The notes below the pieces were generated by a model. That model was not told where the DNA came from, did no database searches, and saw only the letters and a list, made by a program, of their open reading frames with translations. A DNA stretch of 36,994 nt from Deltaproteobacteria bacterium (GTDB lineage Bacteria > Desulfobacterota > DSM-4660 > Desulfatiglandales > HGW-15), in assembly GCA_016931115.1 (NCBI GenBank), contig JAFGFM010000147.1:1-36994 (forward strand), written 5' to 3'. Positions within the stretch are counted from its first letter, which is position 1. Every line of letters starts with the position of its first letter. The translations under genes and the position numbers were made by a program. Below are positions 1 to 36,994 of the stretch, piece by piece.

Positions 1-186
1 ATTATAAAACGCCATCATGCATGGATTGAAAAATTCTACCCTGCAAATGCAGAGACCTATAAAGGGCTTGGAAAGACCTACACGGAAAACCCTGAATTCA
101 GGGAGTATTATGACAAATACAAAACCGGACTTGCAGAATTTCTTTGCACGGCTATGGAGCATTTTGCGAATAAACAATTAAAATAA
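1..186 (+). CDS. TipAS-domain transcriptional regulator, C-terminal fragment
   Basis: The window opens inside a reading frame in frame 1 that runs 61 codons to a TAA at 184-186. The visible part has the pattern of the TipAS effector-binding domain found at the C-terminus of MerR-family regulators: HHAWIEKFYP, then a Y-x-GLG-x-x-Y segment, a segment rich in D/E and aromatic residues, and GLAEFLCTAMEHFA near the end. In that family an N-terminal MerR helix-turn-helix binds DNA and the all-helical TipAS domain binds a ligand, in known cases thiopeptide antibiotics. The DNA-binding half would lie left of the window, so the full architecture is inferred. A perfect palindrome starts 26 bases after the stop. 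Confidence 0.7.
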   Translation: MIKRHHAWIEKFYPANAETYKGLGKTYTENPEFREYYDKYKTGLAEFLCTAMEHFANKQLK

Positions 187-212
187 ATTTACAAAGACCA
201 AGTCCAGAATTG

Positions 213-242
213 TGTAGAGACAAGGCATGCCTTGTCTCTACA
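213..242. repeat. Perfect 30-bp palindrome, TGTAGAGAC family
   Basis: Two 15-base arms, TGTAGAGACAAGGCA and its exact reverse complement, abut with no loop. It lies between the TipAS-domain gene and the convergent DUF5320 gene. The outer nine bases, TGTAGAGAC and GTCTCTACA, recur at the ends of the element at 7256-7342, so both appear to belong to one dispersed palindromic repeat family. It could fold in RNA and act as a bidirectional transcription stop, but no T-run follows it. Confidence 0.75.
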
Positions 243-281
243 ATATCCTATGATAATTCATTCTATGATTATCCAGCACAT

Positions 282-653
282 TTACGATTTCTGAGACTGC
301 GATTCAATCTCCTGGATACTTTTATTTATCTCATCCAGATCATTTTTTATCGCATTCGCCTCATTTTTTAGGATATTCAATTCATCTTCAGCTTTCATGG
401 CGTAAGGGGCTCCATATGGATCAGCAGGCCCATACCCTGCGCCATAAGGCTGGTAAGCTCCTCTCCTGCCAAATCCTCTTTCATATCCTCTGCCGCGTCC
501 GAATCCGCCTCCAAATCCTCCGCGAAAACCTCTTCCCATGCCCAATCCACCGCCATAAGCTGGACGATAGGCGCTGTTAGGATTGCATAAACCTCTTGCG
601 CCACCAGTCATGGGACCCTGTCCCTGCGGTCCTGTTCCATCAAATCCTGGCAT
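282..653 (-). CDS. DUF5320-type glycine-rich protein with coiled-coil tail
   Basis: A 123-residue protein that opens with MPGFDGTGPQGQGPMTGGARG, the hallmark start of DUF5320 proteins. The middle (about 30-75) is Gly/Arg/Tyr/Phe-rich and probably disordered. From about residue 86 a charged helical segment (AEDELNILKNEANAIKNDL) looks like a short coiled coil, as is usual for the family. The start is supported by AGGAGG upstream on the minus strand. It is the third gene of a minus-strand set with the DUF134 gene and a shorter paralogue (737-997). The function of DUF5320 is not known. Related genes are often found near DUF134 and NifX/NifB-like or Mrp-type iron-sulfur genes, but none of those is visible here. 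Confidence 0.85.
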   Translation of the reverse strand: MPGFDGTGPQGQGPMTGGARGLCNPNSAYRPAYGGGLGMGRGFRGGFGGGFGRGRGYERGFGRRGAYQPYGAGYGPADPYGAPYAMKAEDELNILKNEANAIKNDLDEINKSIQEIESQSQKS

Positions 654-693
654 AATAAATACCTCCTCTGTAATAATTTGAAAGTTAGTTAAT

Positions 694-711
694 GCCTCTA
701 AATATAGAGGC
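694..711 (-). other. Intercistronic hairpin between the two DUF5320 genes
   Basis: GCCTCTA and TAGAGGC form a 7-bp stem around an AATA loop in the gap between the paralogues. No T-run follows on the minus strand, so a processing or mRNA-stability element is more likely than a terminator. This is a structural observation only. Confidence 0.35.
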
Positions 712-736
712 CATGTTTAAGTATATTGCTAAAGGT

Positions 737-997
737 TTAAGATCTTCCCCAGGGGAAAAGACCAAAGGATCGGCCATATCCCCTGCCATATCCGCGACCC
801 CTGCCGCGAAAAAGCCCGGAGAAAAATCCCCTGCGAGCGCCCCTTCCAACTCTTTGTCCTCTTCCAGAACCGGATCCATATGCAGGGTTCCCTGCATATC
901 CCGAAATATCGTTATTCCGGGAAGGGTTACAGTTCCCCATTCCACGTCCTGACATAGATCCCATTCCTGCTGGACCTGTTCCATCAAATCTTGGCAT
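737..997 (-). CDS. Short DUF5320-like glycine/arginine-rich protein
   Basis: An 86-residue protein beginning MPRFDGTGPAGMGSMSGRGMG, clearly paralogous to the product at 282-653 over its first 25 residues. The start at 997 was chosen over the longer in-frame reading to 1183 because the family motif begins there, AAGGAGGTG precedes it by seven bases, and the extension would overlap the DUF134 gene. The rest is Gly/Arg/Tyr-rich (RGRGRGYGRGYGR) and ends at FPWGRS. It lacks the charged coiled-coil tail of its neighbour, so it is a shortened or lineage-modified copy. Its stop lies 84 bases before the start of the next gene. Function unknown. Confidence 0.75.
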   Translation of the reverse strand: MPRFDGTGPAGMGSMSGRGMGNCNPSRNNDISGYAGNPAYGSGSGRGQRVGRGARRGFFSGLFRGRGRGYGRGYGRSFGLFPWGRS

Positions 998-1022
998 AAG
1001 AACACCTCCTTTTCTTATTGCA

Positions 1023-1361
1023 TTAGAACCTTCCGCCACGACCATGTCTGTGGCGCCCCCATCCCCTTGGTGGCATGTCGAAATTGCCGCCAGCGATACG
1101 AAGGATTTTACCTGTAACAAGCGCATTGGCGATAATTGTCCTTGCCTCAGCAAGTATCCTTCCAAAGGTCTGCCTGGAGACATTCATCATCCTGGATGCT
1201 GTTTCCTGATCCAGTCCCTGATAATCATTCAACTTGATAGCTTCCAGCCCTTCAACAGAGAGAATTACCTCTTCCTGTCCCCATGGCGGGATCTTATCCG
1301 GTATAAATGCGCTGACTATCGGGTTTCCCTGTACAAATCTGATTTTTCTGGGCCTTGGCAT
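1023..1361 (-). CDS. DUF134 (UPF0251) family DNA-binding protein
   Basis: A 112-residue protein starting MPRPRKIRFV, the typical DUF134 opening. The core matches the family: a region leading to LSVEGLEAIKLNDYQGLDQETASRMMNVSRQTFGRILAEARTI can be read as a sigma-70 region-4-like helix-turn-helix, then ANALVTGKILRIAGGNF. The Gly/His/Arg tail (GWGRHRHGRGG) could bind a metal. The start at 1361 fits the family and has a GGAGG five bases upstream; the longer reading to 1442 only adds a hydrophobic leader unlike the family. It is the promoter-proximal gene of a minus-strand set with two DUF5320 proteins. A role as local regulator is inferred from the HTH and gene order. Confidence 0.9.
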   Translation of the reverse strand: MPRPRKIRFVQGNPIVSAFIPDKIPPWGQEEVILSVEGLEAIKLNDYQGLDQETASRMMNVSRQTFGRILAEARTIIANALVTGKILRIAGGNFDMPPRGWGRHRHGRGGRF

Positions 1362-1387
1362 ATAACCTCCATAATGAGCATGCGCCC

Positions 1388-1417
1388 ATAATATAGCTAC
1401 TGATATTATTATGTCAA
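1388..1417 (-). promoter_or_regulatory. Sigma-70-type promoter of the DUF134-DUF5320 operon
   Basis: On the minus strand a perfect -35 TTGACA (1412-1417) is followed after 16 bases by TATATT (1390-1395), or after 18 bases by TATTAT (1388-1393). It lies directly upstream of the DUF134 start. The heptamer TGAGCAT occurs on the plus strand at 1375-1381 and inverted at 1435-1441, flanking the promoter, and the outer copy is part of TGAGC-TTAT-GCTCA (1428-1441). These could be operator half-sites. Confidence 0.6.
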
Positions 1418-1442
1418 GGAATAAAAATGAGCTTATGCTCAA

Positions 1443-1880
1443 AACATAACGGCTGAGTTGTGTTGAAAACTAATAATAAAACTCACCGGTAACTATTTTA
1501 TAAAAGAGGTTTGAGTTTTTAATCTCATATTTAACGCATAAATTAATGGTTTAGTCTGCCTGCCAGAAAAACTCTTTTTAGTTAAAGTATGACAGTAGAG
1601 CAAATTTTTTTGTCTAAACGATTTTCCATAAGAAAGCAGTCGTTATATGTTTCCTGCTTTATCATCTCTTAAGTGAACCTACGTGCTATTTGAGGAAATT
1701 CCATGAGTGTGAATAATCTATTCCAGAAGAATATTTTTGACCCTGACAAACTATTGCAATCTTCCATGTCAACTCTGGCAAATAAGAACTTGTATTGTCT
1801 ATTTTCAGTTTTCAGTATATTAAAAAGTAAAAACCATTAAAAACCTGTAATTAAAAATCCGATTTGGAGATTAACTGCTT
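1443..1880. other. Gene-poor AT-rich gap
   Basis: About 440 bases between the DUF134 promoter region and the cupin gene, divergent on its two sides. No conserved coding region or RNA gene was recognised. One small frame (1703-1840, plus strand, 45 codons, ATG preceded by GAGGAA) encodes a peptide beginning MSVNNLFQKNIFDPDKLLQS. It matches nothing known to me and could be a small gene, a remnant or chance. The promoter of the cupin gene presumably lies here but no clear -35/-10 pair stands out. Confidence 0.4.
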
Positions 1881-2333
1881 ATGAAACCAATTGATCTTAA
1901 AGATCACCCGGAGGGTGGTCGTTTCTGTGAAGTTTTCAGGTCTACTGCAACAGTTACAACACTGGCAGGAAGTACACGATCTGCCATTACACATATTTAT
2001 TTTTCACTTAACCCGGGCGAAGTAAGCAGGTTTCACAGGGTAGCATCCGATGAGGTCTGGAACCTTTATCAGGGAGCAGGGCTCAACCTTTATATTTGGG
2101 ATGGGTCAGATAATTCCCCGGAGCACGTGGTTCTTTCAGCGAAAAATAATAATTTCTGTCATGTGGTAACTGCCGGTTTATGGCAGGTAGCAGAGCCTCG
2201 TTCAGATGCAGTCCTTGTTGGCTGTTCTGTTGCTCCTGGGTTTGAGTTTCAGGATTTCTCGCTTATGGGTGCAGAATCTGATGAGGCAAAGAGACTCTTA
2301 TCAATAGCTCCCCAAATGGCAAAATACCTGTAA
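1881..2333 (+). CDS. DUF985 (cupin_5) family cupin protein
   Basis: A 150-residue single-domain protein of the DUF985 cupin family. Typical features are the N-terminal DHPEGGRFCEVFRS, the conserved core SRFHRVASDEVWNLYQG (49-65), the strand LNLYIWDG, a GLWQVAEP segment and VGCSVAPGFEFQDFSL near the C-terminus. The length matches the family. DUF985 proteins are cytosolic beta-barrels with a possible sugar or metal site, and no enzyme activity is firmly assigned. It has no signal peptide. The next gene starts 13 bases after its stop, so the two may be co-transcribed, although that neighbour is exported and unrelated. Confidence 0.9.
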   Translation: MKPIDLKDHPEGGRFCEVFRSTATVTTLAGSTRSAITHIYFSLNPGEVSRFHRVASDEVWNLYQGAGLNLYIWDGSDNSPEHVVLSAKNNNFCHVVTAGLWQVAEPRSDAVLVGCSVAPGFEFQDFSLMGAESDEAKRLLSIAPQMAKYL

Positions 2334-2345
2334 AGAAGAGAAGTC

Positions 2346-2798
2346 ATGTTTCGAATAATAATGATAATAATATTGGTTCTGAGCATCCAGGGATGTAACA
2401 TCGAGGTTCAAAAGATAAAAGATTTTGAAAGTGATGGATGTACACTTTTCCCAGACAATTCATCGATCCTTAAATCGGACTGGTGTGACTGCTGCTTTGA
2501 ACATGATATTGCCTACTGGCAGGGTGGTACAGAAGATGAACGTTTAAAGGCAGATGAAACTTTGAGAGATTGTGTAAAAGAAAAATCAGGTAATGAAAAT
2601 CTGGCAAATGTTATCTATAAAGGTGTTCGATCCGGAGGAAGCCCGTACTTCTATAACTGGTACAGGTGGGGTTATGGCTGGGGTTATGGCTGGGGTTATG
2701 ACCGGAAATATAAAAAGCTGACAGTAAAAGAAAAGAAAGAGGTGGAAAATAAATTAAAGGAATATTTTTCACGTAACATTGTTCATCCATGCAGTTGA
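2346..2798 (+). CDS. Lipoprotein with phospholipase A2-like Cys-Cys-x-x-His-Asp core
   Basis: A 150-residue exported protein. Residues 1-16 are hydrophobic and lead to IQGC, giving a likely lipidation site at Cys17. The core DGCTLFPDNSS...SDWCDCCFEHDIAYWQGG (30-61) carries CCxxHD, the active-site signature of the phospholipase A2 fold, with His53 and Asp54 as candidate catalytic pair and several Cys (32, 47, 49, 50, 76) for disulfides. The classical calcium loop (Y-G-C-x-C-G-x-G-G) is not visible, so enzyme activity is uncertain. Residues 108-118 repeat Trp-Gly-Tyr-Gly, coded by a 12-base tandem repeat around 2670-2700. A basic helical tail follows. It could be a lipid hydrolase of the envelope or a fold relative with another role. 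Confidence 0.7.
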   Translation: MFRIIMIIILVLSIQGCNIEVQKIKDFESDGCTLFPDNSSILKSDWCDCCFEHDIAYWQGGTEDERLKADETLRDCVKEKSGNENLANVIYKGVRSGGSPYFYNWYRWGYGWGYGWGYDRKYKKLTVKEKKEVENKLKEYFSRNIVHPCS

Positions 2799-2864
2799 TA
2801 TTAATAATGCATCGAAAAATTATCAATAATCTTTTTTAACAATTTAGAATTGTGATCTTGTTTT

Positions 2865-2945
2865 CGTCATTCCAGCGAAGGCGGGAATCTATAAAGGTAA
2901 ATAAAAATTTAAAACAACTGGATACCCGCCTGCGCGGGTATGACG
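2865..2945. repeat. REP/MITE-like inverted repeat (CGTCATTCC type)
   Basis: An element of about 81 bases bounded by CGTCATTCCAGCGAAGGCGGG on the left and, inverted, CCCGCCTGCGCGGGTATGACG on the right. The 21-base ends pair with four mismatches around an AT-rich centre. The ends resemble the very widespread bacterial palindromic repeat with CGTCATTCC termini. It separates the lipoprotein gene from the sigma factor gene. Confidence 0.7.
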
Positions 2946-3018
2946 GATTAATCGTGATTAATTTATTTGTTTTATAACTGACAGGAATTTTTAATATTAA
3001 TATGGAATTTCCATAACA

Positions 3019-3546
3019 ATGGATAAACATCTCCCTGATATCAAGCTCGTTGAGCTTGCCAACAAAGGCGAAGAATCTGCCATGAACACCCTTTATTTCC
3101 GCTACAGGGATTGGGTATATGGGCTTGCCTTCAGGCTTTGCGGGGACAAAGAGGATGCACAGGAGATATTGCAGGAGGTATTTATCTATTTCTTTAATAA
3201 ATTTCCTGGGTTCGAGTTGCGTAGCAGTTTAAAGACCTTCCTTTACCCGGCAATTAAAAATATCACCATCAGTACTATCCGAAAAAAACGCAAAGTGATT
3301 TCCCTTGATGATCCGGCTGCTCAATGCATCCCGGACGAGAGCCTCAACTGGACAGAAGAGTTCAGGAATCTATCCGAATACCTTAAAGGGTTTTCAAAAG
3401 AAGATAAAGAGCTTGTATGCTTGAGATTTTATGATGAATTACAGCTTAATGAGATATCAGAGGTATTCAAGGTACCTGTAGGTACAATAAAATCCCGTTT
3501 AAACAGGCTGTTAGCCCGCCTGAGAGAAAAAGTTAAGAAAGGATAA
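3019..3546 (+). CDS. ECF-type RNA polymerase sigma factor
   Basis: A 175-residue sigma-70 family protein with only regions 2 and 4, as in extracytoplasmic-function sigma factors. Region 2 spans about 18-90 (ALNTLYFRYRDWVYGLAFRLCGDKEDAQEILQEVF is the 2.1-2.2 area, split here by residues 20-55) and region 4 spans about 115-170, with the HTH LNEISEVFKVPVGTIKSRLN typical of region 4.2. It is cytosolic and would direct core RNA polymerase to its own promoter set. The downstream gene, 192 bases on, encodes a single-pass membrane protein in the usual position of an anti-sigma factor, so regulation by that partner is inferred. Target promoters cannot be read from this window. Confidence 0.93.
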   Translation: MDKHLPDIKLVELANKGEESAMNTLYFRYRDWVYGLAFRLCGDKEDAQEILQEVFIYFFNKFPGFELRSSLKTFLYPAIKNITISTIRKKRKVISLDDPAAQCIPDESLNWTEEFRNLSEYLKGFSKEDKELVCLRFYDELQLNEISEVFKVPVGTIKSRLNRLLARLREKVKKG

Positions 3547-3548
3547 TC

Positions 3549-3612
3549 AGGGTTCAAGGGTTCGAGGAGTCCAGGGGTCAAGTAAAAGGTTTTATAAAAA
3601 CACTTGAACCCT
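3549..3612. repeat. Inverted repeat between sigma and anti-sigma genes
   Basis: AGGGTTCAAG (3549-3558) and CTTGAACCCT (3603-3612) are exact 10-base inverted arms around a 44-base centre that contains related direct copies such as GGGTTCGAGG and GGGGTCAAG. It begins three bases after the sigma factor stop. It looks like a dispersed palindromic repeat or an mRNA hairpin between two genes that are likely co-transcribed. Confidence 0.55.
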
Positions 3613-3738
3613 TTCTCCCAACTAATTCACACCCCATAGCAAGCTACTGCTGATGATAGGTTGAGAAAAGAACAAAAAAATAAAATATTTTGGAACCTTT
3701 TTGAGGTTTCATGCGCTTAACTATTAAAAGGTAAAGAT

Positions 3739-4485
3739 ATGACTGATGAAAATGAAAAATTAAATGATCAATTACTCGCTGACTTGGAGGCATACCGGAC
3801 AGGTGAGGAACATAATGCCTCAATGCCACCAGACAACAAGGTTCTTGATGATCTTGAAAATATAGCAGGTATGTTCAAGGTATCAAGACCTGACCCTGAT
3901 CAGATACCTGAATCAGTGGATAATTTCATACTGGGACATATTAAAGAGAAGAGCAGGGAGATCAGGAGAGATCGTAAGGTAGTCCATTTATTCCCACGTT
4001 ATAAATGGGCTGCAGCAGCCGTTATGGGAGTTCTGGTATGTGTGGTGTCATTCAATCTTTTCTATGAAAAAGATAAAACTGCAGAAAAAATCCTGAGCAA
4101 TAATATTACAACAGTACCAGCAGTATTATCTGTGAAAAAGGATGGAAAAGATTATTTTGCAGTTAACAATAACCAGCAAGCCGGAATAAAGCCAATAGGT
4201 GGTGAATTAAAGCATGGTAAACCTGGTCTGAAGAAGGTCAGTGCTGAAACATATGTAAACAATTTTACAAAACAAAAACTTGAACCCATGCCTGCTCAGT
4301 CATCAAAAGACATTGATGGAAACGGCAGGATAGATATTATTGATGCCTATTTGATGAACCGTAGGTTAGTGAGTGGTGATTCCATTTCTGACAAACTCGA
4401 TTTTAACAGGGATGGCCATATTAACAATGAGGATATTAGTACTATAGCTAATGCAGCAGTATCCCTGCAAAGGAGTGAGGGATGA
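3739..4485 (+). CDS. Anti-sigma-like membrane protein with dockerin-like C-terminus
   Basis: A 248-residue protein with a soluble acidic N-terminus (1-80), a basic stretch (REIRRDRK), one transmembrane helix at about 90-108 and a C-terminal part expected outside the cytoplasm. The last 60 residues hold two EF-hand-like calcium loops, DIDGNGRIDIIDAYLMNRRL (191-210) and LDFNRDGHINNEDISTIANA (220-239), spaced as in type I dockerins. Topology and position right after an ECF sigma gene fit a membrane anti-sigma factor, though no zinc-binding or FecR domain was recognised. Its stop overlaps the start of the next gene, which encodes a cohesin-like protein. Dockerins bind cohesins through these loops, so the pair may interact in the periplasm. 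Confidence 0.75.
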   Translation: MTDENEKLNDQLLADLEAYRTGEEHNASMPPDNKVLDDLENIAGMFKVSRPDPDQIPESVDNFILGHIKEKSREIRRDRKVVHLFPRYKWAAAAVMGVLVCVVSFNLFYEKDKTAEKILSNNITTVPAVLSVKKDGKDYFAVNNNQQAGIKPIGGELKHGKPGLKKVSAETYVNNFTKQKLEPMPAQSSKDIDGNGRIDIIDAYLMNRRLVSGDSISDKLDFNRDGHINNEDISTIANAAVSLQRSEG

Positions 4486-4940
4486 TGAGAGTCTATTTTC
4501 TCATAATATCATTAGTATTTATTATATCTGCTCATGCCTTGGCAGGAAGCGCGGAAGAAGACTGTAACGGAAAAATTAGTTTCAGTACTGCTGAGGTATA
4601 TGTAGACAGTAATAAAGAAGCACTTGCAGCTTACCAGATAGATATAAAGTACGACAAAGAAAAGATAAAGATTGTTGGCCTTGAAGGTGGAACAGACGGA
4701 TTCAATAAACCGCCATTTTATGACCAAGCCGGGTTTGAAGGTGGTCATATTATATTGGCCGCCTTTGTAAGTGATGATACGCAGGCAAAAAGGGGTAATT
4801 CAAAGGTTGCAAGGCTTCATCTTCAGACAACAGGATGCCCTCCATTTGTACTTAAAACAGAACCAATGGCAGCTGCAAAACCCGGAGGAAAGAGTATTCC
4901 GGTTAAGGTTAAGATAGATTTTATAAGCAGGCAGAATTAA
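4482..4940 (+). CDS. Exported cohesin-like domain protein
   Basis: A 152-residue protein with a signal peptide (about 1-22, ending near AHALAGS) and one beta-sandwich domain resembling cohesin / CBM-like modules. The pattern is a conserved strand AAYQIDIKYDKEKIKIVGLEGG, a loop with PPFYDQAGFEGG, HIILAAFVSDDTQAKRGNSKVARLHLQ and a final strand. In cohesins this arrangement of a strand, a proline-rich loop and GxLxxAxxxxxxxxG/xG is the usual recognisable signal. Two cysteines (28, 119) could form a disulfide. It starts ATGATG over the previous stop, so translation is probably coupled to the dockerin-bearing gene. The cohesin call rests on pattern and context and needs a profile search. Confidence 0.6.
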   Translation: MMRVYFLIISLVFIISAHALAGSAEEDCNGKISFSTAEVYVDSNKEALAAYQIDIKYDKEKIKIVGLEGGTDGFNKPPFYDQAGFEGGHIILAAFVSDDTQAKRGNSKVARLHLQTTGCPPFVLKTEPMAAAKPGGKSIPVKVKIDFISRQN

Positions 4941-4976
4941 GAAAGTTAAAAGTCAAATTATTAGCGGAGGATCATT

Positions 4977-7250
4977 ATGAAACGGAAATGCCTGGATCTT
5001 TTATTTGTAAATATACTTTTTTTTATATCTCTGCAAATTTTTCCAGGATGCATACAAAAAGTTTCTATTACCCCTGAAAAAAAGATTGAAATAACTGTAG
5101 CCCCTGATTCTTCTGGAGATGAAGATGACTATGACTATGCAATGAAGCGGAAAGCTGACATGTCTGCGAGTGATGAGGCTAACTACCAGCCAAAGTTTTC
5201 AGAGGTTGAATATGCTGAGCGGAGGTCAGAAGTTGAATACTCTGCACGTGCGAAAGCAGAGGAAATGGTAAGAGTAAGATTATCTAAAGGAAATGAGTTG
5301 ACCTTGGAAGAAGGGCAATACAGACAAAATACAGAATCATCATTTAAAGATGAATCTCTTGGTTCTGAACTCTGGATAATTGAAAAGAATCCTTCAGTCA
5401 TAGGAGAAGAAAGCAAGACAGAATCTCCAAAACTTGTTTGTTCGCTTCCTGGTCAAAATGAAGTCATTTTACCCCTTGAGCACACAAGTGTAGATGCCCA
5501 CATCTCAGGTTATATAGCAACAGTAAATGTGCTTCAGAAATATCATAACCCATACAGTGAAAAGATTGAGGCAGTTTATGTATTTCCATTACCACAGAAC
5601 GCGGCTGTAACCGATTTTGTTATGATCATTGGCGATCGAAAGATCCGTGGACTCATCCGTGAAAAGGAAGAGGCTCAAAGAATATATCAAGCTGCAAAGG
5701 AGCAGGGGTACAGGGCATCCCTATTAACACAGGAGCGTCCAAATATTTTTAAACAGAGTGTGGCAAATATAGAGCCCGGAAAAAGGATTGATATCAGTAT
5801 TACCTTTTTCAATCCCCTTAAATATGAAAATGGCGAGTTTGAGTTTGTATTTCCAACAGTTGTGGGGCCTCGATTTAACCCTCCCGGAAGCAATATTGGA
5901 ATAGGTGCTGTGGGTAGGGGAGCACATGGTAATTCAGGGCAGAAGACAGATGTTCATTACCTTAAGCCTGATGAATATTCAGCACATGACATATCCATTA
6001 ATGTTGATATAGATGCGGGTGTAAGTATTGAAAATGTATACAGTAATTCCCATGTCATAAAAGTAAATAAAAATACTCCTTCTCATGCAATTGTTACGCT
6101 CAGCCCGAATGACCGGGCCCCGAACAAAGATTTTGTTTTAAGATATAAAACCTCTGGCAATGAGGTGAAGACAGCTATTATGGTTCATAAGGGAGATAAA
6201 GGGAACTATTTTTCTCTTCTTTTACAGCCTCCAGAGGATCTAAAGAATCTGCCCAGGATACCGCGAGAAATGGTTTTTGTTCTGGATTGTTCAGGCAGTA
6301 TGGATGGAGAGCCCATATCAAAGGCCAAGGAGGCAATAAGAAGGGCGCTTAGAAACCTTGATAAGAATGATACATTTCAGATAATACAATTTTCATCAAG
6401 AGCTTCATCACTCGGTCCAAACCCTGTTTCAGCAACCCCTGAGAATGTAAAAAAAGGTCTTCAGTATCTTGATTCACTTTACAGTGAGGGCGGGACAATG
6501 ATGATAGAAGGCATTAAAGCAGCCCTTGATTTTCCTCATGATAAAAGAAGATTGCGCATTGTTTCTTTCATGACAGATGGCTATATCGGGAACGAATATG
6601 AGATTCTTGCTGCCATCCATGAAAAGCTTGGCGAATCCAGGATATTCAGCTTTGGTGTAGGCAACTCTGTTAACAGGTATCTGCTGGAACAAATGGCATT
6701 AATGGGTAGAGGGTCAGTGGCTTATGTCGGGCTTGATGAATCCGCAGGTGAGGCAGTTGATCGTTTTTATGATGTGGCGACCCATCCGGCAATGGCCAAT
6801 ATAGATATAGACTGGGGAAACCTTGAGGTCGAAGATGTGTACCCAAAAAGAATACCTGATCTGTTTGTAGGTCGCCCAATTATGATAACCGGGAAATTGA
6901 AAAATGTTGAATCAGGCAGGATAAGGATAAATGGACAGGTGGGTAAAAATGAATCCTATTTTGATGTACATGTTGATCCCAATAACATGGAAGCCAAACA
7001 TCCCGGAATACAAAGCGTATGGGCAAGAAATAAAATAGATGAGCTTTCAAACAGAGAGACCTACAACCCGAGTGATAGACTGAAAAGCGAGATAATAGCG
7101 ACTTCAATAGATTACAACCTTATTTCGCAACATACCGCCTTTCTGGCAGTAGACAGCCTTGAGAGAACAGAAGGTGATCATAGATACACGATTGATATGC
7201 CTGTGCCTGTGCCTGATGGCGTAAAATATGGAACAACAGTCACGAATTAG
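4977..7250 (+). CDS. VIT and von Willebrand A domain lipoprotein
   Basis: A 757-residue exported protein. A hydrophobic leader ends in IFPGC, suggesting lipidation at Cys25. An acidic linker (about 40-150) contains repeated EVEYxxRR. The VIT domain spans about 158-300 (VEVLQKYHNPYSEKIEAVYVFPLP-like core, REKEEAQRIYQAAKEQG, RPNIFKQSVANIEPG). The vWA domain spans about 430-600 with an intact MIDAS: Asp437, Ser439, Ser441, Thr507 and Asp534. The C-terminus carries SIDYNLISQHTAFLAVD, common in VIT-vWA proteins. These proteins resemble inter-alpha-trypsin inhibitor heavy chains and probably make metal-dependent protein contacts in the envelope. The start follows a GGAGG. It lies 36 bases after the cohesin-like gene, in one likely operon with the sigma and anti-sigma genes. 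Confidence 0.92.
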   Translation: MKRKCLDLLFVNILFFISLQIFPGCIQKVSITPEKKIEITVAPDSSGDEDDYDYAMKRKADMSASDEANYQPKFSEVEYAERRSEVEYSARAKAEEMVRVRLSKGNELTLEEGQYRQNTESSFKDESLGSELWIIEKNPSVIGEESKTESPKLVCSLPGQNEVILPLEHTSVDAHISGYIATVNVLQKYHNPYSEKIEAVYVFPLPQNAAVTDFVMIIGDRKIRGLIREKEEAQRIYQAAKEQGYRASLLTQERPNIFKQSVANIEPGKRIDISITFFNPLKYENGEFEFVFPTVVGPRFNPPGSNIGIGAVGRGAHGNSGQKTDVHYLKPDEYSAHDISINVDIDAGVSIENVYSNSHVIKVNKNTPSHAIVTLSPNDRAPNKDFVLRYKTSGNEVKTAIMVHKGDKGNYFSLLLQPPEDLKNLPRIPREMVFVLDCSGSMDGEPISKAKEAIRRALRNLDKNDTFQIIQFSSRASSLGPNPVSATPENVKKGLQYLDSLYSEGGTMMIEGIKAALDFPHDKRRLRIVSFMTDGYIGNEYEILAAIHEKLGESRIFSFGVGNSVNRYLLEQMALMGRGSVAYVGLDESAGEAVDRFYDVATHPAMANIDIDWGNLEVEDVYPKRIPDLFVGRPIMITGKLKNVESGRIRINGQVGKNESYFDVHVDPNNMEAKHPGIQSVWARNKIDELSNRETYNPSDRLKSEIIATSIDYNLISQHTAFLAVDSLERTEGDHRYTIDMPVPVPDGVKYGTTVTN

Positions 7251-7255
7251 GATTA

Positions 7256-7342
7256 CCTGTAGAGACGGGTTTGTATAATGTAGAGACTGGTTTTGTCAGT
7301 CTTTGTTAAAGCTTCTACCAGACAAAAACCCGTCTCTACAGG
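7256..7342. repeat. 87-bp palindromic element, TGTAGAGAC family
   Basis: Bounded by exact 17-base inverted ends, CCTGTAGAGACGGGTTT (7256-7272) and its complement (7326-7342). A second TGTAGAGACTGG copy lies inside at 7279. The size, terminal inverted repeats and shared ends with the palindrome at 213-242 suggest a small non-autonomous repeat. It sits between the VIT-vWA stop and the ribosome-binding site of the next gene, so it may form a hairpin in the transcript. Confidence 0.75.
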
Positions 7343-7370
7343 CTAAAAATATGAAAATAAGGAGAATGAC

Positions 7371-7898
7371 ATGTTAGTAAATCTAAAAACCTGTTTTTTT
7401 ATTTCCATATTTATTGCCTTTATATTGCCAGATTTTGCAGTGTCTGGCGAGAACAAGATTGAAGAACATGACAAAGCTTCGAATAAAATGACATTGGAAA
7501 AAAAGCATAAAAAGAAATGTCGCCCCCGGATAGATGAAAGATATTCCATGATGATTATTGGACCTGATTGCCACTCTGAATTTATTGATCCTGGAATAAT
7601 AGCAAAGAATACTTTTGATCCCAATGTACATGCCGAACTAAGAATTATTAACCCCTATACAAAACATGAGTCTTCCGGCTGTAAAAAAGAAAATCATGGA
7701 AGTCTTCAGCATAAACCAGGGATTTCATGGGTAGATAAATTGTTTTCAATGAATGTAATTAAACCTGATCCAGAAATTGGTACAGCGATCGTAAAAAATA
7801 CCTTTGATCTCAATACCTATTATGAGGGCAGGATTGTTGACCCGTATAGCAGAAACAAAACGCATGGATATCATAAACCAGGAAGAAGACATAAATAG
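7371..7898 (+). CDS. Small exported protein with an internal duplication
   Basis: A 175-residue basic protein I do not recognise. A signal peptide (about 1-25) ends near FAVSGEN; no lipobox follows. After a lysine-rich stretch there are two related units: I-x-x-GPD...IDPGIIAKNTFDPNVHAELRIINPYTK (about 62-100) and VIKPDPEIGTAIVKNTFDLNTYYEGRIVDPYSR (about 125-158). Both share the core KNTFD-x-N and R-I-[IV]-[ND]-P-Y. It is rich in His and Lys and has four Cys. The start has AAGGAG seven bases upstream. Its place at the end of the sigma/dockerin/cohesin/VIT-vWA set makes a shared envelope role plausible, but it could also be a separate unit because the repeat at 7256-7342 lies between them. Confidence 0.7.
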   Translation: MLVNLKTCFFISIFIAFILPDFAVSGENKIEEHDKASNKMTLEKKHKKKCRPRIDERYSMMIIGPDCHSEFIDPGIIAKNTFDPNVHAELRIINPYTKHESSGCKKENHGSLQHKPGISWVDKLFSMNVIKPDPEIGTAIVKNTFDLNTYYEGRIVDPYSRNKTHGYHKPGRRHK

Positions 7899-8100
7899 CA
7901 ATACCTTACTATTCAAATCACTTCTATTTTCACCATACTTGATATTTTATATAAAATAGCCTAAAAATACCTGATCGTATTATCTCAGGCGTCATGAATT
8001 ACAACCTCTTTCCCATTGTAGGGAGGGTAAAAAGCTTCTGTGAAAAATCACAATCTCAAATCCTATTTCCAGATAACTCATTATTTAATGGAGGAGGCAC

Positions 8101-10086
8101 ATGCAGGAAAAAACCGACTGTAATAATGTTAAAGATGAGATAAATAGGCTAAAGGAGGAGCTGAAAAAGCTCAACACTGAAAAGGCACTGTTTGAAGAGA
8201 AATATGATTTTTACAGGGCCATCTTTGATAACGCAGGGGTTACAATAAACCTTGTTGATCCTGAGACCCTGAAGTTTGCTGATTTCAACAGGGAGTCATA
8301 TGAAAGTCTTGGATACACACGTGAAGAATTTATGAAATTAAATATCCCGGACATTGTGGTGAGTGACGCTCTGGGAGGGCCACTTGAAGTGCCTCCGGAA
8401 ATTTCCGGAAAATCAACCAGCTATGAATCAAGGGTAAAGACAAAAAGCGGGGGTATCCAGGATGTTCTTGTGATAACGAAATTCCTTACTTTTAAAGGCA
8501 AGACATTTTTTAACAATGTGGTTACGGATATCACCAGACTCAAGGAAACAGAGAGGGAGCTTAAGAAGAGTGAAGAGTTCAGCTTTTCAATACTTGAAAA
8601 CGCTCCAAGTCCAATTATGGTGATCAACAGGGGATTTAAAATCGATTATGTGAATCCGGCGCTGATCAATCTTACCGGGTATAATTCAGGAGAGCTTATT
8701 GGCACCACCTTTCCCTTTCCGTGGGTAAATGAAACCCTGACAGAGGATGCATGGAGGGATGCCACCATTAAGGGCGTTAAAAACCTGGAGGGGTCATTTA
8801 AGAATAAGAATGGTGAGAATTTCTGGGTTATCTTCTCTACCTCCCCTGTTATTAAAGATGGTGAATTTCAGTATTCACTCAGTACATGGATAGATATTAC
8901 AGAGAGGAAAAAGGCCCAAGAGGAGGAGAAGAATCTCCGGATTAAATATGAAAGGGCACAGAGGATGGAGGCCCTTGGTACTTTGGCCGGTGGCATTGCC
9001 CATGATTTTAACAATCTGCTCATGGGCATACAGGGAAGGACCTCTCTGATGCTTCTTGAAAAAAGTAACCATGACCAGGAATATGAGCATCTAATGGGGA
9101 TCGAGGAGTATGTGAAAAGTGCCACATCACTTACCATGCAGCTTCTTGGTTTTGCCAGGGGAGGAAAATACGAGGTAAAACCTGTAAACCTGAATGAACT
9201 GCTCTCTTCAAGCGCTGGGATGTTTGGCCGCATGAAAAAGGAGATAAGCATACATAAGAGCCTCGCTGAAAACCTGTGGACAAGCGAGGTTGACCGTGGG
9301 CAGGTAGATCAGGTCCTGATGAATATCTTTGTAAACGCATGGCAGGCTATGCCAGGTGGAGGCAACCTGTATATTGAAACTGAAAATGTGTATCTGAAGG
9401 ATTCTTTTTATAAGCCATACAAGGTCAAGCCGGGCAGGTATGTGAAAATCTCTATTACAGATAATGGCACAGGAATGGATAAAGCCACCATGGAAAAGAT
9501 ATTTGACCCATTCTTTACCACTAAAGAGATGGGCCGGGGAACAGGTCTTGGTCTTGCCTCTGTTTATGGCATTATGAAAAACCACGGTGGGTTTGTTGAT
9601 GTTTACAGTGAAAAGGGTGTTGGCACCATTTTTAAACTCTATTTTCCGGCCTCAGAAAAGGAGGCCATAAAAGAGAAACCTGTAAGCGAATCGATCATTA
9701 AAGGGAGTGGAAAAATACTGCTTGTAGATGATGAAGAGCTGGTTATTGATGTAGGGATGAGGATGCTAGAAAAACTTGGTTACATGGTCCTCACCGCTAA
9801 AAACGGAAAGGAGGCCCTGCAGGTTTACCAGGAAAACAGGGATAATATCGATATGATTATTCTTGATATGATAATGCCAGGAATGAATGGGGGAGAAATA
9901 TTTGACAGGCTTAAAGATATTAATCCTGAAGTCAGGGTCCTTTTATCAAGCGGATACAGCATTAACGGCCAGGCGGTTCATATCCTTGAAAGGGGTTGCA
10001 GAGGATTTATCCAAAAGCCATTTGATCTTCAGAAATTATCTCACAAGGTACGAGAGGTGCTTGAAGGGGGCGGGGGTGAGCATTAA
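8101..10086 (+). CDS. Hybrid sensor histidine kinase (PAS-PAS-HisKA-HATPase-REC)
   Basis: A 661-residue soluble kinase with no membrane helix. An N-terminal coiled coil (10-35) leads to PAS1 (about 37-150), PAS2 (about 155-275, ending [12 protein letters not shown]), a HisKA domain with GGIAHDFNN and phospho-acceptor His301, a HATPase_c domain with N412, DNGTGM (454-459) and GRGTGLGL (479-486), and a C-terminal receiver (538-655) with acidic Asp543/544, phospho-acceptor Asp589 and Lys639. The arrangement is typical of cytoplasmic hybrid kinases that sense small molecules or redox state through PAS. GGAGGAGG precedes the ATG. No cognate regulator is adjacent; the NifA-like activator at 11073 is the nearest transcription factor but has no receiver domain. 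Confidence 0.95.
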
Positions 10087-10430
10087 AATCGATATTTAAT
10101 GTCCAATGTCAAGGATTACCCTGATATTTTTCCACAATTGCCAAATATTAATGCCATATCTATGGCCCTTTATGCCTTTTCCTGTCATTTTGTTTGCATT
10201 GATTTTTTATTTTATTATTCAGTATGTTACGTCAAATTAATGGCATGAATTTCCCATTCATGGCAACAAATTGGCTTGGATATATTTACCCCTTACGTGG
10301 CTATCTATATATCAACCTGTTATTACTGGTAATTTTATTAACTCTTTGATTGGCATGATTATTGATAGATAAAGGTCAACAGAGTTATAAAACCTGTAAT
10401 AATAATATAAAAAAATCAGTTGATAAAAAG
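10087..10430. other. Gap upstream of an unknown gene, with possible sigma-54 promoter
   Basis: About 340 AT-rich bases. It holds the sigma-54-like site at 10261-10276 and a short inverted repeat ATGAAT-TTCCC-ATTCAT just before it (around 10244-10260). No coding region was seen apart from a possible TTG-started N-terminal extension (from 10362) of the next gene. No terminator for the kinase gene is obvious. Confidence 0.4.
10261..10276 (+). promoter_or_regulatory. Possible sigma-54 (-24/-12) promoter
   Basis: TGGCAACAAATTGGCT has the GG and GC pairs exactly ten bases apart, as required for RpoN promoters, and a good -24 half (TGGCA). The -12 half reads TGGC in place of TTGC. It would drive the unknown gene that follows, and a sigma-54 activator is encoded two genes on. 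The short match could be chance. Confidence 0.35.
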
Positions 10431-10856
10431 ATGAGAGAAAAAGATAAAACAATAACAGCAAATTATAACGACACTGTCCCTAAGGGTCATAAGTTGATTC
10501 AGTTTTCCATGTCAAATAGCGGTGACAGTTCTGCTATTTTGCGGATAAAACAGATAATAGATGAAACAACAGACACCATCTTTTCCATACACAAGAAGGA
10601 TCTTCTTGTAAACCCGATAACCTATATTGTCCCGGCTGTGTGGGGCAGGGTTAAAAAGGGTGATCTTAATCCCAAACAGAAGAATATCTTTCTGTCCATA
10701 GAGACTATGGTAAGAAATGTTATAGAGATTATGGAATTTGATGAGCTTACTGACTCCCAGCGTTTTTCAATAGAGTATCTCATCAGGGGTCTTGTTATCT
10801 CCAAAATTACCTATTTGATCGCCTCATCAAAGACAAATGAGCAGAATAACCTGTGA
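10431..10856 (+). CDS. Hypothetical protein, unknown family
   Basis: Not recognised. From the ATG at 10431 it is 141 residues. A TTG at 10362 would add 23 residues rich in Asn/Gln/Lys, and ATG 10509 would shorten it. None has a strong ribosome-binding site, so the start is uncertain. The C-terminal two thirds look like a compact helical domain: ILRIKQIIDETTDTIFSI, then NPITYIVPAVWGRVKKGDL, and three predicted helices ending in YLIRGLVISKITYLIA. There is no signal peptide or clear membrane helix. It lies between a hybrid kinase and a NifA-like activator. The final LIRGLVISKITYLIASS is moderately hydrophobic and could contact a membrane or partner. Confidence 0.6.
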   Translation: MREKDKTITANYNDTVPKGHKLIQFSMSNSGDSSAILRIKQIIDETTDTIFSIHKKDLLVNPITYIVPAVWGRVKKGDLNPKQKNIFLSIETMVRNVIEIMEFDELTDSQRFSIEYLIRGLVISKITYLIASSKTNEQNNL

Positions 10857-11072
10857 TGAAAGTTGCAGGTTGTTCTGTTACAAAAAAGCCTCTTCAAAAA
10901 ATGGCCTATTTACGCTGAATATTTTCTATAATGATCTTCCTCTTTTTTAAAAAATTCCAACATTTTAAGAAAATAGTAATTGCATAATTTATTACATTTT
11001 TGTAATCAGTATATGCGTTTATTTCAATTTTGGATTCTTGTAATTATTTAACAGGGGAAATGAGTAAAGACA

Positions 11073-12614
11073 ATGTCAGAAAAAACAGTTAATCCAAAAC
11101 CGGATGAGATTCAGTGCCTCTATGAGATTACAAAGGCAATACACGGGACCCTTGATCTCAGGAAGGCCCTTTACAAGGTTCTTGATCTTCTTGAAGAATA
11201 CCTTGGCATGAGCAGGGGTTCAATTTCTCTTTTAAACCATGAAACCAGGGAGATACACATAGAGGTTGCACACGGGATATCCTCAACTGCAAAGACAAAG
11301 GGACGCTATAAGCTGGGCGAAGGGATTACCGGAAGGGTCATAGAGACAGGAAGGCCAATGGCTGTGCCCAGGCTCAATGAAGAGCCCCTTTTTCTTGACC
11401 GCACAGGCTCCAGAAGCAATATAGACAAATCAAAGATTGCATTTTTCTGTGTCCCCATAAAAGACAGCAACCATGTTATAGGATCTTTAAGTGTTGACCG
11501 CCTGTTTGAGGGAACCGAATCCCCTGATGAGGATGTGAGGCTTTTATCCATAATAAGCATCCTGATAGCCCAGAAGGTGGCTATGCTTGAGCAGATCAAC
11601 AAGGAAAAGGATCAGCTTAACACGGAAAATATAAGGCTTAAAAAGGAGCTCGGAAAGAAATACAGCTTCAGCAATATTATTGGCAACAGCCATAAGATGC
11701 AGGAGGTGTTCCATCTTATAAGCCAGGTAGCAAAGAGCAATGCCAATGTCCTGCTACTGGGTGAAAGCGGAACAGGTAAAGAGCTTGTAGCCAATGCAAT
11801 ACATTATAACAGCCTCCGCACCTCAAACCCCTTTATCAAGGTCAACTGCGCAGCCCTGCCAGGCAATCTTGTGGAGGCAGAGCTTTTTGGCTACAATAAG
11901 GGAGCCTTTACAGGCGCAAGCATGCAAAAGGCAGGCAAGTTTGAGCTTGCCCATAATGGAACTATCTTTCTTGATGAGATAGGGGCTCTTCTTCTTGAAA
12001 GCCAGGCAAAACTTCTAAGGGTTATACAGGAGAGGGAGCTTGAAAGGCTGGGCGGAACAAAGGTAATAAAGGTAAATGTCCGCATCATTGCGGCTACCAA
12101 TATTGATCTTTCAGATGCCGTTGAAAAGGGCACCTTCAGGGAGGACCTCTTTTACAGGTTAAATGTATATCCTATTTATCTGCCTTCACTGAAAGAGAGG
12201 GAGGCAGATGTGCTTATGCTCGCTGATTTTTTTCTTGATAAATACTCAAAGGAGTATGGGAAGGATATAAAAAGGATATCCACTCCAGCGATAGATGCCC
12301 TGACCCGCTATCACTGGCCCGGAAATGTCAGGGAGCTTGAGAACTGCCTGGAAAGGGCAGTGCTGTTATGTGACGGGCAGGTCATACACAGTTATCACCT
12401 CCCGATGACGCTCCAGACCGCTGAGGATACAGGCACACAGCAGTCCATGTCGCTTGAAGACTCAATTGCCAATTTTGAAAGGGATATGATCATAGATTCC
12501 CTGAAAAGCAGCCGGGGAAACATGAGAAAGGCTGCCCTGGCCCTTAAGACAACTGAAAGGATATTCGGGTACAAGGTGAAAAAATACGAAATTGACCCGA
12601 GACATTATAAGTAA
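11073..12614 (+). CDS. NifA-like sigma-54-dependent activator (GAF-AAA+-HTH)
   Basis: A 513-residue enhancer-binding protein. A GAF domain spans about 25-170, a coiled linker follows (172-195), then the AAA+ domain with Walker A GESGTGKE (230-237), the sigma-54 contact loop GAFTGA (277-282), Walker B TIFLDEIG (297-304) and the WPGNVRELEN segment (415-424). A Fis-type HTH lies at about 478-505, ending KVKKYEIDPRHYK. Domain order matches NifA. It activates sigma-54 promoters by ATP hydrolysis, with the GAF domain as sensor. No nitrogenase gene is visible in the window, so a role in nitrogen fixation is not shown and it may control other genes. Confidence 0.93.
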   Translation: MSEKTVNPKPDEIQCLYEITKAIHGTLDLRKALYKVLDLLEEYLGMSRGSISLLNHETREIHIEVAHGISSTAKTKGRYKLGEGITGRVIETGRPMAVPRLNEEPLFLDRTGSRSNIDKSKIAFFCVPIKDSNHVIGSLSVDRLFEGTESPDEDVRLLSIISILIAQKVAMLEQINKEKDQLNTENIRLKKELGKKYSFSNIIGNSHKMQEVFHLISQVAKSNANVLLLGESGTGKELVANAIHYNSLRTSNPFIKVNCAALPGNLVEAELFGYNKGAFTGASMQKAGKFELAHNGTIFLDEIGALLLESQAKLLRVIQERELERLGGTKVIKVNVRIIAATNIDLSDAVEKGTFREDLFYRLNVYPIYLPSLKEREADVLMLADFFLDKYSKEYGKDIKRISTPAIDALTRYHWPGNVRELENCLERAVLLCDGQVIHSYHLPMTLQTAEDTGTQQSMSLEDSIANFERDMIIDSLKSSRGNMRKAALALKTTERIFGYKVKKYEIDPRHYK

Positions 12615-12655
12615 GATTTTATGATTAACCAGTTATTACAGGTCATAGCGCCATT

Positions 12656-13831
12656 ATGGCATATAATTTTGACAAAGAGATAATACGTGAACAGAGCGGG
12701 TCTGTCAAATGGGACCTTCGGGAATCACATGGCGGTAATGATATTATTCCCATGTGGGTTGCTGATATGGATTTTAAGGCCCCTGATGAGGTTATTAATG
12801 CCCTTGTAAAAAGGGCAGGGCATGGCATATTCGGTTACACATACCCTTCAGATTCCTACAGGGAGGCTGTTTGTGCATGGATGAAAAAAAGGCATAACTG
12901 GCTCATTAACAAAGAATGGATTGTCACAACTCCCGGGGTTGTTGCTGCATTCAGTGCTGCAATAAGTGCCTTTACTGATGAGGGCGATAAAATAATCATC
13001 CAGCCGCCCGTATATCACCCCTTTAAGAAGGTCATTGAGGCGAGTAACCGCAGAGTTGCGGAAAACAGGCTCATCATAAAAGATAATCGATACACCATGG
13101 ATTTTGAGGGGCTTGAAAAACTCCTGAAAGATGGCGCTTCAATGATGGCGCTCTGCAGCCCCCATAACCCTGTTGGCAGGGTATGGACAATTGATGAGCT
13201 TCAAACACTTAACGAACTGTGCATAAAATATGATACCTTGATTTTATCAGATGAGATTCATTCAGACCTGATCATGCCGGGTTACAAACACAGTGTGATG
13301 GCAGAGATATCTTCAGGGGAAAACACAAAAATAATAACCTGCACCGCTGCCAGTAAGAGCTTCAACCTGGCAGGGCTTTGCTGCTCAAATATAATTATCA
13401 GTGATTATAAACTGAGGGCATCTTTTCAAAAGCGGGTGCAGAGTTTATCTGTCTCAACACCCAATATATTCGGGCTAACTGCCACTGAAACTGCATATAA
13501 CCTCTGTGAAGGGTGGCTTGATGAGCTGATTCACTATATACACAGAAATTATACAGATATGAAAAGTTATATAGAGGATAATCTCCCGCTGATAAAAATA
13601 GCTGAAATGGAAGGCACCTATCTTTCATGGCTTGATTTTAAAGAGTACGGGTTATCTGATTCAACCATAGATGAAATCCTCTTTAAAAAGGCAAAGTTAT
13701 GGCTTGATAACGGGCCACAGTTCGGGGCAGGAGGGGAGGGGTTTCAGAGGATTAATCTGGCATGTCCCGGAAAAATTCTTTTAAAGGCACTTGAGGGGAT
13801 TAAAGCAGCATTCAGCAAAATAATATTTTAG
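12656..13831 (+). CDS. MalY/PatB-type PLP-dependent C-S lyase / aminotransferase
   Basis: A 391-residue fold-type I PLP enzyme. The N-terminal WDLRESHGGNDIIPMWVADMDFKAP is diagnostic of the MalY/PatB branch (cystathionine beta-lyase-like), as is the FGYTYPSDSYREAV segment. Catalytic positions are intact: Asn171 in SPHNPVGRVW, Asp199 in LSDEIHSDL, the Schiff-base Lys234 in TAASKSFNLAG, and an Arg in FQRINLACP near the C-terminus. Members cleave cystathionine or other cysteine S-conjugates to thiol, pyruvate and ammonia, or act as aminotransferases. The gene follows the NifA-like activator by 41 bases and may be read with it. A link to sulfur metabolism fits the cysteine synthase gene 3 kb away, but this is inference. 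Confidence 0.92.
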   Translation: MAYNFDKEIIREQSGSVKWDLRESHGGNDIIPMWVADMDFKAPDEVINALVKRAGHGIFGYTYPSDSYREAVCAWMKKRHNWLINKEWIVTTPGVVAAFSAAISAFTDEGDKIIIQPPVYHPFKKVIEASNRRVAENRLIIKDNRYTMDFEGLEKLLKDGASMMALCSPHNPVGRVWTIDELQTLNELCIKYDTLILSDEIHSDLIMPGYKHSVMAEISSGENTKIITCTAASKSFNLAGLCCSNIIISDYKLRASFQKRVQSLSVSTPNIFGLTATETAYNLCEGWLDELIHYIHRNYTDMKSYIEDNLPLIKIAEMEGTYLSWLDFKEYGLSDSTIDEILFKKAKLWLDNGPQFGAGGEGFQRINLACPGKILLKALEGIKAAFSKIIF

Positions 13832-13909
13832 CCTCCAGAAAGTGGTTGAAAAATCTATATTGGTTGTTAAACTGTGCTTCATACAGGTTTTTTGCATATG
13901 GAGAATTGG

Positions 13910-14875
13910 ATGAACAGAGAATATTTTGAAAAAATGGAAAAAATTATAGAAAACCGGCTGAGTAGAAGGACATTCCTGAAATACCAGATGAAAGGTCTTC
14001 TTTTTCTTGCTGCAGGCAGTTCCGGGCTTATTTTGCCAAAAAAGATCATGGCAGAGCCTCTGCCAGATATAGCTGTAGCAAAGGGCGAGGCTGTAAAGGC
14101 AGTAAGGGCTGCTGTAGAACTCCTGGGCGGTATGAAAAATTTTGTCAAAAAGGGGGGCAAGGTACTTATAAAACCCAATATGAGCTTCCCCAATCCTCCT
14201 GCCATGGCCACAACAACACACCCCGATGTTGTGTGTGAACTCGTCAGGATGTGCAATGAAGCTGGAGCATCAAATATCCTTATCGCTGATTACCCTCTTT
14301 TTGATACAGATACATGCCTGAAACGTTCCGGAATAGCTGATGCATGCGGAAAACTTGAGAACACAAGGGTTGTTGGCGCTTCAAGCGACAGGTTTTACAA
14401 GGATACTGAAATTAAAGATGCCAAAAAGATGAGCCGAAACGGTATTTTTCAGGAGGCATTTAAGGTTGATACCCTTATTTCAGTGCCTGTTGCAAAATCA
14501 CATACGGCCACCGGTGTGAGCCTTGCCATGAAAGGTATGATGGGACTTTGCTGGGACCGCTCCGGTATGCATACAAAGGAATTATCATCATCCATAGTAG
14601 ATTTGTGCACTGTGCTAAAGGCTGATCTGACCGTGATCGACGCTATCAGGGTGCTTTCCACTAACGGCCCCAGGGGGCCGGGAAAGGTGCTCAAGGAAGA
14701 TACCATTATCGCTTCAAAAGACATGGTGGCTGCTGATGCATTTGCCGTGGCCAGGTTCCCTTGGTATGGGAAAAGGTATAAACCTAGCCAGGTAAAATAT
14801 ATCCTTGAGGCCCATGAAAGGGGCCTGGGTAGAATGGATATAGAAAATCTTGCCGTAAAGGAGATCCAGGTCTGA
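13910..14875 (+). CDS. Tat-exported DUF362 protein
   Basis: A 321-residue protein. The ATG at 13910 was chosen because GGAG lies six bases upstream; a GTG at 13874 or ATG at 13898 would extend it by up to 12 residues. The N-terminus has a twin-arginine signal, SRRTFLKY (18-25), followed by a hydrophobic stretch, so export by Tat of a folded, probably cofactor-bearing protein is likely. The rest is DUF362: VLIKPNMSFPNPP, TTHPDVVCELVRMCNEAGA, ADYP, VPVAKSHTATGVSLAMKGMMG and the C-terminal DMVAADAFAVAR. The family's chemistry is not established; it is often found with ferredoxin-like proteins. The next gene, 82 bases on, is such a protein, so the pair probably forms one redox unit at the outer face of the membrane. 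Confidence 0.9.
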   Translation: MNREYFEKMEKIIENRLSRRTFLKYQMKGLLFLAAGSSGLILPKKIMAEPLPDIAVAKGEAVKAVRAAVELLGGMKNFVKKGGKVLIKPNMSFPNPPAMATTTHPDVVCELVRMCNEAGASNILIADYPLFDTDTCLKRSGIADACGKLENTRVVGASSDRFYKDTEIKDAKKMSRNGIFQEAFKVDTLISVPVAKSHTATGVSLAMKGMMGLCWDRSGMHTKELSSSIVDLCTVLKADLTVIDAIRVLSTNGPRGPGKVLKEDTIIASKDMVAADAFAVARFPWYGKRYKPSQVKYILEAHERGLGRMDIENLAVKEIQV

Positions 14876-14957
14876 TTTTCCCTTCAGGTTATTCAATCAT
14901 GTCAGTGCCCCATATGGTAATGGGCGCTGATATTTCAACCTATATTCAGGGATACAT

Positions 14958-16715
14958 ATGAAATTTCGAACCATAATACAGTTTATAAGTCTGGCCGCAT
15001 TTTTATTCTTACTGGTAACCGCTGCAACAACAGGGGTAGGGCTTGTTTCTCCTGACCTTTATCTACGTATGGACCCATTGATTGTCTTTGGGTCAGCCAT
15101 AAGCGGAAGGCTCTTTCTTGTTTCATTTATTCCAGCCATTATTGTTGTTCTGGTTACCATATTTTTCGGCAGGCTATTTTGCGGATATATCTGTCCAATG
15201 GGTATAACTGTTGACTGCAGCGACAGGCTGCTTAAGCTCAAAAAGAAAAGGGGCGAAGGTAGGCCCGGCCTGTACAAATTAAAATATTTTATATTGTTTT
15301 TTATTACAGTCTCTGCCATTTTTGGTGTTTCTGCGGTCTTTATCGGCTCCCCGCTCTCTCTTATCACAAGGTTATATGGCCTCCTTATCTATCCTGTTAT
15401 TACATTTCTGGTGAAGATGGGGCTGGATCTGATACACCCGGTTGCTGACCATTTTGAGATATATGGGCTTTTATATGCAGATATCGCTTCTCCCAGGTAT
15501 GCGACCCTTTTCTATGTGCTTCTCTTTTTTACAGGGATATTTGCAGCAGGTAAAATCAATACCAGGTTCTGGTGCAGGTATTTATGCCCGGCAGGGGCCA
15601 TTCTTGCCCTGTTTTCCAGATTTTCCATTGTGAAAAGAAGGGTATCGGATGATTGCACAAAATGCGGAAAGTGCGCCAGGTTATGCCCCATGGGGGCTAT
15701 TGATAAAAATTCACCTGAAAACACATCCTTTAAGGAGTGTATAGGGTGCCTGATATGCAGGGATGTATGTCCGGTTAATGCAGTTGATTTCAATGTAAAA
15801 GGGGTAAAAAGAAAGGATTACCCAGATTTTATTCCTGAAAGGCGCGCCCTTTTATACTCTGGCGTTGCAGGTGCGGTTTTTGCCACAGCAAATCTTACAG
15901 GACTCTATTCTGTGTATGGTAAACCTGGGGTTGGACAGGTTTCTCCAAAGGATCTTGTAAGACCACCGGGATCAAGACCTGAAGATGATTTTCTGGCCCT
16001 GTGTGTACGCTGCGGAGAATGCATGGCAGCATGCCCCAATAATGCACTCCAGCCCGTCTGGTTTGCCCGTGGTACTGAAGGGCTTTTCAGCCCGTCACTT
16101 GTGCCTAAAAGGGGTGCATGCAATCCTGACTGCAATAACTGCGGTGTTGCATGCCCGACAGAGGCCATAAGGCCTCTTGATGTGCTGGACAGGAGATGGG
16201 CAAAGACAGGCACTGCAAGGATCATGCGTGATATGTGCCTTGCATGGGAGCATCAGAAGAGGTGCATGGTATGCGATGAGGTGTGCCCCTACAGCGCCAT
16301 AAAGTTCAGGTCTGAGCCCGGTAACCCTGTGCCTGTGCCGGAGGTCATTGAAGAAAGGTGCTCAGGTTGCGGTTTCTGTGAGCATCACTGCCCGGTGCAG
16401 AACCAGTCTGCCATTTATGTTACACCAATGGGCGCTGTAAGGTTAAACAAAGGCTCATTCATGGAGTATGGAAAATCACAGGGGCTGAATATCTCCCTTG
16501 AACATAAGGGCAAAAAGGAGCAGGCAGTTTCAGAAGGCTACCCAGGGGAGTCCTATCCTTCTAACGAAGGAGATGCCCCCGGTTTTGATGGGGATGCCCC
16601 TGGCTTTGAAGCGAATGCCCCAGGGTTTGAAACAGCTACTGACAGCCTTGAGAGCAAAGAGGAGACCGTGCATGAGGATGCTGAGTACGATATTGCACCA
16701 GGTTTTACTGAGTGA
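14958..16715 (+). CDS. NapH-type membrane polyferredoxin with APGF-repeat tail
   Basis: A 585-residue membrane iron-sulfur protein. About five hydrophobic helices lie in residues 1-215. The NapH-type motifs CGYICP (75-80) and CRYLCP (206-211) follow membrane segments. Then come ferredoxin clusters CTKCGKCARLCP (233-244), CIGCLICRDVCP (261-272), CVRCGECMAACP (349-360), CNPDCNNCGVACP (388-400), CMVCDEVCP (436-444) and CSGCGFCEHHCP (468-479). A further hydrophobic stretch lies at 297-318. It probably moves electrons between the quinone pool and a periplasmic partner, most likely the DUF362 protein just upstream. The last 60 residues are acidic with four APGF units and no cysteines, which is unusual. 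Its end overlaps the convergent cysteine synthase gene by 11 bases. Confidence 0.92.
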   Translation: MKFRTIIQFISLAAFLFLLVTAATTGVGLVSPDLYLRMDPLIVFGSAISGRLFLVSFIPAIIVVLVTIFFGRLFCGYICPMGITVDCSDRLLKLKKKRGEGRPGLYKLKYFILFFITVSAIFGVSAVFIGSPLSLITRLYGLLIYPVITFLVKMGLDLIHPVADHFEIYGLLYADIASPRYATLFYVLLFFTGIFAAGKINTRFWCRYLCPAGAILALFSRFSIVKRRVSDDCTKCGKCARLCPMGAIDKNSPENTSFKECIGCLICRDVCPVNAVDFNVKGVKRKDYPDFIPERRALLYSGVAGAVFATANLTGLYSVYGKPGVGQVSPKDLVRPPGSRPEDDFLALCVRCGECMAACPNNALQPVWFARGTEGLFSPSLVPKRGACNPDCNNCGVACPTEAIRPLDVLDRRWAKTGTARIMRDMCLAWEHQKRCMVCDEVCPYSAIKFRSEPGNPVPVPEVIEERCSGCGFCEHHCPVQNQSAIYVTPMGAVRLNKGSFMEYGKSQGLNISLEHKGKKEQAVSEGYPGESYPSNEGDAPGFDGDAPGFEANAPGFETATDSLESKEETVHEDAEYDIAPGFTE

Positions 16716-19032
16716 TCTTTCTCAGGATGGGGCCATCGGCTGTATCTGTTATCTCGATCCCTTTTAGACTAAGGAGTTCCTGACGGATACGGTCTGATCT
16801 CTCCCAGTCCTTTGACCTTCTCGCCTCTTCTCTTTTTTTCAGCATCTTTGTTACTTCAGGGTCGATTATATTTTCATCAAGGTTAAAAACAGCAATCACC
16901 GAATCAATATCTTTAAGAGATGCAATGATCTTAAGCCTATCCTCCTGTGAAAGGCCGCTTTTATCAATAATAATATTCACCCTGTTCATGAATATGAATA
17001 TTGAGGCCAGGGCAGGGGCAATATTGAGGTCATCATCCATGGAATTGTTAAAACTGTTCCTTAGATCATAGCATACCTGATCTATCTCAGGGTTTGATGA
17101 AACCTCGCGGCAGTTATGGAGTCTTGCAACAAATTTATCCATATTGGAAAGCGTCTTTTTTGCCATATCCAGCTTTTCCCATGAAAAGCTCACAGGCTTC
17201 CTGTAATGGCTGCACAAAAGCCAGTAGCGTAACTCCCTTCCGCTGTATCCCTTTTCAAGGATGCTCTTTATGGAATAGGCAGGGTCATTCACCTGTGACG
17301 GTTTTTTACCATCTATCATGACCAGTTCGTTATGAAGCCAGTATCTGGCAGGGGATTTCCCGGTTATGGCCTTGCCAATGGCAATAGAGTTTTCATGATG
17401 CGGAAATATAAGATCTATGCCGCTTGTATGTATATCATAGGTTTCGCCTAGGTATTTCAGGGTCATGGCAGGGCATTCAAGGTGCCAGCTAGGCCTGATG
17501 TTACCCCATTTTGTCTGGTAAAATATCCCTTTTTTAAGCTCATTCAGTGTTGATCTTTTTAAAAGTGTAAAATCCCTGGGGTTCTCCTTTTCATACTGTT
17601 CAAGGTCTACAGTCTTCCCCAGTTTCATCTTGTTAAGGTCTATACGACTGAGTTTGCCATACTCCCTGAAACGGGCAATATTAAAGTACAGGGATCTGAA
17701 TTTTTCATATGCATACCCCTTTTCAAGCAGTGTACCAGCGAGTTCAATCATATCATTAACATGCGCTGATGCCTTTGGATATGCCTTTGCTTTTTTTATC
17801 CTCAGTATGTCTAGCTCTTCCATGAACTCATCATAGAATTTATCTGTGAATTCCCTGAGAGGTCTCCCTGCCTTTTCTGCCCCCTGAATGGTCCTGTCAT
17901 CAATATCAGTCACATTCATTATGTGGGTTACTTCATAACCCCTTGATTCAAGGTAGCGCCTTAGAAGGTCCGAAAAGACAAACCTCCTGCACTCGCCTAT
18001 GTTTATGGGCTGCGAAAGGGTAGGGCCGCAGGAGTATATGCTGACCCTGTTCTTTTCAAGGGGGGTAAACTCCTCTTTTTTTCTGGTTAGCGTATTATAG
18101 AATATCTGACCTGTCTTTGTCTTATCTTCAAACAGGGCAGTGCTCAGGTATCTTTCGCCGCCATCAGGGATAATTACCACTATGGTTCCGCAATCCATTT
18201 CCTTTGCTACGTTAATAGCAGCCGCCATTGCGGCTCCTGAACTCATACCGCAGAAGATACCCTCTTTCCTGGCTAACATCCTGGCAGTGTGGTATGCCTC
18301 TTCATCATCTATTCTTATGATGCGGTCTACCCTGGTTTTGTTATATATTCCAGGGGTATAGGATTCCTTCATGTTTTTCAGGCCCTGAATCTTGTGCCCC
18401 AGGTAGGGTTCCATGCCTATTATCTCTATATGACTGTCAAATTCCTTTAATCTTTTGGATAGGCCCATCAATGTGCCGCTTGTGCCAAGGGCTGCGACCA
18501 CTGCATTTATCTCATGGTTGGTCTGCTCCCATATCTCAGGGGCTGTGGTGTTATAATGGGCCTTCCAGTTTGATTCATTATTATATTGGTCAGCGAGCCA
18601 GTAATTTTGAGGCTCTTTTCTCATAAGGTCATAGACAAATTCTATGGCCCCATCTGTTGAAAGATGCGAGGGTGTAAATTTTAATTCAGCGCCCATTGCA
18701 CGAAGGATCTTTTTTCTCTCTTCACTTACCGATTCGGACATAACCAGCATTATCCTGTAACCCTTCACTGCCGCTACAAGGGCAAGGCCTATCCCGGTAT
18801 TACCGCTTGTGGCCTCAAGGATAGTCTTGTTTTTTGTCAGCTCTCCGCTTTTTTCTGCATCTTCGATCATCTGAAGGGCAGGGCGGTCTTTTATTGATCC
18901 TCCAGGGTTAAAGGATTCCAGTTTTGCCAGGATCTTTACATTTTTATTAGGGTTAAGCCTGGTAATCTGTATCAGTGGTGTATTCCCTATCAGGTCAAGT
19001 ATGCTGGTCGGTATCTTATTTTTTATATCCAT
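16705..19032 (-). CDS. Cysteine synthase fused to a degenerate cysteinyl-tRNA synthetase-like domain
   Basis: A 775-residue two-part protein in one uninterrupted frame. Residues 1-303 are a CysK/CysM-type O-acetylserine sulfhydrylase with PLP Lys48 in NPGGSIKDR, the substrate loop TSGNTG (75-80), the phosphate-binding GTSGT (183-187) and the SSGAA segment (264-268). Residues 309-775 align end to end with CysRS, including NVTDIDD, WHLEC and the C-terminal REEARRSKDWERSDRIRQEL helix. Key synthetase signatures are replaced: HIGH is NIGE (344-347), KMSKS is KKPSQ (576-580), and HHENE is HHENS (545-549), which removes the glutamate zinc ligand; Cys335, Cys520 and a His remain. The first half should make cysteine. 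The second half probably does not charge tRNA in the usual way. Cytosolic. Confidence 0.9.
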   Translation of the reverse strand: MDIKNKIPTSILDLIGNTPLIQITRLNPNKNVKILAKLESFNPGGSIKDRPALQMIEDAEKSGELTKNKTILEATSGNTGIGLALVAAVKGYRIMLVMSESVSEERKKILRAMGAELKFTPSHLSTDGAIEFVYDLMRKEPQNYWLADQYNNESNWKAHYNTTAPEIWEQTNHEINAVVAALGTSGTLMGLSKRLKEFDSHIEIIGMEPYLGHKIQGLKNMKESYTPGIYNKTRVDRIIRIDDEEAYHTARMLARKEGIFCGMSSGAAMAAAINVAKEMDCGTIVVIIPDGGERYLSTALFEDKTKTGQIFYNTLTRKKEEFTPLEKNRVSIYSCGPTLSQPINIGECRRFVFSDLLRRYLESRGYEVTHIMNVTDIDDRTIQGAEKAGRPLREFTDKFYDEFMEELDILRIKKAKAYPKASAHVNDMIELAGTLLEKGYAYEKFRSLYFNIARFREYGKLSRIDLNKMKLGKTVDLEQYEKENPRDFTLLKRSTLNELKKGIFYQTKWGNIRPSWHLECPAMTLKYLGETYDIHTSGIDLIFPHHENSIAIGKAITGKSPARYWLHNELVMIDGKKPSQVNDPAYSIKSILEKGYSGRELRYWLLCSHYRKPVSFSWEKLDMAKKTLSNMDKFVARLHNCREVSSNPEIDQVCYDLRNSFNNSMDDDLNIAPALASIFIFMNRVNIIIDKSGLSQEDRLKIIASLKDIDSVIAVFNLDENIIDPEVTKMLKKREEARRSKDWERSDRIRQELLSLKGIEITDTADGPILRKITQ

Positions 19033-19342
19033 GCTGAATTCGCTTAAATAAAGGTGAAAAGATATATATTAAACAGTTTTTGGATACTATTAAAATAATC
19101 CTTTCATTTCAACAGGTAATTTTTTTTACCAAGATTACTTGACAAATTTTTATTTGGAATTATGTTGGTGCAGTTTTTTAATCTCATCGTAAACAGATGA
19201 AATTTCTTGAACATTTTCAATATATATAAAACAGGAACAGATAGATAAACAGATTCCCGTTTTTAAAAAAGAAAATTAAAAAGGAGTATGGTTTCCTTTA
19301 ATTTTATTTTAATCAACTAATCTTTAAGGAGGAAAAATTTAA
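19033..19342. other. Divergent regulatory gap upstream of groES
   Basis: Some 310 AT-rich bases between the divergent cysteine synthase fusion gene and groES. It contains the promoter at 19139-19166, a small GGTAA-TTTTTT-TTACC inverted repeat (19115-19130) and a CTTGAA (19206-19211) without a matching heat-shock -10. No CIRCE operator was found. The groES transcript from that promoter would carry a leader of about 170 bases. Confidence 0.5.
19139..19166 (+). promoter_or_regulatory. Sigma-70-type promoter upstream of groES
   Basis: TTGACA (19139-19144), 16 bases, TATGTT (19161-19166). The -35 is perfect and the -10 moderate. It points toward groES-groEL, about 180 bases upstream of the start. 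Confidence 0.5.
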
Positions 19343-19630
19343 ATGAAAATCAGACCATTACACGATCGAGTAATAGTAAAAAGGATCAAAGAGGAAGAGA
19401 CAACAAAGGGTGGCATCATAATACCTGATACCGCAAAGGAAAAACCCTCTGAGGGTAAGGTTATTGCCGTAGGAAATGGCAAGATCCTTGAGAATGGCAC
19501 TGTAAAGCCACTTGAAGTCAAAAAGGGTGACAAGGTACTTTTTGGTAAATATGCCGGTACTGAGATCAAGATAGAGGGTGAAGAGCACCTTATTATGCGT
19601 GAAGATGACATTATCGCCATTGTAGAATAG
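19343..19630 (+). CDS. groES: Co-chaperonin GroES (Hsp10)
   Basis: A 95-residue protein of standard length. It begins [19 protein letters not shown], has the mobile-loop region [17 protein letters not shown] (18-34) that contacts Gro[11 protein letters not shown], the [36 protein letters not shown] core and the usual C-terminal end. GroES caps the GroEL cavity during ATP-driven folding in the cytosol. AAGGAGG precedes the start by 9 bases. groEL follows after 28 bases, the common bicistronic arrangement. No CIRCE repeat (TTAGCACTC-N9-GAGTGCTAA) occurs upstream, so HrcA control is not evident here. Confidence 0.98.
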
Positions 19631-19655
19631 GTATAAAATAATATAAGGAGAATAA

Positions 19656-21311
<1,656 letters not shown>

Positions 21312-21340
21312 TAACCCGCTTAGCCTGTTAAAATAATTAA

Positions 21341-21373
21341 AACCCTGTCAGTGAATTCTGACAGGGTTTTTTT
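21341..21373 (+). terminator. Rho-independent terminator of groES-groEL
   Basis: An 11-bp perfect stem, AACCCTGTCAG and CTGACAGGGTT, with a TGAATT loop and a run of T residues. It lies 29 bases after groEL and just before the end of the convergent kinase gene. On the minus strand the stem is followed by TTTAATTATTT, so it may also stop transcription of that gene. Confidence 0.93.
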
Positions 21374-24300
21374 ATAATGAGTATTTTTTTATAATGGACA
21401 TGAATTCGTCAACATTGATGGGTTTGGAGATATAATCATTCATCCCTGCATCCAGGAATTTCTCTTTATCCCCCTTCATCGCATGCGCAGTCATGGCTAT
21501 TATTGGTATCGTCTTATTATTCTGCCGCGTATCAGATTCACGGATAAGCCTGGTTGCCTCCATCCCATCCATATCAGGCATCTGTATATCCATAAGTACA
21601 ATATCATATTCATTTTTATCAAGTGCCTTTACTGCCTCTAAACCATTATTTGCGATGGTAACCTCATGACCCCATTTCTTTATTAAAAGGCTGGCTGCAA
21701 CCTTCTGATTTACTATGTTATCCTCTGCCAGCAGTATCCTGAGTTTGCGTCCAGTGATTATCGCTGCTTCATTCTGCCCCCGGCTGTTTTTTTCAACGGG
21801 TATCTCTTTAAAGGTATAGAGTATGGTCTCTAATAAATCCCTCTGAAGCACAGGTTTTTTGAGATATCTGTTTATACCCCTGCGGTTTCTTTTATTGAGA
21901 TCATCCTTTTCTGTAATTGAGCTCATCATGATAATCTTTACACCGTCGTAACGGTTGTCAGAGCGGACCCTTTCAACAAATTCAAAACCATCCATCTCAG
22001 GCATATGGTAATCAAGCAATATCAAAGGATACATATCACAATCATTCAATGACTCGTAAAGCCTTTCAAGCCCATCCTTACCACTGCTGGAGATCATGCA
22101 TGTAAACCCCAAAGGTTCCAGTGTGTTTTTAAGAATAAGAGAGTTGGTGCTGTTGTCATCAATGATCAGTACATGCTTAACTCCAAGCTCATCAGGAAGA
22201 TTGCTGTAAAGGTCATGATTTACAGGGTTTCCAGTTTCAAATTCAGCAGTAAAATGGAATGTGCTCCCTTTCCCCTGGGTGCTTTCAACCCAGATAGTGC
22301 CATTCATTAACTCGGTAAGTTTTCTTGAGATCGCAAGCCCAAGGCCGGTTCCGCCATATTTTCTGGTAGTGGAGGTGTCAACCTGTGAAAAGCTTTCAAA
22401 GATCTTTACAAGTTTTTCACGGGGTATACCAATACCTGTATCCTTTACAGAAAAATGTATGCGGATATGATCACTGCTGCATATGGTTTTATCCGCTTCA
22501 GCGCCGATAATAACCTCACCATTTTCAGTAAATTTGATGGCATTACCCACCAGGTTTACTATGATCTGCCTGAGCCTGTTGGGGTCGCCCTTAAGCGAAG
22601 TGGGCAGGCTGTTATCAAGGTTGCAGATCAACTCCATCTTCTTTGAAGAGGCCTGCAATGCCATTGTGGATGTAACTGTCTCAAGTATGTTCCTGAGATC
22701 GAAGTTGATGGTCTCAAGTTCAAGCTTTCCTGCCTCTATCTTGGAAAAATCAAGGATATCATTTAGCAGGTCAAGGAGGGATACTGCGGACTGCTTTACT
22801 ATGTTCAGGTATTCACTCTGCTGACTGTTAAGGTCAGTACCGAGTGCAAGTTCTGTCATTCCTATAATGCCGTTCATAGGTGTGCGTATCTCATGGCTCA
22901 TATTGGCAAGAAACTCGCTTTTGGCCTTGCTTGCCTCTTCCGCGGCAAGTTTTGCAGCCTTCAGCTCTTCCTCAAACTTTTTTCGCTCGGTAATATCGTG
23001 ACTTATGCCAACAATACCTTTTACCTCTCCGTCACTGTCCTCAAAACGCACCTTTGTTGAAGTTACCCAGTATTCATTGCCATCTGACTGATTGACAAGC
23101 AACTCTTCCTTGTCTTTTTGAGGTATACTGGTCTTTATTATCCTTTGCTCATCCTCATAATACCCCTTTGAGTGTTTGATAGGGAATATGTTAAGGTCTG
23201 TTTTACCCAGGACATCTTCCTGTCTTCTGGCACCAAGGGCATGGAGATGAGCCTTATTGTTGAGGATAAATCTGGAGAGCCTGTCTTTTATATATATCTG
23301 GTCAGGGATTATGTCGATCAAAGTTCTTAAAAGGTTTCTTTCATCGGCAAGTTCCCTGGTTCTGTTCTGTACCGCTGCTTCAAGATATCGATTACGCTCG
23401 CGCATGGTACTTGTTCTCATAAAGTAAATGCTGATAATTACAAGCAGTAAAAATAAACCGGCTAATATCCTGAACCAGATGGTCTTCCAGACTGGCGGTG
23501 TTATGATGATTTCAATCCTTGCCCCTTGATCATTCCAGAGGTTATTGTTATTTGATCCCTTAACCCTGAAGATATACTTGCCAGGATTCAGGTTGGTATA
23601 TGTTGCAGAGCGCCTGGTACCAATATTATTCCAGTCCCTGTCAAAGCCTTCCATCATGTAGGCATACTGGTTATTATCGGGTGAGACATAGTTTAATGCG
23701 GAAAATCCGAATGAAATAACCGAGTTTTTATAGGATAAGACTATGCTTTCGATCTGACTGATGTGTTTTGATAACGGTGAGCCCTTTCCACCCGGTCTCA
23801 TTTTTACATTAAATACCTGGAAATCGGTGATTACTACAGGCGGTATATGTTTATTATCTATGATATTTAGTTGGTCAAACTCATTGAACCCGTTAACGCC
23901 ACCGAAATACAGCTTTCCTGTTTTTGACCGGAAACGGGACTTTTTTATGAAAATATTACTCTGTATTCCATCTACCTTCGTATAGTTTTTAAATTCCTTT
24001 GTTTCAGGATTCAGCCTGGAAAGCCCTCCGTTGGTGCTGATCCATAAAAAACCCTCCGCATCTTTAATAATGCCGTAAACCAGGTCATTGGGAAGGCCGC
24101 TTTCCTTTGTAAATACCTCAAAGGTCTCTGTTTTTTTATTAAATCTATTCAGGCCATATCTTGTTGCTATCCATATGATGCTTCCATCATCCTCAAAAAT
24201 ATCGGTTATGTAATTGTGGGACAGGCTTTTAATATCTTTCTCATCTTTTTCATAGCCCTTAAACACCTCGGTTACAGGGTTAAATATGACAAAGCCTTTG

Positions 24301-25886
24301 GTTGTGCCGAGAAGCAGGTCGCCATCTCTGGAAGGCTGTATAACCTCTACAAAATTATCAATGAGTTTGCTGTTTTGAATATTGTAATTTTTAAAGGATC
24401 TATCCTTTTTATTGAACCTGCTTAACCCACCCTGGCTCGCAAACCACAGGTTTCCGTGCCTGTCCTCTGTGATATCAAAAACATTATTGTTTGGTAACCC
24501 GCTGTTTTCTGTTGTGAAGCTTTCAAATGAATTCTTTACCCTGTCAAACAGATTTACACCACCGTTCCAGGTGCCTGTCCAGACACTATTTTCCGAGTCC
24601 ACATATACTGTAAGTACCGCATCGGATTTAATGTCGGAATTTCCTGAATAGAAATATTCAAATTCCTCTGTGTCAGGGTTGAACCTGTTCAATCCACCAC
24701 CGTCTGTGGCAATCCAGATCAAACCATCCTTGTCTTCACTGAATTCCCATACGGAGTTATTGCTCAGGCCATTTGGCATGTTTTTGTAATGGATAAAACC
24801 CTGTTTACTGTAATGAAGAGTATTTATCCCGCCTGAGAATGTTCCGATCCAGATATCCCCTGTACGGTCCCTGAAAATTGAGTAGATTGAATTGTTGTTG
24901 ATGCTGAATGGATTGTTCTGGTTATTTCTGTAATTATCAAACCTCTTTCTATCATTATGAAGGAAGTCAAGGCCACTGTTTTCAGTGCCAATCCAGATAC
25001 CGCCATTATTACCTTCACAGAGTGCGAGGATATTATTGTTTGACAGGGTATTGATGCTTTTCGGTTCATGTGTGAAACTGGTAAAAATCCCCTTTTCTAT
25101 TTGATCAACATGTATATAGGACAGGCCGCTGCCATAACAGGCAAACCATAAATATCCCTTTGAATCCTCTATTATGGAATAGATCGAATTTCCTATGATA
25201 CTGCCGGGATTATTTTTGTCATGGCCGTAATGAATAAATGTGTCGGTCTTGTAGTCATACAGGTAAAGCCCGCCATTTTCAGTAGCAACCCATAAATTAC
25301 CCCTGCTGTCTTCATATACCTGCCTTATGATATTGCTTTTCAGGGCGCCCTTTTTCTCCGGGTCAGCGCTGTATATTGTTGCCCTGTTTAATGATTCTTC
25401 ATACCTGATAAGCCCATTATCATTTGTGCTTAGCCAGAAATTCCCCCTTTTGTCTTTAAAGATGCTCCATGTATCAAGTTTTTCAAGTTTATACCCGTTC
25501 TGGGTGTTATAATTTATGAACCTGTCTGTATCACTGTCGTATCGTGAAATCCCTGAAAAGGTGGTGATCCATAGATTGCCTTCATCATCTTCATAGATGG
25601 ATTTAATCTGGTTTGATATCAGAGAAGAGGGGTCATTGGGGTCATGCCGGTAAACAGTAAAATCATAACCGTCATACTTGTTTAATCCGTCATATGTTCC
25701 AAACCACATAAACCCCTTTTTGTCCTGAAGAATCGAGGTAACTGTTGTGAGTGATAGCCCTTCATCTGTTGCGATATGGGTGAATTTTAGCTTTTCTGAC
25801 GGTGTAGAATAGAGGTCTGATGCCGGGATAACAGCAAAAGACAGTAATATAATAATAAATAAATATTTTCTGATTACGTAAAGCAT
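21372..25886 (-). CDS. Propeller-sensor hybrid histidine kinase with two receivers (HTCS-like)
   Basis: A 1504-residue kinase. Signal anchor at about 4-22; then about a dozen two-component-regulator propeller repeats (35-680, each with a motif like DxxGxLWIGT-x-G-G-L-x-R), a Y_Y_Y domain (about 725-795) and a membrane helix (803-823). The cytoplasmic part has a coiled coil, a PAS domain (850-970), HisKA with [11 protein letters not shown] and phospho-acceptor His998, HATPase_c with N1115 and the GTGLGLAI box (1179-1186), and two receivers with Asp1292 and Asp1433. The first half matches the periplasmic sensor of Bacteroidota hybrid two-component systems, which bind oligosaccharides, but there is no AraC output domain; signal must pass to another protein. 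It follows a GH8 gene on the same strand, which suggests carbohydrate sensing. Confidence 0.93.
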
Positions 25887-26022
25887 CAGACTTAATAACC
25901 TCTGGGTAACCTATTATAAACAGGCATAAATTCCATTAAGGAAAGGTTGTATCTTTACTATGGACAGACCTGTTCTTAAATGAATCTAATACCCAGATTA
26001 TATCGGCACTGATTGCTTTAAA

Positions 26023-26041
26023 CTGAAATAAATGATTTCAG
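26023..26041 (-). other. Small inverted repeat after the GH8 gene
   Basis: CTGAAAT and ATTTCAG arms of seven bases around a five-base centre, in the 205-base gap between the GH8 gene and the kinase gene. There is only a short T-rich stretch after it. It could be a weak terminator or a regulator site; this is low-confidence. Confidence 0.25.
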
Positions 26042-26091
26042 CTTGAAAAATTTATTAGCCCCTTTTTGATCTAAAAACCTTTGCAGGTATA

Positions 26092-27393
26092 TCAAGGATT
26101 CTCAGGTGTTATAATCCTGTAGTTACCGCTCAGGTGCATAAGGCTGAAGAGGTAGAGCAACCCGTCATAATAGGGGTCAAAATATCCGTCTTCATAGGGC
26201 TCCAGCCTCCCATTCCAGACAGCATCCACAAATTTCCAGCTTTTTGCCTGAGTACCCATTAATGATGCGGCGGCAGAGGTCGCCACAAGCCCCAGTGAAT
26301 GCCTCAGTTTCTGAAAACCCCCGGCAGGCAGTATCCATTCTGGCAGGGTACCATCCATGTTGAATTGATCTTCAAAGGTATCCATACCCCTGCAATAGAG
26401 GAAGTTCTGTATGCGTTTTGCATAATCTTTCTGCCATTCCTTATCCTTTCCATACCATGAGTAGTCCATTACGATGTTCATTGGAACACGCCAGGAATCA
26501 TACCTGAAGGCAGGTGGAAAAAAGTTCTGTTTTGGTAATTCTCCACTGTAAAGGGTAACATCAGGATTAAGTCCTGTTTCAGGGTGACACACCTTGTGTA
26601 AAAATGAACGGGCCTTTTCCGCGCATTCCCTGTAAAACTTCTCATGACCATCCTTTGCATACTCTGCCCATATCTCAAAGAATGCAGGCAGGTAGTAGGA
26701 TGGATCAGTGAGGTCATACCTTTCTGATTCCGGTACAAAGCTTATCTGTTTGTGTTCAAGATTGATTATGTTGTTTATACCATCTGAACCATCTTTTGCC
26801 CACATGGCGTCAAGTATCCTTCTTGCCTCGCCATAATAATTGATACCTGCATCATTTCCCCATCTGTTTGAGGCAAAGAGCAGGGCTGTTACAAAGTAGA
26901 GTTCTCCATCTGACGCTGTCCCTTCTGAATTTTGTTTGCCTGTCTTTGGTTCCACTGACCATGCAAAGTAACCGTCACGCGGCCCGCCCTGGTGCTGCAT
27001 ATATTTTTTTGACCATCTCCATAAACGGTCAAATACTGCCTTTTTATTGAGCTGGACAGCTATCATCATGCCATATGAAAGCCCCTCTGTACGGGCATCC
27101 TTGTTTTTGATATCAGAGATATAGGCCATATCATCACCAATCTCAAAATAGACCCTGTTCGGTCCTTTAAACAGATCGTGGTATGCCTTTTCAAGTTTGG
27201 CATCTATATCCTCCTGTTTATAACCCGCCTCAAAAAAAAGATTACGGTACTTGCCGGTCTCCCATGCCCCTTTTTCCCATGGCTGCATAGGGCCACGGGG
27301 GTCTTTTATATCCTCTTTACAGTTGTCAGAGGGGAATGCTGTCAGGGTAAAAAAAATAGAAAATAGAATAATCAGGGATAGGGTTTTTTTCAT
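26092..27393 (-). CDS. Glycoside hydrolase family 8 enzyme (xylanase/oligoxylanase-like)
   Basis: A 433-residue exported enzyme with a signal peptide (about 1-21). The GH8 fold shows in ARTEGLSYGMMIAVQL with general acid Glu103, GTASDGELYFVTALLFA with Asp162, and RYDSWRVPMNI with Asp299. The overall length and the WxWSxxYM, GYFAWS and PSYYLPAFFEIWA segments fit the branch that contains reducing-end xylose-releasing exo-oligoxylanases and xylanases. It would cleave beta-1,4 links in the periplasm or outside. It has no carbohydrate-binding module and no dockerin. The upstream methyltransferase stops 15 bases before it, and the sensor kinase lies downstream on the same strand. A CE15-like esterase gene 4.5 kb away fits a xylan role. 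The exact substrate is not fixed by the sequence. Confidence 0.92.
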   Translation of the reverse strand: MKKTLSLIILFSIFFTLTAFPSDNCKEDIKDPRGPMQPWEKGAWETGKYRNLFFEAGYKQEDIDAKLEKAYHDLFKGPNRVYFEIGDDMAYISDIKNKDARTEGLSYGMMIAVQLNKKAVFDRLWRWSKKYMQHQGGPRDGYFAWSVEPKTGKQNSEGTASDGELYFVTALLFASNRWGNDAGINYYGEARRILDAMWAKDGSDGINNIINLEHKQISFVPESERYDLTDPSYYLPAFFEIWAEYAKDGHEKFYRECAEKARSFLHKVCHPETGLNPDVTLYSGELPKQNFFPPAFRYDSWRVPMNIVMDYSWYGKDKEWQKDYAKRIQNFLYCRGMDTFEDQFNMDGTLPEWILPAGGFQKLRHSLGLVATSAAASLMGTQAKSWKFVDAVWNGRLEPYEDGYFDPYYDGLLYLFSLMHLSGNYRIITPENP

Positions 27394-27408
27394 GTAAGTT
27401 TTTCCTCC

Positions 27409-28131
27409 TTATTTTTTCCCGCCAAATATCGTAAAGATTCCATATTTATAATAGCAGTCTACATCTTTGAATCCGATCTCCTGAAGAGATTCGATCTGTG
27501 TGTTTAACCGATCGGGATTGTTATCAGTATTGTCCTTGTACCTGTTTATAATACCATCATACTCATGGCTATCAATCTTTAATGTCGCCTCCCTTTCAGT
27601 AATCCACTCTCTCCAGAGTTGCAGATACCATTTTTCAAGTGTCTCTGACGGAGAGAGGATTACATCCATATTCAGGAAATAGCCATCGGGATTCAGGTGT
27701 GAATATACGATTTTAAACAGCGATGTTTTTTCTTCCATTGTGAGGTGATGGGTTGCCATGGAGGATATGATGAGATCAAAATTACTCAGGATGACTCGCT
27801 TATTTAAGATATCCTGGAAGCTTGCACATAAAAAATGGCATTTATCATATCGCTTCAGTCTTTCCTTTGCCCTGATCAGCATATCATTAGAGCCATCTAA
27901 AAGGGTTGCCTTTAGCGCGCTGTCAACCCTTAAGAGTTCATATACAGCAATGCCATCACCACACCCGAGATCAAGCACCTGTCTTTCAGGTTTACCGAAT
28001 ATAAAATGCATATAAAAGGATTGCAGAATAGATAAAAGTCTTTTTCTCTCCACAATAATTATGTCTGCATTGTTTCTATATGCCTGTGTAAAATCGGGTT
28101 CTGACCATTTTGAATTACTGAATTCTGCCAT
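27409..28131 (-). CDS. Class I SAM-dependent methyltransferase
   Basis: A 240-residue soluble protein with the Rossmann-type motif I VLDLGCGDG (52-60), an acidic residue at the end of strand 2 (LLDGS, Asp79), a motif with CASFQD, and FDLIISSMATHHL (motif IV area) where a His pair sits at the active-site face, followed by LNPDGYFLNMDV. This is the usual layout of small-molecule methyltransferases. The substrate cannot be told. It lies between a ThDP enzyme gene (13 bases upstream) and the GH8 gene (15 bases downstream), so the three are probably one transcript, although no shared pathway is apparent. Confidence 0.88.
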   Translation of the reverse strand: MAEFSNSKWSEPDFTQAYRNNADIIIVERKRLLSILQSFYMHFIFGKPERQVLDLGCGDGIAVYELLRVDSALKATLLDGSNDMLIRAKERLKRYDKCHFLCASFQDILNKRVILSNFDLIISSMATHHLTMEEKTSLFKIVYSHLNPDGYFLNMDVILSPSETLEKWYLQLWREWITEREATLKIDSHEYDGIINRYKDNTDNNPDRLNTQIESLQEIGFKDVDCYYKYGIFTIFGGKK

Positions 28132-28144
28132 GTTGTTTCCTCTA

Positions 28145-29872
28145 TTATCCGCACACTACATTAAGACATGCCTGACGCTTTTCTTTGTTTACTGCTGCCA
28201 GGGCACGTTTTAAAGCACCTTCAAGATCTTCAGGCCTCTCCACCTTTTCGCCATACCCCCCGAATGCCGTGCATATCAGTTCATAGTCAGGTGAAGGCCT
28301 TAATTCAGTCAGCGGCATGCCAGAGTCCTTTGCTGCCCACCCATCCGGGTGTATGCCCTTTGTTGCCTGCCTTACCGCCTCCCATGACTGGTTGTTATAA
28401 ATAATTACCAGTATCGGAAGGTCATATGCCTTTGAAACATAATGACAGGCAGAGGGTACAGAAAACATATATGACCCGTCACCTACTGTGGTTATCACGG
28501 TTTTTTCTGGTGCAGCCATTTTCATGCCAAGTGCAGCCCCGACTGCCCAGCCAAGATACCCTGCATGAGAAACACCAAAATAGTGACCAGGAGAGATGTT
28601 TTTCTGCCAGATCATCTGATTATCATATTCATTCACAACTATTGTGTTGTTGTCAATAATACTATTTACACGGGATGAGACAAAACCCTGATTCAGAGGG
28701 GTGTCGCCCGATAAGTTTTCTGCTTTTGAATAAAGATCATGGAATAGGGCATCATGACTTTTTCTAAGTCTGTTTCTTCTATCCTCAAGTATAGTCTCTT
28801 TAATTTTATTAATGCCCGATAATTCCTTAATAATTCCTTTTAAAGTGATACACGGATCTCCGTTCAGCGTAATATCAGATGGATAACTCCTTACAGGGTA
28901 TTTACTGTATAAAGGGTCAATACCGATATTAACGATAAAGGCTGAATCATTCGGCTTTATTGAAGCCGGATACCAGGGCACATCACTTTCAAGGCATATT
29001 ACGAGGTCTACGTCTGATAGCAGCGGGTCAGGGGTAAATCCCTGGTGACAGTAATGAACAGCCGGGAAGTTCATATATTCAGGGTTAAATGAGATAACAC
29101 CTATACCGCCTGCCTCTGCAAGTTCAATAAGTGTTTCCACATGTTCAGCCCTTTTTCCGTATGAGGAGGTGATGATAATGGGGTTTTCCGAATTGTGAAT
29201 AAGTTCAGCCACCTTTTTTATCTTATCAGGGTCAGGGTAAAAGGTAGGCAAATCATATTTGAGCCTGCTGTTGAAACTCTTTTTATCAAAGGAGGAATAA
29301 AGCGCCTCTCTTGGAAGTGTCAGGTAGACTGGCCCACAAGGTTCGGAAAGCGCCATAACAAGCGCCCTGTCAATGACCTCCTCAAGCTGTGAAGGGAACC
29401 TGAGTTCATAATCCCAGTTTACAAATTCCCTTATCATGCCCGCCTGGTCATAACATTCCTGTGCCCAGTGAACAAATGATGAACGGGATGCAGGGTGTCC
29501 ATCCTCTGTAACAGGGGTCCTTCCTGCAAAAAAGAGCAGCGGGATTCTTGATCTCTTCCCGGTCATTATTGAACCAAGGGCATTTGCCGTGCCCACACCC
29601 ACATGCACCATTGCCGCCTGAATTTTGCCTGTGTAAAGATAATATCCCTGGGCCATACTCACAAGCGGTATCTCATGGGGCACAGTCACAGGGACTGGCA
29701 ATGTTTTACCCTCTGCCTTTCTTCTTGAAAAGGCATCTACAATACTTGCAAAATCAGTCCCTGCATTTCCAAAAAAGTATTCTATCCCTCTAAGCGCAAG
29801 TAGATCAAGAAATGCCTGTGCAGTGTTCTCGGCATTCACCTCGATCATGCTGTTTTCTTTTTTAAGACTCAT
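28145..29872 (-). CDS. Thiamine diphosphate-dependent enzyme, acetolactate synthase-like
   Basis: A 575-residue enzyme of the POX/acetolactate synthase family. The N-terminal pyrimidine-binding domain has the catalytic Glu67 in TVPHEIPLVSMAQGYY, the central domain follows, and the C-terminal pyrophosphate domain has GDGSYMF (464-470) and the metal-binding NN (493-494) typical of the ThDP motif. Members decarboxylate 2-oxo acids and join or release the resulting two-carbon unit. It is not obviously the IlvB of branched-chain synthesis: no small subunit gene is adjacent, and residues near the active site differ (for example HWAQECYDQAGMIREFVNWDYELR). Related proteins are often annotated only as ThDP-requiring enzymes. 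A second in-frame ATG at residue 9 is possible. Confidence 0.85.
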   Translation of the reverse strand: MSLKKENSMIEVNAENTAQAFLDLLALRGIEYFFGNAGTDFASIVDAFSRRKAEGKTLPVPVTVPHEIPLVSMAQGYYLYTGKIQAAMVHVGVGTANALGSIMTGKRSRIPLLFFAGRTPVTEDGHPASRSSFVHWAQECYDQAGMIREFVNWDYELRFPSQLEEVIDRALVMALSEPCGPVYLTLPREALYSSFDKKSFNSRLKYDLPTFYPDPDKIKKVAELIHNSENPIIITSSYGKRAEHVETLIELAEAGGIGVISFNPEYMNFPAVHYCHQGFTPDPLLSDVDLVICLESDVPWYPASIKPNDSAFIVNIGIDPLYSKYPVRSYPSDITLNGDPCITLKGIIKELSGINKIKETILEDRRNRLRKSHDALFHDLYSKAENLSGDTPLNQGFVSSRVNSIIDNNTIVVNEYDNQMIWQKNISPGHYFGVSHAGYLGWAVGAALGMKMAAPEKTVITTVGDGSYMFSVPSACHYVSKAYDLPILVIIYNNQSWEAVRQATKGIHPDGWAAKDSGMPLTELRPSPDYELICTAFGGYGEKVERPEDLEGALKRALAAVNKEKRQACLNVVCG

Positions 29873-29992
29873 TGTGATCCCATATAAATATCATAGGAAA
29901 AAGTTAATATTGATTGTAAATTGATAATCTATTATATACACCGGGTAAATGGAAACATCAAATCATTAACCATAATTAATCACCATGGTCAG

Positions 29993-31444
29993 ATGGAATT
30001 TATTCTAAGCACAGCCATATTCTATTATATTCTTATTACAGCAAATTTGATTATTACCCTTTTGTCTGCATGGCATGCCCTTCTGTACAAGCGTGACCCG
30101 AGGGCCTCACTGGGATGGCTTGCAGTCATATTCATGTTTCCTGTTTTCGGGTATATACTCTATTTTCTTTTCGGAATAAACCGCATTCGCACACGCGCGA
30201 GGATACTTACCGGTAAAATCCCTATAACCGGCTTTCTGCGCCTTGAACCTGTATCTGAGACAGTCAGATTGCCTCATTCCCTGGCTATCCTGCCGCAGGG
30301 GTGCGCTGAGATTGCCACCATAGCAGATTCAATAACCGGCATACCCCTTACATCAGGTAACCGGATAGATATCCTTCATAATGGGGATAATGCCTATCCT
30401 TTAATGCTTGATGCAATAGAAAATGCGGAAAGATCACTGTTTTTATCCACATATATTTTCAAGACCGATTCAACAGGAAGAGAATTTATTGAGAGGCTCT
30501 CAAAGGCAAAAGAAAGAGGTGTCGATGTAAAGGTAATCATTGACGGAATCGGTGAATACTATTCATTTCCATTTGCAGGGAGGCTGCTAAAAAAAAGGAG
30601 GATAGAATATGCCAGGTATATTCCCCCTGCGCTTTTTCCTCCATCCATACATATTAATCTGAGAAATCACCGTAAGATTCTTGTTGCAGATAGTAAGATC
30701 GCCTTTACAGGCGGTATAAACATAGGTTCATATAATCTTGTGAATGACCACGATAACAGAAAAAAGGTAATAGATGTACATTTCAGGATAGATGGGCCTG
30801 TTGTGTTGCAGATAGAAAAGGTCTTTATAGAAGACTGGAAATTTATAACAGGACAAGATATAGAGGCAGAACCTTATGAAGATGCATATAAAGAAGGCGC
30901 CAGATGTCGTGTTATCTCTGAAGGCCCTGATGAAGATTTTAACAAGCTTGCAACAATTATAACCGGGGCAATATCCTCAGCAAAAAAACGCATTATGATA
31001 ATGACGCCCTATTTCCTGCCAAATCGTGAGATGATCTCTGCGCTCCAGACGGCATCTCTTAAGGGTGTAGAGGTCTCTATCCTGCTTCCTGAAAAAAATA
31101 ATCTTCCATATGTGCACTGGGCAACAAGGAATATGCTCTGGGAACTTCTTATAAGGGGTGTAAAGGTCTATTACGAGCCACCCCCTTTTGTCCATACAAA
31201 GCTCTTTGTTGTTGATGACTCTTATGCCATGATCGGTACCGCAAATATGGACGCAAGAAGCCTCAGGCTCAATTTTGAACTGGCTGTTGAGGTATATGAC
31301 ATGGCGTTCACAGGTAAGATTTCAGGGCACATAATTGACAGGATTAAGGTATCAAGAGAGGCAACCCTTGCCGAGATGGACTCCCGCCCCCTTGCTGTCC
31401 GTACCCGGGATGCTATTGCCTGGCTCTTTTACCCGTATCTCTGA
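29993..31444 (+). CDS. Cardiolipin synthase-like phospholipase D family protein
   Basis: A 483-residue membrane protein. The ATG at 29993 was chosen over an upstream TTG (29921) because the homologous N-terminus begins there, just before two membrane helices (about 5-27 and 38-60) with the typical YKRDPRASLGWLAVIFMFPVFGYILYFLFG. Two HKD motifs are intact: HRK...D with His226, Lys228 and Asp233 (NHRKILVADSKIAFTGG) and His401, Lys403 and Asp408 (VHTKLFVVDDSYAMIGT). The length is close to E. coli Cls (486). It should join two phosphatidylglycerols, or PG and another lipid, at the inner membrane. It stands alone on the plus strand between two minus-strand groups. Confidence 0.94.
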   Translation: MEFILSTAIFYYILITANLIITLLSAWHALLYKRDPRASLGWLAVIFMFPVFGYILYFLFGINRIRTRARILTGKIPITGFLRLEPVSETVRLPHSLAILPQGCAEIATIADSITGIPLTSGNRIDILHNGDNAYPLMLDAIENAERSLFLSTYIFKTDSTGREFIERLSKAKERGVDVKVIIDGIGEYYSFPFAGRLLKKRRIEYARYIPPALFPPSIHINLRNHRKILVADSKIAFTGGINIGSYNLVNDHDNRKKVIDVHFRIDGPVVLQIEKVFIEDWKFITGQDIEAEPYEDAYKEGARCRVISEGPDEDFNKLATIITGAISSAKKRIMIMTPYFLPNREMISALQTASLKGVEVSILLPEKNNLPYVHWATRNMLWELLIRGVKVYYEPPPFVHTKLFVVDDSYAMIGTANMDARSLRLNFELAVEVYDMAFTGKISGHIIDRIKVSREATLAEMDSRPLAVRTRDAIAWLFYPYL

Positions 31445-31475
31445 TTTAGAAAAAAGGGATAGCAATAGCTAAAAC

Positions 31476-31850
31476 CTACCTGTTCGTAATGGCATTGATG
31501 ACTGCATCGGAAAGGGTCTTCATGTTTACAGGTTTAAGGACAATATCACATATGCCTATGGATTTTGCCTTTTTCTCTGAGACATTTTCATTGAATCCTG
31601 TACAGAGAATAATGGGGATGTTCTTACGTATAGAGATGATCCTGCCTGCCAGTATGTCTCCATTCATTTCGGGCATTGACATATCTGTAATAACCAGATC
31701 AAAATCATCAGGGGTATCACAGAACAGTTTAAACCCTTCAGAACTGCTGGTGCTTGTTACGGATTTATAACCCAGGATATCAAGCATCTCACTTATAAGC
31801 TTAACCAGTACAGGGTCATCATCTATTACCAGGATTTTTATACTGCGCAT
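31476..31850 (-). CDS. Stand-alone receiver-domain response regulator (CheY-like)
   Basis: A 124-residue single receiver domain. The acidic pocket is Asp10-Asp12 (LVIDDDP), the phospho-acceptor is Asp56 (ITDMSMPEMNG), the switch Thr lies in ILCTGF and the conserved Lys is at 106 (IVLKPVNM). There is no output domain, so it acts by binding a partner. Its ATG overlaps the stop of the CE15-like esterase gene by one base (TAATG), which indicates translational coupling. The partner kinase is not adjacent. The nearest orphan hybrid kinase that needs an output is at 21372, but such a link is speculative. Confidence 0.93.
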   Translation of the reverse strand: MRSIKILVIDDDPVLVKLISEMLDILGYKSVTSTSSSEGFKLFCDTPDDFDLVITDMSMPEMNGDILAGRIISIRKNIPIILCTGFNENVSEKKAKSIGICDIVLKPVNMKTLSDAVINAITNR

Positions 31851-33190
31851 TATCTTTTTCCTGAAAAATACCTTTCAGCAAATTCTATAAAATAGGGCCA
31901 GTTAGGGATGACTGTATGGCCGCCTTCATGCTGCCTGAATGCAATGTCACCCTTAATTAGTGATGTTTTTTCCGGGGGAAACTGGTCTGTTTCAAGGCCG
32001 TTTCTTCCGAGGAGTTCATATACCGGACTTGCATGAACACCCGAGAGAAACATACCCTTTGCATCAACCCATGTCCCTTCCTCAGTAGCAGAGCCGGCGC
32101 TTATAAAAATAGCTCTTGGCGCGCAGAGGGCTACAAGTTCATGGGCATCAACCGGCAGGTCATTGGCTGTGAGTGGGCCTGCATATTTAATAAAATTGGG
32201 GGCAAACCAGTGATATTCACCTGATGCGGCAAGGTTTTCAACCTGTTCACCGAAATTTCTCCTTAATATCTTGGCCCCGCCAGCCCCTGATGAACCTATA
32301 AAACCTATTGCAATGCGTGGTTCATAGGCCATTGATACAAGGGCGGCCTTTCCATATCTCGAAAGACCTTCAATAACAACTCTGGTTTCATCCACCTCAT
32401 CTATGGTCGCAAAATAGTCTATTGCGCGGCCAGCCCCCCATGCCCAGGCACGGAGCGCACCCCAGTCATCAGGTTTTCTTACGTTACCCTTATTGACAAG
32501 ACCAATAATACCTTTAGTGAGCCCGGCGCCTGAATCATCCTGTATACTTGTTGGCACAAGGATGGCATAACCCCATCCCTTTTTTAAAAGCTGTTCCTGC
32601 CAGGTGGGTTTTGGAGAATCAGGCATGTTGAAAAACATCGGGCCAATCCAGCCGAATTCTATTACTACAGGTATATTTTTTGCGTTCACAGGGGTGGTAA
32701 GTTTCATCTGAATATCAACAGTGATGGATGGATAGCTCGAATTATCCACATGGCCTTTCAGCTCTCTTTCTATTACTGGGATACCTTCAACTGTATTTGC
32801 CTTTTCTTCGACTATCTCCCATTTTACAGGGGGGATATTTACAGGCATCCTGCCGTATACCTCCCTGTCAAAAAGCTCAAACAGCTCTTTTTTGCGTTTT
32901 TCCCACTCTCCAGGGGTTGTCACCTTTGTGCCATCGTTAAAAAGCAGCGGGTCTGGCAGGGTTGTATAGGAGGTTGCCTTTGATTCATCACTGTTTGCCG
33001 CATTCGGGGCCTTTGGGTCACCCGAAGGGCCGGGCCTGATTTCTGATATACCAAGCATCTTCATCATCAGGGCATGATCCCTGGCATTTTCCTTTTGTAT
33101 GGCCTCCCAGTCTACCTTTGGCATCTGGGCAATTGTGTTTATTGAGATGAAAAGAAAAAGCATTGTCAGTATAATCTTGTTTTTATACAT
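31850..33190 (-). CDS. Exported CE15-like esterase (glucuronoyl esterase type)
   Basis: A 446-residue alpha/beta-hydrolase with a signal peptide (about 1-21). The nucleophile motif is EGLSRYGKAALVS with Ser277, matching the G-x-S-R-x-G-K of carbohydrate esterase family 15; an oxyanion Arg278 follows. Other family segments are GWGYAILVP, AWGAGRAIDYF, GSSGAGGAK and DAHELVALCAPRAIFISAGS, and the C-terminal His is probably His425 (QHEGGHTV). CE15 enzymes cut ester bonds between lignin alcohols and 4-O-methyl-glucuronoxylan; bacterial members also act on other glucuronate esters. The N-terminal 90 residues hold a Pro/Asn/Asp-rich linker. The stop overlaps a CheY-like gene. GH8 in the same window supports a glucuronoxylan role. 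Confidence 0.85.
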   Translation of the reverse strand: MYKNKIILTMLFLFISINTIAQMPKVDWEAIQKENARDHALMMKMLGISEIRPGPSGDPKAPNAANSDESKATSYTTLPDPLLFNDGTKVTTPGEWEKRKKELFELFDREVYGRMPVNIPPVKWEIVEEKANTVEGIPVIERELKGHVDNSSYPSITVDIQMKLTTPVNAKNIPVVIEFGWIGPMFFNMPDSPKPTWQEQLLKKGWGYAILVPTSIQDDSGAGLTKGIIGLVNKGNVRKPDDWGALRAWAWGAGRAIDYFATIDEVDETRVVIEGLSRYGKAALVSMAYEPRIAIGFIGSSGAGGAKILRRNFGEQVENLAASGEYHWFAPNFIKYAGPLTANDLPVDAHELVALCAPRAIFISAGSATEEGTWVDAKGMFLSGVHASPVYELLGRNGLETDQFPPEKTSLIKGDIAFRQHEGGHTVIPNWPYFIEFAERYFSGKR

Positions 33191-33257
33191 GGCTGATCCC
33201 CGGAAATTTTAAAGATTAATAATCGTTAGAACATATCAACACACTATTGCAAATTTC

Positions 33258-33285
33258 TTGACAAATTTCCATGAGAAATTAATAC
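33258..33285 (+). promoter_or_regulatory. Sigma-70-type promoter of the ThyX-like gene
   Basis: TTGACA (33258-33263), 16 bases, TAATAC (33280-33285), 58 bases before the start of the plus-strand gene and pointing at it. Its CTTGACAAATTT core resembles the one upstream of groES. Confidence 0.6.
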
Positions 33286-33343
33286 TTGCACCCTGTTTCC
33301 ACCATTATTTTTTTATCTTTTCCATTATAGAGGAGTTTTTGTA

Positions 33344-33904
33344 ATGCGTATTGATTATATCGAGATAAAAGCGACATGGCGTGAGGTTGCTGATGCTGCC
33401 AGGACAACTGTGGGTATGGAAAAGGGCCGTGGAGAACCTGGTGTAAAATGGCGACACAAGATGCTTCTTTGTGAACATTCCCCAATACGCCAGCTGATTA
33501 TAAAGTGGAAATGGGTTGATCTGCAGTACTGGGTAAGCGTTCACTTTGTCAGGCATAAGATAGGCATAGAGCACTTTGTAAGCACACAGCGAAGCGACCG
33601 GACAGGTGTTAACAGGGATGAATTACCTCAGTCTCAGATGGTAACGCATGAGTGCATAGCCAATGCACAGGCAATAATAAATATCTCAAGAAAAAGATTG
33701 TGCGCCCAGGCATCACGTGAAACAAACAAGGCGTGGAAACTGTTACTGGATGCCGTTAAAAAGGAGTTGCCCGAACTATATAATGTTTGTGTGCCTGAAT
33801 GCATATACCGCGGTTTCTGCCCGGAACTTAATTCCTGCGGCTGGGCCGCGACAGATGCCTTTGCTGAGAAGCTTAAACAATACAGAGAAGTCTCTTTTGA
33901 CTAA
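33344..33904 (+). CDS. Divergent ThyX-like protein
   Basis: A 186-residue protein. Its middle follows the flavin-dependent thymidylate synthase pattern: LLCEHSPIRQLI (42-52), then a strand leading to VHFVRHKIGIEHFVSTQRSD (66-85), which lines up with the ThyX signature R-H-R-x-x-S-x-N-E-x-S-x-R but keeps only part of it. Then comes an alpha-helical region NAQAIINISRKRLCAQAS. Four cysteines at 149, 153, 159 and 165 (CVPECIYRGFCPELNSC) could bind a metal. Known ThyX makes dTMP from dUMP with FAD and methylene-tetrahydrofolate; loss of signature residues makes that doubtful here. GAGGAG precedes the ATG. A homocysteine methyltransferase gene follows by 35 bases, so both may touch one-carbon metabolism. 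The family call is tentative. Confidence 0.6.
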   Translation: MRIDYIEIKATWREVADAARTTVGMEKGRGEPGVKWRHKMLLCEHSPIRQLIIKWKWVDLQYWVSVHFVRHKIGIEHFVSTQRSDRTGVNRDELPQSQMVTHECIANAQAIINISRKRLCAQASRETNKAWKLLLDAVKKELPELYNVCVPECIYRGFCPELNSCGWAATDAFAEKLKQYREVSFD

Positions 33905-33939
33905 AGTCATTCCAACCTTAAATAGATGGAGACAATCAT

Positions 33940-34824
33940 ATGAAATCACCTTTTTCCGAGATAAAGAAGGGCCATATCCTGATTTCAGACGGGGCATGGG
34001 GCACAGAGCTTCATAAACGGGGGCTGAAGCCGGGGGAATGCCCTGAAAACTGGAATCTGACACACCATGATGATGTGTATGCAATTGCAAAGGGCTATAT
34101 AGATGCAGGCTCTGACATCATTTTAACCAACAGCTTCGGGGCCAATCCGATTAAGCTTAAAAATTATAATCTTGAAGAAAAGGTCGTAGAGTTAAACAGG
34201 GCTGCTGCAATGATATCAAGGGAGGCAGCTGGTGACACCCATTTTGTCTTTGGATCAATGGGGCCCACCGGTTTAATGCTGTGTACTGGCGATGGTTCTG
34301 AAGATGAGGTATATGAAGGTTACTGCATACAGGCAAAGGCGCTGGCAGAAGGGGGCGTTGATGCACTCTGCATAGAAACGATGTCTGATCCTGTAGAGGC
34401 AAGCCTTGCAATCAAGGCTGCAAAGGCATCAACAAGTTGTGAAGTTGCCTGTACATTTGTTTTTAATAAATCGCTATCAGGGGATTTTCACACAATGATG
34501 GGGCTTTCTGTTGATGATGCCATGAATATTGCCAGGGGGGCAGGAGCAGATATTATAGGCTCCAACTGCGGTAACGGCATAGATGGCATGGTTGAAATTG
34601 TTGGACTGATCAGAAAACAAGATAATTCTACCCCAATCCTGGTTCAGGCCAACGCAGGCCTTCCAATTTTCAAGGATGGAGAAACCATTTTCAGGGAAAC
34701 ACCTGAGCAGATGGCTGGAAAGGCGGCTGACCTTATAAATGCAGGGGCAAACATTATAGGTGGTTGCTGCGGAACCAACTCTGAGCATATCAGGGCGCTG
34801 GCAAAGGCTGTCAGAAAGATTTGA
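33940..34824 (+). CDS. Homocysteine S-methyltransferase domain protein
   Basis: A 294-residue TIM-barrel protein equal to the N-terminal homocysteine-binding domain of MetH. It has DGAWGTELHKRGL (17-29), NSFGANPIKL, GSMGPTG (105-111), IETMSDP and the three zinc cysteines Cys210 (GSNCGNG), Cys276 and Cys277 (GGCCGT). The zinc activates homocysteine thiol for methyl transfer. There is no folate, B12 or reactivation domain, so either the methyl donor is delivered by a separate corrinoid protein or it uses another donor such as S-methylmethionine. A corrinoid adenosyltransferase gene lies 1.7 kb away. GGAGA precedes the ATG. It is probably co-transcribed with the ThyX-like gene. Confidence 0.9.
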   Translation: MKSPFSEIKKGHILISDGAWGTELHKRGLKPGECPENWNLTHHDDVYAIAKGYIDAGSDIILTNSFGANPIKLKNYNLEEKVVELNRAAAMISREAAGDTHFVFGSMGPTGLMLCTGDGSEDEVYEGYCIQAKALAEGGVDALCIETMSDPVEASLAIKAAKASTSCEVACTFVFNKSLSGDFHTMMGLSVDDAMNIARGAGADIIGSNCGNGIDGMVEIVGLIRKQDNSTPILVQANAGLPIFKDGETIFRETPEQMAGKAADLINAGANIIGGCCGTNSEHIRALAKAVRKI

Positions 34825-34871
34825 TGATTGGCATGGAAAGAGATCGGAGACAATATCGGTTGAAAAGTTCG

Positions 34872-36539
34872 TTACATCGATAATAAAAGATCAAAATCAA
34901 CAGCATCATAGAATGTCTTTTTTCGAGTCTTTGAAGTATCCAATATGTATTCAAGGACTCCTGAGTGATTCAGATCCCTCTTCTCCCAGTTGAAGTGCAT
35001 ATCCTGAATATCAGTTATCTGCGCCCCGTTAGCCGCACAGGCAGCAACGGCCATGCAGTCAAGGGCCTTTACTCTTGTGACAAGATAATCTTCTTCAGTC
35101 ATATTTTGTTCAGATACTATCACAAGATCAGCCCCAAGCTTTGACAGATTGACAGCCAGTTCAGGATGTGCAAGCTCTTCGGCTGGCACTATTGCAATGG
35201 CAGCAGGTCCGAAATAAAGGATATTATATGGGAATTCGTGAGTTTCTGATTTTTCCCCCATATCTTTATTAAATTGAAAAACACCATCCGGAGTTATCAG
35301 CAATGCCCTGGTCGATAGGTCCGGATAGTCAACTGTTAGAGCAAGACCAATATTGTATTTTATTGAGATTTCCTTGAACCAGTTCTCATCCATATGCAGG
35401 TTGTTTATCCGGGGAAGAATCCAGAGTGCGGGATGTGTATTAGTATATTTTTCAACCTGTGCCTCAATATCCTTAAGGTAATTATCGCCCATCTCCGGGA
35501 CATAACAGAAAACATGCACTATCCCTGTTTCAGGCAGCTTATAAAACCCTGTAAGGTCTTCAACCCATGGCCTGAGATAGACATTCCTGTAGTACTCGAT
35601 ATTTCTCTGTGCCATTTTTTCTTTTCGTTTTATCCCTGCGAATTTTCCCTCCTTGTTTAGTAGAATATCTGCATAAAATACCTGTGATGTTTCAGATGAC
35701 CCGCTTAATAAGGTCTTCCCATCAGGGTCGAAAACAGCAGAAGTAGTCTTGGTGCAATCCATCGATAAATCAATACCTGTTCTGTTGCATGCTGCAACAT
35801 AGAATCCATTCTCAAGCGCCCTTGCACGCCATATGGGCACAGGATTAAGCCCCCCTGATTCGGGCCAGTTAGTCGGAACCCATAAAAGATCCACATCCTT
35901 TAATGCCATGCTTCTTACAAGCAGGCCACTGTAGGAATCCGCGCAGATTGCAGCTCCGATTCGTCCCCAGGGTGTATCGGCAAAGCCATCCTGATATGGG
36001 CTACCCGTATTGGCCCATCTTTTTTCAGCGCTGATTATCTTTCTGTATTTAGATAACACCTTTCCTCCGGGTCCAATTATAAAGGCCGAGTTGTAATATA
36101 TCTCTGTTAATGGGTCACGTTCGGCAAGGGCTATACCTATATAAACCCCCTTTTCAAGGGCGAGCCTTATCATGGCGGTTATGGTTTTGCCATCTTCTGT
36201 TTCTGTATAACCTGAAATATCTTCACGCGATTTAAATGAATAGCCTGATACGGCCATTTCAGTATTAAGTATAATCGATGCGCCCTGTTCTGCCGCGAGA
36301 CGATTTAATCTGAGCAGCTCACTCAGGTTGCTGTCAGGCTCTTTATACACCGGCGCAAAGTGGATTAATGCGACCTTAACTGATGACGCATTAAGAGGTT
36401 TTTCTTTATTGCAGGCAGGTAAAAAAGAATAGACCGCTAAAAGTATAAGGAGAGATACTGAAACAAACTTGTATTTTTTGATAACATGAATTATGGCAAA
36501 CAATTTTGAAACCCTTTTCTTTAGAAACCACAGGAACAT
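34872..36539 (-). CDS. Lipoprotein with tandem nitrilase-fold domains
   Basis: A 555-residue exported protein. A basic leader and hydrophobic segment (25-41) end in LPAC, so Cys43 is a likely lipidated residue; the leader is longer than usual, and a start nearer the hydrophobic part is possible. Residues 53-300 are a carbon-nitrogen hydrolase domain with the catalytic triad Glu94 (NTEMAVSGY), Lys167 (SKYRKII) and Cys199 (AAICADS). Residues about 338-540 look like a second copy: LGADLVIVSEQN and RVKALDCMAVAACAANGAQI match the last third of the fold, but its triad residues are not evident. It probably hydrolyses an amide or nitrile outside the inner membrane. Its ATG is five bases after the stop of the adenosyltransferase gene. 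Confidence 0.8.
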   Translation of the reverse strand: MFLWFLKKRVSKLFAIIHVIKKYKFVSVSLLILLAVYSFLPACNKEKPLNASSVKVALIHFAPVYKEPDSNLSELLRLNRLAAEQGASIILNTEMAVSGYSFKSREDISGYTETEDGKTITAMIRLALEKGVYIGIALAERDPLTEIYYNSAFIIGPGGKVLSKYRKIISAEKRWANTGSPYQDGFADTPWGRIGAAICADSYSGLLVRSMALKDVDLLWVPTNWPESGGLNPVPIWRARALENGFYVAACNRTGIDLSMDCTKTTSAVFDPDGKTLLSGSSETSQVFYADILLNKEGKFAGIKRKEKMAQRNIEYYRNVYLRPWVEDLTGFYKLPETGIVHVFCYVPEMGDNYLKDIEAQVEKYTNTHPALWILPRINNLHMDENWFKEISIKYNIGLALTVDYPDLSTRALLITPDGVFQFNKDMGEKSETHEFPYNILYFGPAAIAIVPAEELAHPELAVNLSKLGADLVIVSEQNMTEEDYLVTRVKALDCMAVAACAANGAQITDIQDMHFNWEKRDLNHSGVLEYILDTSKTRKKTFYDAVDFDLLLSM

Positions 36540-36544
36540 ATCGT

Positions 36545-36994
36545 CTAAAATTCTACACCCTTTTGCCCGTATATGCCGGATTGATAAGGATGTTTGATAA
36601 CACGCATTTCAGTTACCAGATCAGCCGCATCTATGAGCGCTTTAGGGGCTCCACGCCCTGTAATGGCAATGTGCAGGTCAGAAGGTTTATTCATTAATGT
36701 ATCGATTACAGATTCAAGATCAAGGATATTATAGTTGAGCAGGTAGGTAAATTCATCAAGCACAATCATACTGTATTTACCGCTCGCCATCATCTCCCTG
36801 GCAAAATCCCAGGCATCAACAGCCTTTTTTCTGTCCTCTTCAAGATTTTCGGATTTCCATGTAAAACCATTACCCATTACATGAAAATCGATTGTGTCCT
36901 CAAACATTTTAACAGACTCCAATTCTCCATATTGCCATGATCCCTTGATAAACTGGATAAAACAGACCTTTTTGTTGTGCCCGGCGCTGCGCAG
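36545..36994 (-). CDS. cobO: Corrinoid (cob(I)yrinic acid a,c-diamide) adenosyltransferase, partial
   Basis: The frame is open to the right window edge, giving 149 visible residues; the first 20-30, with the P-loop, are missing. The visible part begins LRSAGHNKKVCFIQFIKG, which fits CobO/BtuR just after its P-loop, followed by the helix EDRKKAVDAWDFAREMM, the Walker B-like MIVLDEFTYLLNY, and the C-terminal VITGRGAPKALIDAADLVTEM-type segment, here AITGRGAPKALID. It ends HPYQSGIYGQKGVEF, a usual CobO ending. The enzyme adds the 5'-deoxyadenosyl group to cobalt of corrinoids in B12 synthesis or salvage. It is read with the nitrilase lipoprotein gene. Confidence 0.93.
   Translation of the reverse strand: MRSAGHNKKVCFIQFIKGSWQYGELESVKMFEDTIDFHVMGNGFTWKSENLEEDRKKAVDAWDFAREMMASGKYSMIVLDEFTYLLNYNILDLESVIDTLMNKPSDLHIAITGRGAPKALIDAADLVTEMRVIKHPYQSGIYGQKGVEF

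Follow-up and report, generated by a model that had tools for sequence, protein, structure and literature searches.

Flavin-dependent thymidylate synthases of the ThyX type (PF02511, TIGR02170), exemplified by TM0449 and the ThyX of H. pylori, are homotetramers that bind FAD and NADPH and carry a classic signature defined as RHR-x7-S; their chemistry leaves tetrahydrofolate reduced, and the fold of ThyA is unrelated to theirs. PolB, a UMP/dUMP methylase of polyoxin biosynthesis, also makes dTMP, and nine of its residues are named as essential in the part of its description that was available (PMC5003785). The accessible part of another paper states that His53 of the T. maritima ThyX contacts both flavin and folate (PMC11940539). 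The compact protein described below is a variant of ThyX, and three phage copies of it are already named as such by their depositors; a search of the literature by title and abstract returned no description of a compact ThyX-like family.

A compact gene with a ThyX fold

The window analysed here is the whole stretch of 36,994 nucleotides. The ORF under study lies on its forward strand at positions 33344 to 33904, starts with ATG and encodes a compact ThyX-like protein of 186 amino acids, which we propose to be a thymidylate synthase. A Shine-Dalgarno-like GAGGAG, recognized from the sequence, is located at 33330 to 33335 of the same strand, 8 bases 5' of the ATG. One scan each yielded 50 further loci encoding relatives of the protein from bacterial genomes and 16 from viral contigs, 66 in all, with identities of 37 to 72%; because the family recurs in this way, the ORF is not a chance one. 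Another genome of this genus encodes a copy that is 97% identical. A plasmid search gave no match.

The results of the profile searches showed that the window protein scores below both curated cut-offs, with 18.2 bits against 24.8 for Pfam Thy1 and 15.1 bits against 87.9 for the NCBIfam thyX profile (TIGR02170). Thy1 was nevertheless its sole Pfam match at E ≤ 10, the ThyA profile PF00303 not being reached, and 51 of 55 family members matched Thy1 at E ≤ 0.01, some of them passing the Pfam cut-off when the pieces of the match were summed. A PHROGs search with the window protein gave no match, and three of seven of its relatives gave weak matches to thymidylate synthases. Searching the PDB with the window protein, by sequence and by profile, gave chance matches only, and it was the comparison of folds that settled the ThyX identity. 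The AlphaFold2 model built with the family alignment had a mean pLDDT of 92.7 and a pTM of 0.86, and the best 50 of its 328 Foldseek matches were ThyX structures and PolB. Among the best 50 entries of a separate VIA-align comparison, ranks 1 to 47 were ThyX or PolB with Z scores of at least 10.4, and the score fell to 2.9 at rank 48; the top match was the H. pylori ThyX (3ah5_A), with a Z of 13.2, an rmsd of 2.6 and 156 aligned residues. A profile-profile alignment (hhalign) of the family with seven ordinary ThyX sequences gave an E of 4.1e-6 and a probability of 87%. From the predicted structure we are confident that the window protein has the ThyX fold, and the ThyX-like layout noticed in a first-pass annotation is thus real, although the resemblance is weak in the profile searches. 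The protein shares with ThyX the fold, the aligned arginines, the RH motif, the [ST]-x-R loop and the NAR/NAQ helix; it was not filed as a standard ThyX because it falls short of both curated cut-offs and of the classic RHR signature.

Immediately downstream, at 33940 to 34824 of the forward strand, is a homocysteine S-methyltransferase-like gene (PF02574, E 1.2e-66), as the first-pass annotation had also proposed. Among the loci compared, this neighbour was seen only in the genome of the same genus, and it therefore says little about the function of the ThyX-like gene. When 68 stretches were compared for a conserved gene neighbourhood, only close kin proved to share neighbours, and a functional link to the homocysteine methyltransferase was dropped for this reason. 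One recurring cluster in that comparison was set aside, since by eye it looks like antisense frames of the ThyX-like gene.

Active-site residues and the cysteine quartet

We then compared the residues of the family in an alignment of 55 of its 67 rows, from which 12 of the 66 loci were left out (L045, L047, L049, L050, L052, L053, L056, L060, L062, L065, L066 and L068). Twenty-four columns of this alignment are invariant, and they include E44 and H45, I48 and R49, RHKIGIEHF (70-78), R83, D85, Q109, R118, C120, C153, Y155 and R156, C159, and C165. The signature of the window protein, RHKIGIEHFVSTQR (residues 70-83; 33551 to 33592, forward strand), follows a pattern, RHK-x8-[ST]-x-R, that is present in 55/55 aligned members, while the seven ordinary ThyX sequences compared all have RHR-x7-S-x-R. 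The window protein consequently lacks the classic RHR-x7-S signature, and the altered key positions that had been pointed out earlier are real, the motif being RHK and not RHR. As read from the aligned sequences, the signature is modified and not lost, a lysine replacing the second arginine and one more residue preceding the serine or threonine. The third residue varies further in more distant viral members (RHH, RHP).

Comparison with ordinary ThyX by hhalign showed that R91 (33614 to 33616, forward strand) aligns with the arginine of ARxxLP and that R118 aligns with that of NAR...LR, at the end of a helix (N107-R118; 33662 to 33697, forward strand) which the AlphaFold2 model places at residues 108 to 118. 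R70, H71, R83 and R118 are found in 55/55 members and R91 in 53/55. The distance from R70, in the signature, to R91 is 21 residues instead of the 68 to 86 of the ordinary ThyX proteins compared, so that this part is 47 to 65 residues shorter in the compact family.

In our mapping, Arg82, His83, Arg98, Arg166 and Arg193 of PolB correspond to R70, H71, R83, R91 and R118, respectively, R91 and R118 being placed by hhalign and the three others by the signature, and Ser96 corresponds to the threonine or serine at position 81, while no counterparts of Arg86, Glu94 and Gln206 were identified in the compact family (residues as given in the available part of PMC5003785). Five of the nine PolB residues named in that part, substrate-binding arginines and a histidine of the active site, thus have conserved counterparts in the compact family. 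The position of the histidine that ordinary ThyX conserves, which we take as that of the T. maritima His53 according to the accessible part of PMC11940539 and to hhalign, is occupied by Glu44, followed by His45. From these correspondences, substrate binding looks kept and the flavin and folate side altered; the lysine, the shifted serine or threonine and the shortened part could alter catalysis. The likeness to PolB extends to the fold (4p5b_B, Z 11.0). PolB sits in an antibiotic gene cluster (available part of PMC5003785); the ORFs near the window gene were read by eye only.

The first-pass annotation had drawn attention to four cysteines near the C-terminus that could bind a metal. These cysteines, C149, C153, C159 and C165, are present, and a conserved quartet does exist, but C149 is variable, being a methionine in 24/55 members, and the fourth invariant cysteine of the 55-row alignment is C120. 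The proposed metal site would thus be made of C120 (33701 to 33703) together with C153, C159 and C165 (33800 to 33838), all on the forward strand. Clostridial-type ThyX proteins (L075, L077, L078 and L083) have cysteines at the aligned positions (RCC ... GPxC ... G-x-C ... SCG), and the Cys4 site is therefore not peculiar to the compact family; these proteins differ from it in being full-length, with 258 to 263 amino acids, and in having the classic RHR signature. The cysteines of L083 were missed by the pattern search and are present on reading. The simplest guess, drawn from the sequences, is that the four invariant cysteines would hold a structural metal, for which zinc is a likelier candidate than an iron-sulfur cluster.

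Distribution of the family and of known thymidylate enzymes

Judged by their record titles, the carriers include Kiritimatiellae, Lentisphaerae, Verrucomicrobia, Desulfospira, a spirochaete, Oscillospiraceae, Lachnospiraceae and others. Viral and bacterial rows are mixed in the family tree, which was built without the fragment L056 and with two rows shortened: its 19 viral rows entail at least eight changes of label, five of which are forced by starred branches. With its many open forks and long branches, the tree reveals neither which way the gene moved nor from whom the host genus received it. Eight phage records match the family, two of them representing one phage and PQ571274 being only 26% identical. 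Three records with copies 44 to 47% identical, PQ006092, PQ571309 and PQ571310, annotate the gene as ThyX or as an FAD-dependent thymidylate synthase, a name that comes from the depositors only; the signatures of the two that were read have RHH and RHP.

A ribonucleotide reductase (RNR), NrdG, dUTPase or FolD was found near the gene at 6/19 viral loci and 0/50 bacterial loci, a count for which the queries came from those same loci, which has no control of random phage genes and which leaves out a 35-residue piece of RNR in L004. A FolD-type gene is directly upstream in L006, with a protein of the radical SAM/4Fe-4S reductase-activase kind nearby; ribonucleotide reductase, dUTPase and 5'-nucleotidase surround the ThyX-like gene in L010, and DNA polymerase III alpha is directly upstream in L003. 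According to the depositors' annotations, PQ006092 (L091) has an anaerobic ribonucleotide reductase and a dUTPase within about 6 kb, and PQ571309 has nearby the small subunit of an anaerobic reductase, as well as a pyrophosphohydrolase that matches dUTPase in structure. A ribonucleotide reductase also stands beside the distant relative in PQ571274 (L093). Other viral loci are without such a nucleotide link, with, for example, IMP dehydrogenase in L017 and NAD-synthesis genes in L011. In L016, the viral ORF at 642-3212, near the ThyX-like gene, contains an intein splicing domain.

The 50 bacterial loci come from 49 carrier genomes of unstated completeness, L056 and L034 being in one assembly. 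In 35/49 we found neither a PF00303 ThyA match nor a separate full ThyX. Twelve have a PF00303 ThyA-like match, full-length in three and partial in nine (the three partial ones that were scanned are ThyA-like), and two hold a separate full ThyX. The second enzyme in these 14 genomes could reflect redundancy, phage-borne copies or mixing in assemblies, and could also point to another function of the compact protein in some lineages.

The genome of the host, with a size of 5.18 Mb and a completeness of 98.5%, was searched for a true thyA or thyX elsewhere, a check that the first-pass annotation had called for. The ThyA profile gave no match, the Thy1 profile gave no ThyX over its cut-off, and the PF00265 thymidine kinase profile gave no match, the search for deoxynucleoside kinases being confined to that family. 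A second Thy1 match in the host, on C113 (12.5 bits), was rejected since its frame shows no ThyX features. Among 48 genomes of the host class, each at least 90% complete, the compact family is present in two, both of the host genus. ThyA matches (E ≤ 0.001) occur in 41/48 and are absent from the two carriers, ordinary ThyX occurs in 1/48, and 5/48 have none of the three enzymes. The association of carriage with absence of ThyA and ThyX has a Fisher P of 0.019 and likely stems from one event within one genus. Of the 41 ThyA matches, two were read; both are closest to the methanogen-type ThyA, below its curated cut-off, and such methanogen-like proteins (L071 1453-2130 and L072 1486-2148) may be what the class usually employs as its thymidylate synthase. 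A PF00265 match was found in 1/11 class genomes tested and not in the host genus; its absence is the rule in the class, and thus no special sign in the host.

We also examined an independent, Oscillospiraceae-type set of 200 genomes, each at least 95% complete, from the taxonomic family to which G022 belongs. At E ≤ 0.001, 16/200 genomes matched the compact family: seven strong carriers (E 9.8e-97 or lower), two with divergent copies (G266 and G279), and seven short matches that were left out, six of which lie in ThyX frames and one of which is a contig-edge fragment (G179, E 3.7e-5) in a genome that has ThyA and was not counted as a carrier. ThyA was matched in 157/200 and ThyX in 29/200, absence being defined as not appearing in the complete match lists; since the divergent copies of G279 score above the Pfam cut-off, they are included in the ThyX count. 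Neither ThyA nor ordinary ThyX was found in 7/7 strong carriers, against 14/193 of the other genomes (Fisher P 5e-8, uncorrected for kinship, so that the true strength is less). The 14/200 genomes in which all three enzymes are missing, like the 5/48 of the host class, show that absence alone is no proof of need.

DHFR is absent from 7/7 strong carriers; it is present in 19/19 ThyA genomes tested (of 157) and in 11/17 tested genomes with ThyX and no ThyA (of 22), and absent from 12/14 genomes that are without all three enzymes. Its absence from carriers fits a ThyX-type chemistry and also fits a life on salvaged thymidine; it is not specific, given the 12/14 and the 11/17. All seven strong carriers have a PF00265 thymidine kinase, which makes thymidine salvage possible there. 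The host and its sister genome both have DHFR, and the argument from DHFR absence does not bear on them.

Several other proteins and genomes of the 200-genome set were noted. Twelve genomes without ThyA, ThyX, the compact family and DHFR (G103, G125, G165, G174, G202, G221, G223, G242, G249, G259, G269 and G280) may be auxotrophs or may have a further unrecognized enzyme. Single frames of 453 to 489 amino acids with tandem ThyX matches occur in G113, G124, G154, G164, G194, G215 and G287; in the tandem ThyX of L080 (1025-2392), the first half is without RHR while the second has RHR and the cysteines. L079 (G113:C39:50624-51250) is ThyX-like, is without the RH signature and has a similar C-terminal cysteine pattern. 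The two copies of G279 and that of G266 (L084, L085 and L086) form a sister subfamily in which RHVH[AS]QP[FY] replaces RHKIGIEHF, and G266, with its RHVHAQPY protein, has a full ThyA too.

A proposed source of dTMP

The reading that we consider likely, from the sequences and the structural model, is that the window protein is a compact, divergent ThyX which serves as the host's own source of dTMP, the cysteine quartet holding a structural metal. The one-carbon unit of methylene-tetrahydrofolate would pass to dUMP via FAD to yield dTMP, the use of FAD and folate and catalysis itself being presumed, and the protein would stand in for the methanogen-type ThyA of most other genomes of the class, which shares this proposed task and has no match in the host genome. 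We propose this role because ThyA and ordinary ThyX were not found in most carrier genomes; judging from the sequences, the compact ThyX is probably the dTMP route of the host and of a number of other anaerobes. The suggestion of a repurposed ThyX fold, made from the window alone, found no support in view of the modified signature in 55/55 members, the equivalents of substrate-binding residues and the tendency of carriers to be without ThyA and ThyX.

We consider it unlikely that the protein is instead a ThyX-fold C5-methylase acting, like PolB, on UMP, on a nucleoside precursor or on a modified phage base, with dTMP obtained otherwise. PolB is indeed among the structural matches, the signature loop is altered, a ThyA-like protein or ThyX accompanies the gene in 14/49 carriers, and the related protein of G266 coexists with a full ThyA; but the host is without a recognized ThyA, ThyX or PF00265 kinase, presence of the gene follows the absence of ThyA and ThyX in the 200-genome set, and PolB makes dTMP as well (available part of PMC5003785). 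That it is a regulatory or degenerate relative without activity, its carriers living on salvaged thymidine or an unrecognized enzyme, seems highly improbable to us. The scores under the curated ThyX cut-offs, the 14/200 and 5/48 genomes in which none of the three was matched, the thymidine kinase of all seven Oscillospiraceae-type carriers and their lack of DHFR, as in 12/14 of the none-of-three genomes, agree with such a relative, whereas the 24 columns that stay invariant over 55 rows, drawn from several phyla as well as from viral contigs, point to an active site under selection, and the host genus has no PF00265 kinase, the one kinase family searched.

The nature of the Cys4 site was weighed as a refinement that is compatible with these readings. 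An iron-sulfur cluster that would replace NADPH as the electron source of the flavin is allowed by the invariance of the four cysteines, by their spacing and by the presumably anaerobic life of most carriers; since the quartet aligns with that of ordinary clostridial ThyX, it is not tied to the altered active site, and the titles of the matched structures listed name no cluster, a comparison of titles and not of the cysteine content of those proteins, so that we regard such a cluster as very unlikely. It also seems unlikely that the family is a separate, minimal thymidylate synthase lineage, carried by phages too and the sole dTMP source of many anaerobes, with a cysteine-bound redox cluster replacing NADPH and an altered chemistry in which the long insert would be missing and a lysine and a shifted serine or threonine would lie in the flavin/dUMP loop.

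If the compact, divergent ThyX is active, it would be a naturally shortened ThyX that shows what the enzyme can do without, and a further case of thymidylate synthase replacement in which viruses are among the carriers, such as the available part of PMC9894754 proposes for ANME-1 archaea. ThyX is named as a drug target in the parts of the literature that were available, and a natural variant of its active site would be informative on the binding of substrate and flavin. Since the window protein falls short of the cut-offs of the curated profiles, genomes that carry the family can look unable to make thymidylate, and their organisms could be wrongly called thymidine auxotrophs.
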